Positions 1-64,000 of a stretch of 64,000 nt of DNA are shown here, piece by piece (positions within the stretch are counted from its first letter, which is position 1; each line of letters opens with the position of its first letter). The translations under genes were made by a program, and so were the position numbers. The notes beneath the pieces were generated by a model. That model was not told where the DNA came from, made no database searches, and saw nothing but the letters and a program-made list of their open reading frames with translations. The DNA comes from Silvibacterium bohemicum (GTDB lineage Bacteria > Acidobacteriota > Terriglobia > Terriglobales > Acidobacteriaceae). The stretch lies in contig NZ_LBHJ01000003.1 of NCBI RefSeq assembly GCF_001006305.1, positions 186,001 through 250,000 of the forward strand, given 5' to 3'.

Positions 1-1
1 G

Positions 2-574
2 GTCAGCGCTACCGTCAATCGTGACAAGTTCGAGCAGAACTACAGCAACTCGGTGCTCACCGGGGAAGACATGAGCTTCTTCCGGAAAACCAGTGAACTC
101 CCGAATGGCCCAAGAAAGTTGCTTGTCATAGCGGAGGCATGGTGTGGCGATGTTTACCGTGAGTTGCCCACCGCCATACACATCGCGGAGTCGGCTGGGA
201 TGGGCCTGCGAATCTTCCTCCGTGACGAAAATCCCGACATCATGGGCGAATTTCTGAGCAACAACGGGAAGTCACGGGCCATTCCCGTGTTTGTTTTCTA
301 TACAGCCGATACCAGGTACATCACGCATTTCACGGAACGGTCCGCGAGTGCTCATGCCGGGCTGGCGCTCGCCATCGAACAGGCGAAATTGAAACTGAAT
401 CTGCCGGCGTCAGCATCCTTCGGGAACCTTCCCGATCCGGAGAGGCAACTGTTCCTTCAGGAAGTCATTTCGAGGATCGAGCCGCATGCCGATCAGTGGC
501 GAAGAGATGCGGTTAGGGAAATTCGTCAGCGTTTGGCGACCGCCCTTCACTTACCGGATGCTTCCTACCGTTGA
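2..574 (+). CDS. Thioredoxin-family protein, 5' end outside window
   Basis: The reading frame is open from the first bases, so the true start lies upstream. A GTG at 53 is an internal codon candidate only. The visible part resembles the thioredoxin-fold family often called thioredoxin_9: a beta strand ending in AEAWCGDV, then a helix, and later an AIPVFVFY strand carrying the cis-proline-type turn. The usual second active-site cysteine (WCGDC/WCxxC) is replaced by valine, so a dithiol exchange activity is doubtful; it could work as a mono-cysteine thiol protein or a binding protein. It is followed after 7 bp by a glutaredoxin-like gene in the same direction, which suggests a thiol-redox pair. 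Family assignment is fairly secure, exact role unknown. Confidence 0.7.
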   Translation, partial: VSATVNRDKFEQNYSNSVLTGEDMSFFRKTSELPNGPRKLLVIAEAWCGDVYRELPTAIHIAESAGMGLRIFLRDENPDIMGEFLSNNGKSRAIPVFVFYTADTRYITHFTERSASAHAGLALAIEQAKLKLNLPASASFGNLPDPERQLFLQEVISRIEPHADQWRRDAVREIRQRLATALHLPDASYR

Positions 575-581
575 GGATGAA

Positions 582-815
582 ATGGTGAGGGAAGGTAAAA
601 TTCCAATCGTGTATACCATCCGGGGCTGTGATGCTTGCACCAAGTTGCTGAAGAAATGGGACGCTGAGCGCATTGTCTATGACGAGCGCCGCGTGGAGCT
701 CAGTCAGGCAACATTGAATGAAGCGCGTCAATATGGCAAGCTGGTGCCCATTGTCGTTTGGCCGGACGGCCGGGTTGAGCAGGGGTTCGGAGACAGTTTC
801 GGCTGTTTCATCTGA
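582..815 (+). CDS. Small glutaredoxin-like protein
   Basis: This is a 77-residue protein with a beta-strand IVYTIRGCDAC: the CxxC pair is Cys16/Cys19, followed by the helix KLLKKWDAERI and a strand ending in VPIVVWPDGRVEQGF, which fits the cis-Pro plus GG-type region of glutaredoxins. I place the start at the ATG at 582 because GAGG lies 5 bases upstream (573-576). Longer in-frame starts would overlap the preceding thioredoxin-like gene by almost 90 bp and add an arginine-rich tail not typical of the family. Probably co-transcribed with the preceding gene and cytoplasmic. The electron donor (glutathione or other low-molecular-weight thiol) cannot be told from the sequence. Confidence 0.7.
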   Translation: MVREGKIPIVYTIRGCDACTKLLKKWDAERIVYDERRVELSQATLNEARQYGKLVPIVVWPDGRVEQGFGDSFGCFI

Positions 816-937
816 GAATGCGAGCCGGTATAAGTTGTAATTCGTCTTCGATCCGGCCGAAACTGCTACTCCAGAACGTATGCTTGTTTGCGACCTTTAA
901 TGCATGGAGTTCTTGCCGGGGAGAAACCGGGTAGAGT

Positions 938-1543
938 TCATTGCAAAGAGGCTTTGACGACGAAATCGAAAATAGTCTGAGCAGATTTTGCGCTTAGCTC
1001 AAGCCCAAGCAAGGCGCGCACGATCTGCGGTGCTGTCAGAAGATTGATGATGAAATCGGGGTCGACGGTGTCCGGCAGTTCCCCGGCTGCCACGGCTTCC
1101 TGAACGACAGCGCAGCCTTCGGCCCGACGCGGCAGGAAAACATTCTCATAAAATGCCTTGCCCAGATTACGGTTGTCCTGAATCGCCACTAAGAGACGTA
1201 TAAATACGCGGCCATCGTCGCTCTTCAAAAACTCGGCGATTCGCAGGGTGTATTTCTGCAATCGCGCCAGCGGACTGCCGCGCTTTCCATAGGGCAAGAG
1301 TTCACGAGTGGTCTCCAGATACGCATCCAGCAGAATGGCCTGTTTGCTGTCCCACCAGCGATATAAGGTCGCTGTGCTGACACCGGCTTCGACAGCGATC
1401 TGCTGCATGGAGACTCCGTCAAATCCATCCTGCTTCAGCAGTCGAAAGGCTGTTTTCAAGATGGCCCTGCGCGTCTTTTCGCTCCGAGGACGACCTGCGG
1501 CTCGTTTTGGCGATCCGGATGCACGAACTATCGTCGCCTTCAA
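938..1543 (-). CDS. TetR/AcrR-family transcriptional regulator
   Basis: The N-terminal third is a standard TetR DNA-binding domain: RPRSEKTRRAILKTAF, then FDGVSMQQIAVEAGVSTATLYRWW with the helix-turn-helix and the YRWW ending. The rest is an all-helical ligand-binding domain (TetR_C_11-like). I prefer a TTG start at 1543 because GGGAG precedes it by 7 bases; a GTG at 1570 is in frame but has no Shine-Dalgarno. The gene is divergent from an MFS drug-efflux-type transporter, with a perfect inverted repeat between them, so it most likely represses that transporter and itself. The inducer is unknown. Confidence 0.85.
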   Translation of the reverse strand: MKATIVRASGSPKRAAGRPRSEKTRRAILKTAFRLLKQDGFDGVSMQQIAVEAGVSTATLYRWWDSKQAILLDAYLETTRELLPYGKRGSPLARLQKYTLRIAEFLKSDDGRVFIRLLVAIQDNRNLGKAFYENVFLPRRAEGCAVVQEAVAAGELPDTVDPDFIINLLTAPQIVRALLGLELSAKSAQTIFDFVVKASLQ

Positions 1544-1620
1544 CGGATCACTCCCATACGTAAACCCCACAGGGCAAGTCAGTATACGAATCCATTATCC
1601 ATTGCCAGTCCGGTACAATA

Positions 1621-1640
1621 GAAACGAAAATCATCGTTTC
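1621..1640. promoter_or_regulatory. Inverted-repeat operator, probable TetR site
   Basis: GAAACGA-N6-TCGTTTC is a perfect 7-bp inverted repeat with a 6-bp spacer, 20 bp before the GTG of the MFS transporter and between the divergent TetR gene and its presumed target. Size, symmetry and position fit a TetR-dimer operator. Binding is inferred, not shown. Confidence 0.6.
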
Positions 1641-1660
1641 GTAATTGCAAACGGAAAACC

Positions 1661-3259
1661 GTGAGCGCAGCGCCCAGTTCTCCTAATCCGGCCGCAGCAT
1701 GGACTCCCAGGGCAAATCCCTGGCTGATTGCCTTTGTAGTATCGCTGGCTGCTTTCATGGAAGTGCTCGACACCAGCATCGCAAACGTTGCGCTTCCGCA
1801 TATCGCCGGAAATCTGGGGGCGAGCAGCGACGAAAGCACCTGGGTGCTGACTTCCTATCTGGTATCCAATGCTATCGTTCTGCCAATCACGGGGTGGCTC
1901 GTATCGCTGGTGGGGCGAAAGCGGTTCTTTCTCGGCTGTATCTCCCTATTTACGGTGAGTTCTCTTCTCTGCGGCATAGCGCCTACGCTGCCGTTCCTGC
2001 TGCTGGCGCGCGTCATTCAGGGCGCAGGCGGCGGCGGCCTGCAGCCGATGGCGCAAGCAATTCTTGCTGACACCTTTCCTCCTAAATTAAGAGGGTTGGC
2101 TTTTTCGATCTATGGCGTAACCGCCGTAGTTGCCCCCGCTATCGGGCCGACGCTTGGCGGCTGGATTACGGACAACTACACCTGGCGATGGATTTTTCTG
2201 ATGAACCTGCCGGTCGGGATTCTGGCGTTATTCCTGGTGTTTACCTTTGTCGAAGACCCTCCATTCCTCAAGCGGACGACTCTGCACGAAAGCAAGATCG
2301 ACTACTTTGGCTTTGGGCTTCTTGCCGTGGGAATTGCCTTCCTGCAGATCGTGCTCGATAAGGGGCAGGAAGACGATTGGTTTGGCTCCCATTTCATCCT
2401 CACGCTCTCGATTATCTCCATCATTTGTCTTGTCAGCCTGGTGATATGGGAACTGCGCGTCAAAGAGCCAATTCTTGATATTCGACTATTCAAGAACATC
2501 AACTTTGCGACTGCGAGCCTGATGATGTTCATGGTGGGAGCAGCGTCGTTTTCAACCACCGTTTTGATGCCCCAGTTTCTGCAGAACCTAATGGGGTACA
2601 CGGCCGAAAGCGCCGGGATGGTGCTTTCGGCAGCCGCGGTGATTCTGCTCATCGAACTGCCGCTGGTCGGGCAATTAGCAGGCAGGATTCAGGCCCGTTA
2701 CTTGATGGCCTTAGGATGGGGAGCGCTGACGATTGCCATGTTCTATTCCACGCACCGGGTGGACCTCGAAATGAGCTTCGCCTCGGCCACATGGCTGCGT
2801 ATTGCACAATACGTACCGATGGGATTCATCTTTATTCCAGCAACGATGGTGGCATATGTGGGATTGCCTCAGGAGAAGAGCAATGCCGTAGCCGGGTTGA
2901 TCAACTTTGTGCGGAATATGGGCAGCAGCGTCGGCACCTCTGCCGTAACAACCATACTGGCCAGGCGCTCCCAGTTCCATCAGGTGGCGTTGGCGAGTCA
3001 TACAGCCCTCAGCGATCCGAACTTTCAGAACTCCACAGCGTCTCTTGCAGCCCATCTGGGCCGCACAAACGGAGGCAGCCAGGCCCAGATGGCGGCCTAT
3101 GGTCAGCTCTATGGAGCCATGCAGAGTCAGGCCTCGGCACTCTCGTACATCGACACATTCTGGATTCTGGGAGTTGCGACGGGAACCATGTTTGTGCTCT
3201 CTTTTCTGCTCAGGAAGAATAATCCCCGCAAAGCAGATTCACAGGTGCTTGCTCATTAG
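1661..3259 (+). CDS. MFS transporter, DHA2 (EmrB/QacA) family, 14 TM
   Basis: A 532-residue integral membrane protein of drug:H+ antiporter family 2. It begins with a short cytoplasmic tail and a first helix containing LAAFMEVLDTSIANVALPHIAGNLG, where the D-T-(S/T)-I-x-NVALP signature of motif D1 is seen. The motif A-like loop GWLVSLVGRKRFF and motif C (GAGGGGLQPMAQAIL, then GVTAVVAPAIGPTLGGWI) follow. About 14 hydrophobic segments can be counted, the last ending in LSFLLRK. The start is GTG at 1661, just downstream of the operator palindrome, so it is probably repressed by the divergent TetR protein. Substrate unknown; EmrB/FarB-like hydrophobic compounds are most likely. No adjoining EmrA-type membrane fusion protein is present. 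Confidence 0.88.
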   Translation: MSAAPSSPNPAAAWTPRANPWLIAFVVSLAAFMEVLDTSIANVALPHIAGNLGASSDESTWVLTSYLVSNAIVLPITGWLVSLVGRKRFFLGCISLFTVSSLLCGIAPTLPFLLLARVIQGAGGGGLQPMAQAILADTFPPKLRGLAFSIYGVTAVVAPAIGPTLGGWITDNYTWRWIFLMNLPVGILALFLVFTFVEDPPFLKRTTLHESKIDYFGFGLLAVGIAFLQIVLDKGQEDDWFGSHFILTLSIISIICLVSLVIWELRVKEPILDIRLFKNINFATASLMMFMVGAASFSTTVLMPQFLQNLMGYTAESAGMVLSAAAVILLIELPLVGQLAGRIQARYLMALGWGALTIAMFYSTHRVDLEMSFASATWLRIAQYVPMGFIFIPATMVAYVGLPQEKSNAVAGLINFVRNMGSSVGTSAVTTILARRSQFHQVALASHTALSDPNFQNSTASLAAHLGRTNGGSQAQMAAYGQLYGAMQSQASALSYIDTFWILGVATGTMFVLSFLLRKNNPRKADSQVLAH

Positions 3260-3522
3260 GCGATCAATGGACTCTTTTGGCCGGGTGACATCTCGCTAGC
3301 ATTAAGCAGCGCTGGTTTTCCACTAAGCGCAAGGGTGCGCCAATCTCGGAGGCGCCAAATTCGTAAGTAGTGGCCGACTTACCGTTACCGATCACTGCCC
3401 GATGAGTGTATTTGCGACTTTGCGACAACTGACTGTAGAACCGTAGCTCACTTCCGGATTGCCGACGATATACCCGGGACCGTGTTGGCTGATAGAAACG
3501 GAGAACTCCTCTTGGGCTGGCG

Positions 3523-4704
3523 TCAAAGAACGACATTCTCAATTGGTCGACGCGGGCTGGCGTGGGCTGTCCAAGTCGGATAGCCCATATAGAAAACAAA
3601 CGTGGGCTGCCATGCAGTGCTACCGATGACATCGCCAAGCAGGCCGGCTCGCGCTGCCTGTTTTTCGCGTGCTTTTTCGTGGTCTATCATTTCCACTGCC
3701 TCGTTGCAGGGTCGTCCGGCCACGCCGCGGGCAGTAGCCAGCAAATGCGCCCGCTGCCAAATCCTCCCCGCGCGCAGACAGTGCTCCCGGTCATAACGGT
3801 CAGGGACGGCAAGGATGCCAATCAGGGGCGCACTCAGCATTAGGTTCGAATACCCATTCTTCGGACTCCGTGACGCGGCCCAGCGCAGCATCGACAGAGG
3901 CATCATTTTCGCGATTCCAGTTGCAACAGGAGATAGCCCGAAGGCATCAATCGTAAGACCATCGCGAAATGTTTGCATCGAACTCCAGCTAGTTCTAATC
4001 CATCGTTCGCTGCCACGCTTAACCTCTGGGTCGGAATAGATTTCGTCATTCGCCGCGGAGCTGATGTCCACGATCCTTTTTCGCTCCGCCTCTTTCGTGA
4101 AGAGAAAAATCTCAACGCTTGGTTCGTTGCTGGCCAAGCGGCCCAGGGCGTCAACAAATTGGGGCGGGATCGGCTTTTCGGGACTATAGGCACTTCGATT
4201 CGTATGGCGCAGTGGGATCGAATCATATAATTCGCTTTCCTCGCGGTTGCCCGCAGCAAGATCTACATGCGCCAGAAGTTCCGGTTTGGAATCGGCCGGA
4301 ATCGGCCCAAGCTTTCCTGGAAACAGCGTGAGAGTGGCTTGGTAGCCATTGGCGGCCGCAGCCAGCATCAGGTTCTCAAGAGCGCAGCCCATCCCGATGT
4401 GCTCTTCCCGCAGATAGGGATCGAGCGCGCCGACATTCCTCTTGGTGTCGATATACAACTCAATCGACGAGTTCGTCACCTTGAAGAGCCAAGGCTGCGT
4501 GTTGTGAGGGCTCGCCGCTAGGATCGCGGCGCGCACCAGAGCTAGAGTTCCTTCGTTAGAACCCTCGCGCCAGTCTCTCCAGGGTTCGTAGGCCGGTCCT
4601 TGCCCCACACTGAAAACGCCCTCATCGTAGGCACGCCAGACTCCACCGCCCACAACGACGACAGTAACAACTCCTGCCCCCTTCAGAAATGATCTGCGCT
4701 GCAT
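3523..4704 (-). CDS. Acg-family FMN-binding nitroreductase-like protein, Tat-type leader
   Basis: I set the start at the ATG at 4704, preceded by GAGAGG 7 bases upstream; a longer frame exists but lacks a ribosome site. The N-terminus MQRRSFLKGAG is a twin-arginine signal (RRSFLK) followed by a hydrophobic stretch, so the protein is probably exported folded with its flavin. The body has the two half nitroreductase folds of the Acg family: AILAASPHNTQPWLF (phosphate/FMN contact), PLRHTNRSAY, and ATARGVAGRPCNEAVE near the end. Mycobacterial Acg (Rv2032) belongs to a dormancy regulon and is thought to bind flavin without classic nitroreductase activity. No operon partner is visible. Good family call, function uncertain. 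Confidence 0.75.
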   Translation of the reverse strand: MQRRSFLKGAGVVTVVVVGGGVWRAYDEGVFSVGQGPAYEPWRDWREGSNEGTLALVRAAILAASPHNTQPWLFKVTNSSIELYIDTKRNVGALDPYLREEHIGMGCALENLMLAAAANGYQATLTLFPGKLGPIPADSKPELLAHVDLAAGNREESELYDSIPLRHTNRSAYSPEKPIPPQFVDALGRLASNEPSVEIFLFTKEAERKRIVDISSAANDEIYSDPEVKRGSERWIRTSWSSMQTFRDGLTIDAFGLSPVATGIAKMMPLSMLRWAASRSPKNGYSNLMLSAPLIGILAVPDRYDREHCLRAGRIWQRAHLLATARGVAGRPCNEAVEMIDHEKAREKQAARAGLLGDVIGSTAWQPTFVFYMGYPTWTAHASPRRPIENVVL

Positions 4705-5059
4705 AAAGCACCTCTCGATTGTTCCTCGAAGAGTAGGCGGTCGGGTAGTTTGAATCCCCAACGCATGAGACTCGATCTGACGCTCTCCATCCTTATTAAT
4801 AGTGACGACAGGCTGCACGGAACCAGGCGCAATATCGTCGTCAGGGCCGAGATCGAGTTCATTGAGACCGGCAGTTACCGCAAAAGCGTCGGCAATGCGC
4901 TTCTTGTTGGATTTGCGGCGGTAGGGCCCCACATGAGCCTAGTGTATGCCAAAGAGACAAAAGAATAAGCTAGGAAAGACTATTGCCTGTAATCACTTAG
5001 CCATAGATTGCATAAGTAATGAGTCAAATCTCAGTTGACAGCGACCGGCAGGAGTAGGC
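4705..5059. other. Intergenic region, no gene seen
   Basis: This stretch lies between the divergent Acg-like gene and the truncated imuA. Open frames here have no ribosome site or recognisable motif, and I read the region as promoter DNA for the Acg-like gene. Confidence 0.4.
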
Positions 5060-5074
5060 GAACATAAAGCGAAT
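5060..5074. promoter_or_regulatory. Possible degenerate LexA direct repeat GAAC-N7-GAAT
   Basis: GAAC, seven bases, GAAT begins 23 bp before the imuA remnant. GTTC-N7-GTTC (same as GAAC-N7-GAAC read on the other strand) is the LexA box of Alphaproteobacteria and regulates imuA-imuB-dnaE2 cassettes there. One base differs. That LexA of this organism reads such a site is my inference. Confidence 0.3.
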
Positions 5075-5082
5075 ACGCCAAT

Positions 5083-5538
5083 ATGTCTGCCTCCGCCACA
5101 ATCCGCCTTCAGGTCGAAACCGCACTCGCCAAGCGAGTGCCTGCCGCCCTCACCCTGAAGATAAAGCAGGCCCCGGAACTTTTTTCAACGGGAATCGAAG
5201 AGGCTGATGCCGTCCTGGGAGGTGGCATTCCACGCGGAAGCATTACCGAGGTTGCAGGCGCGGCCTCGACAGGCAAGACATCTTTTGCGCTTTCTTCCAT
5301 TGCCTCGATTACACAGTCCGGAGCGGCCTGCGCGTGGGTCGATGTGAGCGATGCGCTCTCACCCGAGTCGGCGGCGGCGGCAAACATCGTGCTCAAGACG
5401 AATCGACACGACGCCGCGGAACTGCTTTCCGGCTCAGGCTGCCGTCGATCGAGAGATTTGTTGCGAGAAATGCTCTCCGCTAGGAGATTTGCGCAAAGGC
5501 ACTCTCGGCTTCCTCGGTTCATTGACGATGTACTCTGA
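5083..5538 (+). pseudogene. Truncated ImuA-type RecA-like protein
   Basis: The first roughly 105 residues read as the N-terminal half of an acidobacterial ImuA/RecA-like protein: IRLQVETALAKRVPAAL, then TGIEEADAVLGGGIPRGSITEV with the loop before Walker A, GAASTGKTSFAL as Walker A, and CAWVDVSDALSPESAAAAN. After that the frame loses homology (an arginine-rich tail) and stops, so the Walker B, loop regions and C-terminus are missing. Intact members are about twice as long or longer and stand before imuB and dnaE2, neither of which is here. The 3' tail overlaps the convergent dehydrogenase by 105 bp, which suggests that a rearrangement replaced the rest. I regard it as a non-functional remnant, though the N-terminal fragment could still be translated. 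Confidence 0.65.
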
Positions 5539-6468
5539 TTGCAACCCATTCCGATACCTGGCCAAGACCTCACCCAGGAACTTCGCAGTGCCATCAAGCA
5601 TCAGGTCCGTAGACCCCGCGATATGTGGCGTAACAAAGATACGTGGCTCCATCAGCAGCGGGTTCCCATTGCTCACGGGCTCATCTTTCACCACATCCAA
5701 CCCCGCCCCAAAGAGGTGCCCACTCTTCACCGCTGCCAGCAGAGCCGGTTCATCGACCAGGGTCCCCCGAGCTACATTGACCAACACCGCATCCTTCTTC
5801 ATCGCGGTCAGCACCGTCCCGTCGATCATGTTTTCGTTTGCCTTCGTTCCCGGGATTGCCAGAATCAAGTAGTCTGCCTGCGCCGCTGCCACCTTCAACT
5901 CATCGTGTCCATATCCTCTAACTCCATTCGGCGCGTGTTCCGGATGGTTATCCACACCAGTCAAAATCATCCCGAATCCCCGGAGCCTTTCGATGAGCAA
6001 ATCTCCGATTCCCCCCAAGCCCACAATGCAAGCGGTCTTACCGGAAAGCGCCCTATTCACTTCCAGCTTCTCCGACGGGCTCTGCGCGATGCCGTGTGTC
6101 AAGGCTAGTTCTTCATTCAGCCGGCGAGAGGCTGCAAGCATCAGGAGCACAGCAACTTCCGCCACTGACTCACCGTTGCCCGTCTTTGTCGTCGGAGCCG
6201 AGCCCACCCAGACACCGGCCTTCGTTGCTGCTTCAACGTCAACTTCTTCGTAACCTGCGGAGGCCATCTGAAGCAGACCAAGCTTCGTCTGAGCCTCTAT
6301 CTCCTTGGAGTCGACCTTACCGAAAGCAATGATCACCTCCAGTTCTGTCGATGGCGCCTTATCGTCCGGCTGCCATGTCAAAAACTCGTCTTGCGAGTGT
6401 TCTGACTTAAGGCGCTTCAACATCTCCAGCGCAAATGAATTCTGCTTACCGAGATAACCAATCTTCAT
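5434..6468 (-). CDS. D-2-hydroxyacid dehydrogenase (NAD-dependent)
   Basis: A 344-residue protein of the D-isomer-specific 2-hydroxyacid dehydrogenase family. The NAD-binding Rossmann motif is TACIVGLGGIGDLLIERLRGFG. The catalytic Arg is in VNVARGTLVDE, the Glu in GAGLDVVKDEP and the His in VTPHIAGST, the usual R-E-H triad. The start is the ATG at 6468 (MKIGYLGKQ); upstream in-frame codons give a cysteine-rich, non-family extension. Substrate is unknown: the family includes lactate, glycerate, phosphoglycerate and formate dehydrogenases. It stands alone, and its 3' end runs into the imuA remnant. Confidence 0.82.
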   Translation of the reverse strand: MKIGYLGKQNSFALEMLKRLKSEHSQDEFLTWQPDDKAPSTELEVIIAFGKVDSKEIEAQTKLGLLQMASAGYEEVDVEAATKAGVWVGSAPTTKTGNGESVAEVAVLLMLAASRRLNEELALTHGIAQSPSEKLEVNRALSGKTACIVGLGGIGDLLIERLRGFGMILTGVDNHPEHAPNGVRGYGHDELKVAAAQADYLILAIPGTKANENMIDGTVLTAMKKDAVLVNVARGTLVDEPALLAAVKSGHLFGAGLDVVKDEPVSNGNPLLMEPRIFVTPHIAGSTDLMLDGTAKFLGEVLARYRNGLQSEYIVNEPRKPRVPLRKSPSGEHFSQQISRSTAA

Positions 6469-6917
6469 GACGACCTGACTCCTGTGCCGATACCGGCAAA
6501 TAACTTTGGCAGCGTGTGCTTGTGTTCCAGCTGGAAGGAAGAGCCAGAGTAATTGAGTACAGCACACCCGCAACCGCTCACGCATGCCTAGGCATGTTCT
6601 TCTTACCTTGTTCTTCTAGCGAATGCTTTTCTGTGCAATCAAGCACACTTCTACGAAACCAAACAGTTCGTGTGCAATCTAGTGATAGGAGCAAGGGCGA
6701 ACCGTGCCAATTATCTGGGATAGAGGACGGCAGTTCTTGCCTTGTATGCCTCGATCACACGTTTACTCCCTCAGCCTCGCAGCATCTGGAATGGAAAGGT
6801 CGATCACGAAGTAAGCTGGTATGGGGACATCGGGGCCGGTGCCATACAAAAGGGCGCGAACAAAACTCTCAAGCCTGCAAAAAATGAAGATGAGCGTGGG
6901 TCGATCGGGATTGTTCC
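6469..6917. other. Intergenic region, no gene recognised
   Basis: About 450 bp between two minus-strand genes. A minus-strand frame around 6770-6895 has a protein-like stretch (LLYGTGPDVPIPAYFVIDL) but no start codon or ribosome site, so it could be a decayed gene end. I cannot name it. Confidence 0.3.
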
Positions 6918-7454
6918 CTAATCTCCATCCGAGATGAGGACCTGCTCCATAACAGCAGCGATGGATTCGAAATCGGTGGAAGCGTCATACCGGTCTCCGT
7001 TGAGGAAGAAGGTGGGCGTTCCGTTCACACCGCTTCGAACCCCGCCTGAGAAATCTGCGTCGATGCGCTTCTTATAAATGCCGCTCGACAACCCGTGTTG
7101 CACTTCTGACTCCTTCAATTCCAGCTCTTCGGACAGGGCACGGAAAGTGGCTTCGCCAAGGTTATCCTGATTCGCGAAGAGAAGATCATGCATTTCCCAG
7201 AACTTACCTTGAGTTGCTGCGAACTCGGCCAGCTCGGCCGCAGCCTCAGCCCAAGGGTGAATTTCACGCAAGGGGAAGTTGCGAAAGACGAAGGAGAGTT
7301 GATCCCCGAAACGCTTTTGCAGTTGGTGGATGACCGGCTGGACGCTTCCACATGATGGGCACTCGTAGTCGCCATACTCCACCAGATTGCAGGCTACACT
7401 CAGGTCGCCCTGAATATGATCGTGCTTTGTAACAGGGATAGCGAGCTTGCTCAT
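6918..7454 (-). CDS. DsbA-family thioredoxin-fold protein (CPSC)
   Basis: A 178-residue protein with VEYGDYECPSCGSVQP, active site C32-P-S-C35, then FVFRNFPLREIHPWAEAAAELAEFA, a helical insertion, and the cis-proline loop SGVNGTPTFFLNG. This is the architecture of the DsbA-like thioredoxin_4 group, similar in size to cytoplasmic or membrane-detached NhaA-linked and Bdb-type members. There is no signal peptide, so it may act in the cytoplasm. An AGGAG ribosome site lies before the ATG at 7454. It lies 9 bp downstream of a peroxiredoxin gene and is probably co-transcribed with it, so a role in reducing or isomerising thiols during peroxide stress is likely. Confidence 0.8.
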   Translation of the reverse strand: MSKLAIPVTKHDHIQGDLSVACNLVEYGDYECPSCGSVQPVIHQLQKRFGDQLSFVFRNFPLREIHPWAEAAAELAEFAATQGKFWEMHDLLFANQDNLGEATFRALSEELELKESEVQHGLSSGIYKKRIDADFSGGVRSGVNGTPTFFLNGDRYDASTDFESIAAVMEQVLISDGD

Positions 7455-7463
7455 TTCGTTCTC

Positions 7464-7928
7464 CTATTTGGGTAGTGCTTCAAGCGCCTGCAAAATCCCA
7501 TCCGCTCCGGGGCTCACTGCAACTGGGGAGCAATAACTCCAGGCAATGACTCCGTTTCCGTCGATGACGAAGAGCGCCCGTTCGCAAACGCCGTCGGCCT
7601 CTCGGTACGCACCATAAGCGCGGGCCGTCACGCCTTTGGGCTCGAAATCGGAAAGTAGGGGAAAGTGCAGATGCTTATGCTTGGCAAAGGCATCGTGGCA
7701 CCAGGCACCGTCCACAGATATCGCCACGAGTGCCGCCTTGTACTTCAGCAATTCGGGCAGGATCTCGTTAAAGACGCTGAGTTCGTCCCCACAGACCGGA
7801 CTCCAATCTGCGGGATAGAACACAAGAACTACTGGCTTTCCTCGCAGCTCGTTCAGCGAGAGCTTTTGGTCTGGCGTTACATGAAGGCTGAACTCTGGCG
7901 CTGTCGTGCCCGCGGTGAGGATTGGCAT
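7464..7928 (-). CDS. Peroxiredoxin (AhpC/TSA, AhpE/BCP-like)
   Basis: A 154-residue protein with the peroxiredoxin core APEFSLHVTPDQKLSLNELRGKPVVLVFYPADWSPVCGDEL. The peroxidatic cysteine is Cys46 in the P-x3-S-x2-C motif, and the supporting arginine region follows later (READGVCERALFVID). A further cysteine in CHDAFAKH could be a resolving residue. Start ATG at 7928 with GGAGC six bases upstream. It reduces H2O2 or organic peroxides in the cytoplasm; the neighbouring DsbA-like protein may be the thiol partner. The redoxin fold is certain, the subfamily is not. Confidence 0.83.
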   Translation of the reverse strand: MPILTAGTTAPEFSLHVTPDQKLSLNELRGKPVVLVFYPADWSPVCGDELSVFNEILPELLKYKAALVAISVDGAWCHDAFAKHKHLHFPLLSDFEPKGVTARAYGAYREADGVCERALFVIDGNGVIAWSYCSPVAVSPGADGILQALEALPK

Positions 7929-8010
7929 GGTTGCTCCATTTTGCTCCGTGTCGGTTTTGCGAACGTGGTCGATTCGTCGCTTCGCCTGGCAAGGCGCCGA
8001 TCGCTCTCGA

Positions 8011-8694
8011 CTACACAACTACAATCATGTGGCGCTTTGCGATGGCTTCAATCTCTGGTTCAGTCAAGGCGGATAGATCGGCTGTTTCTGTTGCGATGAC
8101 ATGCCGGGAGATGTTGTGGTGATGTGTCTTCAAATACTCAATTAAGGAATCCACCGCACTACTCTTGCCTGTTCCATGCCCGATGAGCACGATCTCATTT
8201 GCTGGCAAAAGGTCTTTGGCCACTTCTTCATAAAAGGATGTCTCTTCCGGAACCCTGTCGCCCTTGTAGTGAGCTTCCTTCCGGTGGATCAGGTGATGGT
8301 GAAAGCCGAAGGGATCGTAGGGAAGAACTGTGTCTTCAGCCACGGGAACCTTTCTGTTGAAGTCCTGATACACGTGTGCCGCGTGATGGTCAATCACGAC
8401 GACCATGCGGCAGGGTTGGCCAGGTTCGCCAGCCACTCGAGTCGGCCCCGCCTCTCTGAGAAACTTCCGAAGTCGAGAGACTTCCTCAACGTCGAGTTCA
8501 TGGGTGTGCGGCTGCTTGAAAAATGCTCGCTGTGTCCCGACGACAAAAACGAATTCATCGCTTCCGTGGGGCTGGACCTCGCCAATTTGCCCGATCAGTT
8601 CAACGGTGTCCGCCCAACTCAAATTCCGAGGCAGTTTTCCAGTGAGGAGGCTTGTGTGGAGAAGATCGAGATCGTGTCGTATTGGGGTGGCCAT
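8011..8694 (-). CDS. Conserved protein with eRF1/host-attachment-like C-terminal domain
   Basis: About 227 residues. The C-terminal part (LPANEIVLIGHGTGKSSAVDSLIEYL, then RHVIATETADLSALTEPEIEAIAKRHM) resembles the domain found in bacterial proteins labelled translational machinery protein or host-attachment protein, which is related to archaeal eRF1/Pelota domains. The middle has a VVVIDHHAAHVYQDF strand and a histidine-rich loop FGFHHHLIHRKEAHYKGD. The start is unclear: I use the ATG at 8694, which has GAGGGG immediately before it; an ATG at 8772 is also in frame. No enzymatic motif is visible. Function is unknown; some relatives occur near stress genes. Confidence 0.55.
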   Translation of the reverse strand: MATPIRHDLDLLHTSLLTGKLPRNLSWADTVELIGQIGEVQPHGSDEFVFVVGTQRAFFKQPHTHELDVEEVSRLRKFLREAGPTRVAGEPGQPCRMVVVIDHHAAHVYQDFNRKVPVAEDTVLPYDPFGFHHHLIHRKEAHYKGDRVPEETSFYEEVAKDLLPANEIVLIGHGTGKSSAVDSLIEYLKTHHHNISRHVIATETADLSALTEPEIEAIAKRHMIVVV

Positions 8695-8849
8695 CCCCTC
8701 AGCATGGCACCGCGCAGGAGGGATGACTGTATCGGTTTGATCACTTAATGGCAACCTTCGGCAGCAGCTCATGACGGCGAGTGCGCTCAAGCCGTTTACT
8801 GCCTTGACCTCGCGGAGCCGTCAGGCGAGTAACGCTCTGGCTCGCTTGC

Positions 8850-9806
8850 TCAAGGTCCAGACGTGGGGGAAAGCGTCAGGTCTGTAAAGCATCCCTTTGC
8901 GCGACCATATTTCACTCGTGGGTCGCGGTCCGTTCCAATGTATTCAGCAAGAAAGTCGAGAAGCCCTTCCACTTTTGGCGTGAGTCGAGAGGAACCGGAG
9001 AAGAGCGCACACAATGTGATCGGCTCCGGCCTCCACAAGGGAAGAATCGGAACCAGTCCACTTCTGTTATTCGGGTGCTTCGCCATCCACAACGGCAGAA
9101 CGGTGATGCCGAGACCATCCAGGGCAAACGCCAGATTGACGCCGGGATCGCTCGTTACGACGTGAAATGCAATGTTCGGACTGACCTCTTTACGTCCGCG
9201 GGACAGCTTCCAGACTCCGGAGCCCGCGCACCGATGGGCGGCGAGTTCGTCGGGTTTGGCCGGGCTGCCGGCCGCGTTCACGTATCCCGGGCTCGCGAAC
9301 AGCCCTCGGGCCGTCCCAGGATAGGAACGGACCCGACGTACGGAGTCCTTCGGCGCCTTGAGTTTGAAGAACACGTCCACGTCTTCACGGGGTTCCTGGT
9401 CCCAGCCGAAAGAGTATGGCTCAATTTCCATTCTCAGTGACGGAAAGCGAGCGATGAAGTCCTTAAGCAGGGGCGCGAGTATCTCGCGAGCCATGGTCAA
9501 CGGGCAAGCAATCTTGATAATGCCACTTGGGTTAGCGCGGCGAGCCTCCAACAGCTCCCCTCCATCATGGATCGTGCGTAAAGCACGTCTGCAGGAGAGG
9601 AGATACTCCCTCCCTGCGTCCGTCAAAACCAATCCTTTCGCACCCCTCCGAGCGAGAAGAACGCCCAGGTGTTTTTCGAGACGAGTGAGCGATCTGCTGA
9701 TTGTCGACGCCGGTTGATGCAGTGCCTTCGCGGCAGCGCTCAGTGTTCCTGCCTGCGCGGCGATGACAAACGTCCGGACATCATTCAGATCAACATGATC
9801 GGGCAT
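8850..9806 (-). CDS. LysR-family transcriptional regulator
   Basis: 318 residues. The first 60 are the LysR winged helix: DLNDVRTFVIAAQAGTLSAAAKALHQPASTISRSLTRLEKHLGVLL followed by the wing RRGAKGLVLTDAG. The rest is a periplasmic-binding-protein-like effector domain with the paired Rossmann lobes (IIKIACPLTMAREILAPLL, then the return VVTSDPGVNLAFALDGLGITVLPLWMA). It diverges from the NmrA-like reductase gene across a 306-bp gap, so that gene and the fused quinone-oxidoreductase remnant are its likely targets. Effector unknown. Confidence 0.88.
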   Translation of the reverse strand: MPDHVDLNDVRTFVIAAQAGTLSAAAKALHQPASTISRSLTRLEKHLGVLLARRGAKGLVLTDAGREYLLSCRRALRTIHDGGELLEARRANPSGIIKIACPLTMAREILAPLLKDFIARFPSLRMEIEPYSFGWDQEPREDVDVFFKLKAPKDSVRRVRSYPGTARGLFASPGYVNAAGSPAKPDELAAHRCAGSGVWKLSRGRKEVSPNIAFHVVTSDPGVNLAFALDGLGITVLPLWMAKHPNNRSGLVPILPLWRPEPITLCALFSGSSRLTPKVEGLLDFLAEYIGTDRDPRVKYGRAKGCFTDLTLSPTSGP

Positions 9807-10112
9807 AGCGTGTGCAGATTGTTGAAATTAGTCCCCCAAAAACTAGCGTTTCTTTGGGTGAACAGTCTCGGCCGTTCAGAAGTCTACAAACGAGGCGCGC
9901 TTCGATTCTGTATTGGAGAGACCACACGATCATTATCGTTCATTGCGCTGGTGCAAAGCAGCTTTGCGTGTATCAAGGGTTCCACATGCCATCGTATCGC
10001 ATCTCTCCTATAGAAGAGATGCTTTCACCTGATCTCTAGCGAGCGACTTACGCGGAATCTCTAGAAGCAACAATCCTGAGATAAACCATTCAGGAAGAAA
10101 GCGACAAAGACG
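9807..10112. other. Divergent promoter region between LysR gene and NmrA-like gene
   Basis: About 306 bp without a gene. LysR proteins usually bind in such a gap; I could not pick a convincing T-N11-A palindrome by eye. Confidence 0.35.
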
Positions 10113-11009
10113 ATGAAAGTTTTGGTAACCGGAGCGACGGGAAATGTGGGTTCTGCGGTGGTCGCGGAACTCTTGAAGCAGGGTGCACAGGTCCGCGCGT
10201 TGACTCGCAAAGCGGACGTAGCCAAGAAGTTTCCGGCAACTGTTGAGGTTGTCCTCGGCGATTTGCTTGATCCCGTGTCGGTAGAGCAGGCAATGCAAGG
10301 TGTGGATAAGCTGTTCCTGGTGAATGCGGTCACTGCGGATGAACTGACGCAGGCGCTGATCACCTTTGGTCTCGCCAGGCGCTTGAAACTCAAACACATG
10401 ACGTACCTCTCGGTATTCAAGGTGGAGCAGTTCCGGGACGTGCCTCACTTTGCGTCCAAGCTAGCCGTCGAGAATGCGCTGCGTGAATTCGGGGTGCCTC
10501 ACACCATCCTGCGCCCTGGCTATTACATTCAAAATGACGCGACACTGAAAGCTGCCCTGACCGGACCGGGCATCTATCCAATGCCGATCGGGACGGCCGG
10601 TATCGCTGCCGTGGATATTCGCGACATCGCGGAAGCTGGTGCGATTTCACTTACCACAGACGGACACGATGGCCAGACCTACGACCTCGTCGGACCCACG
10701 TTGATCAACGGCCCAGGCAACGCTGAAATATGGGGCAAGCTGCTGGGTAAAAACATCGAATACACCGGTCATAACTTCGACCAGTGGGAACAGACGATGC
10801 GCGGCAAAGTGCCAGCCTGGATGGCATTCGACCTCCGCATGATGTTCCAGGGATACTTTGATCGCGGATTCGCTTCCACGGAGACAGAGGTCACGCGGAT
10901 CACGAAGCTTCTCGGCCACGCACCTCGTAGCTATGAGCAGTTTGCGGCAGATACCGTCCAGCTTTGGAAGTCAGAAGTGTCAACAAGCCACGAGCTAGTG
11001 ACTGCATAG
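10113..11009 (+). CDS. NmrA-type NAD(P)-binding oxidoreductase
   Basis: 298 residues beginning MKVLVTGATGNVGSAVV, the glycine-rich GxxGxxG dinucleotide loop of atypical short-chain dehydrogenases. ALTRKADVAKKF supplies the basic residues that favour NADP(H). The middle HFASKLAVENALREFGVPHTILRPGYYIQND fits the NmrA/HSCARG group, in which the classic YxxxK pair is weak or lost. Members sense the NADPH redox state or reduce quinones (QOR2-like). It is 16 bp upstream of a truncated zinc-type quinone oxidoreductase and is probably under the divergent LysR protein. Confidence 0.8.
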   Translation: MKVLVTGATGNVGSAVVAELLKQGAQVRALTRKADVAKKFPATVEVVLGDLLDPVSVEQAMQGVDKLFLVNAVTADELTQALITFGLARRLKLKHMTYLSVFKVEQFRDVPHFASKLAVENALREFGVPHTILRPGYYIQNDATLKAALTGPGIYPMPIGTAGIAAVDIRDIAEAGAISLTTDGHDGQTYDLVGPTLINGPGNAEIWGKLLGKNIEYTGHNFDQWEQTMRGKVPAWMAFDLRMMFQGYFDRGFASTETEVTRITKLLGHAPRSYEQFAADTVQLWKSEVSTSHELVTA

Positions 11010-11025
11010 GAACAGGACAAACGAG

Positions 11026-11256
11026 ATGAAAGCCCTTCGCTTTCACGGGTACGGCGGCACACTACAGCTCGAAGAGATACAGTCACCGATAGCCGCAGCT
11101 GGTCAGGTAGTCGTTCGCAATCGGGCGACGAGCTTAAATCCCGATCCACTGCGCGCTTCGGGAGTCATGCGGCAGGTCTTCCCACTCCAGTTTCCGTGGA
11201 CGCCGGGCGGCGATGGGTCTGGCATCGTCGAGAGCGTCGGCGAAGGTGCAAGCTGA
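11026..11256 (+). pseudogene. Truncated quinone oxidoreductase / zinc-type alcohol dehydrogenase fragment
   Basis: A good ribosome region and ATG are followed by about 75 residues typical of the GroES-like N-terminal domain of NADPH:quinone oxidoreductases: MKALRFHGYGGTLQLEEI, then NRATSLNPDPLRASG and FPWTPGGDGSGIVESVGEGAS. The frame then stops, so the whole Rossmann domain is missing; intact proteins have about 320 residues. The stop lies 8 bp before the end of the convergent ccmE gene, so the break coincides exactly with the border of the cytochrome locus. Evidently a rearrangement joint. Confidence 0.75.
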
Positions 11257-11264
11257 GAAATTTC

Positions 11265-11711
11265 CTACTGCGATGCGGCCAGAGGCGTCAGGGATGCAGT
11301 GCTGGCGCCAGGCTTGTTGGCCGGCGCGTACTTCGAGGCGCACTTTGCTTGGAGCTGCGTAGCCTGGAAGACTCCGTCCCGGCCGAGAGTACCGATCGCG
11401 AGCGCCTGGGCATCGTCCTTGAATGTGTCGGGAGGGGGATCGTCGCCGAGATAGTTCACGGTGAGCCTATGCCCCTGTTCGACCAGTACGAAGTTCACTT
11501 TGCTGCCGCTGCGCTCAACGGAACCTGGAGCTACGTTGCCGGCGACTCGCAGATGACGCGTATATGCCTTGCTGCCCATAGCTCGCATCTCCCCAATAGT
11601 CACGTAATAGCTCTTATTCGATTTCGCTCCGGAGACCGCCAGGTAAACAACGGTGCCCAGGATAATGACTACCGCGGCTGCAACCCGCAGAGTTTGCGAG
11701 TTTCTCTTCAT
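11265..11711 (-). CDS. ccmE: Cytochrome c maturation heme chaperone CcmE, CxxxY type
   Basis: 148 residues: a short basic N-terminus, one membrane helix (VAAAVVIILGTVVYLAVSG), then an OB-fold domain with YYVTIGEM, HLRVAGNVAPGSV, FVLVEQGHRLTVNYLGDDPPPDTFKDD and GTLGRDGVFQATQLQAKC, all typical of CcmE. CcmE carries heme from the CcmABCD complex to CcmF at the outer face of the inner membrane. The heme-binding motif here is C124-A-S-K-Y128 instead of the proteobacterial H-x3-Y; the cysteine variant is known from archaea and some Deltaproteobacteria. The start at 11711 is preceded by AAGGAG. Last gene of the minus-strand cytochrome operon. Confidence 0.85.
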   Translation of the reverse strand: MKRNSQTLRVAAAVVIILGTVVYLAVSGAKSNKSYYVTIGEMRAMGSKAYTRHLRVAGNVAPGSVERSGSKVNFVLVEQGHRLTVNYLGDDPPPDTFKDDAQALAIGTLGRDGVFQATQLQAKCASKYAPANKPGASTASLTPLAASQ

Positions 11712-11908
11712 ATCATTCTCCTTCCCCAAAAGCTAAGAGCGTGGACCATCCGACATAACAAGGCTGTGATTCGCCGAGGTTCGTCCTGCGGCAACCTCAT
11801 TGCAGCTTTGCGCGTGCGGGAAGCGCGCATCTGTTGCAGCCGGTCCATCCTCAAGCTCGTGTGTAAGCGGCCTTCATTCGCTCTGTGAGAGGTACTCACC
11901 GGTTTCAT
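11708..11908 (-). CDS. Doubtful 66-residue frame linking the membrane protein gene and ccmE
   Basis: This frame fills the gap between the 454-residue membrane protein gene and ccmE and overlaps both by ATGA, as coupled genes in this operon do. Against coding: the product is rich in arginine, has no membrane segment (so is not CcmD) and no recognisable motif. I list it because the double overlap is unusual, but it may be chance. Confidence 0.2.
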   Translation of the reverse strand: MKPVSTSHRANEGRLHTSLRMDRLQQMRASRTRKAAMRLPQDEPRRITALLCRMVHALSFWGRRMI

Positions 11909-13269
11909 GTCGAAGCCTCAAGCGGCCCTGCACCCTCAGGAGGCGCCTCAGCTGTGATCGTCGGTTCGTTCTGAGAAGGCGGTGAGGAGTATCGAACCAG
12001 AGCGCGCTTGAGAACCGTCTCGAACGCAGCTTTCTGCTCCCGATACTCTGTTTCTGTCAGCTTTCCTTCCAATCTCTCGGTTTCGAGCGCGAAGAGTTCC
12101 TCTTTGAGCACAGCAAGCCAGATCCCTCGCGTGGTAACTGCAGGAGGCGGAGAGGATGGCTCAGAAGTCCGGGCCGTTCGAGTGTCTGACGGCTTCGTGC
12201 GCAGCATAATCGCCGCCGCTATCACTAAAAGCAGACCGAGGCCGCTCAACATCCACCATTTGTATTTGTTCAACGGGTCGGGGGTGTCAATCGGCGCTCC
12301 CAATCCAATGCCAGGCCGCGTGTCAGCCGCAGGTCCTGCCGCGGCTGGAGTCGCCTGCGCTTCATCATTCTGTCCTTGTGGTGCGTCCTTCGGCAGAACG
12401 CCATCGCCCGATACGGTAAAGGCGAGCGACTGTGAGGGCTGTACATTCTTTGCCAGCAACGTCTGGGTGTTAGGGTCGCCGCTGCTCATTGGTTGAAAAG
12501 GGGTCGCGCTTCCGACCGTGAAACTCATGCTTTTTGGTAACACGACGGCCAGGTTCGCTGTGGGCAACGATACGCGCGTCTCAAACGTGTAGGTGCCGTT
12601 GTAGGGAAGGTCGTAACTCACCTGAAAACGCGTCTCGCCAGGACGCAGCGGGAAGATGAAGGAGTACTGTCCCTTATCGCCGTCTGGTATGGGATGCGCC
12701 GCGACTGGCATTCCTCCGGGTCCCATGGCCACGGCCGCCTCGATCTGCGCGCCTGCCGGAAGATTGATCTCATATGCCTTCGAACTGAACTGGGTGCGCG
12801 GAGGGCTGGACGCGTTGCTGACGAAATAGGTTTCCACTATCTGCAGGCTTTGCTGGTCGGTCTCGATCCTCCGCATATCCGCTTCTGTCGTCACACCCTC
12901 GACCTTCGCCGCGACATCGTATACATCCACATCTGCGTGAGTCGTTCCGGAAGGGAGCGGCGAGAAGTATGCGGCTTTCTGATGGTCGACGCGAATCAGG
13001 TGCATACCTGCGTCGGGTAGCTCGATGCTGTAGCGGCCAGCGGCATCCGTCCGGGCGCGTGCGATCTCCTGCATGCTTTGCGTCAACGCGATCAGGACGA
13101 CATCATCGCCTGCGTCCGGCTTGTTGGTTGTCTTGTTTCGTACCGTTCCCGTAACGGTAGCGGCGAAGCACAAACACGGAGCGGCAAGCAGGCACGCGAG
13201 GAGAACTCCGGCACAAACGAACAGACGGCGCGGATTGCTGAGAACGAAATGTTTCGCGGCTGGCATCAT
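11905..13269 (-). CDS. Membrane protein with carboxypeptidase-regulatory-like domain in the ccm operon
   Basis: 454 residues. A signal peptide (LFVCAGVLLACLLAAPCLCFAA) is followed by a beta-sandwich of the carboxypeptidase-regulatory type (ATVTGTVRNKTTNKPDAGDDVVLI, then GRYSIELPDAGMHLIRV). A second beta-rich region follows, then a transmembrane helix near residues 345-365 (WWMLSGLGLLLVIAAAIML). The cytoplasmic tail has a coiled segment, EELFALETERLEGKLTETEYREQKAAF, like that in CcmI-type proteins. Its start overlaps the upstream 91-residue gene by ATGA, so it belongs to the cytochrome-maturation unit. It probably helps present apocytochrome or links to CcmF/H; this is inferred from context only. 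Confidence 0.65.
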   Translation of the reverse strand: MMPAAKHFVLSNPRRLFVCAGVLLACLLAAPCLCFAATVTGTVRNKTTNKPDAGDDVVLIALTQSMQEIARARTDAAGRYSIELPDAGMHLIRVDHQKAAYFSPLPSGTTHADVDVYDVAAKVEGVTTEADMRRIETDQQSLQIVETYFVSNASSPPRTQFSSKAYEINLPAGAQIEAAVAMGPGGMPVAAHPIPDGDKGQYSFIFPLRPGETRFQVSYDLPYNGTYTFETRVSLPTANLAVVLPKSMSFTVGSATPFQPMSSGDPNTQTLLAKNVQPSQSLAFTVSGDGVLPKDAPQGQNDEAQATPAAAGPAADTRPGIGLGAPIDTPDPLNKYKWWMLSGLGLLLVIAAAIMLRTKPSDTRTARTSEPSSPPPAVTTRGIWLAVLKEELFALETERLEGKLTETEYREQKAAFETVLKRALVRYSSPPSQNEPTITAEAPPEGAGPLEAST

Positions 13270-13541
13270 GGACTCTTCGCATCTTCCAGATCATGGATTT
13301 CCGCAACGACGGTTGCGGCTTCATTTTCGAGCGTCGCCCGCTGCGCCACGTAGTCTTCTTCGGGATACTTTCCGGCGCGGTATTCAAAGTTGAGATCACG
13401 CAGGTTGTCGTACAAAACCTCCCGGCGCTCCCGTAGAAATTCCAGCCACGATTTGACTTTTTGGGTTTCAACCAGATGGGCGGGATAGAAGACATAGGCA
13501 AAGGCACCGATCAGCATCAATGCGCTGGCAATCGTGCTCAT
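13266..13541 (-). CDS. Small membrane protein, CcmI-like (one TM plus coiled coil)
   Basis: 91 residues. One N-terminal helix (SALMLIGAFAYVFYPAHLV) is followed by a charged helical region, WLEFLRERREVLYDNLRDLNFEYRAGKYPEEDYVAQRATLENEAA. The pattern helix–LRDLxFEYxxGKxxEEDY resembles the N-terminal region of CcmI, the apocytochrome-handling subunit, and similar short proteins stand beside ccmH/ccmF in acidobacteria. It overlaps both neighbours by ATGA, so translation is coupled. Function by context. Confidence 0.65.
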   Translation of the reverse strand: MSTIASALMLIGAFAYVFYPAHLVETQKVKSWLEFLRERREVLYDNLRDLNFEYRAGKYPEEDYVAQRATLENEAATVVAEIHDLEDAKSP

Positions 13542-13999
13542 AGTTCCGTCTCCTTCCGAATCTGGTCACGAATCTGGATGAGAGCGGGAGTCCCCGGCTC
13601 TGCCGGCGTTGCGACAGTGTGTAGTCTCCACTTGCGGACTAGTATGACGATCGCGGCAATTCCCAGCAGGAGAACCAGGGGAGGCGCGAACCACGCTGCA
13701 TCATTGAAACGCGTGAACATGGGCGCCGCCAGCACGGTCGGTCCATATTCCGCCTGAAACGCTTTGAGGATCGGGGTGTTGGCATCTCCTCGGCTCACGT
13801 CAACGCGAAGTTCGGCCAGCATCTGATGCGAATCCGGACAGCCTACGTGATTGCACCCCATCAGGACCTGGTTACAGCCACAGACGCACATCATGCTATG
13901 GCCAAGGGCGTTGTAGCGAGCAGCGGTATCCGAAGCTCCCGTCGAGACGAGGACCAGCAGGGCGACAAGGCCCATCTGCGAAAGTCGCAAGAGGCGCAT
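13538..13999 (-). CDS. ccmH: Cytochrome c maturation thiol oxidoreductase CcmH
   Basis: 153 residues from the ATG at 13999, which overlaps the ccmF stop as TGATG. An N-terminal hydrophobic leader (LSQMGLVALLVLVSTGAS) precedes the thiol motif MMCVCGCNQVLMGCNHVGC, the acidobacterial form of the LRCxxC motif of CcmH, with extra cysteines. Three-helix-bundle residues and one membrane helix (FAPPLVLLLGIAAIVILV) follow. CcmH reduces the apocytochrome CXXCH disulfide and hands it to CcmF. The additional cysteines may hold a second disulfide. Confidence 0.82.
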   Translation of the reverse strand: MRLLRLSQMGLVALLVLVSTGASDTAARYNALGHSMMCVCGCNQVLMGCNHVGCPDSHQMLAELRVDVSRGDANTPILKAFQAEYGPTVLAAPMFTRFNDAAWFAPPLVLLLGIAAIVILVRKWRLHTVATPAEPGTPALIQIRDQIRKETEL

Positions 14000-16062
14000 C
14001 AGTCTCCACCCCGGCTTGAAATTGCGCTCTGGGCCAGCCCAGACAAGGCGGCAGGAACGCGGCTGCGATTGAGTGCGAATTCGGCGGCCATGTTCGGCAT
14101 GAGCGCAACGCAGGTTCCGAAAGCGACGATACCCACGCCAATCCATATCCAGGCCACCAGAGGGTTCAGGAACACTTTGATGATCGGATGTTGGCTATCC
14201 GGGTCCCTGCCGGCATAGACCACGTAGAGATCCCACGCTAGTGTGGAGTGGTTCGCAACGATCGTCGATGTCTGCTGGCTGGCCGCATAGAAACGTTTTT
14301 CCGGAGCAAGCTGCATGACCTTCCTGCTGCCGCGGTAAACGTCGAGCAGAGCATACTCGCTGTCGTAGTTAAGGTTTGAGTCCTGCGAATAGTCGAGGCA
14401 CTCCAGCCGGTATGGCCCTATCGTCATGCTCTGGCGGAAGTTCATCTCCTGTTCTTTGCTTTGATTGAAGGCGGAGCCGGCAAAGCCGATAAAGATGACG
14501 ACCACGCCGAAGTGGACCAGGTATCCGCCATAGCGGCGCGTGTTGCGGCGCGTGAGCTGCACCATGGAAGCCAACAGGTTCTGGCCCGTGTGGCGGCGGA
14601 TGACGCCTGCACCCCGCAAAAATTCCGATCCGACAGCGGTCGCCACAAAAGCGGCAAGCACCCAGGTAACGAGCGCGTAGAAGGCGCCCTGGTCCTGCCA
14701 TGGACGCTCCCCGAGAATAACCAGAACCAGGGCAGTGAGACCGGCTGCTGCCATTGGTACGATGAAGTTTTTACGGATGCTCCTGAAAGAGGAGCTGCGC
14801 CAGGCCAGCAGGGGACCGATACCGGTGAGGAAGAGCAGGAACAATCCGATGGGTATGGCCACGCGATTGTAGAAGGGGGCGCCTACGGTAACTTTATTGC
14901 CCTGGACAAATTCCGAAAGCACGGGAAAGAGCGTGCCCCACAGTATTGTGAAGCAAGCCGTCAGCAGCACCAGATTATTGAACAGGAAGCTCGACTCGCG
15001 GGAGACCAGCGACTCCAGCTTATGTTCGCTTTTAAGGTGATCACGTTGCAGGATGTAGGTGAAGAGACAGACCGCGAACACGAGGACGAGGAAGGCCCAG
15101 AACCAAGTGCCGATCGACGACTGAGCAAACGCGTGTACAGAGCTGACCAGGCCGGAACGCGTGAGCAGCGTGCCGAGAATGGAAAGCATAAAGGTTGAAA
15201 AGATCAACCAGATGTTCCAGTGCTTCATCATGCCCCGTTTTTCCTGCATCATGACCGAATGCAGGAATGCGGTGCCGGTGAGCCATGGCATCAGGGAAGC
15301 ATTCTCGACAGGATCCCAACCCCAGTAGCCGCCCCAGCCGAGCACGGCATACGCCCAGTGCATGCCGAGAAAGATGCCGCATGTAAGGAAGAGCCAGGTC
15401 ACCATGGTCCAGCGGCGGGTGATGTGGATCCATTTCTCGCCGGGGTAGCGCATCATCAAGGCGCCGAGTGCGAACGCGAAGGGCACGCTGAATCCGACAT
15501 AACCCAGATAGAGCATCGGAGGATGGATGACCATTTCCGGGTATTGGAGCAGGGGATTGAGTCCAAAACCGTCCTGCGGAATAGCCCCTGCAACCAGCGC
15601 AAACGGGGGCGCAGCAAAGTTCAGCAGGAGTAAAAAGAAGACTTGGATTCCAGACAGAATCATCGAAGCATAGGCGGTCAATCGCACATCGACTTTGTGC
15701 CTTACCCTGAGCACAAACTCGTAGGCTGCCAGCAGCCACGCCCACAACAACAAAGAGCCTTCCTGTCCGGACCAGAGCGCGGCGAACTTGTAAGCGCCCG
15801 GCAACGCTCGGTTCGAGTGATGCAGGATGTAAGCAACGGAGAAGTCGTTGGCGAACGCCGCCCAGACCAAGGCGAAGGCCGCTCCGCTCACGATGAAGAA
15901 GCTCGCAATGCCCGCTCGTCTTGCCGTTTCCAGCAAACGTTCCGGAGAGATGCGCCCTCCAGATTCAGTGGAGAGCTGACGGAGCGCGACAGCGCCTGCG
16001 CAGAGGTTATAAGCGCAAAGAGCAAGTGCGAGCAGGAGAGCGAAACTGCCAAATGCCGGCAT
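13999..16062 (-). CDS. ccmF: Heme lyase CcmF
   Basis: 687 residues with about 14-15 membrane helices. The tryptophan-rich heme-handling WWD motif is HWAYAVLGWGGYWGWDPVENASLMPWL, followed by HSVMMQEKRGMMKHWN. Conserved histidines on flanking loops and the C-terminal periplasmic domain (MNFRQSMTIGPYRLECLDY, EKRFYAASQQTSTI) also fit CcmF/NrfE. It ligates heme from CcmE to apocytochromes on the outer face of the inner membrane. In this operon it most likely serves the multiheme cytochromes encoded just upstream. CcmA, B, C, D and G are not in the window. Confidence 0.92.
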   Translation of the reverse strand: MPAFGSFALLLALALCAYNLCAGAVALRQLSTESGGRISPERLLETARRAGIASFFIVSGAAFALVWAAFANDFSVAYILHHSNRALPGAYKFAALWSGQEGSLLLWAWLLAAYEFVLRVRHKVDVRLTAYASMILSGIQVFFLLLLNFAAPPFALVAGAIPQDGFGLNPLLQYPEMVIHPPMLYLGYVGFSVPFAFALGALMMRYPGEKWIHITRRWTMVTWLFLTCGIFLGMHWAYAVLGWGGYWGWDPVENASLMPWLTGTAFLHSVMMQEKRGMMKHWNIWLIFSTFMLSILGTLLTRSGLVSSVHAFAQSSIGTWFWAFLVLVFAVCLFTYILQRDHLKSEHKLESLVSRESSFLFNNLVLLTACFTILWGTLFPVLSEFVQGNKVTVGAPFYNRVAIPIGLFLLFLTGIGPLLAWRSSSFRSIRKNFIVPMAAAGLTALVLVILGERPWQDQGAFYALVTWVLAAFVATAVGSEFLRGAGVIRRHTGQNLLASMVQLTRRNTRRYGGYLVHFGVVVIFIGFAGSAFNQSKEQEMNFRQSMTIGPYRLECLDYSQDSNLNYDSEYALLDVYRGSRKVMQLAPEKRFYAASQQTSTIVANHSTLAWDLYVVYAGRDPDSQHPIIKVFLNPLVAWIWIGVGIVAFGTCVALMPNMAAEFALNRSRVPAALSGLAQSAISSRGGD

Positions 16063-16160
16063 CGTCTAGGTTTGCCCTCCTTGCCTTCTCCTGCTACTAG
16101 TCTCTGGTTCTCATCCACGCCCTCCGAATCGCTCTGAACACGTGTGATCGCTGTCGGCGC

Positions 16161-17600
16161 CTAGTGCATGCCAAGGTCAGCCAGTTGCTTTGGATTAGGT
16201 TCATCCACCGCCAGCAAATTGTGGCAAACGGAGCAGTCATTGGTGACACTGGTGACGCTCTTCCCATTTTTGGCGTTGTGATTGCCGTCGTGGCAGCGGA
16301 AGCACCCGGGATAGTCGTTGTGCCCGATGTTGTTGGGGTGTGTTCCCCATGTGACCTTCATGAAGGGAAAGACATTCCTGCTGTAAATCGCGACCAGTGT
16401 TTTCGCAGCCTGATCGATCTGTGCCCGTTGACCGTTCCATATCTGCGGATATTGCGAGCGATAGTAGCTTTCGAGTCCGGCAGTGATCTTTGAGGCGGCC
16501 TCTTGCTGCGATGTGTAACTCGCCTTCATCAGGACAAGTCCCTGCTTGTGCACAAAGGGTAAGGATGCGCTTGGGCTGCCCTCCGCCATATCCTTGTTGA
16601 GCGCTTTTTCGGGCGTGTCGAAGGAATGGGCTGCCCGGTTGTGGCAGTCGATACAATCCATGATGTGCTTTTCGCCGGCAACGGGTCCTTTTGCGTCCGC
16701 TGAGACGAATTCCGTTACGGAGCCGTCGTCATTCGTTTTGCCTACCCAGGGAATCGTCTGATGGTTTGAATCCGTGGAGATGTATTCGATATGACCCAGA
16801 TGGGCGCCGTGAATTCCGCTGAGATGGCCGAACTGGTCGCGTCCGCCCACGTGCAGCAAAACAAGCGTCCGCGTCATCGAGTTCTTTTCGTCATCGCCGT
16901 AGGAGGTTTCTACCAGAAGTTTGTCGCCGATCTCTTTATCCGCGTTATGGCAATTCAGGCAGGTCGTCCGTGCGGGAGGGAGTTTGTCTCCCGCCATAAT
17001 AGGCCTGGGATAGTCGTGCGCGACTACCATCAGAAGCTGTTTTGTCCCGTTGACTTTGGCGTGCACGAACCCGGGGATGCCCGCGGCAATATGGCATTCC
17101 GTGCAGGCTACGCCGGCATGAGAGGAGACAGGATAGGCGCCCCACTCGGGAGCCATGACGTGGCAGGCCTGCCCACAAAAATTTGGCGTATCCATATAGG
17201 CGACGCCTCGATAGCTCGCGGTGCCTACAATGACGAAGTTGATGAAAGTGGCGATCACGACAAATTCGATCCCGTGCCGAAACACAGGGTCGCCAAGATC
17301 GATCTCCGGATAAATGGAAGGCAGTTCTCCGGCGGCTTTCAGACGGCTGCGTCTCCACAAAATGCCGATGGGAATGAGAACCAGTCCCAGAACAAAAAGT
17401 CCGGGCAGGATCAGGTCGAAGATGATGCCAAGATAGGGATTATTGGATCCCCCGTGCCCGAGGAACTCCACGACCCAGAAGCCGATCAGAACGAGGGCCG
17501 AAGCGGTGGTCAGGGCCCCGCCGATAAGGCTTATTGGATTATTTCCATAGAAGAGAAAGGGTCGAAGCCAATTCTTCTTGAATTGATCGAAGTTTGCCAT
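16161..17600 (-). CDS. Multiheme NapC/NirT-type membrane cytochrome c
   Basis: 479 residues. Two or three N-terminal membrane segments (ISLIGGALTTASALVLIGFWVVEF; LILPGLFVLGLVLIPIGIL; FVVIATFINFVIVGTASY) precede a periplasmic heme domain. I count five CXXCH sites (CTECH, CLNCH, CIDCH, CFRCH, CSVCH) and a first site in the variant form C-G-Q-A-C-H-V-M, that is CX3CH followed by the Met typical of NrfH/NapC heme 1. Proteins of this type oxidise menaquinol and pass electrons to periplasmic cytochromes. Here the partner is probably the small cytochrome c 8 bp upstream and the decaheme protein. It takes the place CymA has in Shewanella-type chains. Confidence 0.82.
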   Translation of the reverse strand: MANFDQFKKNWLRPFLFYGNNPISLIGGALTTASALVLIGFWVVEFLGHGGSNNPYLGIIFDLILPGLFVLGLVLIPIGILWRRSRLKAAGELPSIYPEIDLGDPVFRHGIEFVVIATFINFVIVGTASYRGVAYMDTPNFCGQACHVMAPEWGAYPVSSHAGVACTECHIAAGIPGFVHAKVNGTKQLLMVVAHDYPRPIMAGDKLPPARTTCLNCHNADKEIGDKLLVETSYGDDEKNSMTRTLVLLHVGGRDQFGHLSGIHGAHLGHIEYISTDSNHQTIPWVGKTNDDGSVTEFVSADAKGPVAGEKHIMDCIDCHNRAAHSFDTPEKALNKDMAEGSPSASLPFVHKQGLVLMKASYTSQQEAASKITAGLESYYRSQYPQIWNGQRAQIDQAAKTLVAIYSRNVFPFMKVTWGTHPNNIGHNDYPGCFRCHDGNHNAKNGKSVTSVTNDCSVCHNLLAVDEPNPKQLADLGMH

Positions 17601-17608
17601 CCTGACCT

Positions 17609-17932
17609 CTATTTCTTCTGTAACGTCCGGATGTAGGCAACGACGTCCTTGATTTGTGGGTCAGTGAGCTTACCTGCGTAGGCCGGCATCTTTCCTTTCC
17701 CGTTCTTTGTAGCGGCGATCAGATCCACATCCGACATCTTCACGATATCCGCGGAGCTGAGAGACGGCACCTGCATGGATTTTCCGGCAGGGGTATTTCC
17801 CGAACCATCCGCTGCGTGACACATCATGCACTTGCTCTTGTAGGTATCCGCACCCGAAGCCTGTGCGAATCCCGTTGTCGCCGTAAACGCCGCCACAATG
17901 GCGACAGCCGTCAGTATCAATCCATTTTTCAT
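17609..17932 (-). CDS. Small class I cytochrome c, periplasmic
   Basis: 107 residues with a cleavable signal (LILTAVAIVAAFTATTGFAQA), one heme site CMMCH, and the class I pattern: ADGSGNTPAGKSMQVPSL before the distal methionine loop GKGKMPAYAGKLTD, then the C-terminal helix IKDVVAYIRTL. The methionine in GKMPAY is the probable sixth ligand. It sits between the outer-membrane conduit genes and the NapC-like gene, so it likely shuttles electrons across the periplasm. A remnant of a second copy lies just upstream. Confidence 0.87.
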   Translation of the reverse strand: MKNGLILTAVAIVAAFTATTGFAQASGADTYKSKCMMCHAADGSGNTPAGKSMQVPSLSSADIVKMSDVDLIAATKNGKGKMPAYAGKLTDPQIKDVVAYIRTLQKK

Positions 17933-18026
17933 TGTCCGGTCTCCCTCTCAACTTCGATATGCCCATTCGCCGAGATCATCATGAATGCTCGTGGGCCATC
18001 TCATTGGTGCAACAAGCTGATGCTTC

Positions 18027-18065
18027 CTATCTCTTTTGCAGCGTAGGGATATAGGCAATTGCGCA
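18027..18065 (-). pseudogene. 3'-terminal scrap of a second cytochrome c gene
   Basis: Read on the minus strand, about 12 codons give AIAYIPTLQKR and a stop, nearly the same as the end of the intact cytochrome (VVAYIRTLQKK). Homology cannot be followed further upstream. It looks like what is left of a tandem duplicate. Confidence 0.4.
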
Positions 18066-18175
18066 CTTTGGTCTGCCTATCCCTGAGTTACCTTCATACG
18101 AACGCATTCCTGGCAATCGCCATCGATCTGATTGGGTTGTCAATTGCCGGCCTCCTTTTTCGCTTTGTTTCCAGA

Positions 18176-20773
18176 TCAAAACTCATAGTGCATTCCAAGG
18201 GTCACATTATTCGCGTGGAAGTTCCGGGGCGCGGTCTCACCGGCAGGCGAGATAGTTAAACCGGTCTGAAGACCGGCCAATGTAGGAGAGTTGCAGGGAA
18301 CAACAGGCGCCGGAGACGAAGGTGTGGGGTTGGAAGTGCTGCAGAAGGGTGCGCCGGAAGGACCACCCTCGCCGTAGCCATAGAAATTGTATTCTGCTCT
18401 CCAAATCCAACCCTTCCGAACCGTCCATGCAACTCGCACATAGGGAGACTGATACGTAGAGACCAGCGAGCCGTTGACATCCCGCGCGTCGTTGAAGAAC
18501 CGGCTACCGCTCACGGAGCTGATGCGATAGCCAATACTGGAGTGGATTCGGTTGATAGGGGAGATACTGAGAGCCACTGATCCGTACTGCGTAGGAGCAT
18601 CCATGAAGTCCCTGACCGGTCCGAACTCATAGTAGGTGGTCCCCCTTACCGTTGCGCCGGGGCACGCCGTACCACTGGCCGAAGCGGCGCCAGGCAGAGT
18701 GCTGGTGGCGGCGGCGTCATAGCAGATGTTGGTCGAGGCATAGACATCGCTATAGGCGTAATTGAAATCGAACCCATAGCGGTCATTCGGAACCAGCTGT
18801 CCACCTATGCTCACAACGCGGCTGTGATCGACGTGACCGATCGGCCCGGCGTAGGCGACATCGCCTGCTGCGACGGCGCTCTGGTTGTTGTTCGTGTTGT
18901 TATGCCGTTCCCGGTCGTTAAAGGCGCCAGTGAAAGTCATCCATGGCTTTGGCTTAAACATGGTATGCACTCTGTACTGCTGCGTTTGCCGTGCGTTGAC
19001 CGGGGTGAATGCGTTGTCGGCATAGAGCAGCTCGAGGCTGCCATTGACATCCCAACGGCTGCTGGGACGCAGGGCAACGTTGAAGATACCGCCGTTTTCA
19101 TGAATGGTGACTGTTCCGTTTGTATCTTCGCCCACAGCCAATGGCTCGCTATGAGGAATGCCCTGGCCGATGGTCTGCAAGCGGTAGCGGTAGGTGAGCG
19201 AGAGCGTGGCACCAGACCAGCCATCCCAGGTCGCCGTCAGGTCATTGGTCAGGAGCTTCTGGCCAAAGTAGTCAGGCAGCGGGGTACCGTTGGGGCTGCC
19301 CTCAACAGTGACAGTTCCAGGGGTCAGCGGACCTGAGTAGTTGATGGTTTCATTTGGATTCGCGGGAGTATTTGCAGTGATCCCTTTCGAGATGTTGGCC
19401 GTGCCGGGCTGCTGCACGTTGGAGTACTCAAACTGATCGGAGAAACTAACCTTCTCACTAGCATCCCAGTCGATGCCGTAGTCGACAGCGGTTACCTCCC
19501 GCCTGGCCGTCGCTTTGCCCGTAAAGGTCGTAGAGCGAATCGTCCCATCCAGGCCCTGGAAATTCTCGTAGTAATTGGGGAGGTTCATATTTGCGTTGGT
19601 GTAGCGAACATCCCCGTTCATAGCGACATTCTTAATGCTTGAGCTTTGGAACCGGAAAATCTCTGTGGGGTAGAGAATGCGCGTCGGCTGTGAGCGCAGG
19701 TAACTTGTCGCCACATTGCAAGCTGGATTGATGATTGGCCGCCCGCCTGGGGTTTGCGGCGCCGAGAGGATCGTGTAGGCCGTTGCGTTGGTGTATGCAC
19801 TGCCCATGCTGCCGGTATTGCAGGCGCTGATACCGTAAGGGGTCAGGCTGTCCCAGTTGCCAAGGGACACCGACGTTCCGTCCGCCTCCTGCGCCAGGAA
19901 GCTGCCCGGAGCCAGAGAAAAATAGGAGTCTTCCTTGATGTGGTCGACTACCTCTTCAAAGGTTAGCTTTGTGTTCCGGGCGGGCTTCCAGTCGATCGCT
20001 CCCACAAAATCGTCGGTGCTGTTGCGCTGATATTCCTCAAGAAGAGCGTCGTAGGCTCCGACAGATTCACCGGGACTCAGGCTCGGTCCTTCCATCACAT
20101 TCTGCGAATACCCCACACGATACGTCACTTTCGACAGCGGAAAGATCGTGAGGCTGGTGTCCGTCATACGACGTACTGTGTTGTACAGGAACGGCGATTG
20201 TTGAGCCTGCGGCCAAGCCAGCGAGCCCGTTGGCGCATTGGACGGCCCGATCGGAATTGACTGCCCCGAGGGGATGTTGGGGTTGCCCAGCAGGTTGTAA
20301 TCAAAGTACTGACGGTCGCGGCGGAACGTTCCTGAGAATTCATAGAGCTTCCCCTTGTAGAACTCCAGCGTGGAGAAGTTGTTCGGATCGCCGCCGAAGC
20401 CGGTGGTGAAGGCCTTGAGGGAATCGACAAGGGTCTGCTTTTTGCCCGGGAGCGCGTGCAACTCAAAGGTCTCGCCAAGCACGCGTGGCCCGGACTGCAT
20501 ATTGATCAGCGTGTCGTACATAGCCCCGCTGCCTGTGATGTTGGCCATGTGCCCACCCATCTCGACGGTCTCGTGGAGCGTATATCCATTCGGGACAACA
20601 GGCGCTGTACTCGGCGCCGGAACCGGAGCGACCGGCGTCGGAATCTGAGCGGCAGCTACGCCCGTGATCATTAGGAACATGGCGATTCCAGTGCCCTCGG
20701 CGATACGCCAGGCCACCGGTGGAGAGGGTCGTTGATTGGACAGCCAGGAAAACCAGCCTGTCTTCTTCATCAT
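18176..20773 (-). CDS. MtrB/PioB-like outer-membrane beta-barrel protein
   Basis: 865 residues. A long N-terminal leader with a hydrophobic core (GIAMFLMITGVAAAQ) and a proline-rich linker precede many alternating amphipathic strands with tyrosine-rich turns (VTYRVGYSQNVMEG, LSLTYRYRLQTIG, YGFDFNYAYSDVYAS, SSIGYRISSVSGSRFF). The chain ends in VTLGMHYEF, a final strand with C-terminal Phe that matches the outer-membrane assembly signal. Size, the MGGHMANITGSGAMYDTLINMQSGPRVL opening and the position 52 bp after a decaheme cytochrome gene fit the porin of porin-cytochrome conduits (MtrB, PioB). The N-terminal CXXC found in Shewanella MtrB is not seen. Role: insulating sheath for the decaheme protein. 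Confidence 0.75.
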   Translation of the reverse strand: MMKKTGWFSWLSNQRPSPPVAWRIAEGTGIAMFLMITGVAAAQIPTPVAPVPAPSTAPVVPNGYTLHETVEMGGHMANITGSGAMYDTLINMQSGPRVLGETFELHALPGKKQTLVDSLKAFTTGFGGDPNNFSTLEFYKGKLYEFSGTFRRDRQYFDYNLLGNPNIPSGQSIPIGPSNAPTGSLAWPQAQQSPFLYNTVRRMTDTSLTIFPLSKVTYRVGYSQNVMEGPSLSPGESVGAYDALLEEYQRNSTDDFVGAIDWKPARNTKLTFEEVVDHIKEDSYFSLAPGSFLAQEADGTSVSLGNWDSLTPYGISACNTGSMGSAYTNATAYTILSAPQTPGGRPIINPACNVATSYLRSQPTRILYPTEIFRFQSSSIKNVAMNGDVRYTNANMNLPNYYENFQGLDGTIRSTTFTGKATARREVTAVDYGIDWDASEKVSFSDQFEYSNVQQPGTANISKGITANTPANPNETINYSGPLTPGTVTVEGSPNGTPLPDYFGQKLLTNDLTATWDGWSGATLSLTYRYRLQTIGQGIPHSEPLAVGEDTNGTVTIHENGGIFNVALRPSSRWDVNGSLELLYADNAFTPVNARQTQQYRVHTMFKPKPWMTFTGAFNDRERHNNTNNNQSAVAAGDVAYAGPIGHVDHSRVVSIGGQLVPNDRYGFDFNYAYSDVYASTNICYDAAATSTLPGAASASGTACPGATVRGTTYYEFGPVRDFMDAPTQYGSVALSISPINRIHSSIGYRISSVSGSRFFNDARDVNGSLVSTYQSPYVRVAWTVRKGWIWRAEYNFYGYGEGGPSGAPFCSTSNPTPSSPAPVVPCNSPTLAGLQTGLTISPAGETAPRNFHANNVTLGMHYEF

Positions 20774-20825
20774 GAAGCCTCACTTGAAAAACTCCGCCAC
20801 ATTGAAACCTTTGGACCCGCTTCCG

Positions 20826-21752
20826 TTATTTGAGGAATGCCTGATTGAGATTGGACCCGTGGATCATGGTGTGGCAGCTTGTGCAGGGCGTCAGCTCCGA
20901 CGAACCAGCGTTCATGGTGTGAAACGTGCCGCCAGCGACCGGACTATGGCACTGGTTGCACAACGTGTTGATACTCGGCATGTTCAGTAGCCGGGCATTT
21001 TGAGAACCGTGCGGAGTATGGCATCCCAGGCATCCCACCGCCTTGACCGCAGCGTGCTCATAGACAAAAGGCCCGCGCGTTTCCACATGGCACTTGGTGC
21101 AAATCCTGTTCTGGTCGACCGTGGACTTCAGGTTGTTTCTCCCGAAGGTGCCATGCACGTCGTGGCAGTCACTGCACTTGACCGTGCCTTCGTCCACCGG
21201 GTGGTGGAAAGGCATAGCGAACGCGCCCTTCACGTCGGTGTGGCAGGTATAGCAGAGCGTCGGCTGCGAAACTTTGAGCAGGCTCGCTTCGTTCTCAACG
21301 CCGTGGATGCTATGGCAACTGAGGCAGCTCAGGCCGGCCTTCGCGTGAGGAGAGCGATTGAAATTGGGGTGCGCCCCCGCGTGACAGCCAAGGCAGGTGG
21401 CATCAATCTCCTTGGTAGACGCCGCCCCGAACCGGAAGATCTTCGTTACGTCCCCACCAGAGCTGACGTGCGCCAAGCCTGGTCCATGGCAGCTTTCGCA
21501 AGTGACTCCTTTGCCGTCGTGCATCAACGCGAGACGCGAATGAGGGTTCGTGGGAAAACTCTTGGCGACGTCTGCGTGGCAGGTCATGCAGGTATCGGAG
21601 CCAACGTAACTGGACGCTGGAGCACTGGTCGAGGTTGGGTTCTGAGCTGTGGTCCCTTGCTGCCCGCTACCGCTCGCAGCATTCACCCACCCTGTTTTCC
21701 AGAGTCCGGGCAGCAACGCAATCAGCGCCACGCAAAAGAGCACACGTTTCAT
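20826..21752 (-). CDS. Decaheme c-type cytochrome, MtrA/DmsE-like
   Basis: 308 residues with a signal peptide (VLFCVALIALLPGLWKTGWVNA). Ten CXXCH sites can be counted in order: CMTCH, CESCH, CLGCH, CLSCH, CYTCH, CSDCH, CTKCH, CLGCH, CNQCH, CTSCH. Spacings such as HSRLALMHDGKGVTCESCHGPGLAHV are typical of the DmsE/MtrA group, and the length is close to that of MtrA. It is first in the operon and followed by the MtrB-like porin, so it probably threads the barrel and carries electrons over the outer membrane. No separate outer-surface cytochrome (MtrC/OmcA type) is present, as in the Pio system. A CRP-type palindrome lies 117 bp upstream. Confidence 0.85.
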   Translation of the reverse strand: MKRVLFCVALIALLPGLWKTGWVNAASGSGQQGTTAQNPTSTSAPASSYVGSDTCMTCHADVAKSFPTNPHSRLALMHDGKGVTCESCHGPGLAHVSSGGDVTKIFRFGAASTKEIDATCLGCHAGAHPNFNRSPHAKAGLSCLSCHSIHGVENEASLLKVSQPTLCYTCHTDVKGAFAMPFHHPVDEGTVKCSDCHDVHGTFGRNNLKSTVDQNRICTKCHVETRGPFVYEHAAVKAVGCLGCHTPHGSQNARLLNMPSINTLCNQCHSPVAGGTFHTMNAGSSELTPCTSCHTMIHGSNLNQAFLK

Positions 21753-21868
21753 TCAGGTCCCCCGCGGAAACGGTCGGCACAGACTTTTATTTTGAAGATG
21801 TGCTACTTGCTCCTTGAGCACTCTTCTCCAGTTTGCAAGGAGCATAAGACGAGCCTCGTCAGTTTGGC

Positions 21869-21884
21869 TGTGATGGCTATCACA
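21869..21884. promoter_or_regulatory. CRP-type palindrome before the mtrAB-like operon
   Basis: TGTGATGGCTATCACA, a perfect TGTGA-N6-TCACA site 117 bp before the decaheme cytochrome start. It is one of a set of near-identical sites in this window. Confidence 0.7.
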
Positions 21885-21972
21885 GGTGTAGGCGATACGT
21901 TTCAACTTAGTAGGGAGCCTGGCGAAGTGACGAGCCTCAGCCGCCATATTCCATAGAGCCACGCTTGAACAG

Positions 21973-22175
21973 TCACTGCCTGGAAACATCTCCAAGGTGA
22001 CCAGCAATCGCGGCCTGCCCAAGGCTGAAGCCGCCGTCGCAGGGAACCTGAGACGGCGTGTAACCTCGAGACCGTCCGTTTCCAGGAGGCGATCGAGGCC
22101 AACCACGAAGTGCGTATTCAGAAGGCGTCTACCGCTGAGACAGAGATACTGGATGCCGGTACTCAGAGGAATCCT
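21973..22175 (-). pseudogene. Decayed copy of the hypF 3' end
   Basis: The minus strand matches the last ~70 codons of the intact hypF at 27554-29833 at roughly three bases in four. Identical runs include GTGACCAGCAATCGCGGCC (plus-strand reading) and TGGATGCCGGTACTCAGAG. Small deletions shift the frame, and the homology continues a few tens of bases past the hypF stop, so the copy arose at DNA level. A frame from 22106 begins with the HypF-like MVGLDRLLETDGLEV and then loses it. Non-functional. Confidence 0.8.
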
Positions 22176-22330
22176 ATGAGAGGTCCCGGCCCCTCGGTCG
22201 TGAGGTATGTGTCATAGCTGTCCATTCATGAGCCATAGAAATGGCTCCATCAAGATCGCGCATTGATGGGCGACCTCGGGCCCTTTCGAGTCACCGAATC
22301 GCGCTGAACTTCAACGGGGCAGAGGAGTAC

Positions 22331-22510
22331 TCATTTGCCTATCTTTTTCTCAGCCTCTCCGACCTTCTTTTGAACCTTTCCAAACGCGTGTTCAGCGTGG
22401 CCTTCGGCTTCGAGCTTCGAATTGCCGGTCAGTTTGCCTGTCGTCGCTTTGACAGCGCCCTTCACCTTATGTGCCGTGCCCTTTAATTCGTCTTTGGTCC
22501 CTGTGTTCAT
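22331..22510 (-). CDS. CsbD-family stress protein, 59 residues
   Basis: A short gene with a strong ribosome site (AAGGAG, 7 bases from the ATG). The product starts MNTGTKDELKGTAHKVKGAV and continues with alternating lysine, glycine and alanine (TTGKLTGNSKLEAEG, HAFGKVQKKVGEAEKKIGK), the usual composition and DELKGxxxxxKG pattern of CsbD proteins. These small, highly charged, probably disordered proteins are induced by general stress in many bacteria; the molecular role is not known. It stands alone between the hypF scar and the kaiC module. Confidence 0.85.
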   Translation of the reverse strand: MNTGTKDELKGTAHKVKGAVKATTGKLTGNSKLEAEGHAEHAFGKVQKKVGEAEKKIGK

Positions 22511-23286
22511 TTTGTTCTCCTTCTTCTGTGATCAACCGGTATGGGTCAGCATCTCTGTTGTGAGCTTGCGAGGCGCTGGCAGTCCACCCAAGAGCTTTTG
22601 GGCGAAGGCCCAATCAAGTAAAGGTAGAAACAGGTTCTCCATCCCGTCTGGCCAATATTGCTCAGGTTGGAGTTCGATTGCCTCAGCAACCGAATCTGTC
22701 GCCAGTGCTGCCAATCTTTCACGAATGCCCAGGAGTGATGCCCCCGAAGCAGCTTGCTTCCTCTGAAACGTGCAGGGAATCGGGTACGCAATGCGTCCGA
22801 CGACAATTCTGAGAGATGCTCAGAAACTCCACAGAGCGAGAATGCGCCCGAGGCTCTCATTGAGCCGCGACATTTACCCATCGTTCCTCATTCTGGGGAA
22901 GTAGCCGGTATCTCAGGAGCCCGATAACCAAGAATGAACGCGAAATTGGAAGGCTTTCGCGGGCACCGTCCTGTTTCAGAATTGATGTGGCCGGAGAATT
23001 ATCGGTAGCTTCGGATCATCGCCCGGACTGCCCGCAAATAGACGACCGTTCGGCATTGTGTTCCGGTAGTAGATTGCGCAGAACAAAGTTCAGTCGAGAC
23101 TTATGAACTAGGATGTGGCCGTTCTAGTCGATCAAGCTGAGCTTGCGAAATCGAGCTGGTCGATCAGCTCCTTAAGGGTAGAATCGAACTGTTCAATTGT
23201 GGTCATCTTTTAGGAAATGTTTTCAATATCGTTCGATTGTAGTAATGCCAAAATGGGGTCTGTGAAGCGCGTTAGGGATCTCATCG
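22511..23286. other. Long intergenic stretch with possible decayed coding DNA
   Basis: The minus-strand frame about 22532-22808 reads like protein (IVVGRIAYPIPCTF, then LEQPEQYW-type text and LLDWAFAQKLLGGLPAP) but has a stop instead of a start at its head and no ribosome site, so it could be the tail of a lost gene that I cannot name. From 22880 to 23286 I see nothing convincing. Confidence 0.3.
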
Positions 23287-23355
23287 ATGAGGCAACCGGC
23301 AAGAAGTGTCATCGCGAAAGACGCCCACACTCAAGGCGTGGCGTACGAAGAAAGA

Positions 23356-24060
23356 ATGGAACCGATGCTCCCTCGACCAAAGAAAACACGTGATTTGGCG
23401 CTCAGCCTGGTTGCTTCAGAGGCCGATCCAAGTACGGCCTCCAGGCAAACACAGCCTGCAACTGTACGCGTCTATGAGAGACTGCGCCGACAGCTCAGCG
23501 CACCCGTGGGAGTTGATGGTTTTCAGGCGCTCGCTTCTCGTGCATTGGCTCTCGCCAAGTCTGAATCTCCCCAGCTCAGCGCGGTGCAGCTGACCGCAAA
23601 TGGAGACTTGCGCGGTCTCGACGAGGTTGAATCCCAAACAGACTCGGATGAGGCAGGCGAGGCCGGAATCGTTCTGATTGCGCAGTTACTCGGACTGTTT
23701 CTTACCTTCCTTGGCGAGGCGACAACGCTGCGTTTGATCGAAGATTTACGCCTTCAGGCCGACGTCAGGACGGAGCCGGACGCGACCACAGCGGGCACGA
23801 CAGGCTCTGCGCCTGATGGAACGGCAATGGCTGCGGCTTTCGAGGACCTTTTGGTAGAGATTGATCGGTTGAGGAGCGTGAGCGAACGCATTGAAAGCCT
23901 GGTGGATAAACATCCCGGCATGGAAGATGGACTCGTGAGTGTTGCGGGAAACATTCGCAATATTGCTACGGTTTTAGACGTTTTCACACTCATCCGAAGC
24001 AAGGCTGGCGACTCAGAGGAAGACGCTCCGAACCCACAAGCGAAAGGTTATGTGAATTGA
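23356..24060 (+). CDS. KaiC-module unknown protein A (paralogue of protein B)
   Basis: About 234 residues from the ATG at 23356 (an ATG at 23287 is also in frame). The core VRVYERLRRQL, then GFQALASRALALAKSESPQLSAVQLTANGDLRGL and GIVLIAQLLGLFLTFLGEATTLRLIEDL, is repeated in the next gene with about half the residues the same. The last segment is a hydrophobic helix that could touch the membrane. Unlike its partner, this protein has a C-terminal helical extension (AFEDLLVEIDRLRSVSERIESLVDKHPGMEDG). I do not recognise the family. Position just ahead of a kaiC-like gene and a histidine kinase suggests a regulatory or receptor part of that module. Confidence 0.6.
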   Translation: MEPMLPRPKKTRDLALSLVASEADPSTASRQTQPATVRVYERLRRQLSAPVGVDGFQALASRALALAKSESPQLSAVQLTANGDLRGLDEVESQTDSDEAGEAGIVLIAQLLGLFLTFLGEATTLRLIEDLRLQADVRTEPDATTAGTTGSAPDGTAMAAAFEDLLVEIDRLRSVSERIESLVDKHPGMEDGLVSVAGNIRNIATVLDVFTLIRSKAGDSEEDAPNPQAKGYVN

Positions 24061-24226
24061 ATTCCGCCGGCGCTCCACCCAGATCCGAAATGTTTGGATT
24101 TGGACCTTGATGTCGAACAACTTAACTGCGGATCGTTTACGAAAAGAGACTATCGTCGACCTGATCCTTCTGCGAAGCGTGTGGCAGATATCGGAATCTT
24201 CCGCTTGGAGCGATGCGGCGTTGAAC

Positions 24227-24667
24227 ATGACTACTCTGCCGGAAATGCGAGATTTGGCTCAACGGCTTCTTACTTACGAAGCCAATGCGGGCAACACCTC
24301 CGAGCCAGTGGAGTCTACAACCCTCCGCGTCTATGAAAAGCTGCGCCAGAGTCTTGGAGAATTGGCTGGAGCTGCCGGTTTTCAGTCGCTAGCCTCTCGT
24401 GCTTTGACGCTGGCGAGATCGGAAGTTCCCAGCCTTAGCGCGGTGCAGGTGGCGGCGGATGGAAATCTGCAGGGGATGAGTGCGATTGGGCTTCCGACAG
24501 ACATCGAGAAGGATCGGGTTCACGAGGGGGGAGTCATCCTCATTTCTCGCTTACTCGGGCTGCTTCTTATCTTTCTTGGCGAAGCATTAACGATGAACCT
24601 GGTACGAGATGTGTGGCCGGATGCAGCATCTGATGATGGCAATTCGCAGGACGGGAGAAAAGCGTGA
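24227..24667 (+). CDS. KaiC-module unknown protein B
   Basis: 146 residues if started at the ATG at 24227, which aligns with the start of protein A; ATG 24110 would add 39 residues not shared with A. Shared core: LRVYEKLRQSL, GFQSLASRALTLARSEVPSLSAVQVAADGNLQGM, then GGVILISRLLGLLLIFLGEALTMNLVRDVW. It lacks the coiled C-terminal tail of A and so may be the simpler partner of a heteromer. Its stop overlaps the GTG start of the KaiC-like gene (GTGA), so the two are translated together. No known motif. Confidence 0.6.
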   Translation: MTTLPEMRDLAQRLLTYEANAGNTSEPVESTTLRVYEKLRQSLGELAGAAGFQSLASRALTLARSEVPSLSAVQVAADGNLQGMSAIGLPTDIEKDRVHEGGVILISRLLGLLLIFLGEALTMNLVRDVWPDAASDDGNSQDGRKA

Positions 24668-26178
24668 GCGCTCAAGACAAAGTGAAGATAAATAAACTAC
24701 CGACTGGAGTTTCAGGGCTCGATGAAATAGTGGGCGGTGGTCTCCCGGAATTCTCGTTCAACATCATCGCGGGGGCCCCCGGCAGCGGGAAGACGACGCT
24801 GGCACACCAGTTCGTGTTTGCCAATGCCACCCCGGAGCGTCCTGCTCTCTACTTCACTGTACTCGGCGAATCCGCCATAAAAATGCTGCGATACCAGCAA
24901 CAGTACACGTTCTTCGATCCGGCCAAGCTGCCGGACTCCATCCGCTTTATCAATCTGAGCCAAGTTGTCCTGGAAAAGGACCTGGGCGCGGTTTTGGAGG
25001 AGATTACCAAGGAAGTTGAAAAGGCTAACCCTGCTGTCGTCGTCGTTGACTCCTTTCGCACCATGGTGCGGAAACCGGAAAGTGACATGGACCTGCAATC
25101 CTTCATTCAACGGTTGGCTCTGTTTCTGGCAAGTTGGCAGGCTACAACATTTCTGATCGGCGAATATGCAGAGGAGGAACTTCGTGATAATCCCATCTTT
25201 ACCGTCGCCGATGGGCTGTTCTGGTTACGCCAGACTGCGGAACGAAATTCCATTGTGCGGAAGTTGCAGATCATCAAGCTGCGTGGACAGGCTTCCGTGC
25301 CCGGGTTGCACACGTTCCGCATAACTGAAGCCGGTATCCAGGCTTTCTCGCGCACGTTTGGGTTGACCGCGCGCGCGAAAAATCCCGTCGGCCAGCGTCG
25401 CCTTTCCTTCGGTATTCCGGAGTTGGACAAGATGCTGGGTGGGGGCGTGCGCGAAGGCGACAGCGTCCTGGTAGCTGGGTCTTCGGGAACCGGGAAATCC
25501 GTCCTTGCAACCCAATTCATTGCTGAAGGCATACGGGAGGGGGAACCGGGAATCGTAGCTGTCTTCGAAGAACGTCCGCAAGCCTATGCGGAGCGGGCCG
25601 CCAGTTTAGGGCTGGATCTGGAGACACCGCAGAAAGACGGGAAACTCTCTATCCTCTATCTCCGCCCCTTGGATCTCTCGGTGGACGAAACCATGCAGTC
25701 GATTCTCGACGCTGTACAGAAGATTGGCGCCAAGCGGCTGGTGATCGATTCCCTGGCTGGCTTTGAGATGGCTCTGTCGCCCGGCTTCCGCGCCGACTTT
25801 CGCGAATCGCTCTACCGGATGATCTTCGCCCTGACGGGAATCGGGGTGACGATTCTAAGCACGGTTGAAGTGGATGAGTCATTCACCGAATTCCCGTTCA
25901 GTACCTACTCAATCTCGTTCCTTTGCGATGACATCATCCGGCTGCGGTACGTATCCATCGATGGCCAGCTTCGCAAGATCATGGTGGTTATCAAGATGCG
26001 CGGTGGCAATCATGCGAAGGATATTCGCGAATATGAAATCACATCCAAGGGTGTCGTCATCCTTGGTAAACGCCTCATAAACTATCAGGGTCTTATCACC
26101 GGGATTCCTGTGCATTCGGACCGATCCGCCCAAGAGGAAGATCCTTCCCATGATTCGGAAAGCAAGAACCAAACTTAG
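24664..26178 (+). CDS. KaiC-like double-domain RecA-family ATPase
   Basis: 504 residues with two RecA-like KaiC domains. Domain I: Walker A GAPGSGKTT (37-45), Walker B VVVVDS (Asp129). Domain II: Walker A GSSGTGKS (272-279), Walker B LVIDS (Asp362). The paired catalytic glutamates are present in domain II (FEE, Glu302-Glu303), but domain I has LGE (67-69), so only domain II keeps the normal arrangement. Aligned by eye with cyanobacterial KaiC, Ser418 falls at the Ser431 autophosphorylation site while the Thr432 position is Phe419. No kaiA or kaiB is near. GTG start, coupled to protein B; the 3' end overlaps the histidine kinase gene by 29 bp. Likely a signalling ATPase and not a clock. Confidence 0.85.
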   Translation: MSAQDKVKINKLPTGVSGLDEIVGGGLPEFSFNIIAGAPGSGKTTLAHQFVFANATPERPALYFTVLGESAIKMLRYQQQYTFFDPAKLPDSIRFINLSQVVLEKDLGAVLEEITKEVEKANPAVVVVDSFRTMVRKPESDMDLQSFIQRLALFLASWQATTFLIGEYAEEELRDNPIFTVADGLFWLRQTAERNSIVRKLQIIKLRGQASVPGLHTFRITEAGIQAFSRTFGLTARAKNPVGQRRLSFGIPELDKMLGGGVREGDSVLVAGSSGTGKSVLATQFIAEGIREGEPGIVAVFEERPQAYAERAASLGLDLETPQKDGKLSILYLRPLDLSVDETMQSILDAVQKIGAKRLVIDSLAGFEMALSPGFRADFRESLYRMIFALTGIGVTILSTVEVDESFTEFPFSTYSISFLCDDIIRLRYVSIDGQLRKIMVVIKMRGGNHAKDIREYEITSKGVVILGKRLINYQGLITGIPVHSDRSAQEEDPSHDSESKNQT

Positions 26179-27484
26179 GGAATCATCTGAGAATCTAGAG
26201 ATCGACGCTAGCTTTCGCCTTGATTGGAATTCGGATGCGTTAAATATCGACCGTTTAATTTTGGACACTTTGCCCCTACCGATGGCTGCATTGGAGGGGT
26301 CAGATCACATCCTGCGCTACGCGAATCCCGCCTTCTGCCGGCTGGTCTCGAAGACTGAAGCTGAATTGATGGGGAAGCCTTTCGTAGAGGTCGTGCCCCG
26401 GGAGGGCTGTCTTGCGTTGCTGAACCTCGTATATGACACGGGCGAAGTCAGAATCCAGATTGAACCGAAAGAGACAGAAGCTCATTCCGCGCGCTGGTCG
26501 TATACGATGTGGCCCATCCTTGATGCAGATGATCACCCGGTGGGAGTCATGATGCAAGTGACGGAGACTACACAATTCCATCAGCGGGCGATCGCCGTGA
26601 ATGAGCAACTGCTGTTGTCGGGAGTGCGCCAGCATGAACTCAGAGAAACGGCAGAGAAGCTGAACGCGCAACTACAACTTGAAATCGCCGAGCGGAAGAA
26701 GATGGAGCGTGCCCTGGTGACCAGCGAAAAGCTGGCGGTGACGGCGAGATTCGCCTTAACCATGGCGCATGAGATTAACAATCCTTTAGAAGCAATGACG
26801 AATCTGGTATATCTGCTGGCTGCTCTCCAAACCAGTCCGGAAGCGGAGGCTTACATCGCTACAATAGAAGATCAGTTACAGGGTCTGAGTCGCATTGCTA
26901 CCCAGGCGCTCAAGTTTCACCGCGATGCCAACAAGCCCGAAGTATTCAAATTGAATGCGGTGCTCCGCGAGGTATCGGACTTTTACCGCCCGCAGTCCGA
27001 GAGGCAAGGAATTGTTCTTCATCAACGATTAGAGACGGATGGGGCCATTTCAGCCTTCAGAAGCGAAATTGTACAGGTCATTACGAACCTGTTGCTCAAT
27101 GCGCTTGATGCCACGCCCGCTGGCGGACAGGTCATCATTCATCTATATTCTGCTCCACGCTGGCTCTGTGACATCCATGCTTCATGCGGTTATTGCCTCT
27201 CGATTGCTGATTCTGGAAGTGGTATTGCGCCGCAAGATCGAGCACGGATTTATCAGCCTTTCTTCACCACAAAAGGGGAACGAGGAACGGGTCTCGGCTT
27301 ATGGGTAAGCGCGGGTATCCTCGACCGCATTGGTGGTTCGATACGTGTCTGGAGCACACGTCGACCGGGTCGCTCGGGCACATGTTTCTCACTCTTCCTG
27401 CCCGTCGAGCAAGCCATCTTTACACCGCTTCGCCGCCGCCGCAAAGAGTCGACGGAAGTTCAAGGCGCTCGCCGAGACCGGTGA
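26150..27484 (+). CDS. PAS-domain sensor histidine kinase, soluble
   Basis: 444 residues without membrane segments. A PAS domain covers about residues 35-150 (LPLPMAALEGSDHILRYANPAFCRLVSKTEAELMG). A coiled linker follows (LRETAEKLNAQLQLEIAERKKME), then the dimerisation helix with the phospho-acceptor in TMAHEINNPLEAMTN, and the ATPase domain: N box NLLLNALDA, G1 ADSGSGIAP, F box PFFTTKGERGTGLGLWVSAG. No receiver domain or response-regulator gene is adjacent, so its partner is elsewhere. The overlap with the KaiC-like gene argues that KaiC state and kinase act in one pathway, as SasA and KaiC do in cyanobacteria. Confidence 0.85.
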   Translation: MIRKARTKLRESSENLEIDASFRLDWNSDALNIDRLILDTLPLPMAALEGSDHILRYANPAFCRLVSKTEAELMGKPFVEVVPREGCLALLNLVYDTGEVRIQIEPKETEAHSARWSYTMWPILDADDHPVGVMMQVTETTQFHQRAIAVNEQLLLSGVRQHELRETAEKLNAQLQLEIAERKKMERALVTSEKLAVTARFALTMAHEINNPLEAMTNLVYLLAALQTSPEAEAYIATIEDQLQGLSRIATQALKFHRDANKPEVFKLNAVLREVSDFYRPQSERQGIVLHQRLETDGAISAFRSEIVQVITNLLLNALDATPAGGQVIIHLYSAPRWLCDIHASCGYCLSIADSGSGIAPQDRARIYQPFFTTKGERGTGLGLWVSAGILDRIGGSIRVWSTRRPGRSGTCFSLFLPVEQAIFTPLRRRRKESTEVQGARRDR

Positions 27485-27553
27485 AAGAGTAGCAGGAAAC
27501 TGGGAGGATGAGTGACCTCATCTGCCGGATTTTATAGAGCGACCCTTGAACAT

Positions 27554-29833
27554 TCATCGCCAGGAGACGTCTCCCAGGTGACCAGCAATCGCGGCCTGCC
27601 CAAGACTTAGGCCGCCATCGCCGCAAGGGACCTGAGACTGTGTGTAAACCTTTAGACCTTCCGTTCTCAGCAGGCGATCGAGGCCAACTGTGAGGTGCGT
27701 ATTCAGAAAGCACCCTCCACTGAGACAGACATCCTGGATGCCGGTACTCAGAGAAATCCTGTGAATGACGTCCGCGAGCGTAGATAGAAGACCCCGATGA
27801 AACCGCCGGCTGATGGTTGCCTGCGAGACGCCATGCTTTAGGTCAGCGAGAATTTGTTCAAAAAGCGATGCTGTCCCAATCGCGCGGCACTCGCCCTCCT
27901 GGACGAAAAAACAGTACTCCCCGTCCTCCATCCTGTCCTGGCAGCAGGCCTCCAGTTCGATCGCCGCCTGAGCTTCAAAGCTCACCTCTGTGCGCAGACC
28001 GATCAGGGCAGCAACAGCATCAAATAACCGGCCGCAACTTGATGTGAGCGGAGACCGAATGCGTTGAACCGCCATGCGCCGCACCATTTCGAGATGACCG
28101 GCCGGTATCGAACCGAGGAACGGCAGGCCCTCTTCCAGGCAGTTCCCACCCGCGTGATCGAGATACGCAACCGCCATGCGCCATGGCTCTCGAATGGCCT
28201 GCGCTCCTCCCGGCATCGGCACGTAATTCAGATGCGCGGCCCGCTCGAAACCCCGGAAGTCTGCGATCAGGATCTCCCCGCCCCAAACCTGGCCGTCCGT
28301 GCCGTAGCCGGTGCCATCCAGCGCTACGCCGATGACCCGCCCTGCAAGCTGATTCTCTGCCATGCAACTGGCGATGTGCGCGTGGTGGTGCTGCACGGGG
28401 ATGGTTCGGACGTCCTGCTGTTGGGTAGCCCACTGGGTCGAGAGATAGCCTGGATGAAGATCGTGGGCAATCAACGATGGCTTCCATTCGAGGATGTTTT
28501 CGAGGTGGGCGATGGACTCCTGAAAGAATTGGTAGGCTGCCAGGCTCTCAAGATCGCCGATATGTTGTCCCACAAAGGCGTGTTCTCCCTTGGTCATGCA
28601 AACGGCACTTTTCAACTCTCCGCCGACAGCGAGCACCCCGGGAAGCCCACGTTCGATGGTGACCGGCACGGGAACAAAACCGCGAGAGCGGCGCAGCATC
28701 GTAGTGCGCCCCTGGAAGTTGCGGACCACCGAGTCATCGCAGCGCAGGAGGATCTCGCGATCGTGGGAGAGAAAATAGTCGGCGATGCCGCGCAGCCGAT
28801 CGATGGCCTCGTCATTCTCGATGCAGATTGGCTCCTCGCACAGGTTGGCGCTGGTCATGACCAGTGCCGCGAAGCTCCCCCGCGCAAATAGCAAGTGTTG
28901 TATTGGGGTGTACGGGAGAAAGATCCCGAGGTCGGGACTTCGTGGAGCGATGCTCTCTGGAAGACCTGAGCAGCTCCTGGCTCTCATCAACACAATGGGC
29001 CGCTGGGGCGATTCGAGCAATGCCCGGTCCGCTTCGCTGACAACGCACAAGCTGTCCGCTTGAGCAACGTCCGGAACCATCACCGCCAGCGGCTTTTCAA
29101 AGCGTCTTTTGCATCGCCGCAGCTCTTCGACAGCAGCAGACTGGGTCGCATCCACACAGAGATGAAATCCTCCGAGCCCCTTGATGGCGACGATCCAACC
29201 AGCCTTGAGAAAGTCAATTGTCTGGGCGAGAGGATCGCCGCCGACAGCGTTTCCCTCCGCATCCAGGAAGGCGAGCTGCGGGCCGCAATTCCAGCAGGCA
29301 TTCGGCTGCGCATGAAAACGGCGACTGAATGGATCGTCATACTCGGCTTGGCATTGAGCGCACATGCCAAATGCCGCCATCGAAGTATTGGGGCGGTCGT
29401 AGGGAATGCGTTTGAGAATCGTAAATCGAGGTCCGCAGTTGGTGCAGTTGATGAATGGATAACCATAACGGCGGTCGGCGGGATCGAGTAATTCGCGCAA
29501 ACAGTCCGCACAGGTGGCGATGTCTGGAGCGATCAGTGTATCCGCGTGCTCGCCGGCTTCGCTGCGATGGATCGTGAAATCTGTGCCCGGCAGGCATGCA
29601 ACCTCTTCGACAGAAAGCGACGCGATTCTCGCGAGCGGCGGGGCTTCGGACTCAAGGCTCCGCAGAAACCTCCCGAGTGTGTCGTCCGGACCTTGTACTT
29701 CAATCGTGACACCTGCGACGGTGTTCCTCACATGCCCGCTGAGCCCGTAACGATAGGCGAGGCGATAGACGTGCGGACGAAATCCCACGCCCTGCACGAT
29801 GCCGGAGACCGAAATCCGTTTGCGCGCCTTCAT
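27554..29833 (-). CDS. hypF: [NiFe]-hydrogenase maturation carbamoyltransferase HypF
   Basis: 759 residues from the ATG at 29833 (a GTG at 29875 is in frame but overlaps hypB). Order of domains: acylphosphatase-like (ISVSGIVQGVGFRPHVYRLA), zinc fingers (CADCLRELLDP, CTNCGPRFTI, CAQCQAEYDD, CWNCGP), a YrdC-like domain (AVEELRRCKRRFEKPLAVM) and a Kae1-like domain with VQHHHAHIASCMAEN and VALDGTGYGTDGQVWGGE. HypF makes carbamoyl-AMP from carbamoyl phosphate and loads HypE, the source of the active-site cyanides. Last gene of the large-subunit operon. Its 3' end exists as a decayed copy at about 22 kb. Confidence 0.95.
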   Translation of the reverse strand: MKARKRISVSGIVQGVGFRPHVYRLAYRYGLSGHVRNTVAGVTIEVQGPDDTLGRFLRSLESEAPPLARIASLSVEEVACLPGTDFTIHRSEAGEHADTLIAPDIATCADCLRELLDPADRRYGYPFINCTNCGPRFTILKRIPYDRPNTSMAAFGMCAQCQAEYDDPFSRRFHAQPNACWNCGPQLAFLDAEGNAVGGDPLAQTIDFLKAGWIVAIKGLGGFHLCVDATQSAAVEELRRCKRRFEKPLAVMVPDVAQADSLCVVSEADRALLESPQRPIVLMRARSCSGLPESIAPRSPDLGIFLPYTPIQHLLFARGSFAALVMTSANLCEEPICIENDEAIDRLRGIADYFLSHDREILLRCDDSVVRNFQGRTTMLRRSRGFVPVPVTIERGLPGVLAVGGELKSAVCMTKGEHAFVGQHIGDLESLAAYQFFQESIAHLENILEWKPSLIAHDLHPGYLSTQWATQQQDVRTIPVQHHHAHIASCMAENQLAGRVIGVALDGTGYGTDGQVWGGEILIADFRGFERAAHLNYVPMPGGAQAIREPWRMAVAYLDHAGGNCLEEGLPFLGSIPAGHLEMVRRMAVQRIRSPLTSSCGRLFDAVAALIGLRTEVSFEAQAAIELEACCQDRMEDGEYCFFVQEGECRAIGTASLFEQILADLKHGVSQATISRRFHRGLLSTLADVIHRISLSTGIQDVCLSGGCFLNTHLTVGLDRLLRTEGLKVYTQSQVPCGDGGLSLGQAAIAGHLGDVSWR

Positions 29834-29834
29834 G

Positions 29835-30515
29835 CTAAACCCGTGCGGTGGATGCGCGCCGCAACCGTGCTTCACGGCGGCGCGACAGCCACGCCTGCCA
29901 CCCGTCGAATCCCTGGCCGGTTGTGCAGGATAGCTCTACAATCTCGATGCCCGGGTGAACAAGTCTGGCGTTGGCCCGCGCTTGTTCCATGTTGAACGGA
30001 ACGTGCGGCAGCAGGTCGATCTTCGTCAATACGAGAAGCTCGGATTTGGCAAAGATCGATGGATACTTGAGAGGCTTGTCGTCTCCTTCGGTTACGCTCA
30101 AAAGGACGACCTTTGTTTCTTCTCCCAGGTCATAGCTCGATGGGCAAACCAGATTCCCCACATTTTCGATGAACAGCAAATCGATCTCATCAAGGGACCA
30201 GCGTTCGAGCGCGCGCTCAATCATCCTGCCATCGAGATGGCAGACTCCGCCGGTTGTGATCTGCTGCACCGGAAATCCATAGCGGGCCAAGCGCTTCGCG
30301 TCATTCTCGGTTTGCAGATCTCCCGTCAGCACAGCCACTCTTTCCTCTGGCCGGAAGCCGCCGAGAGTCTCTTCGAGCAGCGTGGTCTTACCCGAGCCGG
30401 GCGAGCTGATGAGGTTCAGGCAAAGCGTGCCCTGCTCTTCAAAACGATCTCGGAGGGACGCGGCAATTCGCTGATTCTCACTGAGCACTTTCTTCTCAAC
30501 CGGGATGACAGTCAT
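29835..30515 (-). CDS. hypB: Hydrogenase nickel-insertion GTPase HypB
   Basis: 226 residues from the ATG at 30515, which overlaps the hypA stop by ATGA. P-loop LISSPGSGKTTLLEETL, the metal-site GGVCHLDGRMIERAL, switch region LLFIENVGNLVCPSSYDLGE and the NKxD-like guanine motif LTKIDLLPHV are all in place. The N-terminal nickel-binding CxxCGC and the histidine-rich nickel-storage tail of some HypB proteins are absent, so it acts only as the GTPase that drives nickel transfer with HypA. Confidence 0.95.
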   Translation of the reverse strand: MTVIPVEKKVLSENQRIAASLRDRFEEQGTLCLNLISSPGSGKTTLLEETLGGFRPEERVAVLTGDLQTENDAKRLARYGFPVQQITTGGVCHLDGRMIERALERWSLDEIDLLFIENVGNLVCPSSYDLGEETKVVLLSVTEGDDKPLKYPSIFAKSELLVLTKIDLLPHVPFNMEQARANARLVHPGIEIVELSCTTGQGFDGWQAWLSRRREARLRRASTARV

Positions 30516-30859
30516 GCTTCCTCCAATTCGACATAGGTCAGATCCAACTCCTCGCCGCCCACCAGCGCAATCGTTTCCGACGCGCAGAGGGGACAAGGCT
30601 CGCTGTAGACGGCGGTTTCAAACTGATGATCGCAATTGAGGCATCGATTGCGCCGTGGGCAGCTTTGAATTTCAAAGTCGACCGTATCCAGTTCTGTGCC
30701 CTGCGTGAGCGCGGTAAACGCGAAGCGCAGCGCGTCGCTATCCACTCCCGCGAGCGTCCCGATACGAATGCCGATGCGGACAAGCTTCGAGCCTGTCCGG
30801 CGCGCGGCCTCTGCCTGTCCGGCTTCGATAATCGCGTTGGCAATCCCGATTTCATGCAT
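30512..30859 (-). CDS. hypA: Hydrogenase nickel chaperone HypA
   Basis: 115 residues beginning MHEIGIANAI, where His2 (with the Met1 amine) is the nickel ligand of the family. The zinc site is formed by two CXXC pairs in RCLNCDHQF and PCPLCASE. Start ATG at 30859, just 4 bp after the hypE stop; longer frames run into hypE. It delivers nickel to the large-subunit precursor together with HypB. Confidence 0.94.
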   Translation of the reverse strand: MHEIGIANAIIEAGQAEAARRTGSKLVRIGIRIGTLAGVDSDALRFAFTALTQGTELDTVDFEIQSCPRRNRCLNCDHQFETAVYSEPCPLCASETIALVGGEELDLTYVELEEA

Positions 30860-30863
30860 GGCG

Positions 30864-31904
30864 TCAGCAGATCCGAGGCAGAGGATCGTTTGCGAGCATG
30901 TCCACGATCCTGGTAGCCCCCAGGGCAGTGCGCATCGTGAGCAGGCCGGAGTTCGCGCTGGTGATGCTGCCAATCCTGCTTGCGCCCGCGCCCTGCGGAT
31001 GTCGTTGCATTGCAGCTAAAAGGCGCTCGGCATCTTCAGGAGCACAAATCGCGAGAAGCTTCCCCTCATTCGCAATGTAAAGAGGATCGAGCCCCAGCAG
31101 CTCGCAGGCTCCGCGCACCTCCTCCCGTAGGGGAATGGCCTTCTCTTCCAGCTGGATGCCGACTCCGGAGGTTTGGGCGATTTCGTTGCAGGAGCTGGCG
31201 ACGCCGCCCCGGGTGGGATCCCGCATGCAGCGAATCGTCGCACCTGTCGCCAATAGATCGGCGACGAGCGAGTGCAACGGCGCGGTATCACTCACAATGT
31301 CCGCTTCGAACGATAGCCCCTCGCGTTCCGCGAGAATCGCGATCCCATGATCGCCAATCGGTCCACTGAGCAGCACGACATCTCCGGGCCGAGCCTGATC
31401 GGCTGAAAGATGCAGGTGGGTATCCACGATCCCGATGCCGGCTGTGTTGATAAACATCCCGTCGCAGCTGCCCTTTTCGACAACCTTCGTATCGCCCGTA
31501 ACAATCTGCACGCTGGCGCGTTGGGCAGCCTCCCGCATTGACGAGACAATCCGTCGCAGGCATTCGAGCGGAAAGCCTTCTTCGAGAATGAACGCGGCAC
31601 TCAGAAAAAGCGGAGTCGCGCCCCCGACCGCAAGATCATTCACCGTACCGTGGACGGCGAGCGAGCCGATGTCGCCGCCGCGAAAGAAGAGCGGTTTGAC
31701 TACGAAGGAATCGGTAGTGAATGCGAGCCTGGCGCCGCCGATCTCGAGGAAAGCCTGATCATCGGCTCTACCGAGGATCGAGTTGCCGAAGGCGGGCAGG
31801 AAAACGTTCCGGAACAGGTCGGCCGAGAGCCTGCCGCCGCCGCCGTGCCCCATCAGAATCGTCTCCGTGTCGAAAACAGGAAGAGGACAGGTAAGAGGGT
31901 TCAT
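30864..31904 (-). CDS. hypE: Hydrogenase maturation protein HypE
   Basis: 346 residues from the ATG at 31904, overlapping the hypD stop by ATGA. It is a PurM/ThiL-fold ATP-binding protein: MGHGGGGRLSADLFRNVF, AFTTDSFVVKPLFFRGGDIG, VTGDTKVVEKG, then MRDPTRGGVASSCNEIA and the invariant C-terminal DPLPRIC. The final cysteine receives the carbamoyl group from HypF and is dehydrated to a thiocyanate, which supplies CN to the iron. Confidence 0.95.
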   Translation of the reverse strand: MNPLTCPLPVFDTETILMGHGGGGRLSADLFRNVFLPAFGNSILGRADDQAFLEIGGARLAFTTDSFVVKPLFFRGGDIGSLAVHGTVNDLAVGGATPLFLSAAFILEEGFPLECLRRIVSSMREAAQRASVQIVTGDTKVVEKGSCDGMFINTAGIGIVDTHLHLSADQARPGDVVLLSGPIGDHGIAILAEREGLSFEADIVSDTAPLHSLVADLLATGATIRCMRDPTRGGVASSCNEIAQTSGVGIQLEEKAIPLREEVRGACELLGLDPLYIANEGKLLAICAPEDAERLLAAMQRHPQGAGASRIGSITSANSGLLTMRTALGATRIVDMLANDPLPRIC

Positions 31905-33004
31905 TGGATGGTCACCAAACTGTGCCGGCGGTACTGGTAGTAGGCAGAACAGGCTCCTTCGGAAGAAACCATGGGCGCGCCGAGCGGGCTCTCCGGTGTG
32001 CAGACACTTCCGAATGCGGAACAGTCCGTGGGCTTCTGCAGACCCTTGAGTATCTCGGCGCTGATGCAGGCAGAGGGCGCTTCCGCCTGCGGAACTTGCA
32101 AGTCGAAAACTTTGTCCGCATCCCAGGCTGCGAACTTCCCCCGCAGCCGTAGGCCGCTCTGTGGGATTTCTCCCAGACCGCGCCATGACTGATCGGCGAC
32201 CTCAAACACTTCGCGGAGAATGCGCTGCGCTTCGAGATTGCCACGGTAGCTTACGGAGCGCGTGTATTCGTTGGCGAACTCGGCGCGACCCTCCTCCAGT
32301 TGGGTGACCAATCCGAGGATGGCCTGCAACAGGTCGACAGGTTCAAATCCGCCGACGACAATCGGCACATGGAACTCCTGGACCAGGTCTTCGTAGTCCG
32401 AGCAGCCCACGACCGTGCAGACATGTCCCGGAGCGATAAAGCCCTGTACCCGGTTATCGGGCGAAGCCGCCAGGGCACGGATGGCCGGAGGTACAAGAAC
32501 GTGGGAAGCGAGCAGAAAGAAATTGTCCAGCCCCTCGCGGTGCGCCTGATACACCGCCATGGCATTGGCCGGGGCTGTAGTCTCGAATCCGACCGCTAGA
32601 AAGACTACTTTGCGATTCGAGTTGAGACGGGCAATCCTCAGAGCATCGAGCGGAGAGTAGACCATGCGGACATCGGCGCCGCGGGCCTTTGCGGAGAAAA
32701 GGTCTATCTTTGTGCCGGGCACCCGCAGCAGGTCTCCGTACGAGACCAGGGTCACGTCGTCGCGTTGCGCCAGTTCAATAGCGCGATCCAGAATGCTCGC
32801 CGGCGTTACGCAAACGGGGCAGCCTGGACCATGCACCAGCTCGATCGATGACGGGAGCAGCTCATCGAGCCCGTAGCGCATGATGGTGTGAGTCTGACCG
32901 CCGCATATCTCCATCAGCACCCACGGGTGCGCCACTTTGCGTTCAATCTCTCTTAGCAGACGCGCGGCCAGCCGGCCATCGCGGTATTCATCCAGATATT
33001 TCAT
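31901..33004 (-). CDS. hypD: Fe-(CN)2CO scaffold protein HypD
   Basis: 367 residues. Conserved HypD elements: ICGGQTHTIMRYGL, VHGPGCPVCVTP, VFLAVGFETTAPANA, APGHVCTVVG with the following FHVPIVVGGFEPVD, and the C-terminal cysteine cluster region. HypD carries a [4Fe-4S] cluster and, with HypC, holds the iron while its CN and CO ligands are attached. Start ATG at 33004 overlaps the hypC stop (ATGA). Confidence 0.95.
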   Translation of the reverse strand: MKYLDEYRDGRLAARLLREIERKVAHPWVLMEICGGQTHTIMRYGLDELLPSSIELVHGPGCPVCVTPASILDRAIELAQRDDVTLVSYGDLLRVPGTKIDLFSAKARGADVRMVYSPLDALRIARLNSNRKVVFLAVGFETTAPANAMAVYQAHREGLDNFFLLASHVLVPPAIRALAASPDNRVQGFIAPGHVCTVVGCSDYEDLVQEFHVPIVVGGFEPVDLLQAILGLVTQLEEGRAEFANEYTRSVSYRGNLEAQRILREVFEVADQSWRGLGEIPQSGLRLRGKFAAWDADKVFDLQVPQAEAPSACISAEILKGLQKPTDCSAFGSVCTPESPLGAPMVSSEGACSAYYQYRRHSLVTIQ

Positions 33005-33279
33005 AGCCGCTCCTCTGTCTCTTCGGCTTCTTCCCCAGACGGTAATTCACCTTGCAACAGTCCCATCTGTTCCAAGGCGATATAGGTCAGCTCCGCTTCC
33101 TCCGCATTCACTTGGCTGATCGCGAACCCGACATGCACCATCACGTAATCGCCCACGACAACTTCCGGGACGAAGTCGAGGGACACAGGTTGCGTGATGC
33201 CGCCGAACTGCACGCGTCCGATACGCAGGGCGTTTTCGGTTCCGATAGAGATGACCTTGCCGGGAATTGCAAGACACAT
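33001..33279 (-). CDS. hypC: Hydrogenase assembly chaperone HypC
   Basis: 92 residues starting MCLAIPGKVISIG with the essential Cys2, then VSLDFVPEVVVGDYVMVHVGFAISQV as the small OB-fold barrel, and an acidic C-terminal tail rich in Glu. HypC binds HypD and carries the iron centre to the large-subunit precursor. Located between the maturation protease and hypD. Confidence 0.95.
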   Translation of the reverse strand: MCLAIPGKVISIGTENALRIGRVQFGGITQPVSLDFVPEVVVGDYVMVHVGFAISQVNAEEAELTYIALEQMGLLQGELPSGEEAEETEERL

Positions 33280-33294
33280 GGAGCGATGCCTCCT

Positions 33295-33813
33295 TTATGG
33301 GACGACCAACGACCGAATCGCCATGAGAGCAGACCTATCTTCGTCCCACTGTGCGACCTGTTTTAATGCAGCTTCGATCAGACCGCTCTGGGCCGCCTCA
33401 ACTTCTGGTGTGAGAACCGTCCCCCAATCTGTGGATTCGGGCTGCACTCCGAGGAGAACGACCTCCGTGGGCGAGGCCTCCATCAGGCGCAGAGCATCCA
33501 TCAGGTCCGCCAATCCAAGCAGGTGTACGCTCTTGGAAGTCGGGAGATTGGCCAGCTCCTGGCCCTGAAACCGCACCAACGTGCCCGGATCCGCGCCTGT
33601 ATCCACAGCATCGAGCACCAGCAAGTGGGAGATGCCGTGGAGCGCATGCAGGAGATCGAGACCGAGGGTTCCGCCTTCGATGGCCTCGATTCCACGCGGC
33701 AACCGGCCATTCTCGGTCAGCCTGCGCAGCGCGAGCATGCCGGCAGCATCGTCGGTGCGCATCAGGTTGCCAAGCCCGAGAACGCCGATCTGCAGGAGCT
33801 CAGTTCGACTCAT
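33295..33813 (-). CDS. [NiFe]-hydrogenase maturation endopeptidase (HyaD/HybD family)
   Basis: 172 residues. LGLGNLMRTDDAAGMLAL matches the GxGNxLxxDDGxG motif whose Asp binds nickel. The second metal region is LLVLDAVDTGADPGTL, and SVHLLGLADLMDALRL carries the conserved His. It removes the short C-terminal peptide of the large subunit after nickel insertion, so its substrate is the protein encoded just upstream. It overlaps the 48-residue frame before it by ATGA. Confidence 0.92.
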   Translation of the reverse strand: MSRTELLQIGVLGLGNLMRTDDAAGMLALRRLTENGRLPRGIEAIEGGTLGLDLLHALHGISHLLVLDAVDTGADPGTLVRFQGQELANLPTSKSVHLLGLADLMDALRLMEASPTEVVLLGVQPESTDWGTVLTPEVEAAQSGLIEAALKQVAQWDEDRSALMAIRSLVVP

Positions 33814-33956
33814 AAGCGGCCTTCCGAGGATTGCTGACCAGGCGCCGGAGCGTCACTAGGACTAACATGCACAGGCGCTGTCCGTTCCAACTTCTTGGCC
33901 GTAACGCCACAGGAAGAAGTCGCGTCTACGCAGGTTGCCATATGTGCCCCGGTCAT
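33810..33956 (-). CDS. Small 48-residue protein between large subunit and protease genes
   Basis: The ATG at 33956 lies 2 bp after the large-subunit stop, and the stop overlaps the protease start by ATGA, so the frame fills the junction exactly. The product MTGAHMATCVDATSSCGVT plus a serine-, proline- and glycine-rich tail has two cysteines and no membrane helix. No clear ribosome site, so translation would be by coupling. I do not recognise it. It may be a real operon gene or only a bridge for ribosomes. Confidence 0.4.
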   Translation of the reverse strand: MTGAHMATCVDATSSCGVTAKKLERTAPVHVSPSDAPAPGQQSSEGRL

Positions 33957-33958
33957 TT

Positions 33959-35674
33959 TCAGATCACCAGAGCCTTTCTGCCGTAAGCTCGTCCATCCGC
34001 CTGAACGACGTGCACCGCGCATGCCATGCACGGATCGAAGGAATGCACCGTTCGGAGAACTTCCAGGGGCCTCTCCGGATCGATCAGCGGGGTTCCCTGG
34101 AGCGCAGCCTCATAAGCTCCGCGCTGGCCTTTCGCGTCACGAGGGCCTGCGTTCCAGGTCGACGGAACCACCGCCTGGTAGTTCACAATCTTCTTGTTCT
34201 CGATTTCCACCCAGTGGCCCAGCGAGCCTCGGGGAGCTTCGTGGAATCCGGAGCCCTGACAGGACTTCGGCCACGTATCCGGATTCCACTTTTCCCCGTT
34301 GTGAATGCGAATATTTCCGTGGGCCATGTTGTCGTCCAACTGAGCGACCCAACCCGAAAGGCGACCAACCATGATCTCTGCCTCAAGTGCCCGTGCGGCA
34401 ATGCGGCCCATGGTGGAATAGAGGGCAGACAGCGGCAGATTGAGCTTAGCGAGCGCGCCGTCGACCGCCGTTTTGACATCTGGCTTGCCCGACGCATATG
34501 CAATCAGTGTTCTCGCCAGCGGTCCGGTTTCCATCGGCGTGTCGTCGTAGCGCGGCGACTTCACCCACGAATATTTTTCATCCGTTTTCAGAAACTCATA
34601 GGGTGGTTTTGGCCCAGAATATTTAGGGTCGGTCTCCCCTTGTGAGGGGTGTTTCCCGACCTGATCGCCCTCTTTGTATGCGTACCAGGAGTGCGTGACA
34701 TACTCCGACACGTGGGTGGGGTCGAGAGGATGTACGGTCGAGAGATCGCGTCCAAGAAGGATGCCGCGCGGAAGCATGAATCCTGCCGGATCTTTGATGC
34801 TGCCATTCGTATAGTCGCCATATGCCATGTAGTTTCCGAGACCTGCGCCGTGCTGGAACCAGTCCTTGTAGAAGCCGGCAATGGCGAGCACGTCGGGCAC
34901 GTACACCTGTTGCACGAAAGCCTGAGCATTCGCTACCAGTTGGTTCAGTAAGGTGATGCGCTCGGGATTGATGACAGCATCCGGCTCATTCCCATCCATG
35001 GCCGTCGCCATGCCTCCCACCAGGTAAGTCTGCGGGTGTGGATTCTTGCCGCCCAGGACGGCCTGAACGCGAGCGAACTCACGCTGCACATCGAGCGCCT
35101 CGATATAGTGCGCAACCGCCAGCAGATTTACTTCGGGCGGCAGCAGATATGCCGGATGTCCCCAGTCCCCACTACTAAAGAGGCTTAACTGCTTACTCGC
35201 CACCAACACCTTGATCCGATCCTGCACGCCTTTGAAGTAGCTTGTACTCGATTTAGGCCAGTCGGAGATGGATTGGGCGAGCTGCGAAGTCTTCACCGGG
35301 TCAGCTTTCAGCGCAAGCGTTACATCCACCCAGTCGAGCGCATGCAAATGGTAGAAGTGAATGATGTGATCGTGAACATTCTGCGTGCCGGCAATGATAT
35401 TGCGAACAAGGTTTGCGTTCTGCGGCACCTCGATTCCAAGCGCATCTTCGACAGCGCGGACCGAAGCCAAAGCATGCACCGTGGTGCAGACCCCGCAGAT
35501 GCGCTGGGCCCATATCCAGGCCTCGCGCGGATCGCGTCCGCGCAGGATCAGTTCAATACCGCGGAACATCGTGCCCGAGCTCCAGGCATCGCTCACTGTA
35601 TGGCCGTCGACCTCGACTTCGATGCGGAGGTGTCCTTCAATCCGCGTCACAGGATCAATCACAACACGTGCCAT
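33959..35674 (-). CDS. [NiFe]-hydrogenase large subunit (group 1, respiratory H2 uptake)
   Basis: 571 residues. The nickel ligands are in the L1 motif RICGVCTTVHA (Cys60, Cys63) and L2 motif DPCMACAVH (Cys549, Cys552). Processing after His555 would release a 16-residue tail, so the specific protease in the same operon is needed. Other group 1 marks: VTRIEGHLRIEVEVDG, NAQAFVQQVYVPDVLAIAGFYKDW, GSLGHWVEIENKKIVNYQ. It oxidises H2 outside the inner membrane with the small subunit encoded on the other strand. Start ATG with GGAGGAG upstream. First gene of the operon with protease and hypCDEABF; CRP-type palindrome 154 bp upstream. By family, group 1 enzymes feed menaquinone through cytochrome b. 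Confidence 0.95.
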   Translation of the reverse strand: MARVVIDPVTRIEGHLRIEVEVDGHTVSDAWSSGTMFRGIELILRGRDPREAWIWAQRICGVCTTVHALASVRAVEDALGIEVPQNANLVRNIIAGTQNVHDHIIHFYHLHALDWVDVTLALKADPVKTSQLAQSISDWPKSSTSYFKGVQDRIKVLVASKQLSLFSSGDWGHPAYLLPPEVNLLAVAHYIEALDVQREFARVQAVLGGKNPHPQTYLVGGMATAMDGNEPDAVINPERITLLNQLVANAQAFVQQVYVPDVLAIAGFYKDWFQHGAGLGNYMAYGDYTNGSIKDPAGFMLPRGILLGRDLSTVHPLDPTHVSEYVTHSWYAYKEGDQVGKHPSQGETDPKYSGPKPPYEFLKTDEKYSWVKSPRYDDTPMETGPLARTLIAYASGKPDVKTAVDGALAKLNLPLSALYSTMGRIAARALEAEIMVGRLSGWVAQLDDNMAHGNIRIHNGEKWNPDTWPKSCQGSGFHEAPRGSLGHWVEIENKKIVNYQAVVPSTWNAGPRDAKGQRGAYEAALQGTPLIDPERPLEVLRTVHSFDPCMACAVHVVQADGRAYGRKALVI

Positions 35675-35827
35675 CTCTATCTCCTCCGCAGGTGCGGTTT
35701 ACGTATCCGCTCCAATGACGCAGTTTCGGAGCATGAGCCGAGGGTTGCCGTTGCTGGTTTCACAAGACTCGAAGAGCAGCGCCACGACGCGCTAGCGAAC
35801 AACTTACTCCCGGAAAGAGCCTCTGTA

Positions 35828-35843
35828 TGTGATACCCATCACA
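35828..35843. promoter_or_regulatory. CRP-type palindrome before the hydrogenase large-subunit operon
   Basis: TGTGATACCCATCACA, perfect half sites TGTGA and TCACA, 154 bp before the large-subunit start and downstream of the DoxX gene. The leader between site and gene is about 120 bp if the site acts at the usual -41.5 position. Confidence 0.7.
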
Positions 35844-35931
35844 GTCTGTGCGCTTGCGACTACGAGGCGTAGAAGCTAAAAGGGAATTGAGAGATAGTTG
35901 ATTCTTGCTCGACGCCCGTTACGTGCAGGCG

Positions 35932-36297
35932 TCAGGAAAGCAGCAGTATCGCGGCACCGGCGAGCGATAAATCCTTCAACATATGCGCGAACTCGCTGAG
36001 CCGCATGTAGGAGTCCGTTTCATTCCAGAACCGATGCAGAAAGAACGGAGCAGGGAAAATAATGCCGAAGAGCAGGACCGAACCAATCCATCCATGCCAA
36101 TCGAAGAGCACGAAAACACCACCTAGAACCATCATGACAACAGTCAGGACCGTGGCAGCCCGTGGGAGCGGCACTCCCTTTCGCTTAAGCAGCAATGAAT
36201 GTTCGCGGAAGTTGATGAGATGGCTCATTCCCATCGCGATGAAATAACTAACAAACAGGATCCGTCCCAGCAACAGAAGCAAAAATGGCACATGCAT
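35932..36297 (-). CDS. DoxX-like membrane protein
   Basis: About 121 residues with four hydrophobic helices (FLLLLLGRILFVSYFIAMG, ATVLTVVMMVLGGVFVLF, WIGSVLLFGIIFPAPFF, LSLAGAAILLL). The pattern GRILFxxYFxxxGMSHLxNFREH and FHRFWNETDSYMRLSEFAHMLKDLSL fits the DoxX family. I use the ATG at 36297, with GGAG 8 bases upstream; an ATG at 36345 directly behind the desaturase stop is possible. DoxX proteins link to membrane redox and sulfur stress; the role here is unknown. Shares an operon with the desaturase. Confidence 0.72.
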   Translation of the reverse strand: MHVPFLLLLLGRILFVSYFIAMGMSHLINFREHSLLLKRKGVPLPRAATVLTVVMMVLGGVFVLFDWHGWIGSVLLFGIIFPAPFFLHRFWNETDSYMRLSEFAHMLKDLSLAGAAILLLS

Positions 36298-36345
36298 ACT
36301 AGAGGCTCCATCCATGGGGCGCCGGTCCAACGTTCCGCCGCTCAT

Positions 36346-37419
36346 TCAGAAAACAATTTTGCTCCTCAGGTCGGGCGCGACCCGGTCGATGCGCCGAGAG
36401 AGTTCCGGCAGATGGCACGTTGGCACACGCGGAAACAGATGATGTTCGATGTGCAGGAACATGTTGAAGGTGATCCAGTTCTTGAGTCGGTTATGCAGCG
36501 TTCGTGCAAGATGGTGCGTCCGGTCGCAATGGTGATGTACCGTCCACACCGCGAAAAAGGCCGTCATGCATTGACCGACCAGCATCGCGCCAACGTGGTA
36601 CCGCAAGACACCGCTGTGTAATGCTCCGAATACCACGAAGACCCACACCGCGCTCAACAGAAGTTCAGCCGCTACGATCTTGCGCAGCCTTTTGTTGCCA
36701 TGCCGGAATGCAGTGACATGGAGAAGGATGGGAAAGAGCGGCCCGAACAGCAGCGCACGCCACGCCGGCATCTCCGCGCTGCGTCCTTCCACATCGCCCT
36801 GGCCTAAGTTGAGCTTATGGTGACGCAGGTGATTGAATTGAACAGCATGCATCGAACCAAGCATCACCAGACTCATGATCCATAACACGATATCGGTGCT
36901 GCGGCGAGACAGTCCAAGGGAGCAGTGAAAGGCGTTGTGGACCACGCGAAGACCTGTGAGGAAGAAGAAGAACGAGAAACCGAGCGCGAGTACGAAGTGA
37001 CCGAACCCGGCAAGTACCAGTGAGGCAGCGAGCCACGCCGCTGGAAGCAGAGGTTCAGTGAAAACCTCGAACCGGCGCACGGACACCAGGTCGCGCCACT
37101 CTACAAACTGAAGTCTCGGGTCATGAAAGACAGCCGGCCGAGGTTCGGGACCGGGTTGAATTACCGAAGAACCAACGCTGTTCTTCGAGTCACGCTGGCG
37201 GTCTCCAGTCCATTTCCTCCTTAGCTCCGCCGCTGCATACCTGGTAGAGGAGCAGGGCAAGCTGAACGCAGAAACTCTCGATCCAATCAGGATTACTCCA
37301 AAGCCGCGGAAGATACGGAAACGGAAAAACCGGAGAAAAGCCGCTTGAATCGAACCCAGAACAATCAACAAGCTCCGAAGCTGTGGTCGTCGCCAATTTA
37401 CGCTCTGTGCCAGCTTCAT
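36346..37419 (-). CDS. Fatty acid desaturase family protein
   Basis: 357 residues as drawn. The three histidine boxes of membrane di-iron desaturases are clear: HNAFH (HxxxH), HLRHH and HIEHH (HxxHH), set among membrane helices (LPAAWLAASLVLAGFGHFVLALGFSFFFF and others). The spacing, with RVVHNAFHCSLG and NMFLHIEHHLFPRVP, fits acyl-lipid desaturases or related hydroxylases. The first 90 or so residues do not look family-like although AGGCAGG precedes the ATG at 37419, so the true start may be further in. Needs O2, so with cytochrome bd it links the locus to O2 supply. A CRP-type site at 37521-37536 lies upstream and may serve it as well as the small-subunit operon. Confidence 0.75.
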   Translation of the reverse strand: MKLAQSVNWRRPQLRSLLIVLGSIQAAFLRFFRFRIFRGFGVILIGSRVSAFSLPCSSTRYAAAELRRKWTGDRQRDSKNSVGSSVIQPGPEPRPAVFHDPRLQFVEWRDLVSVRRFEVFTEPLLPAAWLAASLVLAGFGHFVLALGFSFFFFLTGLRVVHNAFHCSLGLSRRSTDIVLWIMSLVMLGSMHAVQFNHLRHHKLNLGQGDVEGRSAEMPAWRALLFGPLFPILLHVTAFRHGNKRLRKIVAAELLLSAVWVFVVFGALHSGVLRYHVGAMLVGQCMTAFFAVWTVHHHCDRTHHLARTLHNRLKNWITFNMFLHIEHHLFPRVPTCHLPELSRRIDRVAPDLRSKIVF

Positions 37420-37520
37420 TAGACCTGCCTCTGGTGAATTCGTCTTGGTTCTAGCCGCAAACGGATGAACACATAGTCATGGCTCCTTATTGATTAAGCA
37501 GTAAGAAATACTTTGAGAGC

Positions 37521-37536
37521 TGTGATGGCTGTCACA
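37521..37536. promoter_or_regulatory. CRP-type palindrome between desaturase and hydrogenase small-subunit operons
   Basis: TGTGATGGCTGTCACA, 102 bp from the desaturase start (minus strand) and 288 bp from the small-subunit start (plus strand). It could act on both divergent units. Confidence 0.7.
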
Positions 37537-37630
37537 GCATAAAGCGAGGGGTGAAGAAAATAATATGTGGCAGGTTGGACGTCCTCAGGCGAGTGGAACA
37601 ATCTGCCCGGCGAGAAAGGCGGTTCACTTC

Positions 37631-37840
37631 ATGCTCCACGAGAACATGGGCGCGGCGAAGCTTCTCGGCGAGCTCGTTGGGTTCGCTTCTTCGAAAGACT
37701 CAGTCCCCGCAGATGTTGGCGAAACTCTGCCCGTACCCAAATTCAGGCAATGCATTTCGATCACTGAGCATTTGCAGATCGAACGGCATAGTGTATGTCT
37801 CGCAAAATCCGGAGGAATGAAGGATGAATGCATTACCTGA
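37631..37840 (+). CDS. Possible small leader gene before the hydrogenase small subunit
   Basis: A 69-residue frame starting at an ATG with AGGCGG 8 bases upstream, ending 17 bp inside the small-subunit gene. The text (MLHENMGAAKLLGELVGFAS, then ADVGETLPVPKFRQ) is protein-like but unknown to me. It would fill the otherwise long 250-bp leader. The stretch also has frames in the other registers, so coding is not proven. Confidence 0.3.
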   Translation: MLHENMGAAKLLGELVGFASSKDSVPADVGETLPVPKFRQCISITEHLQIERHSVCLAKSGGMKDECIT

Positions 37841-38957
37841 ACTCGATCTGCGATCGGCATTGGAGGCTCGTGGGATCTCACGCCGGCAATTTGTGAAATT
37901 CTGCAGCACCATGGTTGCAACCCTGGCGCTGCCTCCCCGGTATTTGGGCGCTGTCGTGAAGGCTTTGGATCAGAGGACGCGCCCTGTTTTGGTTTGGCTG
38001 GAATTTCAGGATTGCGCCGGGAACTCTGAATCCATGTTGCGCTCCGGACATCCCACGGTCGGAGACTTCGTGCTTGAACTGTTCTCCTGGGAATATCACG
38101 AACTGCTCATGGCAGGAGCGGGGAAGCGGGCCGAGGAGACACTCGAACGTGTCCTGAGCGAGCATAAGGGCGAATATATCGCCGTGATCGAGGGCGCAAT
38201 TCCAACGGCGGATGGCGGAGTGCACTGCACGATTGGGGGCAAGACCGCGCTCGACATCGCACAGCGCGTCTGCTCCAATGCCGCAGTCAATATTGCAGTC
38301 GGGGCCTGTGCGTGGGATGGTGGAATCGTCAGTGCAGGTCCAAACCCAACTGAAGCGGTTGGTCTTGAGAAGGCGGTTCCTGGAATCAAAAACCTGGTCA
38401 ATCTGGGGGGCTGTCCCCATAATCCCGCCAATACCGCCGCAGTCCTTGTCCACTACCTGACCTTCCATGAGATGCCTGCGCTCGATCAATACAACCGCCC
38501 GCTGTTTGCATATGGCAACATCATCCACGATCAGTGCGAACGCCGGGCGCACTACGATGCCGGCCGATACGTCGAGGAGTGGGGAGACGAAGGCAGCCGC
38601 AAGGGTTGGTGCCTTTACAAGATGGGGTGCAAAGGACCCGAGGCGACCTATAACTGTCCGACAGTTCGCTGGAACGAGGGCACTAGTTGGCCGGTAAAGT
38701 CTGGGCACGGCTGCATCGCCTGCGCTTCTCCACGTTTCTGGGATACCAAATCGCCCTTCTACGATCGGTTGCCGAAAGTACCGGGATTCGGCGTGGACGT
38801 TAAGGCGTCGGAGATTGGGTGGGTCGCCACAGGCGCGGTTGGCGTCGCGATGGTGGCTCAGGTCGTGGGCAATATCGTGCGAGACAATATCAGGCCGAAG
38901 CATGAGCCCGCCGCTGAGAATAAGCCATCTGATGCGGGCGGAGGTCCACAGGCATGA
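37824..38957 (+). CDS. [NiFe]-hydrogenase small subunit, Tat-exported, variant proximal cluster
   Basis: 377 residues with a twin-arginine signal SRRQFVKF (19-26) and a C-terminal membrane anchor (IGWVATGAVGVAMVAQVVGNIV). GGAGG lies 8 bases before the ATG. Cluster ligands: distal His235, Cys238, Cys263, Cys269; medial Cys278, Cys297, Cys300. For the proximal cluster I find Cys64, Cys162 and Cys197, but the fourth position of the usual CxxC is Asn67 (DCAGNSES). The two extra cysteines of the O2-tolerant 6-Cys proximal cluster are also absent (Gly66 and Gly167). The large subunit is encoded in a separate, divergent operon. Followed by the cytochrome b gene that receives its electrons. Confidence 0.93.
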   Translation: MNALPELDLRSALEARGISRRQFVKFCSTMVATLALPPRYLGAVVKALDQRTRPVLVWLEFQDCAGNSESMLRSGHPTVGDFVLELFSWEYHELLMAGAGKRAEETLERVLSEHKGEYIAVIEGAIPTADGGVHCTIGGKTALDIAQRVCSNAAVNIAVGACAWDGGIVSAGPNPTEAVGLEKAVPGIKNLVNLGGCPHNPANTAAVLVHYLTFHEMPALDQYNRPLFAYGNIIHDQCERRAHYDAGRYVEEWGDEGSRKGWCLYKMGCKGPEATYNCPTVRWNEGTSWPVKSGHGCIACASPRFWDTKSPFYDRLPKVPGFGVDVKASEIGWVATGAVGVAMVAQVVGNIVRDNIRPKHEPAAENKPSDAGGGPQA

Positions 38958-39050
38958 GGCGGATTGCTAAGCATGTCCTATCGTTCACCGGTCGGATCCC
39001 AGTGAGCGGTCTTCCATTCAGATAGAGATCTGAATCAACGGAGACAGTCG

Positions 39051-39848
39051 ATGAAAAGAACAACTCGGAAGGCGGGAAGCAATGCCTCCTGGAAGGTGCC
39101 GGCACCAGGACAGATACGAGTGTACGTCTGGGAGTGGCCCGTTCGATTCAGCCATTGGGTGATGGTGATCACCATTATTTCGCTCTCGATTACCGGCTAC
39201 TACATGCATGCCCCCTACGTCGCTGCCGGGGGCAGGACTGCTTATGTCATGGGCACGATGCGTTTTGTGCACATCGTCTCCGGCTTCGCGTTTATGCTGG
39301 CGATCCTGATACGAATGTACTGGTTCTTCTTCGCCAACCGATGGTCGCGCTGGAATCAGTACATCCCGACTACAAAGAAACGCATGGCAAATCTGGTTGC
39401 TGTTGGCAAGTACTACGGGTTCATGGCCTGGTCTCCGGTCCGGTATATCGGGCATAACCCAATGGCGGGCGCCGCGTATGCAGTTGTCTACGCCATGGCG
39501 ATCGTCGAGATCATCACCGGTCTGGCGCTCTACTCTCAGATCCTCGGAAGTAAGACGCTCAGCTTTTTTGTGGGCTGGATTCCGCACTTCATCGATATCC
39601 AATGGCTTCGCGAGATCCATTTCCTTATCATGTTCGGCTTCTGGATGTTCTTCATCCACCACATCTATACGGCGATCCTCGTTTCCGTTGAAGAAGAAAA
39701 CGGCTTGATGGACAGCATCTTCAGCGGGTATAAGTTCGTTCCCAAGCAGGAGTTGCTCAGAGACCCGGCTGTGGAAGAGCAGCAACCAGATGTGGAGACA
39801 GTTCAGGCAGTCTCTGTCGAGGAAGAGGAATCGCACACCGCGGTCTGA
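39051..39848 (+). CDS. Hydrogenase b-type cytochrome (HyaC family)
   Basis: 265 residues with four membrane helices. Heme-ligating histidines are in PVRFSHWVMVITIISLSITGYYMH, RFVHIVSGFAFMLAILIRMYWFF, and REIHFLIMFGFWMFFIHHIYTAILVSVEEENGLMDSIFSGYK, the C-terminal SIFSGYK ending being typical of HyaC/HupC. It anchors the small subunit to the membrane and passes H2-derived electrons to the quinone pool. A glutamate-rich tail of about 40 residues is added. GGAG precedes the ATG. Confidence 0.92.
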   Translation: MKRTTRKAGSNASWKVPAPGQIRVYVWEWPVRFSHWVMVITIISLSITGYYMHAPYVAAGGRTAYVMGTMRFVHIVSGFAFMLAILIRMYWFFFANRWSRWNQYIPTTKKRMANLVAVGKYYGFMAWSPVRYIGHNPMAGAAYAVVYAMAIVEIITGLALYSQILGSKTLSFFVGWIPHFIDIQWLREIHFLIMFGFWMFFIHHIYTAILVSVEEENGLMDSIFSGYKFVPKQELLRDPAVEEQQPDVETVQAVSVEEEESHTAV

Positions 39849-39972
39849 CTTGCACCGCTGTGGTTGTTGCTGAGGAATGGCGGATCACGCGAGCCTCCGC
39901 TCGTCTACTCGGCAATAGACGCGCAGGATGCGCGCTACCGACCTCAGACATTTGACGCGTAAAGTGAATCCA

Positions 39973-41028
39973 ATGGCATCTCTCCTGCGGACCCTGTTTG
40001 ATGATGAATCGAGCAACATTCGAAGTAAGATAATTGGCATTTATGCGGTATTGCTGGTGTTCAATCTGTCGGCATGGCTCTGTGCCCTCTGCGCATTCCA
40101 CCGGTATCCAGTGTTGTTCGGAACTGCGTTTCTCGCCTACAGTTTTGGGCTTCGTCACGCAGTAGATGCCGACCATATTGCCGCGATCGACAACGTCACT
40201 CGCAAGTTGATGCAGGAGGGACAACGTCCTGTCACGGTGGGGTTTATGTTCTCACTCGGGCATTCAACAGTCGTGGTGTTGGGATCTGTCGCAATTGCTG
40301 CCACCGCGTTTGCGTTGCAGCACCGCATCGATAGCGCCAAGAATATTGGAGAGGTGATCGGCACCCTGGTATCGACGCTTTTTCTGTTCGGAATCGCGAT
40401 CGTGAACTTGATCATTCTCCGGTCGATATATCAGGCATTCAGGCGGGTCCGGCGTGGAGAGTCATATGAGGAGGAGGACTTTGATCTGCTGTTGGGCAAC
40501 CGCGGCTTTCTTAGCCGCTTTTTTCGGCCAGTCTTTAGGCTGATCCGATGCAGCTGGCAAATGTATCCGCTAGGCATCTTGTTCGGTCTCGGCTTCGATA
40601 CCGCCACAGAGATTGGGCTGCTCGGCATCTCCGCCGCCGAAGCCTCCAAGGGGTTGTCTCTGTGGGCGATTCTCGTATTCCCGGCTCTCTTTGCCGCTGG
40701 CATGTCCCTGATCGACACCACTGACAATATCCTGATGGTGGGCGCCTACGGGTGGGCGTTTGTAAAGCCCATTCGAAAGCTCTACTACAACATCACAATC
40801 ACCTTCATATCTGTGTTGGTAGCCTTTGTAGTCGGCGGAATCGAGGCGCTCGGACTGTTGGCCCGGCACTTCCATCTGAACGGAGCATTGTGGAATCTGA
40901 TCAACAATCTCAACGAGAACTTCGGTGTGATCGGCTACGTCATCATGGGACTCTTTGCGGTGAGTTGGATACTATCCATTGCAATTTATAAATGGCGTCG
41001 TTTCGACTACCTCGAACTGAATGCCTAA
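39973..41028 (+). CDS. NiCoT-family nickel permease (HoxN/NixA-like)
   Basis: 351 residues, about eight membrane helices. The family signature HX4DH is present in LRHAVDADHIAAIDNVTR, with LGHSTVVV, GILFGLGFDTATEIGLL and GMSLIDTTDNILMVGAYGWA as further NiCoT motifs. It imports Ni2+ for hydrogenase assembly. I start at ATG 39973 by comparison with family N-termini (MASLLRTLFDDESSNIRSK); ATG 39928 is in frame. Third gene of the small-subunit operon. Confidence 0.92.
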   Translation: MASLLRTLFDDESSNIRSKIIGIYAVLLVFNLSAWLCALCAFHRYPVLFGTAFLAYSFGLRHAVDADHIAAIDNVTRKLMQEGQRPVTVGFMFSLGHSTVVVLGSVAIAATAFALQHRIDSAKNIGEVIGTLVSTLFLFGIAIVNLIILRSIYQAFRRVRRGESYEEEDFDLLLGNRGFLSRFFRPVFRLIRCSWQMYPLGILFGLGFDTATEIGLLGISAAEASKGLSLWAILVFPALFAAGMSLIDTTDNILMVGAYGWAFVKPIRKLYYNITITFISVLVAFVVGGIEALGLLARHFHLNGALWNLINNLNENFGVIGYVIMGLFAVSWILSIAIYKWRRFDYLELNA

Positions 41029-41173
41029 CTTCGAGCGCACACGGATCGTCGGTGGATTTGAGTTCGTTTGCTTCTGGGCATTCGAGAGGAGACTGGACAG
41101 GGGAATGCTGAGGCCTGGTTGCCCCGGTCACGATTCTTGCCGGATACATTCGGGCGGTTGAGCACATACGCAT

Positions 41174-42532
41174 TCAGCTATCACCGGCAAGAGAATCAGA
41201 GCGACGAAGCCTGCTCTTGACACTTTTCCTGATTTCCCCGCCGTCACTTGTCGTGAATTCTGTTTGTTGCTCGGATGCACGATCGGAATACCAGTCGTCA
41301 CGAGTGAGGGGTAAGCCGCTACGCCCTCGATCATGCCGGCTCAACAAAAGTTGATAAACGCCGAGATCCGCTCTACGGAACGCTGCTGCCGAGCCTGCCA
41401 TATACAGCAGCCAGGTGCGATAGGTCACTTCGGAAACGGATCTCAAGAGCGTATCCGCGTTTCGCTGTAGTCCGTCAACCCAGCGCCGTAAGGTCAGTTC
41501 ATAGTGTTCGCGGAGATTCTCCACGTCTCTTACTTCAAAGCCGGCGGACTCGGCCGCCTGAAGCGTCTGAGAGAGGGTGGCGAGCCGCGCATCGGGAAAT
41601 ACGTACTTGTCGATAAACGAGCTCTTTCGCGGTGGCGATCCGTAGGACCGGGCAATCCCATGGTTGAGAAAAACGCCGCCAGGCTTGAGCAGCCGATGGA
41701 CCGTCAGGAAATACCGCGGGAGATACTTCACGCCGACATGTTCGAACATGCCAACACTCGCTATCTTGTCGAACAAGGCTCCGAGCCTCGCCTGTTCCCG
41801 GTAATCCAGCAATTCCACTGCGCAGCTCTGGCTCAAATTGTCTTGTTCAATCCGGTCGTTCGCCAATCTTGCCTGTTCGCGGCTGAGAGTGATCCCACGG
41901 GCAAGCACCCGGTATTTCGCGGCCGCATACAGAATGAGACCTCCCCAGCCACATCCGAGGTCAAGCATGCAGTCGAGAGGCTTTAATCTCAACTTCTGGC
42001 AGATCAGTTCAAACTTCTGGTTTTGAGCAACTTCGAGAGAGTCTCCGCTCGACCGAAAGTAAGCACAGGAATATGCCAATGTTTCCCCCAGCCATGGCGC
42101 ATAGAATTCAATCGGCTGATCGTAGTGATGGGCAATCGAAGACTTGTCCCTGCGAAGAGAGTGCTCAGAGCCGCGCTTGATCCATTGGCCCAAATCAAAC
42201 AGCGAGCTGGCGACGCTCTCGAGGATTTGTTGTCGAAGTCCCCGATGACGAGTGAGAATGTGTTCCGCGACGGAGAAGGCAGAGAAGATGTCTCCCTCGA
42301 TATCCAATTCACCGTGAATGAATGCTTCCCCCATGGAGAGCTCGGTAGGCTCGGCCATGAGAGCCTGCAATGCAGCGGGAGTGTTCAGAACCAGTGCAAA
42401 AGCTGTTTGCTGCTCTCTGGCGGATGACCACTGCCACCCATTCCAGAGGCGGATAGAGAAAGGAACACCCTCATAGCCTTGAAATAGATCATCGAGCGTC
42501 CTGGCTTGTCGCGACTGTGTGGGCTTGAGCAT
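41174..42532 (-). CDS. cfa: Cyclopropane-fatty-acyl-phospholipid synthase family methyltransferase
   Basis: 452 residues. The N-terminal lipid-binding domain (LMAEPTELSMGEAFIHGELDIEGD) precedes a SAM-dependent methyltransferase domain: SIAHHYDQPIEFYAPWLGETLAYSCAYF, motif I MLDLGCGWGGLILYAA, then GITLSREQARLAN, SVGMFEHVG, and FIDKYVFPDARLATL. These are characteristic CFA synthase sequences. It adds a methylene bridge to unsaturated membrane lipids, typically on entry into stationary phase or stress. With desaturase and oleate hydratase nearby, the region is rich in lipid modification. Monocistronic. Confidence 0.9.
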   Translation of the reverse strand: MLKPTQSRQARTLDDLFQGYEGVPFSIRLWNGWQWSSAREQQTAFALVLNTPAALQALMAEPTELSMGEAFIHGELDIEGDIFSAFSVAEHILTRHRGLRQQILESVASSLFDLGQWIKRGSEHSLRRDKSSIAHHYDQPIEFYAPWLGETLAYSCAYFRSSGDSLEVAQNQKFELICQKLRLKPLDCMLDLGCGWGGLILYAAAKYRVLARGITLSREQARLANDRIEQDNLSQSCAVELLDYREQARLGALFDKIASVGMFEHVGVKYLPRYFLTVHRLLKPGGVFLNHGIARSYGSPPRKSSFIDKYVFPDARLATLSQTLQAAESAGFEVRDVENLREHYELTLRRWVDGLQRNADTLLRSVSEVTYRTWLLYMAGSAAAFRRADLGVYQLLLSRHDRGRSGLPLTRDDWYSDRASEQQTEFTTSDGGEIRKSVKSRLRRSDSLAGDS

Positions 42533-42900
42533 AATTTCGCGACTCTTTCTTTCTGATGAAGTCAGACGCGCTATTCATTCTGCTTCGCGTCGGACATACT
42601 CTCCGAATCCGCAGATGTTGGAACCCTTGGATGAGGCTCGTTACTCATCGATCTTTCGGCTAGAAGGAAACGGTGCCCGGCAGAGTTCAATTCGGTCGAA
42701 TCTGCTGGACGCGGATGGGTTGTGAGCGGATGCTGGCGCCGAGCGGGAAGGCGGATAGACGTAACAAGGACTCGGCAGCAATGGTCTTGTGGAAAGTGGC
42801 CTTGGTCGTTACAGGGACAGGGACACATGCGGCGTGTCACACATTCTCCCCGCCCGGATTCTCCCTGGGCAGTCATCGGATCGTATGCGGCCATCGCCGA
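42533..42900. other. Intergenic region, no gene recognised
   Basis: Frames on both strands here are rich in Arg, Cys and Pro and lack ribosome sites. I see no motif, repeat or RNA element; part of it must hold the cfa promoter. Confidence 0.35.
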
Positions 42901-43362
42901 CTACCACACGAAGATACGAGCACCATCCCCGGAGGAATGGTTCCGTCCGGCCAGTGTCGATTCACCATGTGTCAGACCCTCGCTTCCTGGCGTCACGCCG
43001 GGAAAAACTGGCTCGAAGCCGGTCAGCTCGTCGATCTGCACGGCTTTGTGACGGTTCATGGTCTCGGCAGCAGCATCCGCCTGCGCGCCCGAACCTGTAG
43101 CGAACTCAAGCACCCCACCTTGTTGCACACCCAGGACGTAGGCACGCGCCTCCGCCTCCGCTGCTCCAATCTCCTGAAGGTCCTGGCCCAGGGCCAATGA
43201 AAAGTCAGTTCCAGGCGCGCTCAGAACGCCGGTAAGAGGCATGTCAAGCGGCTCGAAAAGAACGCGTATCTCCGCCGGAGCAAATCCAACTTCAGTAAGC
43301 TCACGGGTCACTGCAGCCGCTGAAGCCTCATTTTCAAATAGACCGATCGCAGTTCTTGCCAT
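42901..43362 (-). CDS. Small stress-type protein (YflT/general stress protein 17M-like)
   Basis: 153 residues. Opens with TAIGLFENEASAAAVTRELTEVGFAPAEIRVL, the pattern of the general-stress-protein-17M (YflT) domain, in which a betaalpha unit mediates binding; then LGVQQGGVLEFATGSGAQADAAAETMNRH, a second alpha/beta half. No enzyme residues. A CRP-type palindrome stands 82 bp before the start, so it belongs to the same putative regulon as the Usp genes. Confidence 0.6.
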   Translation of the reverse strand: MARTAIGLFENEASAAAVTRELTEVGFAPAEIRVLFEPLDMPLTGVLSAPGTDFSLALGQDLQEIGAAEAEARAYVLGVQQGGVLEFATGSGAQADAAAETMNRHKAVQIDELTGFEPVFPGVTPGSEGLTHGESTLAGRNHSSGDGARIFVW

Positions 43363-43443
43363 TTTGCCCTCCTGCTTCGACGCTCACGCTGTTAGATGGC
43401 GGACCGCAAGGCAAAACTTTACCTCCGCACGAAGAAGTGTGTA

Positions 43444-43459
43444 TGTGATGGCCATCACT
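43444..43459. promoter_or_regulatory. CRP-type palindrome before the stress-protein gene
   Basis: TGTGATGGCCATCACT; one mismatch in the last base. Centre about 90 bp from the minus-strand start, the same spacing as at the nitroreductase gene. Confidence 0.6.
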
Positions 43460-43740
43460 TTACGCAGTGTCCGCAAACACAGCATTCCTTGTGAAATCGC
43501 GGAAGACTATTGGGTGGAGAGTCCGATCACGACAGAATCCCCACGGTAGCCGGCGGGGCGATCGATATTCAAGCGAAGGTCGGAGTGTGAATGAGAGGTC
43601 TCCTCATAAACACATTTGGCATGGTCGACGTGATCGGTGAGCAGATCGAGCCGTACCTCCAGGTTGTCCCTTCAACATGATCGCACTTACATCACCTGCC
43701 CTATGCTTTCGCCGCAAATGAGAATTAAGAGGTGATTTCT

Positions 43741-44439
43741 ATGTCTCCTTTCAGTCGACAGACCGGAACGAGAAGTTCTCGGCGCAAACCGCGTGGAAGG
43801 ACCAACCTCCTTGACCTTAAGAGCAGCGCGCTCGTCCACTTCAGCAATATCGCGCATCAGGTTGCATATCCAGGTGGCGCGATCATTTTCAAAGAGGGTA
43901 CGTCCGCAGACGGAATTTATCTGGTTTGCCTCGGCAGGGTAAAGCTCTTTGCCACTTCCTCCGACGGCCACAGGATGATTCTAAAGATTGCAGGTCCGGG
44001 AGACGTGCTGGGACTGAGCGCAACGCTGAATGCCTTACCCCATGAGGTCACGGCGCAGACGCTTGTCCCCTGTAACTTCAAACACATCGGTGAGCGTCTC
44101 TTTCTGAAGTTTCTGGAGTCGCATGCGGAAGCCGGTTACCTAACTGCGCTGACACTCGCCAAAGAGCACCGCGAAGTATTTCTCGGAGCACGCCGTCTGG
44201 CGCTTTCGCCTACCGCTTCCGCGCGCATTGCGCAGATCTTGATTGAACTTGCAGTAAAAGAGGCGGCGCCGCGCTTCCCGATGGAATTGACTCATGCCGA
44301 ACTTGCCAACCTTGCGGGCACATCCCGAGAGACTGTCACTCGTCTGCTCAACCAGTTTGAACGCGATGGAATCATCGCGAGAGATGACTCGAACCTTACG
44401 ATCCTCGAGCGATCGCAGCTGGAGAAGCTAGCCAATTAA
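43741..44439 (+). CDS. CRP/FNR-family transcriptional regulator
   Basis: 232 residues from the ATG at 43741 (AGAGG 8 bases upstream). A cyclic-nucleotide-binding-type beta roll (AYPGGAIIFKEGTSADGIYLVCLGRVKLFATSSDGHRMIL) leads through the long dimer helix to a winged helix, ELTHAELANLAGTSRETVTRLLNQFERDGIIAR. The recognition helix SRETVTR keeps Arg-Glu-x3-Arg, the residues with which E. coli CRP reads TGTGA, so it is a candidate reader of the palindromes in this window. It has no N-terminal cysteine cluster, unlike two of its paralogues. Ligand unknown. Confidence 0.88.
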   Translation: MSPFSRQTGTRSSRRKPRGRTNLLDLKSSALVHFSNIAHQVAYPGGAIIFKEGTSADGIYLVCLGRVKLFATSSDGHRMILKIAGPGDVLGLSATLNALPHEVTAQTLVPCNFKHIGERLFLKFLESHAEAGYLTALTLAKEHREVFLGARRLALSPTASARIAQILIELAVKEAAPRFPMELTHAELANLAGTSRETVTRLLNQFERDGIIARDDSNLTILERSQLEKLAN

Positions 44440-44493
44440 AACAGGGGCGGAGCGATCCGGATCTGGTTGAGCCCTGCGACTGAGGAAGGTGAA

Positions 44494-45108
44494 ATGATGA
44501 GTGGCCGCAATGCCGGATCAGGAACGGCGAGAGTCAGATCGCATCCAGAGGGTTGGCGCAGGGTGGTGAGCTGGCTATTCGCACAGGAGGCGGTGATCGA
44601 GACGGTCGCGACTAGAGTCCGCTTTGAAGTGAGCCCGGAGACGGCCTGGAACTTGATCATGTTCTATGAAGAGGTCCCCGGCCGGCCGCCATTTCTCCTT
44701 CGGGTATTTATGCCTTGTCCGGTGCGAACAGAAGGAACCAAGACCGGCGTCGGGGCAACAATTCGATGTATCTATAAGGGAGGAGATTTGGTGAAGCGCA
44801 TCACCGCCATTCAACCGCCATGCCTGATCCGATTCGAGGTGACGGATCAGTGTTTGGGCATCGAGGGCTGTGTCGTAGCGCGCGGGGGTTCGTACATGAT
44901 CGAACGCAATGGCGATGGCGCTGACATTGTGCTGACAACGAGATATTCGGCATACCTGCATCCGCGCTTTCTGTGGAACCCCCTGGAGAAGCTCGTGACT
45001 GGTCAACTGCATCGCCATATTCTCAACGGCATGCGTAGCAGTCGGTCGGAAATCTCCTGCGATGTGCGCTTGCCGGCTGAGCGCCCTCCCATCCCCGAAC
45101 GTTATTGA
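44494..45108 (+). CDS. SRPBCC (START-like) superfamily protein
   Basis: 204 residues. The region TRVRFEVSPETAWNLIMFYEEVPGRPPFLLRVF and TGVGATIRCIYKGGDLVKRITAIQPPCLIRFEV fits the hydrophobic-pocket fold of polyketide cyclase/START-like proteins. It could bind a lipid or small ligand. GAGGAAGG precedes the ATG at 44494. It heads a likely operon with a DoxX-like protein and a DUF3419 protein. No catalytic residues can be assigned. Confidence 0.6.
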   Translation: MMSGRNAGSGTARVRSHPEGWRRVVSWLFAQEAVIETVATRVRFEVSPETAWNLIMFYEEVPGRPPFLLRVFMPCPVRTEGTKTGVGATIRCIYKGGDLVKRITAIQPPCLIRFEVTDQCLGIEGCVVARGGSYMIERNGDGADIVLTTRYSAYLHPRFLWNPLEKLVTGQLHRHILNGMRSSRSEISCDVRLPAERPPIPERY

Positions 45109-45120
45109 TGGAGATCTGGC

Positions 45121-45516
45121 ATGCACAGCATCGCAATCACCTTCCCGTCATTAGTTCTTATACGGAGTAGCGTCGCGGCGGTCTGGCTCTATGAGGGACT
45201 ATGGTGCAAGGTACTCGGCCGCATGCCGTCGCAAGTGGACGTCGTTTCGGCCGTCCCACGTTTCGGTCGCCGGTTGGGACTACCCTTCCTGAGGGCACTT
45301 GGTGTAGTGGAAGTTGGACTCGCTGTATGGGTCCTATCCGGTGGTGCTCCCGGCGCATGCGCGATCATACAGGCGGGGCTTCTTATCCTGCTCAATGTGA
45401 ACGGTCTTCTGTGGGCGCGTAATCTCATCCACGACCCTGCTGGCATGATCGTCAAGAATGCTGCTTTCCTCCTGCTGGTATGGGTTTGTGGCGCGATGCC
45501 TGGAGGACGATTGTGA
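45121..45516 (+). CDS. DoxX-like membrane protein
   Basis: 131 residues with four membrane segments (SLVLIRSSVAAVWLYEGLWCKVLG, LRALGVVEVGLAVWVLSG, AIIQAGLLILLNVNGLLW, MIVKNAAFLLLVWVCG). The pattern AVWLYEGLWCKxLG and the NxNGLLxARxLIxDPxGMIxKNxAFL segment fit the DoxX-like family (DUF4345/DoxX_3 type). It overlaps the next gene by GTGA. Role unknown, possibly in membrane redox homeostasis. Confidence 0.65.
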   Translation: MHSIAITFPSLVLIRSSVAAVWLYEGLWCKVLGRMPSQVDVVSAVPRFGRRLGLPFLRALGVVEVGLAVWVLSGGAPGACAIIQAGLLILLNVNGLLWARNLIHDPAGMIVKNAAFLLLVWVCGAMPGGRL

Positions 45517-46400
45517 CGATGGAGACGGCCTGGGAGGCTGGAACTCTCGGTTCTCCAAAAGGGCCGCAGCGCCTGCTCTTCGGGCAGATGCATGAAGACG
45601 CGGAGATTGAGCGCACGGCGTTCGAGGGAAAGAGCCGTGTGTTTTGCATCGCCTCGGCCGGCAGCACAGCGCTCAAGCTCGCGGAGGAGCACGAAGTGAT
45701 CGCTTGCGATATCAACCCGGTCCAGCTTGCGTACGCTGAGAGGCGCGCGAACGGCGCCGCAACGATGACCGGCGATGCTGAGAAGGCGATGAGTTTCGCA
45801 CGAGCGTTCATGCCTCTCATAGGATGGGGGCCGGGCACGGTCCGGACCTTTCTGATGCTCTCCGACACCGGCGAGCAGATGGCTTTCTGGCGAGAGCATC
45901 TCGACACGCTCCGCTTCCGCGCAGGCCTCGACGTGCTGTTGTCTCGCACCGTCCTGCGCACCCTGTACGCCCCGCAGTTCCTTTCCTGCCTGCCGACAGG
46001 GTTTGGCGCCGTGATTCGAAAACGGCTGGAGCGAGGCTTTGCCAACCATGCGAACGCCTCGAATCCCTATGCGCGGGCACTGTTACTTGGGGAGTCGTGT
46101 AATGACCGCACGGCGAGAGTGAGGAAGCCACAGTTTGTGCTCGGAGATGCGGCGACGTTACTGGAATCATGCGCCGCTCGGTCCTTTGACGGCTTTACGC
46201 TGTCAAACATCCTGGATGGCGCGCAACCGTCGTATCGGTCCCGACTCGCGCGGGCGGTGCGGCGAGCGGCGACAGACGACGCTATCGTTGTATTGCGAAG
46301 CTTCGCGGAGCCGCCTGTGCAACTTGCCGTGAACTATGCTGAACGCGACCGCTCCATGCTGTGGGGGGTTGTGGACCTTCGCAGTGCACATACGTTTTGA
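45513..46400 (+). CDS. DUF3419/BtaA-like aminocarboxypropyl transferase-type protein
   Basis: 295 residues from the GTG at 45513, overlapping the previous stop (GTGA) with GGAGG 6 bases before. Features: LLFGQMHEDAEIERTAF, then a SAM-binding-like FCIASAGSTALKLAEEHEVIACDINPVQLAYAERR, and SFDGFTLSNILDGAQPSYRSRL. This resembles DUF3419 proteins, to which BtaA (makes the diacylglyceryl-homoserine headgroup of betaine lipids from SAM) belongs. No BtaB-type methyltransferase follows, so the product is uncertain. It may be another lipid-headgroup enzyme. Confidence 0.65.
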   Translation: MTMETAWEAGTLGSPKGPQRLLFGQMHEDAEIERTAFEGKSRVFCIASAGSTALKLAEEHEVIACDINPVQLAYAERRANGAATMTGDAEKAMSFARAFMPLIGWGPGTVRTFLMLSDTGEQMAFWREHLDTLRFRAGLDVLLSRTVLRTLYAPQFLSCLPTGFGAVIRKRLERGFANHANASNPYARALLLGESCNDRTARVRKPQFVLGDAATLLESCAARSFDGFTLSNILDGAQPSYRSRLARAVRRAATDDAIVVLRSFAEPPVQLAVNYAERDRSMLWGVVDLRSAHTF

Positions 46401-46502
46401 AGTGGTCGCTTATGATCAGCTTCCCATGCACCGAGCGCTTTGGAAAGAAGACACGACACGACGTCTGCGCGCACTCTCGTATCGAGAGCAATCCGCCACA
46501 GA

Positions 46503-46518
46503 TGTGACCTGCATCACA
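46503..46518. promoter_or_regulatory. CRP-type palindrome directly before cydA
   Basis: TGTGACCTGCATCACA, 38 bp before the cydA ATG. If it acts at -41.5, the transcript would begin only a few bases before the start codon, so either the mRNA is almost leaderless or the site represses. Confidence 0.65.
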
Positions 46519-46555
46519 GATGCACGGCAGAAAGCGAGCTATGGTGGAAGCTGCC

Positions 46556-47908
46556 ATGACTGCCCTTCTGATGCACCGACTGCAGTTCGCGTTCACCATC
46601 ACGTATCACTATTTGTTTCCGCAATTGACGATGGGCCTCGCACTGCTCATCGTCGTGCTCAAGACGGTTGCTCTGGTCAAGCACGACGAGCGGTATAACC
46701 AAGCCTCGCGCTTCTGGGCGAAGATCTTCGCGATCAACTTCCTTCTCGGCGTGGTCACCGGCATACCGATGGAGTTTCAGTTCGGCACCAACTGGTCGGA
46801 GTTCTCGCGACGAACGGGTGGCATCATCGGGCAGCCACTCGCGATGGAAGGTGTATTCTCCTTTTTCCTCGAGTCCACGTTCCTTGGGCTGTTCCTGTTT
46901 GGCGAGAAACGCCTCTCTCGGTGGGCGCACTGGGGTGCAGCCTTCATGGTGTTTGTCGGCTCCTGGATCTCGGGGTTCTTCATCATCGTCACGGACGCCT
47001 GGATGCAACATCCGGTTGCTTATCGTCTCTTGCCGGACGGCCGATTTGAGCTCACGAGCTTCTGGGGACTGCTGCTGAATCCCTGGGCGTGGCTGCAATA
47101 CGCGCACAACATGTGCGGCGCAGTGATCACCGCAGCGTTCGTCATGTCCGCTGTCGGCGCATTTTATCTTCTGGACAAACGCGATAGCGAATTCGGGCGG
47201 CTATTTCTGCGCGTCGGCGTCATCGCCGGCCTTCTTTCCTGCGTCGTGCAAATCTTTCCGACCGGCGACCTGCAAGGGCGTTATACGGCGAAACACCAGC
47301 CGGCTGCAATCGCAGGCATGGAAGGGCTCTTCCACGGCGAGAGAGGCGCTCCGATCGTGCTGATGGGGCAGCCCGATATTGAGCGGCAACGCATTGACAA
47401 TCCACTTGTCGTCAACAAAGTTCTGAGTTTTCTGATCTATGGGACGACTTCCGCAGAGGTCAAGGGGCTGGATCAGTTTCCCCAGGATCAGTGGCCGACA
47501 ATGCTTCCGCTGCTCTTTTACAGCTACCACATCATGGCTGGTCTGGGGACGTACTTCGCGCTGCTCATGATCGTTGCCGCCTTCCTGTTGTGGCGCGGCA
47601 AACTTTACCGGGCGCGCTGGATATTGTGGCCAATCCTGTTGAGTTTTCCTCTTCCTTATATCGCGAATACCGCCGGCTGGATGACGGCCGAGATTGGGCG
47701 CCAGCCCTGGCTGGTATACGGTCTGTTGCGTACGGCCAGTGGCTATTCGACGCATGTCTCCGCGGGAAACAGCTTGTTCACCCTGCTCGGATTTCTTGGC
47801 ATGTACAGCGTGCTCTCCATTCTCTGGATCGTGCTCGTGTACCGCTTCATTCAGATGGGGCCGGAGTCGGCTGAGGGCCATTCCCGTCCGGACGGCATCG
47901 CGGCCTAG
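46556..47908 (+). CDS. cydA: Cytochrome bd oxidase subunit I
   Basis: 450 residues from the ATG at 46556 (GGAAG five bases upstream). Conserved points: MHRLQFAFTITYHYLFPQLTMGLALL with the heme b595 His, the b558 ligands near GNNWSEFSRRTGGIIGQPLAMEG-type text, WMTAEIGRQPWLVYGLLRTASG as the GRQPW quinol-site motif, and about nine membrane helices. The Q loop is short, as in non-proteobacterial bd enzymes. It oxidises quinol and reduces O2 to water at high affinity. It may be the terminal oxidase for hydrogenase-derived electrons. Confidence 0.95.
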   Translation: MTALLMHRLQFAFTITYHYLFPQLTMGLALLIVVLKTVALVKHDERYNQASRFWAKIFAINFLLGVVTGIPMEFQFGTNWSEFSRRTGGIIGQPLAMEGVFSFFLESTFLGLFLFGEKRLSRWAHWGAAFMVFVGSWISGFFIIVTDAWMQHPVAYRLLPDGRFELTSFWGLLLNPWAWLQYAHNMCGAVITAAFVMSAVGAFYLLDKRDSEFGRLFLRVGVIAGLLSCVVQIFPTGDLQGRYTAKHQPAAIAGMEGLFHGERGAPIVLMGQPDIERQRIDNPLVVNKVLSFLIYGTTSAEVKGLDQFPQDQWPTMLPLLFYSYHIMAGLGTYFALLMIVAAFLLWRGKLYRARWILWPILLSFPLPYIANTAGWMTAEIGRQPWLVYGLLRTASGYSTHVSAGNSLFTLLGFLGMYSVLSILWIVLVYRFIQMGPESAEGHSRPDGIAA

Positions 47909-47926
47909 GACGCAGAGGAGTAAACA

Positions 47927-48973
47927 ATGGGAGCTGTTTGGTTCTGGATCGTCGCTGCGATGCTGGCCGCTTATGTGGTGCTGGATGGGTTCGATATCGG
48001 CATCGGCATTTTGTACCCGTTCCTCGCACGCAACGAGGACGACCGTAGCGTCATGATGCGCTCGATCGGCCCGGTCTGGGACGGGAACGAAGTCTGGCTG
48101 CTGGCGGGCGGAGGTACGCTCTTCTTTGCTTTCCCGCTCCTCTACGCTTCGGCATTCAGTGGCTTCTATCTACCGCTGATGATCGTGCTCTGGTTGTTGA
48201 TCGGACGGGGCGCCAGCATTGAGCTTCGCTCGCACATTGATAACGGCGTATGGCGCAGCTTCTTCAATGGAGTCTTCTTCCTGTCGAGCGCGCTGTTAGC
48301 CATTTTCTTCGGCGCGGCTCTCGCGAATGTGATTCGCGGCGTGCCCATCGGGCCGGACAATTATTTCTTTCTGCCTCTTTGGACTAACTGGCGTGTCGGA
48401 CCTCAGCCTGGCATCCTGGATTGGTATACCGTCGTCGGCGGCCTGGTCGCTCTTATGGCCCTTGCCGTCCACGGCGGCCTGTATCTGGCCCTGAAGGCGA
48501 CAGGAGATCTTTGCGAACGCGCCCGGCGTTTCAGCCAGCAGGCGTGGATCGCGCTTTGCGTCATCACACTTGTCAGCTTGCTGGCGACCATTCTGGTACG
48601 GCCAGAGACTCTCGATCATTACAAGCTTCATCCTGTCTCCTTCGCCATACCCGTCCTGGTGGTTCTTTCGCTGGCGGGAATGAAAATATTTACCGTACGG
48701 CGACAGGAGCTAAACGCTTTCCTGTCTTCCTGCCTTTATCTCGCCATCATGCTGGTCGGCGCGGCTGTCGGACTCTATCCAACACTGCTTCCATCCTCCA
48801 CAAACGCAGCGAAAGACATTACTGTGGCCGAGGCGCTTTCCGGCTCCTACGCAACGCATGTGGGCCTGATCTGGTGGTCCTTTGGCATCCTGCTCGCGAT
48901 CGGATATTTCTGCGTCAGCTACTGGATGTTTCGCGGCAAGGTCTCTCCTCAAGCTGACGGTTACGGGCATTGA
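47927..48973 (+). CDS. cydB: Cytochrome bd oxidase subunit II
   Basis: 348 residues, eight or more membrane helices. AAYVVLDGFDIGIGILYPFLARNEDDRSVMMRSIGPVWDGNEVWLLAGGGTLFFAFP is the strongly conserved N-terminus of CydB. It follows cydA by 18 bp with GGAG before the ATG. No cydX-like small gene or cydCD is adjacent. Confidence 0.95.
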   Translation: MGAVWFWIVAAMLAAYVVLDGFDIGIGILYPFLARNEDDRSVMMRSIGPVWDGNEVWLLAGGGTLFFAFPLLYASAFSGFYLPLMIVLWLLIGRGASIELRSHIDNGVWRSFFNGVFFLSSALLAIFFGAALANVIRGVPIGPDNYFFLPLWTNWRVGPQPGILDWYTVVGGLVALMALAVHGGLYLALKATGDLCERARRFSQQAWIALCVITLVSLLATILVRPETLDHYKLHPVSFAIPVLVVLSLAGMKIFTVRRQELNAFLSSCLYLAIMLVGAAVGLYPTLLPSSTNAAKDITVAEALSGSYATHVGLIWWSFGILLAIGYFCVSYWMFRGKVSPQADGYGH

Positions 48974-49021
48974 AAAGCACAATCCAGCGCGCTTTGCTGG
49001 AGGTTCAAGACAAAGAAGGGC

Positions 49022-49037
49022 TGTGACGTTCGTCACG
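49022..49037. promoter_or_regulatory. CRP-type palindrome before a usp gene
   Basis: TGTGACGTTCGTCACG, centred 73 bp before the Usp start. Confidence 0.6.
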
Positions 49038-49102
49038 CACATATGTGATCCACAACACAGCAGCCAAAAGCAGGAGACTCGTGAGAATGAAGGGAGATTC
49101 CA

Positions 49103-50077
49103 ATGCAAAATGGTGTCGAGGGTCGCTTTAAGAGATGCACGCTGGCTGCGCCTGATCGGATTCTTGTTGCCACCGATTTCTCCGATATGGAATACCTCTT
49201 GCCCCACGCGATCGCGCAGGCACGGGCTGGCGGCTCCGAGGTAACGTTAGTTCACGCCGTTTCTCCTTGCAATGAGGTGGCAGTCGAGGCTGGTGCTGTC
49301 CCCTCTTATGTGGACAGAACAAAGATTGTTCGGGACGCCCGCGTGATGCTGCTTGGCGTCGTGCGTCAGATCGAGTCACGAGGAATCAGCTGCAATACCG
49401 CCGTTCGAGAGGGTCTCGCCAGCGATGTCATTCATGAGGAACTTCGGCGCACCGATGCGACCAGGCTCATCCTGGGTACCCATGGACGCGGGAGATTGGG
49501 TCAACTCGCGCTAGGCTCTGTCGCTCAAGAACTCATCTCCACGGTGAATATTCCGGTATTTGCCGTCGGATCCCACGCCCGCGATGCCGTTCGACACGCT
49601 ACTCCGCGGAATATCCTCCATCCGGTATCTCTTATGGGCGACTATCAAGAGAGCGTAGATATGGCTCTCGACATCGCGCAAACCTACAGGTCCGAATTGA
49701 CTCTCCTATATGTTCTGGATCCGGACGTCGCAGACAGCATCAATCCTGAGCGGATCCTGGACTGGGCCAGGTACGCGCTGGATGCGCTCGCCCCGGATGC
49801 GACGGCCCTCATGCCTCCCGTCCACACGCTCGTGACAACGGGCCAATTGACCGAAGAGGTCTTGAAAGCAGCGCTTCAGACCAACGCTGACTGGATCGTG
49901 CTGGGCTCGGACGGAGGCCATCGATTCGGACCGATCAACGCAAGCACAGCCTATAAGTTGCTTACGGCTGCGACTTGCCCCGTGCTCTCGCTTCGCCATG
50001 AGCCGTATCGAACCGGGAGCCGAAAACTGGAGGTCACTGCTCAATGCAGTTTCGCACCTTCAATTGCCCGAGCATAA
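49103..50077 (+). CDS. Universal stress protein, two tandem domains
   Basis: 324 residues with two Usp folds. Domain 1 opens RILVATDFSDMEYLLPHAIAQA and has the ATP-loop G-TH-G-RGRLGQLAL-G-S, matching G-x2-G-x9-G-(S/T), so it may bind ATP. Domain 2 ends LILGSDGG-type text where the loop is broken, so it probably does not. GGGAG precedes the ATG. Tandem Usp proteins help survival in energy or oxygen limitation in other bacteria. It shares the CRP-type upstream site with two paralogues (51.6 and 59.4 kb). Confidence 0.88.
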   Translation: MQNGVEGRFKRCTLAAPDRILVATDFSDMEYLLPHAIAQARAGGSEVTLVHAVSPCNEVAVEAGAVPSYVDRTKIVRDARVMLLGVVRQIESRGISCNTAVREGLASDVIHEELRRTDATRLILGTHGRGRLGQLALGSVAQELISTVNIPVFAVGSHARDAVRHATPRNILHPVSLMGDYQESVDMALDIAQTYRSELTLLYVLDPDVADSINPERILDWARYALDALAPDATALMPPVHTLVTTGQLTEEVLKAALQTNADWIVLGSDGGHRFGPINASTAYKLLTAATCPVLSLRHEPYRTGSRKLEVTAQCSFAPSIARA

Positions 50078-50430
50078 CGCGGTAGGCGCTTCTTTCGGAT
50101 CATCGGCAATCGACCGAAGCGTGGCAGGTATGGGGCGATTCGTGTGAGCAAAAGTGAACAGAATTGAAAATAGTCGAATGGAATACTCGCTGCTAATTCG
50201 CTTGAGATTTTCTGCGAAAGAACACTTCACTTTCCTTGTGGCTGAGGGAAGGATCGCGTACCAATACAAATCGGCAATTGCACAGGGAGCGGACCGTAGA
50301 ACATGCTGACCTATGACGCAAGGGAAAATGGATCTGTCTCAGAGACCGAAGCCTACGCCCGATCGAATGCGGCGCAGAGGACTCCGGGGAGCCAAGTTAA
50401 TTCGAAGTTGAGGCTGGAGCACCAGCGAGG
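50078..50430. other. Intergenic region, no gene seen
   Basis: About 350 bp between the usp gene and a decayed XRE gene. No frame has a ribosome site together with a recognisable motif. Confidence 0.35.
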
Positions 50431-50616
50431 TCATACGTCTTTCAACAATCTGGACATCGTCGTTCCGAGCCCGCGAGCGATGATCTGCAGGGTAATTCAA
50501 CCGACTTCGCGCTTACCGGTTTCAATATCTGAGAGGTGGCCCCGGTTCAGGTCTAAATACCAGGCCATCTCCCTCTGGGTCCATTTCCTTGCGTTTCTCA
50601 GATTTCGACTCCGCAT
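50431..50616 (-). pseudogene. XRE-type helix-turn-helix regulator with an internal TGA
   Basis: On the minus strand an ATG at 50616 starts MRSRNLRNARKWTQREMAWY, then LDLNRGHLSDIETGKREVG, a classical XRE (Cro/C1) helix-turn-helix. A TGA at 50497-50499 interrupts it, and the same frame goes on ITLQIIARGLGTTMSRLLKDV to a second stop. That second part is the normal rest of the domain (compare NLEIIARGLGV-type text). So a single nonsense mutation has split a small regulator gene of about 61 residues. Too short to appear as an ordinary frame. Confidence 0.75.
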
Positions 50617-50817
50617 TCCAAGCTGGGCGAGGAGGGCACACCAGACAATCCGGAAGAAGCCAGGAAACTGGCGCGATTACTTGTTCACCTGCGATTTTAA
50701 CCGCTGCCTTCCCAACGTATAGCTATTTTGCCATTTACCCCTAGAAACGGGAAACGGATGCGGCCACAGGCAACGTAAGAGTTTTGGTTACGATGATCCG
50801 CTCGAAAGGCACTTTAT

Positions 50818-51528
50818 ATGCCGTCAGCCGCGCGACATTCCGCAGATAAATGTGCAGACTGCAGTTTCCGCACCCTGCGTCTCTTTTGCAATCTTGGCGA
50901 TGATGCCATGCGTCGTCTGGACGAGATTGGAATGCACATGGCACTGCCAGGCCGCGCGGTGGTCTTCAAGGAGAGCCAACCCGCAATTGGTGTTTTCGTT
51001 GTCTGCGAAGGGCAGCTTAAGCTTTCGGCGACTTCTCGCGACGGACGTGTGATGATCTTACGTCTTGCCGGAGGTGGCGATGTTTTGGGATTGAGCGCGG
51101 CCCTGAACAACATGCAATATGAGGTGACGGCGGAGACGCTCGAACCCACCATCCTCAAGAGCGTACGCCGCGCGGACTTTCTCGAGTTCCTGCAGACCTA
51201 TGTTGAAGTGGGGAAGAATACTTCACGGGTTTTGGCAAAGGAATATCACGAGGTATTTCTGGATGCCCGCCGCCTGGCGCTTTCCGGATCGGCCTCAGGC
51301 CGGCTTGCGCGCCTCCTGCTCGACTGGGCCGCTACTGCGGCCTGTGGTAAACCGGAGCTGCGCTTCACTATGGCGCTTACCCACGAAGAACTCGCCAATA
51401 TGGCCGGAACCTCTCGCGAGACCGTGACCCGTCTGCTAAATCAATTTGAACGTGACAAGTTCATCGTCCGGCACGGCGCCTCTATCGTGATTCTGAGCGC
51501 GGATCAACTAGATCTGTTGGCTGGATAA
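50818..51528 (+). CDS. CRP/FNR-family regulator with N-terminal cysteine motif
   Basis: 236 residues. N-terminus KCADCSFRTLRLFCNLGDDAM with C-x2-C-x8-C, then the beta roll (ALPGRAVVFKESQPAIGVFVVCEGQLKLSATSRDGRVMIL, VLGLSAALNNMQYEVTAETL), the dimer helix and the winged helix ELANMAGTSRETVTRLLNQF. The recognition helix is identical to that of the 43.7-kb paralogue. The three cysteines, with Cys in VVCEG, could hold an iron-sulfur or redox switch as in FNR, although the spacing differs from E. coli FNR (C-x2-C-x5-C). Stands between usp genes. Confidence 0.87.
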   Translation: MPSAARHSADKCADCSFRTLRLFCNLGDDAMRRLDEIGMHMALPGRAVVFKESQPAIGVFVVCEGQLKLSATSRDGRVMILRLAGGGDVLGLSAALNNMQYEVTAETLEPTILKSVRRADFLEFLQTYVEVGKNTSRVLAKEYHEVFLDARRLALSGSASGRLARLLLDWAATAACGKPELRFTMALTHEELANMAGTSRETVTRLLNQFERDKFIVRHGASIVILSADQLDLLAG

Positions 51529-51567
51529 CAGGCTTTCTCTCAAGTAAGAGGTCACCTGATCGCACGA

Positions 51568-51583
51568 TGTGAGCGGCGTCACA
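51568..51583. promoter_or_regulatory. CRP-type palindrome before a usp gene
   Basis: TGTGAGCGGCGTCACA, perfect outer half sites, centred 81 bp before the Usp start. Confidence 0.65.
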
Positions 51584-51656
51584 ACCGACCGTATCCTCCG
51601 TCACCGACACGGCTTCTCTGACTAGCTGAAAGTGGGACGTAGGGAGGAAACCAGCA

Positions 51657-52547
51657 ATGCGGAAAGATGCGTTGACGTTCAGGACGATTGCCGTAGCCAC
51701 AGATCTGAGTGAGGCTGCGTCTTTCGCGCTCCGTTACGCCCAGGAAATTGCTCGCCGGCACGAATCGACGCTGGTGATTGTGCATGTAATCGACCCTGTA
51801 AGCTATGCGTTTCCTGCCGGAGCATCGGACGAGTTTAAGGGAGATCAGGCCGCTCGCGATGAATTGAGACGAATCGAGGAGGACACCCGCCGCAAAGGGA
51901 TCACTGTTCACTCAGTCATAGAGAGTGGAATCATTTGCGAGTGTATTCTGCAGAGTTTGGCGGATCATCATGTCGATTTACTGGTGCTGGGCACACGCGG
52001 GAAGACAGAGGCCGGTCGCGTCGCGCTGGGCACGGTGGCCCGGCAGCTTCTCGGCAAAGCATCTTGCTCCATTCTGACGATTTCTCCAGGCGCAGATATA
52101 TCTTTGCCGTGGGCCGGCCAATGGCGGCGCGTCCTTGCCGCGACGGATTTTTCTGCCGCCTCGCTCGCCGCTCTCAACCTTGCTCAATCGATCGTGCATG
52201 AGCAGCTTCTTGTTCTTCACACGGCCCATTGCGCGAACCAACATGAGTGCTCCCACTGCCTGGAACGGCTGCGCTTTCTCGCGCCATTCAACGAATCGCA
52301 TACCGTGCCCGTGAATCACATTGTCGCGTCGGGGGATGAAGGGCAGGTCATCGCTGCATACGCTCACAGCTTCGATGCCGATCTCGTGGTCCTGGGATCA
52401 CCGGGCAGGGAACTCTCGGAAGAAGACCTTCCTCGAAGCACGATCCTGCAGGTCATCTCACACGTTTCCTGCCCCGTACTTTGCGTGCCGGCGGCGAGAG
52501 GCACTACCGAAGGAGAACTCATTCAAGAGGTTGCATTTGCATGCTGA
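51657..52547 (+). CDS. Universal stress protein, two tandem domains
   Basis: 296 residues. Domain 1: TIAVATDLSEAASFALRYAQEIARRH and the loop G-TR-G-KTEAGRVAL-G-T, which keeps the ATP-binding pattern. Domain 2: RVLAATDFSAASLAALNLAQSIV with a CANQHECSHCLERL segment (three cysteines) and a degenerate loop G-SPGRELSEEDLPRST. The cysteines of domain 2 could bind metal or form a redox pair; that is a guess. Located between a CRP-family gene and the nitroreductase gene, each with its own palindrome. Confidence 0.87.
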   Translation: MRKDALTFRTIAVATDLSEAASFALRYAQEIARRHESTLVIVHVIDPVSYAFPAGASDEFKGDQAARDELRRIEEDTRRKGITVHSVIESGIICECILQSLADHHVDLLVLGTRGKTEAGRVALGTVARQLLGKASCSILTISPGADISLPWAGQWRRVLAATDFSAASLAALNLAQSIVHEQLLVLHTAHCANQHECSHCLERLRFLAPFNESHTVPVNHIVASGDEGQVIAAYAHSFDADLVVLGSPGRELSEEDLPRSTILQVISHVSCPVLCVPAARGTTEGELIQEVAFAC

Positions 52548-52589
52548 TCAGAGAATTGAGCCGCAAGCATCTCTTCCGTCCCGTACATG

Positions 52590-52605
52590 TGTGATGGGCG
52601 TCACA
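52590..52605. promoter_or_regulatory. CRP-type palindrome before the nitroreductase gene
   Basis: TGTGATGGGCGTCACA, perfect outer half sites, centred 88 bp before the start codon. Confidence 0.65.
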
Positions 52606-52685
52606 TCCTTTCCACCGTCCGTGACCTTAATGTCTGAAGAAGGTGTAGAAAACGCGCCGGCACAAAAACGGGCGAGGAGAGCGTG

Positions 52686-53420
52686 ATGCGACGGATTCTG
52701 AAGGTCATTCGGGACAGGCATTCTGAGCGAGGAGCTTTCGACGCGAGCCGGTCTATCGAAAAGTCGGATCTGAAGCTGATTCTGGAGGCTGCACGATGGG
52801 CTCCGACCCCGAACAATATGCAGAACTTCGAGATACTGATCGTGGACGCAAAGGAGCAGCTCGAGGCGATTGGAAAGCTTCCTGCTGACATGTCGGAGTC
52901 TTTCCTCCGCGAGAACTATGCGCAGCTCGCTTTTTCCGAGGAAGAGCTCCGCGTCAGGAAGACCGGGGTGCTCGCCAGCATCTTTCCCCCCGCCTGGACG
53001 AATCCCGAAGCCTGGACTCCCGATTCAGACTATAGGTCTCAGCTTACTTTTCTCGGCAGATCTGTGCATGAAACACCATTGCTGCTTGTCGTTCTCTACG
53101 ATGGCACCAAGCGCGGTCCCGGTTCCGAAGGAGATGTGCTCGGTCACATGAGTCTGGGTTGTGTGATGGAAAATATGTGGCTCATGAGCGAATCACTGGG
53201 GATTGGATTTCATGTCCTCACTGTCTTCAGCGATAGTCCGGTTGAGCAAGAGGTCAAGCGGGTTCTTCATGTCCCGGCGGCTATGAAGGTCGCCTTTGCC
53301 TGTGCCCTGGGATACCCAGCCGATCCTGGCGCCGCCTACCCCCGCGTCCGCCGCGAACTCGAGGAGTTCGTCCATCACAACGAATTTGGGCGCAAGGACG
53401 TCGTTTGGAGCTCTCGCTGA
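52686..53420 (+). CDS. Nitroreductase-family flavoprotein
   Basis: 244 residues from the ATG at 52686 (GAGGAG about 7 bases upstream). RHSERGAFDASRSIEKSDLKLILEAARWAPTPNNMQNFEILIV is the FMN-binding N-terminal region of nitroreductases (the R-S-x-R position reads R-H-S-E-R). LGHMSLGCVMENMWLMSESLGIGFHVLTVF is the second FMN/dimer segment. FMN-dependent NAD(P)H oxidoreductase; substrate unknown. Its palindromic site places it with the usp genes. Confidence 0.82.
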   Translation: MRRILKVIRDRHSERGAFDASRSIEKSDLKLILEAARWAPTPNNMQNFEILIVDAKEQLEAIGKLPADMSESFLRENYAQLAFSEEELRVRKTGVLASIFPPAWTNPEAWTPDSDYRSQLTFLGRSVHETPLLLVVLYDGTKRGPGSEGDVLGHMSLGCVMENMWLMSESLGIGFHVLTVFSDSPVEQEVKRVLHVPAAMKVAFACALGYPADPGAAYPRVRRELEEFVHHNEFGRKDVVWSSR

Positions 53421-53545
53421 CGCAAGCCTTGGCTGGCTAGACTGGCTCACATTACCTCAGGCATCCTCACGCCCACCTCATCGAGAGGGGAGAGTAAGTC
53501 GGCCGAATTCAGGTTTTATCCAGTAACGCAACTGAGGGTTCTCGA

Positions 53546-54913
53546 TCAGGCTACGCGGATGAGCTTCTTATTCACGAACTCGCTAATGCCAAGGTCAGAG
53601 AGCTCCCGGCCATAACCGGAGTTCTTGACCCCACCAAATGGCAGGTCGGGGGCGGTCCACGTCGCTCTGTTGATAAAGACCATGCCCGTATCGATCTGGC
53701 GCGCAATCCGCTTGCCCCGTTCGATGTCCTTGGTAATCACCGATCCCCCAAGCCCATAGGGTGAATCATTTGCGAGCTTGACAGCCTCTTTCTCGTCCTT
53801 GACACGGAAGATCAGCGCCACCGGAGCAAAGAACTCCTGATAATAGGCTGGGTTTTCCGCCTTGATACCGGTAAGGATCGTCGGTTCCAGGAAATAGCCC
53901 GGCCGATTAAGCCGCTTTCCTCCCATCAATATTGTCGCGCCACCATCAAGGGCGCCTTTGATCTGCTTCTGGACCAGATTCAGCGCCCCGGCGGTGCAAA
54001 GCGGACCAACCGTCGTTTTCGCATCCATGGGATCACCGGGAACCAGCTTTTCCAGCTCCTTCTTAAATCGATCGAGAAAAGTATCTGCGATCTTTTCATC
54101 GAGGATGAACCGTTTTGCGGCGACACAACACTGACCGGTGTTGTTCATGCGCCCCCACAGCCCCCATTTCACTGCCGTATCCATGTCCGCATCGTCCAGC
54201 ACGATGAAGGCGTCGCTCCCGCCCAGCTCCATCGTGCTTTTCTTAAGAGCCTTGCCGGCTTCGGAGGCGACCGCAGTACCGGCCCGTTCGCTGCCGGTCA
54301 GGGCGACGCCCTTGATGCGCTTGTCCCCGATCGCTGAGGCCGCCTGGTCGTTGGAAAGGAAGACGTTCGTATAGGCGCCCATCGGGGCTCCGGCGTCGAG
54401 CAACAGCTTCTCGAACGCCAACGCACACTGCGGCACATTGGGCGCATGCTTCACCACCAGTGTGTTGCCCACCATCAGATTCGGTCCCGCGACACGAGCC
54501 AACTGATAATAGGGGAAATTCCATGGCTCGACGCAAAAAAGAATGCCCAGCGGCTCATTCTCGACAAAGGCCTCGCCCTCATCTACCTTCAGCTTCTCGG
54601 GTGTCAGAAATTTCTCCGCATTGTTGGCATAATAATCGAGAATATCGGCGCTCAGATCAACCTCTCCTTGCGCCTCGCTAAACAACTTACCCATCTCGAG
54701 GGTAATGGGCCTGGCAAACTCGTCGCGCTTTTCACGTAAGATCGAAGCCGCTTTCTTGACGATTGCCTTGCGATCCGCCAGCGGTCTCAGGCTCCAGTCC
54801 TTCTCGAAGGTTTCCTCGGCCCGCGCAATGATGGCATCCAGTTGCTCATCCGTGTGCTCTGGAAATGTCTTGAGCAGTTCTTCCGTATAGGGATTGATTG
54901 TTTGGTATGCCAT
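53546..54913 (-). CDS. NAD(P)-dependent aldehyde dehydrogenase (succinate-semialdehyde dehydrogenase-like)
   Basis: 455 residues from the ATG at 54913 (MAYQTINPYTEELLKTFPEHTD). AAGGAG lies upstream, a little far. Catalytic parts: FCVEPWNFPYYQLAR (the PWNFP motif), the nucleotide-binding GNTLVVKHAPNVPQ and GSERAGTAVASEAGKALKKSTMELGGSDAFIVLDDAD with the general-base Glu, and the nucleophile Cys in MNNTGQCCVAAKRF. The length and GQCC fit the GabD/Sad branch. It lies after the alcohol dehydrogenase gene in the same direction, so the two may convert an alcohol to an acid via the aldehyde. Confidence 0.85.
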   Translation of the reverse strand: MAYQTINPYTEELLKTFPEHTDEQLDAIIARAEETFEKDWSLRPLADRKAIVKKAASILREKRDEFARPITLEMGKLFSEAQGEVDLSADILDYYANNAEKFLTPEKLKVDEGEAFVENEPLGILFCVEPWNFPYYQLARVAGPNLMVGNTLVVKHAPNVPQCALAFEKLLLDAGAPMGAYTNVFLSNDQAASAIGDKRIKGVALTGSERAGTAVASEAGKALKKSTMELGGSDAFIVLDDADMDTAVKWGLWGRMNNTGQCCVAAKRFILDEKIADTFLDRFKKELEKLVPGDPMDAKTTVGPLCTAGALNLVQKQIKGALDGGATILMGGKRLNRPGYFLEPTILTGIKAENPAYYQEFFAPVALIFRVKDEKEAVKLANDSPYGLGGSVITKDIERGKRIARQIDTGMVFINRATWTAPDLPFGGVKNSGYGRELSDLGISEFVNKKLIRVA

Positions 54914-55072
54914 TTGGAAGTTAGTCTCCTTCAAGGTTGGATGTACTGTGCTGACAATGCGTCGCTTTTCAAAGTCAGAAACGACTGGGACGAGCAAGAC
55001 GGTCTCAACCCGGATTCGCCGGAAGGCAGATAGCAGGGAATCACTGCTATCCGACCTCCGCGTCGGGATCCG

Positions 55073-56107
55073 TCAAGCCTTGGCAAGTTCGATTACCACG
55101 CGTCCATCGATCTTGCCCGCCTTCATCTGATCGAAGATCTGGTTGATGTCTTCGAGCGCCGCGGTTGTGTAGGTTACTTTCACCTTGCCTTCGGCGGCAA
55201 AGCTCAGGCATTCGGCGAGATCGGAGCGAGTTCCAACGATCGAACCACGGAGAGTCTTACCGTTGAGCACCACATCAAAGATCGAAAGGGAAAATGTTCC
55301 CGGCGGCAGACCGCAGAGCGTCATCGTGCCGTTGCGGCGCAGGAGATCAACGCCGAGGGAGAAGGCCTTGGGCGAAACCGCGGTGACCAGGACACCGTGC
55401 GCCCCTCCATCCGTCTCTTTGAGAACGCGCTCCGCGGCGTCGGGTTCAAGTGCGTTCACAGCGAGATCGGCGCCAAGCTTCTTTGCCAGCTCGAGTTTGT
55501 CGGGCGCTATATCGACAGCCACTACGTGCAATCCCATGGCCTTGGCATACTGCACCGCAAGATGCCCGAGGCCTCCGACGCCCGAAATCACAACCCATTG
55601 GCCGGGCCGGGCCTCTGTCTGCTTCAGGCCCTTATAAACGGTTACGCCGGCACAAAGAACTGGAGCGATCGGCGTAAAGTCGACACCTGCGGGTAAATGG
55701 CCGACATAGTTTGGATCGACCAGCACATATTCCGCGAAGCTGCCGTCAACCGAGTATCCAGCGTTTTTCTGCTGTTTGCAGAGGGTTTCCCAGCCAGTCA
55801 GGCAGAACTCGCAGTGTCCACACGCGCTATAGAGCCAGGGAACTCCAATGCGGTCGCCTTCTTTCACCACACTGACTCCGTTGCCTACCGCGACCACATA
55901 ACCAACTCCTTCATGACCGGGGATGAACGGTGGCTGCGGTTTGATCGGCCAGTCTCCGGTAACAGCGTGCAGGTCGGTATGACATACACCGGTGGAAATC
56001 ACCTTGAGAAGCGCCTGTCCAGGCCCTACTTCGGGAATCTTCACCTCTTCAATCGTGAGTGGCTTGCCGAGTTCTCTCACTACGGCGGCTTTCATTGTTT
56101 TTGCCAT
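55073..56107 (-). CDS. Zinc-dependent alcohol dehydrogenase (AdhP-like)
   Basis: 344 residues from the ATG at 56107 (MAKTMKAAVVRELGKPLTI). The catalytic zinc ligands are in STGVCHTDLHAV (Cys) and FIPGHEGVGYV (His-Glu), with the structural zinc four-cysteine loop SACGHCEFCLTGWETLCKQQ. NAD-binding GVGGLGHLAVQYAKAMG and VAVDIAPDKLELAKKLGAD favour NAD(H). Oxidises or makes primary alcohols, including ethanol. A small frame with a strong ribosome site ends 18 bp upstream, and a CRP-type site lies beyond. Confidence 0.88.
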   Translation of the reverse strand: MAKTMKAAVVRELGKPLTIEEVKIPEVGPGQALLKVISTGVCHTDLHAVTGDWPIKPQPPFIPGHEGVGYVVAVGNGVSVVKEGDRIGVPWLYSACGHCEFCLTGWETLCKQQKNAGYSVDGSFAEYVLVDPNYVGHLPAGVDFTPIAPVLCAGVTVYKGLKQTEARPGQWVVISGVGGLGHLAVQYAKAMGLHVVAVDIAPDKLELAKKLGADLAVNALEPDAAERVLKETDGGAHGVLVTAVSPKAFSLGVDLLRRNGTMTLCGLPPGTFSLSIFDVVLNGKTLRGSIVGTRSDLAECLSFAAEGKVKVTYTTAALEDINQIFDQMKAGKIDGRVVIELAKA

Positions 56108-56124
56108 TTTGTTTTCTGCTTTGT

Positions 56125-56196
56125 TTATGCCATCAGGGAACGGGACGGGATGACCAGGCTCTCCAGGTTCCATACAGGCGTTTGTTTGGTTGCCAT
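56125..56196 (-). CDS. Short upstream reading frame (23 codons) before the alcohol dehydrogenase gene
   Basis: GGAGG stands six bases before an ATG that opens a 23-codon frame (MATKQTPVWNLESLVIPSR and a short end) closed by TAA 17 bases before the dehydrogenase ATG, which itself has no ribosome site. It starts about 14 bases after the transcript start that the CRP-type site would predict. Likely translated; whether it is a small protein or a coupling or attenuating leader cannot be told. Confidence 0.5.
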   Translation of the reverse strand: MATKQTPVWNLESLVIPSRSLMA

Positions 56197-56243
56197 GTCG
56201 AGCCTCCGTGCCTCTACTATTTACCTGTACGGAATCATCGCGC

Positions 56244-56259
56244 AGTGATGTCCGTCACA
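56244..56259. promoter_or_regulatory. CRP-type palindrome before the alcohol dehydrogenase gene
   Basis: AGTGATGTCCGTCACA, one mismatch in the left half site. It is placed between the dehydrogenase gene and a decayed usp gene that points the other way, so it may once have served both. Confidence 0.6.
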
Positions 56260-56402
56260 ACTGTTGTAGAGAAACGCTTCAGGCCTTTCCTGCTCACGGG
56301 GCAGCAGTCAGCTGTTACCTGGCGCGCCCACCGGTGCAAACCCGGATACGGAGAACGACAGTCCACTGCGTTGGCAAAGTCCGACTTCTCTTTGTGCGAC
56401 CG

Positions 56403-56670
56403 AAGGCTCTGAAATCGATCCTGTATGCGACGGATCAGGAACTGGGCTCCTTCGCTCTGCCCAATTTGCCGCGACTCCGACCGGCAGGATGGATAGCCGT
56501 CTGATTCTTCTCCATGTCTCGAAGAAACCAGCTCCCAGGGAACCCATTACTGTGTTCGTCGATCAGGCTGGTGATTGCCTGCGGGAGGTGCTGCCTCCTG
56601 ATATCACAGGGGAACGCCACCGGACGATCGGAGTGGAATCTGGCGGTGCTGCCGTGCCGATGCACCGAAC
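56403..56670 (+). pseudogene. Decayed universal stress protein gene
   Basis: The plus strand reads ALKSILYATDQELGSFALPN, the usual start of an acidobacterial Usp (KSILYATDFxxxS), then after a frameshift SRLILLHVSKKPAPREPI and DCLREVLPPDITGERHRTIGVESG, the second strand and PPD loop of the same fold. The frame then fades and the end is cut by the convergent oleate hydratase gene. No ATP-loop is left. Non-functional. Confidence 0.6.
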
Positions 56671-56681
56671 AGCGGCATACT

Positions 56682-58319
56682 TCAGCCAGTCATGTCGTGC
56701 AGCGTTCTGTATGCCTTATAGAGAACGCGCGGATCGTGATGTCCTTTATAAACTGGCGGCGGCTTTCGTTTGAGGTCAAGCAACGCGTACACGGCTGTCT
56801 GCGCGGAACGGATCGAGTACTCCACAGTAAAGACGACATCATCCGGGAGCTCGCAGAATTGACCGGTGAATGCCAGGTTCTTCCATCCTTCCGGTTGTAC
56901 CTGGGGCCGGTCTCCCTTCACCCGCCGCAGAAATTGACTGGTGATGAATGGCATCATGCAGGGGATACAGGTAGAGGTCTCAAGAATATGGATTGCCTCC
57001 GTCTCGACCCGCAAGTGACCGAGTACCTCGGTCATGATCTCCCGGCCCGTGCAAGCCGCCATCGATTTTTTTACGAAATCTCCGGGTTCGTCGACGGAAA
57101 GTCCATAACCCCAGAAGACATTGACGCCCTCTGGCTGACCGATGAAGTGCGGTTGGTGAGGCAACACGATCGACGCGAGCCAACTTGACTCTGCGAAGGT
57201 GATCAGACCACCCTCGCCAGGGACGTTCCCGGTGAAGTCCCGGACGATACGGAAGAACGCCGGATCGCGCAGGGTGGTCGTGAAAGATACCCACTTCGAC
57301 TGATCGATGTGGTCGGTGAAGGTAGAGGGCCGGCCAAACTCCGGTCTGCCGGCAGCGATCTTCTCCCACAGCGTCCATGCACCGCCGTCCGCTTTGCCAT
57401 GTAGGGCCGGCACAGACTCCATCGAGCCCAGGCAGGATGCCTCGGTCATCGAACCCAGGGTCACAATCACAAGGTCCTCGGAGGCGACGTCGATCTTTCC
57501 CGAGACTCCTCCGCTTTCGTAATGAATGCTCCTCACCCGTTTCGCATCACTCTCCTCGAAGAGGAGATCGGTAACACGGGTATTCAGCTCAAATCGAACA
57601 CCGCGTTCCTCCAGCCATCGTTGCAGCGGCCGGACCATCGAATCGTACTGGTTGTAAACCGTGCGCATGATTCCATGAAGCCTGTTGAATCCCTCGACCA
57701 TATGGGTGAACCGCACCAGGTAACGCTTGAACTCTACGGCGCTGTGCCAGGGTTGGAAGGCAAAGGTTGTGCACCACATCAGCCAAAAATTGGTTTCAAA
57801 GAACGAGGGGTCGAACTGATCTGCGATGCTGCTGTTTCCGAGCCCCCCTTCCGGCTCCGCAGCTAGGCGTTCCAGGGTAAGAATCTGCTTTTCGCCAAGA
57901 CCATACCGCGGAGCGTCGATTCTGCGCCCATCCCGGACGAGCCTCGACTTTGACGAGGTCTTCATGGTTTCGTTCCATTCAAAGATTTCCTGCGTCACCG
58001 TTTTGCTCTGGTCGAGTGTGGGAATGGAAGAAAACAGATCGTAAGTGCATAGATACTTACTTTCGAGCATCCGGCCACCGCGGAGAGTGTATCCGTCGTG
58101 AGGCGTTCCAGTCCCGTCGAGGGAGCCTCCCAGTTTCTCCAGCTCCTCCAGGATGGTGATATTGCAGCCCGGAATATCGCCATCCCGGATGAGAAATGCG
58201 GCTGCCGCAAGGGAAGCGATACCGCCGCCAACGAGATAGACCTTCCTGTGTGCACTACTCTCGACGTACTCTTCGCGCTTCAGCACTGGCGACGGCGAAT
58301 TCTGGACCGCACTATTCAC
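56682..58319 (-). CDS. ohyA: Oleate hydratase (myosin-cross-reactive antigen family)
   Basis: 545 residues from the GTG at 58319 (AGAGGA six bases upstream; no in-frame ATG nearby). FAD-binding motif KVYLVGGGIASLAAAAFLIRDG, then LEKLGGSLDGTGTPHDGYTLRGGRMLESKYLCTYDLFSSIPTL, GIMRTVYNQYDSMVRPLQRWLEERGVRFELN and the C-terminal FVFTVEYSIRSAQTAVYALL-type end are the marks of the family. It adds water to the cis-9 double bond of oleate to give 10-hydroxystearate, a detoxifying and membrane-active reaction. A CRP-type palindrome lies upstream. The desaturase at 37 kb could supply substrate chains. Confidence 0.88.
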   Translation of the reverse strand: MNSAVQNSPSPVLKREEYVESSAHRKVYLVGGGIASLAAAAFLIRDGDIPGCNITILEELEKLGGSLDGTGTPHDGYTLRGGRMLESKYLCTYDLFSSIPTLDQSKTVTQEIFEWNETMKTSSKSRLVRDGRRIDAPRYGLGEKQILTLERLAAEPEGGLGNSSIADQFDPSFFETNFWLMWCTTFAFQPWHSAVEFKRYLVRFTHMVEGFNRLHGIMRTVYNQYDSMVRPLQRWLEERGVRFELNTRVTDLLFEESDAKRVRSIHYESGGVSGKIDVASEDLVIVTLGSMTEASCLGSMESVPALHGKADGGAWTLWEKIAAGRPEFGRPSTFTDHIDQSKWVSFTTTLRDPAFFRIVRDFTGNVPGEGGLITFAESSWLASIVLPHQPHFIGQPEGVNVFWGYGLSVDEPGDFVKKSMAACTGREIMTEVLGHLRVETEAIHILETSTCIPCMMPFITSQFLRRVKGDRPQVQPEGWKNLAFTGQFCELPDDVVFTVEYSIRSAQTAVYALLDLKRKPPPVYKGHHDPRVLYKAYRTLHDMTG

Positions 58320-58433
58320 GATGATTCCTCTGTAACTCTGTGCTGCTCCGTGCCGCGATTTGTGGATATGGACTTTCGACAGCGAGGCGTATAGACAATT
58401 TCGTTCGCGATAAGCGGAAGCAAAGGCGCTTGA

Positions 58434-58449
58434 TGTGGTCTTCATCACA
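58434..58449. promoter_or_regulatory. CRP-type palindrome before oleate hydratase
   Basis: TGTGGTCTTCATCACA inside a longer symmetry TTGATGTG...CACATCAA. One mismatch in the left half site. Centred 122 bp before the GTG start. Confidence 0.55.
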
Positions 58450-58526
58450 TCAAGTCGGCGTAATAACGCGGATCAGTCCTGACATAGGGAATACCTCCGA
58501 TTGAGACCGTTTTCCGGTGCCCACAT

Positions 58527-59453
58527 CTACGGTGCAGCAGGCAGGCCGGAGGTGCCAAGGAGAGTCCCTTCCTTGAGAACAAGAACGGGACACGGCGCCC
58601 TACTGATAACGCCATAGGCCGTTCCCGGCACGATCTCTCTCCGGAACGACGCGCCAGAGACCGCCCCGAGGAGGATCAAGTCAAACTTGCCTTGCCCCGC
58701 AACCCGAAGAATCGTCTCGGCGACATGGCCTCGTTCGATCATGCATGCGGGACGAGTTTCTTGTGCGCTGATACCGGACAGAATCTCCTGAAACATGCGT
58801 TCCGCATAGGAGCGCACGCGCGACGCGGAAGGATGAGCTTTTGCGACTTCTGGAAGGACATGCAGCATGGTGAGGTCGGCCTGGTGAATCCTGGCAAACT
58901 TGAGAACAGACTCGGCGACCGAGCGTGATTCCCGGTTCAGTGCCGTAGCAAAAAGAACGCGGGCATCCTTTGAAAAAAACTTGCCATCGTGCTGAACTTC
59001 CGGGCCGATCGCGAGAACGGGAACCTCGACCTCACGGAAGATCGACTCCGCTACAGATCCCAGGAGTTCCTGCTGGGCCTTCTGAGAGCCGTGCGATCCT
59101 ATGATCACGTGATCCGGTCCCCACTCCTGGACCACCTGTCGGATTGTGTCTGCTACGTGGCAGGTACGCATAGTCCAGGCGCACTGCACCCCTGCGTCTC
59201 TCGCCTTCTTGGCTGCATCCTCGAGAATTGTTTCCGCATGATGCTGTACTCCTTCCCGGTCGCTATGAACAAGCAAGGATGGATTCGTATCCGAGGAGTT
59301 CACGTCCGGGAGCACGTGGATGAGCCTCAATTCGGCTCTGTATTGCAAGGCATGGTCAATCGCAACGGGCAGGGTATGCTGCAGATCTGTCAAATCCGTG
59401 GCAAGAAGCAGCCGGGATGGCAGGGTCGAGATATTGCCTACTTGAAGCGACAT
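58527..59453 (-). CDS. Universal stress protein, two tandem domains
   Basis: 308 residues. Domain 1: RLLLATDLTDLQHTLPVAIDHALQY and the loop G-SH-G-SQKAQQELL-G-S with the G-x2-G-x9-G-S pattern. Domain 2: VLFATALNRESRSVAESVLKFARIH, ending LLGAVSGASFRREIVPGTAYGVI, where the loop is altered. Third intact copy of the family here, facing a CRP-family gene. A weak CRP-type site is centred 78 bp upstream, the same spacing as for the other copies. Confidence 0.87.
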   Translation of the reverse strand: MSLQVGNISTLPSRLLLATDLTDLQHTLPVAIDHALQYRAELRLIHVLPDVNSSDTNPSLLVHSDREGVQHHAETILEDAAKKARDAGVQCAWTMRTCHVADTIRQVVQEWGPDHVIIGSHGSQKAQQELLGSVAESIFREVEVPVLAIGPEVQHDGKFFSKDARVLFATALNRESRSVAESVLKFARIHQADLTMLHVLPEVAKAHPSASRVRSYAERMFQEILSGISAQETRPACMIERGHVAETILRVAGQGKFDLILLGAVSGASFRREIVPGTAYGVISRAPCPVLVLKEGTLLGTSGLPAAP

Positions 59454-59523
59454 GGCGTTCTCTCCACAAAGAGAATGTTTTCAGATACGGGCTAATTTGG
59501 ATGTGCGATTTTGCACGTGTCCA

Positions 59524-59539
59524 CTTGACTTGCGTCACC
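59524..59539. promoter_or_regulatory. Weak CRP-type site before the third usp gene
   Basis: CTTGACTTGCGTCACC keeps the TGAC and GTCAC cores but has three outer mismatches. Its position fits the other usp promoters; on sequence alone it would not be convincing. Confidence 0.35.
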
Positions 59540-59578
59540 CGGCAACGATCTCAACCGCCAGGAAAGAAACCGCTCCAA

Positions 59579-60280
59579 TCAGAGCAAGAGTTCAAGTCCT
59601 TCTTTCCGAAGAATCGTCATTTTCGTTCCTTTAATCGAGATGATGCCTTTGCGCCTCAAGTTGTTCAACACTCGGGTGACAGACTCTCGAGAACTACCGA
59701 GCATGGACGCAATGTCTTCATGCTTGAGCACCATGTGGATTTCCGGTTGAGCGTTGTCTGCGGTTGCGCTGTCGACTGCGAGCTCGAGCAGAAGATGAGC
59801 CACCCTGCCCGCAATGGAGCTGGAGAGTGCCAGGCGGCATGCATCCGCCAGTGCCGAACGATATTCATTACTCAGGCTTTCGGCCGCGTGCAGACTGCCC
59901 TCCACGTGGCGCCGGATGAAATGCAGAAAATCCTTCTGGTTGAATGTCTTTATCTGCGTGGGCTCGATTGCCTGGGCCGTGACTTCGTACGGTGTATTCG
60001 AGAGCGCCGCGCTGAGACCCAGGACATCTCCCGGTTTCGCTATCTTCACCAATAGCGTCTTAGCGTCGCGCGAGGACGCAGTGAGCTTGACGCGGCCATC
60101 GCAGATTACTGATACGCTGCGCGAGGCCTGCCCTTGCGCAAACAGGATGCTGCCCATCGGCAGCATGACGTGGGTGCTCATCGCATCGTACTCGGCCAGT
60201 GCCTGCGGCGCCAGGTTGCAAAACCAGCCTGGTTTCTTGGCTTTGCATAACAGGCAGTTCTCGGCGTGCATGGGCAACAT
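59579..60280 (-). CDS. CRP/FNR-family regulator with N-terminal cysteine motif
   Basis: 233 residues from the ATG at 60280 (GGAG five bases upstream). N-terminus NCLLCKAKKPGWFCNLAPQAL with C-x2-C-x8-C, like the 50.8-kb paralogue. The beta roll is MLPMGSILFAQGQASRSVSVICDGRVKLTASSRDAKTLLV, and the DNA-binding helix reads SMLGSSRESVTRVLNNLRRKGIISI. SRESVTR keeps Arg-Glu-x3-Arg, so TGTGA-type sites are expected targets. It may sense redox state through the cysteines. Together with the 43.7- and 50.8-kb genes it makes three likely readers of one site type. Confidence 0.87.
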   Translation of the reverse strand: MLPMHAENCLLCKAKKPGWFCNLAPQALAEYDAMSTHVMLPMGSILFAQGQASRSVSVICDGRVKLTASSRDAKTLLVKIAKPGDVLGLSAALSNTPYEVTAQAIEPTQIKTFNQKDFLHFIRRHVEGSLHAAESLSNEYRSALADACRLALSSSIAGRVAHLLLELAVDSATADNAQPEIHMVLKHEDIASMLGSSRESVTRVLNNLRRKGIISIKGTKMTILRKEGLELLL

Positions 60281-60380
60281 CGGCTCTCCAGGTGCTCCTC
60301 TCACTCCAGGGCAGAACACACGCTTCCCTGTAAGGGTTCTCGGTCTGATTCATTGTTTGCTGTTCACGCCGAGAAGGAAG

Positions 60381-60701
60381 TCATTGCTGAAAGCAGCACT
60401 TTGCTGTCCGATGCCGGGCCATCTTATGCCTCAGAGCTATTAGGGGACAGGGAGCTGCGCAGAGAATTCCGGTCTTCTTGCTGCGATGAAGGTGTGGACT
60501 CAGCCGATTTGACGCTCGGGCGCTCATGGCCGGCAGGTCGGCACGGCGATCCTTTGCCGTAGTTGCTACCTGGGTTACCGATTGTAGTTTCAGTGCTTCG
60601 GCACGGGCGATGCGAACCGCATAAGCTAAGGCTAAGTTCGATGCCAATGAGAAATCGGTGCTTACCACAGTGGACCTGGCATCTCGCGTTCCTCGCTCCA
60701 T
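60381..60701 (-). pseudogene. Decayed universal stress protein gene
   Basis: The frame begins with a clear Usp first strand and helix (STVVSTDFSLASNLALAYAV, then RIARAEALKLQ) and then changes into unrelated text rich in Arg and Ser, so a frameshift followed early. No ATP loop can be found. Two CRP-type palindromes still stand upstream, so the promoter outlived the gene. Confidence 0.65.
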
Positions 60702-60747
60702 AATTCCGCCTTTGGTGCAACTCTATAGCGGGGACAGAGCCAAAACG

Positions 60748-60763
60748 GGTGACACGTATCACG
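60748..60763. promoter_or_regulatory. CRP-type palindrome, tandem pair, first member
   Basis: GGTGACACGTATCACG, near-symmetric, 47 bp upstream of the decayed usp gene. Its centre is 22 bp, about two helical turns, from the next site. Confidence 0.5.
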
Positions 60764-60769
60764 CGACCA

Positions 60770-60785
60770 CGTGACGCACGTCACA
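60770..60785. promoter_or_regulatory. CRP-type palindrome, tandem pair, second member
   Basis: CGTGACGCACGTCACA, right half site perfect. It lies in the gap between the decayed usp gene and the CRP-family gene on the other strand. Confidence 0.5.
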
Positions 60786-60855
60786 TTGGGATACTTTTAT
60801 GGTTCGTATCTCCACAGACCAGCATCTCTTCTCTAAGTGCTCCAGCTTGTTTTTC

Positions 60856-60871
60856 TGTGATACTCATCACA
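60856..60871. promoter_or_regulatory. CRP-type palindrome before a CRP-family gene
   Basis: TGTGATACTCATCACA, perfect half sites, 96 bp before the ATG at 60967. Almost the same as the site before the hydrogenase large subunit. Confidence 0.7.
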
Positions 60872-60966
60872 GACTCTGTCTCTTCACACGTTTATCCTTA
60901 GCCCGTGGGCGGTCGCACCCTTCTGAACCGCGCCCGGGGAAGATCGCCTCCGGGGGGCGTATTCGG

Positions 60967-61626
60967 ATGGCCGATGCTAAGAACACGATATTTGACGCAG
61001 CCGGCTTTCTGGCTAAAGCTGGGCTGGGACGAAGAGTCGTTCAATTAAAGGCAAAGCATGTCTTCTTTTCGCAGGGAAACTCTGCTGACTCCGTTTTCTA
61101 TCTTCAGAAGGGTCGCGCGAAACTGACTGTCGTTTCGAGAGGCGGTAAGGAAGCCACGATCGCGCTTCTCTCCGCCGGGGACTTCGTTGGCGAGGAATCA
61201 ATCGCCGGAGTGGCTGGATTCCGATTGTCAACGGCCACTGCAATTACTGCCTGTACCGCACTCAAGATTCAGAGGGTCGAGATGATCCGCGTGCTGCATG
61301 AGGAGCACGCGTTCTCCGATTTGTTCTTGAAGTTCTTGTTGGCTCGGAGTATGCGAAGTCAGGCCGATCTTGTCGACCAACTCTTCAATTCGAGTGAAAA
61401 GCGGCTGGCACGAATTCTCCTGCTGATGGCGGAATTTGGTAAGCCGGGCGAACCGGAGACGCTGATTCCGAAGATTACGCAGGAAACTCTGGCGGAAATG
61501 ATCGGCACCACCCGCTCCCGCGTCAGCTTCTTCATGAACCGCTTTCGTAAGCTCGGTTTTATTGAATATAACGGCCGTATCCGAGTTCACAAATCGCTGC
61601 TCAATGTGGTTCTGCACAACTCATAA
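60967..61626 (+). CDS. CRP-family regulator, divergent recognition helix
   Basis: 219 residues from the ATG at 60967, preceded by a G-rich ribosome region. The beta roll is VQLKAKHVFFSQGNSADSVFYLQKGRAKLTVVSRGGKEATIALLSAGDFVGEE, and the winged helix ETLAEMIGTTRSRVSFFMNRFRKLGFIEYNGRIRVH. The recognition helix is TTRSRVSFF, lacking the Glu and last Arg of CRP, so this protein should not read TGTGA. The promoter carries such a site, so it may be a target of its paralogues. Its last codons and stop lie inside the tRNA fragment that begins at 61620. Confidence 0.85.
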   Translation: MADAKNTIFDAAGFLAKAGLGRRVVQLKAKHVFFSQGNSADSVFYLQKGRAKLTVVSRGGKEATIALLSAGDFVGEESIAGVAGFRLSTATAITACTALKIQRVEMIRVLHEEHAFSDLFLKFLLARSMRSQADLVDQLFNSSEKRLARILLLMAEFGKPGEPETLIPKITQETLAEMIGTTRSRVSFFMNRFRKLGFIEYNGRIRVHKSLLNVVLHNS

Positions 61627-61661
61627 CCCAAAAGCCGTAGGTTCAAATCCGCCCCCGCAAC
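61620..61661 (+). repeat. 3' half of an initiator tRNA (fMet), likely attachment-site scar
   Basis: CTCATAACCC is an anticodon loop with CAT and the 3' side of its stem; GTAGG-TTCAAAT-CC-GC is a T arm with one base missing; CCCCGCA-AC is the 3' side of the acceptor. This matches bacterial initiator tRNA 3' halves (…CTCATAACCCrAAGGTCG…). The upstream sequence is CRP-gene coding and does not supply the 5' half. A tRNA 3' half without the rest is the usual scar of integration at a tRNA gene. No integrase is nearby. Confidence 0.65.
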
Positions 61662-61740
61662 TTGTCCAGCTCCAGGAACAAGGATTTTCTCTTCATGATT
61701 ACGGGAGCTTGGTATCGGCACTCCCAAGCCCATTGATTGT

Positions 61741-62277
61741 TTGCCCGCGCGACGTTGCGCAGGGTGCCGCGTGAGCGTGGGCTGTTTGTCTGAGCATGAG
61801 CAAAACAACACAGACAAGTGGACATCTCCGGTAGAGACTGCTCTGAGCAGAGGGTCACGAAGTAATGCAATACCCCCGGCACCAGAATCATCATTGACAC
61901 TAACTCTCGGTTACGGCCACAACGCAATTCTTGCGGGTACACTCCAGGCTTCGTATCGAGGATTCAGCCTTGATGACCGGAATCGCTTTGCCGGGGTCAT
62001 CAGTGAAGCCCAGAATTTTTGGGTGTACGGGGATCGTATAAAGGTTCAACATGCAGTCGGGTCATCCAGCAGACACAACTTCTTATTCGCCTGGGATGAG
62101 TTGTTTTACTTCTCGGACACACACTCCTGGCAGCGGAATAGGCTTGAAGTAGGCATTCACAAGTACATTTCCGATTCTCTAGCTCTCGAATCCTACTATT
62201 TACACCAAACAGACGGTCATAGCCGACCCGGGGAGATCGATACGGTTGGTCTTAGTCTGGTGCTGCGTGTCCGCTAA
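61741..62277 (+). pseudogene. Truncated DUF2490-type outer-membrane protein
   Basis: The C-terminal 110 residues look like the end of a DUF2490-type barrel: DDRNRFAGVISEAQNFWVYGDRIKVQHAVG, FLFAWDELFYFSDTHSWQRNRLEVGIHKYI, then YYLHQTDGHSRPGEIDTVGLSLVLRVR. The N-terminal part has no signal peptide and is shorter than a full barrel by a guess of 80-100 residues, with an abrupt join near LTLGYGHNAILAGTLQASYRG. It could be a shortened gene or a remnant at the border of the tRNA scar. Confidence 0.5.
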
Positions 62278-62534
62278 GGCGTGAGGACAGTGAGTCGGCG
62301 CAAGGTCCGTCTTCTTGTAAAGATGAGCTGGGTTGTACAGAAATTAATTCGCCACAAGACGAACATCGAAGCGTGTGTGGGCCATTGCCTTCGATAAAGT
62401 CGCGGCTACGGAAAAGAACCAAGACGAAGCTTGATCTTAGGGCAGGAGTGAAGAAGTTTCTCCCGACCGTAAAGCAACAATGATGTCGTTATCGTATTAA
62501 GTCGTTCTGCGCAGGTCAAACCTTGGGAGAAGCA

Positions 62535-63473
62535 ATGTCTAATACACGAATTGACGTACACACCCACCTTATCCCGCCATTCTGGGCAGAAGAGCTTAAA
62601 ACGCATGGTGGAGACCCGTCCGGATGGGGTGCTCCGGAATGGAGTCCTGAGCAACTCCTTCGTTTTATGGATGAGGAAGGGATTGCTGTTTCTGTGCTTT
62701 CGCTCACGGCACCCGGCGTGGAGGGATGGAAGGGAGACGATCGTATCAAGATGACTCGTCGCGTAAATGACTATGGAGCAAACCTGATAGTTCAAAATGC
62801 CAAACGGTTCGGCTACTTGGCAACGCTTCCATTACCAAACATCCAAGCTTCCCTATCCGAAATAAAGCGAGCTTACGACGAGCTTGACGTCGACGGCGTG
62901 ACCCTGCACAGCAACTATGATGACATCTACCTTTCAGATCCGCGCTTGGATCCGATTTGGGAAGAGCTGGAGGGGCGCTCCGCTACAATTTTTCTACATC
63001 CCACACGACCACCTATGCCTGTACTCCCAGGCGCACCCAGCCCCCTTGCCGACTATCCAGCCGACACGACACGTTGCGCCGTTGATCTGGTTCTGAAGGG
63101 CCACCGCAAGCGGTTCGCTTCAACGAAGGTCATCTTGTCACACGGTGGCGGATACCTTCCGTTCGCCGCAACCCGCTTTGCCGAATTGGGAGCCTCTTTA
63201 TCCAAGGACCGGAACGCAGAAGACTTTATGACCGACATCCGCAGCTTTTACTACGACACGGCCCTTGTCTCACCGAGCGGACTTCCGAGCCTTCTCGGCA
63301 CGATCCCCTGCGAGCACATAGTCTTTGGCACTGATTACCCATACGCATCTGAGAAGGTTTCTAAGATCTTCACTGCGAACCTAGACCAATCAGCAGAAGT
63401 CGATGCTGATTCTCTTGAAGCAATCAACAGGAATGCAGCTAGCTTGATACAAAGACTCCGGTTGAGCGCTTGA
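62535..63473 (+). CDS. Amidohydrolase-2 family protein (ACMSD-like decarboxylase/hydrolase)
   Basis: 312 residues from the ATG at 62535 (GGGAG upstream). Metal-site motifs of the TIM-barrel amidohydrolases: DVHTHLIPPFW (HxH), FLHPTRPP and LSHGGGYLPFAATRF (histidines of strands 5 and 6), and FGTDYPYA (Asp of strand 8). This fits the family of aminocarboxymuconate-semialdehyde decarboxylase and gamma-resorcylate decarboxylase. Substrate unknown, probably an aromatic or ring-cleavage acid. It and the following hydrolase may form an operon. Confidence 0.82.
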   Translation: MSNTRIDVHTHLIPPFWAEELKTHGGDPSGWGAPEWSPEQLLRFMDEEGIAVSVLSLTAPGVEGWKGDDRIKMTRRVNDYGANLIVQNAKRFGYLATLPLPNIQASLSEIKRAYDELDVDGVTLHSNYDDIYLSDPRLDPIWEELEGRSATIFLHPTRPPMPVLPGAPSPLADYPADTTRCAVDLVLKGHRKRFASTKVILSHGGGYLPFAATRFAELGASLSKDRNAEDFMTDIRSFYYDTALVSPSGLPSLLGTIPCEHIVFGTDYPYASEKVSKIFTANLDQSAEVDADSLEAINRNAASLIQRLRLSA

Positions 63474-63569
63474 GCGGAATAAGGTACGACGCAGTACCCG
63501 GATATCAGTTGTGGAGGTTCCGATGGTCGCAAAGGCGAAATAACCGGTACGCACGAGCAAGGAGGTTTA

Positions 63570-64000
63570 GTGTTGGCGTCAAATTCAACAGAGAACGGAG
63601 CTGCGTATATGGATCTCAGTGAAGACGCAATCCTAAGTCGTTTTCCAGTTGGGTACTATTCATTCCACCCAAATGTCTCGCTGAATTTCCAGATGAATCG
63701 ATTCTGGAACTGGGTGGGCGACAAGCAGATGCTGGAGGAGCTGAAGGCGGCCGGTACCCGCATCAAAAATTACGATGATTGGGCGCGAGAGATGTCCGAG
63801 CTCAGCGATAGCAGCCTGGCGGCTGGCCGTCGCCTACCTGCCGCTTATTACGCCAAAATGGCTATATTCTTCCTTGATCCCGCCGATGCACGGGTCGAGC
63901 CTGCCTTCCAAAGATTCATGGACATCGTTCTAAAGGAGAACGGCGTCACGCCGGAAAACCATCACCTTGTCCCCTATCAGGGAAAGCAGCTGTCAGCTTA
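63570..64000 (+). CDS. Alpha/beta hydrolase, 3' end outside window
   Basis: GGAGG (63561-63565) stands before a GTG at 63570 and a TTG three bases on; an ATG at 63609 is in frame. The visible 143 residues contain YYSFHPNVSLNFQMNRFWNW and RLPAAYYAKMAIFFL, the helical cap that precedes the hydrolase domain in FrsA-like and 2,6-dihydropseudooxynicotine hydrolase-type proteins. The nucleophile region is past the window end. C-C bond hydrolases of this kind act on aromatic ring-cleavage products, which fits the amidohydrolase next to it. Confidence 0.7.
   Translation, partial: MLASNSTENGAAYMDLSEDAILSRFPVGYYSFHPNVSLNFQMNRFWNWVGDKQMLEELKAAGTRIKNYDDWAREMSELSDSSLAAGRRLPAAYYAKMAIFFLDPADARVEPAFQRFMDIVLKENGVTPENHHLVPYQGKQLSA

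Follow-up and report, generated by a model that had tools for sequence, protein, structure and literature searches.

A putative helical partner protein encoded with a non-clock KaiC-like ATPase in Silvibacterium bohemicum and other bacteria

KaiC-like ATPases that lack KaiA or KaiB are present in many bacteria. The locus described here lies in a stretch of 64,000 nt from Silvibacterium bohemicum (hereafter the window), to which all coordinates refer, and comprises the following features:

23356..24060, + strand: A, the long twin, with a core at about 23380-23772 and a C-terminal domain (ORF; 46% identity to B)
23815..24006, + strand: C-terminal helical-hairpin domain of A (domain profile matches; stand-alone short ORFs in other Acidobacteriota; modelled helices)
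24227..24667, + strand: B, the short twin, a putative all-helical partner protein (ORF; homologue starts; AF2 model)
24664..26178, + strand: double-domain KaiC-like ATPase (PF06745 in two stretches; motif table)
26150..27484, + strand: soluble PAS-HisKA-HATPase_c histidine kinase (ORF; Pfam domains)

The frame of A is open over 23287-24060 (257 aa), and the in-frame ATG at 23356 fits its homologues better. That of B is open from a TTG at 24107 to 24667 (186 aa), with the ATG at 24227, backed by homologues, giving a protein of 146 aa. The ATPase starts with a GTG placed inside the stop codon of B (a 4-nt overlap), and the kinase start overlaps the end of the ATPase by 29 nt. The original prediction held that both twins are translationally coupled to the ATPase; this stands for B but not for A, since 166 nt lie between the stop of A and the likely ATG of B. 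The search for promoter consensus sites in 22900-27700 yielded none and is uninformative. The kinase had been described as a soluble PAS protein overlapping the ATPase gene, in agreement with its Pfam content: a PAS domain is present, and both HisKA (28.8, cutoff 26.9) and HATPase_c (72.7, cutoff 26.4) score above their cutoffs, as in HisKA sensor histidine kinases. It also holds the stretch MAHEINNP, which we take to be the H-box.

The twin proteins

A and B align over 146 aa (E 9e-25), including the helix LLGL(F/L)L(T/I)FLGEA, and neither has a significant family match in Pfam, NCBIfam, PHROGs or PADLOC, so that their description as adjacent paralogues of an unrecognised family is upheld. 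Fourteen diverse members of the twin family likewise match no known family at E 0.01, and the Pfam models of KaiA and KaiB find nothing in A and B at E 1. Sub-threshold matches of A to DASH_Duo1 (E 0.21) and of B to phrog_36349 (E 0.12), as well as the best hit of the family profile in a PDB sequence search (the renin receptor, E 0.32), were taken as chance. The profile libraries tested have no entry for the twin family or for the extra domain at the C-terminus of A, which represents a gap in these collections.

The AF2 model of B is all-helical and of medium confidence (pLDDT 77, pTM 0.70), and that of A reaches pLDDT 78 and pTM 0.55. With the medium-confidence model of B, Foldseek retrieved nothing at E 0.001 from the PDB and viral models, and the best score in the VIA fold comparison was Z 4.6. 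The hydrophobic segment shared by the twins is of transmembrane scale in most members, with a Kyte-Doolittle hydrophobicity, averaged over 19 residues, of at least 1.6 in 49 of the 58 family sequences (median 1.94). This would fit a helix of B that anchors a KaiC-like ring to the membrane, with the soluble kinase or A reading membrane-linked signals, an arrangement that takes up the membrane contact originally suggested and that we consider improbable. The segment usually contains R, Q or H together with a G-E pair, nine of the 58 sequences show lower hydrophobicity (among them locus L067 and all but one of the five copies from proteobacterial plasmids, at 1.17-1.55), and the medium-confidence AF2 model makes it part of a single long helix in an all-helical protein.

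Judged by its sequence, A is a duplicate of B which gained the C-terminal helical-hairpin domain (the twin tree left out the short L053_A). It has been found only in Acidobacteriota so far, and its position is variable, since it can lie on the opposite strand or 9.5 kb away. The helices of the additional domain are modelled by AF2 at residues 177-208 and 213-240, and their fold comparison by VIA gives Z scores of up to 8.5, a range common for helical bundles. The same domain occurs as stand-alone short ORFs elsewhere in Acidobacteriota, one of which (L065) has a sub-threshold match to MLD (E 0.24), taken as chance.

The KaiC-like ATPase and the circadian clock

PF06745 matches the ATPase in two stretches (268.9 bits against a cutoff of 26.6), which places it among KaiC/RadA-type proteins, and the solved structures nearest to it in sequence are KaiC chains. 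Nevertheless, it scores far below the cutoff of the clock-KaiC model TIGR02655 (circ_KaiC; 180.5 versus 546.25 bits) and also below that of NF006799 (PRK09302; 271.9, cutoff 408). In its CII domain, the positions of KaiC Ser431/Thr432 are occupied by Ser-Phe, the second phosphosite being replaced by Phe. This replacement is common to all 13 B-linked ATPases of the alignment, and the pair is Ala-Phe in L067 and two Caballeronia sequences. The predicted absence of kaiA and kaiB is borne out in the organism's own genome, where neither was matched at E 0.001 while the S. elongatus control was positive for both. Among 18 genomes tested, KaiA is missing from all and KaiB, at the Pfam cutoff, from 15. 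The scores below the KaiC cutoffs, the degenerate phosphosites and the lack of KaiA and KaiB matches in this genome led to the rejection of a true KaiC clock, and on these grounds the protein does not belong with the KaiC of circadian clocks.

A related reading would make the locus a KaiC-type timer or hourglass, with B and A acting as KaiA/KaiB and the kinase working like SasA, the histidine kinase through which the output of the cyanobacterial KaiABC clock runs (PMC3164672). The lack of KaiA and KaiB matches in this genome, the kinase adjoining the ATPase and the proposal that KaiC-histidine kinase pairs without KaiB are hourglass timers (PMC3164672) are compatible with it. Nonetheless, the Phe at the second phosphosite, the Ala at the first in one clade and the distance of the ATPase from the circ_KaiC cutoff make this reading very hard to sustain. 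The locus resembles the KaiABC clock (KaiC, TIGR02655) in its double-domain ATPase and nearby histidine kinase, but differs in the score of the ATPase, the Ser-Phe pair, the unmatched KaiA and KaiB, and the extra partner B.

Further parallels come from the genome paper on Ramlibacter tataouinensis, which describes KaiC and histidine kinase modules without KaiB, and a third KaiC context near signalling genes with degenerate pairs at the two sites, SF and AF among them (PMC3164672). There, as here, the gene after the KaiC-like gene encodes a kinase or a GGDEF protein, and KaiB is missing; however, the upstream partner family is undescribed in the parts of that paper used here, where hypothetical proteins are mentioned only under the label HP, in the legend to a supplementary figure (PMC3164672). 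Archaeal KaiC-like ATPases have been described as signalling hubs tied to two-component parts, a similar linkage although with other architectures, and the portion of that work considered here leaves the B family unmentioned (PMC5847659). Finally, the KaiBC systems of Rhodobacter and Rhodopseudomonas also contain KaiC without KaiA, but R. sphaeroides retains KaiB (PMC6627678), whereas A and B of the window are unmatched to the KaiB model.

An anti-phage defence system was also rejected, as PADLOC-DB gave no relevant matches: A, B and the kinase match none of its families at E 0.1, and the ATPase has P-loop-type matches only (best mad8, E 2.3e-9, 35 bits).

Pairing of B with the ATPase

A set of 51 B-type genes was drawn from Acidobacteriota, Myxococcota and alpha/betaproteobacterial plasmids (L041, L049 and L052 being excluded from the counts as copies of L015, L017 and L018). 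The KaiC-like ATPase lies directly downstream on the same strand in 46 of them, and four end at a contig end, leaving one true exception without ATPase (L072, on a Polaromonas plasmid). These genes are not independent events, because most were collected via the B family itself within a few related lineages. The overlap, by the ORF starts used, is exactly 4 nt in 22 of the 46 pairs. Whether the twins occur widely without kaiC-like neighbours had been named as a check on the original prediction, and for B that prediction survives it.

In a draw of 297 genomes of the phylum, B accompanies the ATPase in 11 of 11 genomes, own genome included, where the latter is at least 49% identical, and at least 11 genomes hold such an ATPase; at the loci of a KaiC-like class with 30–32% identity, B was found within about 1.5 kb in none of 11. 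These tallies are lower bounds, as the genome surveys scored up to 10, 16 or 5 first-look candidates per genome, and the single genome-contig scan, which relied on one peptide pattern, misses divergent members. The pair also occurs on Paracoccus and Caballeronia plasmids (Pseudomonadota being represented by plasmids only) and in genomes of the phylum of locus L058. To guard against circular reasoning, a profile was built that left out the plasmid and distant sequences; at E 0.01 it picked out, from the 1089 ORFs of 13 plasmid or distant loci, exactly the 13 expected B genes. The B gene of L069 was first chosen by its position before the ATPase, and its kinship with B was then tested (E 1e-30). 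Weak B matches were seen in G022 (E 5.5e-4, two stops; L008) and G059 (E 0.005; L009).

Thirty-eight of the 46 ATPases, those of at least 370 aa, were used for a tree and a distance test. In the tree, a branch with FastTree support of 0.999 separates the B-linked ATPases from the others, except that of L147, which lies outside the clade despite its linkage to B. Distances of B and ATPase correlate with r 0.93 over the 38 pairs, a value reached in none of 2000 permutations, although joint inheritance alone would give such agreement and the correlation is thus not proof of contact.

In one genome (G306), one ORF of 671 aa encodes both B and the ATPase, and its B domain is recognised with an i-Evalue of 5.3e-25 by a profile built without that row. 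This fusion is known from that genome only, and a frame error could explain the single ORF.

As read from gene order, the conserved unit is the pair of B and the KaiC-like ATPase, the second twin A and the kinase being optional. The near-constant place of B before one KaiC-like branch, together with the fusion, suggests that B is devoted to a non-clock KaiC switch as its partner. We therefore favour, as the probable reading, that a distinct branch of double-domain KaiC-like ATPases has in B a small helical protein of its own as partner, and that the pair constitutes a state-reading signalling switch. The near-obligate overlapping place upstream and the fusion would fit equally well a co-translational assembly factor or chaperone, required for ring assembly or stability and devoid of a signalling role of its own, and the profile searches recognised no ligand-binding or catalytic domain in B. 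This alternative appears unlikely, given that A arose from B by duplication with an added domain, which suggests regulatory use, and that distant KaiC-like loci do without a B-type gene nearby. A near-obligate, once-fused small partner that marks one KaiC-like branch offers a direct handle on its regulation.

The proposed switch and its outputs

For the switch formed by B and the ATPase, a ring-plus-partner arrangement is the probable architecture, whose input would be the cellular state, sensed as ATP/ADP or as a ligand of B. In the sole fused gene, B lies before CI and is joined to it by a short linker, so that B would most likely contact the ring on its N-terminal (CI) side. The switch is predicted to run without two-site KaiC phosphorylation, for which reason an ATPase-driven switch is expected rather than an oscillator of the KaiABC type.

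The output would be an adjacently encoded signalling enzyme, which at the window locus would be the PAS histidine kinase. Signal output via this kinase is not general, because a kinase follows in two of the 19 tandem A-B-ATPase loci and is missing from the other 17. The four-part signalling device originally envisaged does not hold up as the conserved unit, only B and the ATPase being conserved and A having been seen only in Acidobacteriota. In most Acidobacteriota with the tandem arrangement, A may replace a local kinase as output or input arm, and it may also form mixed complexes with B.

It is possible that B stands in place of KaiA/KaiB, as had been suggested for both twins. A bolder version, which we put forward tentatively and hold to be doubtful as a whole, is that B is the first representative of a new family of proteins regulating KaiC rings, which arose instead of KaiA/KaiB and spread across three phyla. 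Such regulators would produce a switch or short timer through nucleotide-dependent binding of B to the CI ring and not through two-site phosphorylation, with a second, duplicated partner bearing an extra domain in Acidobacteriota and with interchangeable outputs (kinase, hybrid kinase or diguanylate cyclase). Among B-ATPase loci without a tandem A and with room for a further gene, the next gene encodes a kinase or GGDEF protein in 18 of 19, and the signalling enzymes encoded beside the pair at other loci include hybrid kinases, an HWE kinase and a diguanylate cyclase.

Four-gene arrangement in the window

The original prediction of two paralogous proteins, A (long) and B (short), followed by a KaiC-like ATPase and a PAS kinase agrees with the ORFs, with the 46% identity of A and B across 146 residues (E 9e-25) and with the Pfam domains:

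23356-24060 (+): A, ORF, paralogue of B
24107-24667, or 24227-24667 with the start backed by homologues (+): B, ORF, paralogue of A
24664-26178 (+): KaiC-like ATPase, GTG start, two KaiC stretches (Pfam)
26150-27484 (+): histidine kinase with PAS, HisKA and HATPase_c (Pfam)

Translational coupling to the ATPase, claimed for both twins, holds for B, whose stop overlaps the GTG start by 4 nt, but not for A, because 166 nt separate its stop from the likely B start. The proposed overlap between the ATPase 3' end and the kinase start amounts to 29 nt. Within its own genome, the A/B family (E 0.01) comprises these two proteins with no further match, and the ATPase (P0003, E 1e-5) retrieves itself alone.

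Searches of Pfam, NCBIfam, PADLOC and PHROGs gave nothing significant for either A or B. The AF2 model of B (pLDDT 77, pTM 0.70) consists of a long helix, a small hairpin and a second long helix; structural searches with this model and that of A (pLDDT 78, pTM 0.55) gave no informative match. The hydrophobic helix, a possible membrane contact, reaches transmembrane scale in 49 of the 58 sequences; the other nine, four of the five proteobacterial plasmid copies among them, have lower values.

Directly downstream of the kinase and convergent with it lie the hydrogenase maturation genes hypF, hypB, hypE and hypD (27554-33004, -). On the other side, at 18176-21752 (-), a DmsE-family decaheme c-type cytochrome (257 bits against a cutoff of 192.2) adjoins an 865-aa protein with no NCBIfam match, which may be an outer-membrane beta-barrel partner.

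Pairing of B with the ATPase

Matches to B occur in seven of 61 related genomes (own included), with an A-B pair in four besides the own genome and two weak matches. In a draw of 297 genomes of the phylum, a profile built from the twins matched at least nine, among them genome G311, which holds the C-terminal domain alone. A scan of genome contigs gave 26 loci, 25 titled acidobacterial (one Candidatus Sulfotelmatobacter) and one, L058, titled Deltaproteobacteria and classed under Myxococcota; at least four of 235 genomes of its phylum hold B, its own included. A plasmid search with the more distant B of locus L067 added four records.

As for the twins occurring without kaiC-like neighbours, the ATPase lies directly downstream of B on the same strand in 46 of 51 B-type genes (copies removed), a non-random set collected via the family itself and, for some plasmids, via the ATPase. 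This count takes in four loci (L016, L040, L057 and L141) whose ATPase frame is split, the first piece adjoining B. Four others terminate no more than 112 nt from the edge of their contig; a single gene, on a Polaromonas plasmid (L072), lacks the ATPase. As a control for circularity, profile A5, built without the plasmid and distant rows, was run against the 1089 ORFs of 13 distant loci (E 0.01) and returned exactly the 13 expected B genes, the weakest being L073 (0.0021) and the fused L145 (0.0016).

The reverse test, from the ATPase, is cleaner than counting from B genes. At E 1e-50, at least 20 of the 297 phylum genomes were matched. B lies directly upstream in all 11 genomes (own included) whose ATPase is 49% identical or more, one of which (G306) encodes both as a single 671-aa ORF, with B N-terminal and a short linker. 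At 11 loci with 30-32% ATPases, B was found in none within flanks of about 1.5 kb (best profile E 4.6). All four plasmid records retrieved with the ATPase (E 1e-60) hold B. In the ATPase tree, a branch of 0.999 support has every B-linked ATPase except L147 on one side. The distances among B proteins correlate with those among the ATPases (r 0.93, n=38 pairs), which joint inheritance explains without contact. B plus the ATPase is the conserved unit; the mechanism of their partnership is inferred.

Two B-ATPase loci each are found in genomes G593 (L142, L143), G623 (L140, L141, the latter with the split ATPase) and G351 (L082 and the divergent L147). B also has CheB- or CheR-annotated genes nearby on two plasmids of betaproteobacteria (L072:5019-5408, without the ATPase; L073:4561-4995, with a broken ATPase frame).

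Relation of the ATPase to clock KaiC

The ATPase is no clock KaiC: its scores of 180.5 (circ_KaiC) and 271.9 (PRK09302) fall short of the respective cutoffs of 546.25 and 408. Walker A is intact in both halves. In contrast to the catalytic Glu pair described for KaiC (PMC5520375), CI here carries only one Glu (VLGE), and CII EE or EQ. The phosphosite pair S431 and T432 (numbering of PMC3164672) reads Ser-Phe in the window's branch and Ala-Phe in L067 and Caballeronia, the second site being Phe in all 13 B-linked rows of alignment A6. KaiA had no match in any of 18 genomes tested, and KaiB exceeded the Pfam cutoff in three (G014, G351 and G623) and was weak in two; the own genome matches neither, as had been claimed.

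In PMC3164672, prokaryotic KaiC genes are sorted into three contexts, one of them combining KaiC with a specific kinase without KaiB. The window ATPase resembles the third, with poorly conserved sites (including SF and AF) near signalling genes. The B family is not described in the passages of text consulted in PMC3164672, PMC5520375, PMC5847659 and PMC6627678, or in literature searches at the level of titles and listings, most subscription papers being beyond reach. This partner family of a subfamily of KaiC-like ATPases is genuine and well conserved, and has no name in the libraries searched; it belongs to KaiC-based signalling rather than to a new category.

The duplicate A and the gene downstream of the ATPase

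A is a duplicate of B carrying an extra C-terminal helical hairpin. Its cores form one clade in 29 of 31 cases (100/100; L016 and L143 unplaced), and all 32 collected A genes come from Acidobacteriota genomes or contigs. A immediately precedes B in the tandem loci, but lies on the opposite strand to B in L061, L140 and L060 (9.5 kb off in the last) and behind the kinase in L139; L055 has B and the ATPase with no A within 9.9 kb upstream.

A profile of the C-terminal domain, which includes the G311 copies, matches 26 of 150 related genomes, eight with full-length A and 18 with short ORFs alone (roughly 43-90 aa with the start codons chosen), in whose flanks (up to 1.5 kb) no core or ATPase was found. 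The two weakest matches are doubtful (G608, two internal stops; G605, 45 aa, E 7e-6), and those of G612 and G032 sit at the edge of a contig. Stand-alone examples are L065:7288-7494 and L066:7482-7688; two such domains had no significant match (L065 in Pfam, L129 in NCBIfam).

The proposed four-part device was not borne out as a conserved unit beyond B and the ATPase, since the window's kinase was found (tblastn, E 1e-5) in only two of 19 loci with A, B and ATPase in tandem: the window and L048 (the others being L015-L018, L036, L037, L039, L040, L042, L044, L046, L047, L053, L056, L059, L141 and L142). The search covered 31 loci, the rest being left out for contig-end cuts or for having no tandem A. 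The kinase has not simply been relocated: at E 1e-40 it has no match genome-wide in G014, G039, G047 and G049, all with tandem loci, and the best match in G593 covers residues 176-422 alone.

Nineteen B-ATPase loci lack tandem A and have room downstream (L058, L060-L064, L067, L069-L071, L139, L140 and L144-L150). The ATPase is followed by a histidine or hybrid kinase at 15 of them, by a GGDEF/diguanylate-cyclase protein at three (L070, L071 and L145), and at L150 by a GAF-domain ORF truncated where the contig stops. These assignments rely solely on similarity to the window's kinase for L062, L063, L064 and L146, and on annotation for L069-L071. Left out were L055, cut by a contig end, L057, where B opens the contig, the ATPase is broken and no kinase was found, L072, and L073, whose ATPase is broken. 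By this contrast with the tandem loci, the older form seems to be B, ATPase and signalling enzyme, which the window retains with A added. The contrast may reflect one lineage rather than many events.

Crp-like regulators occur near A-B-ATPase loci (L036:4158-4958, L016:17363-18133, L040:8878-9648, L047:1478-2158 and L142:440-1228) and near a stand-alone C-terminal-domain ORF (L066:8699-9376), the call being confirmed by Pfam for L036 alone and made by sequence resemblance for the others.
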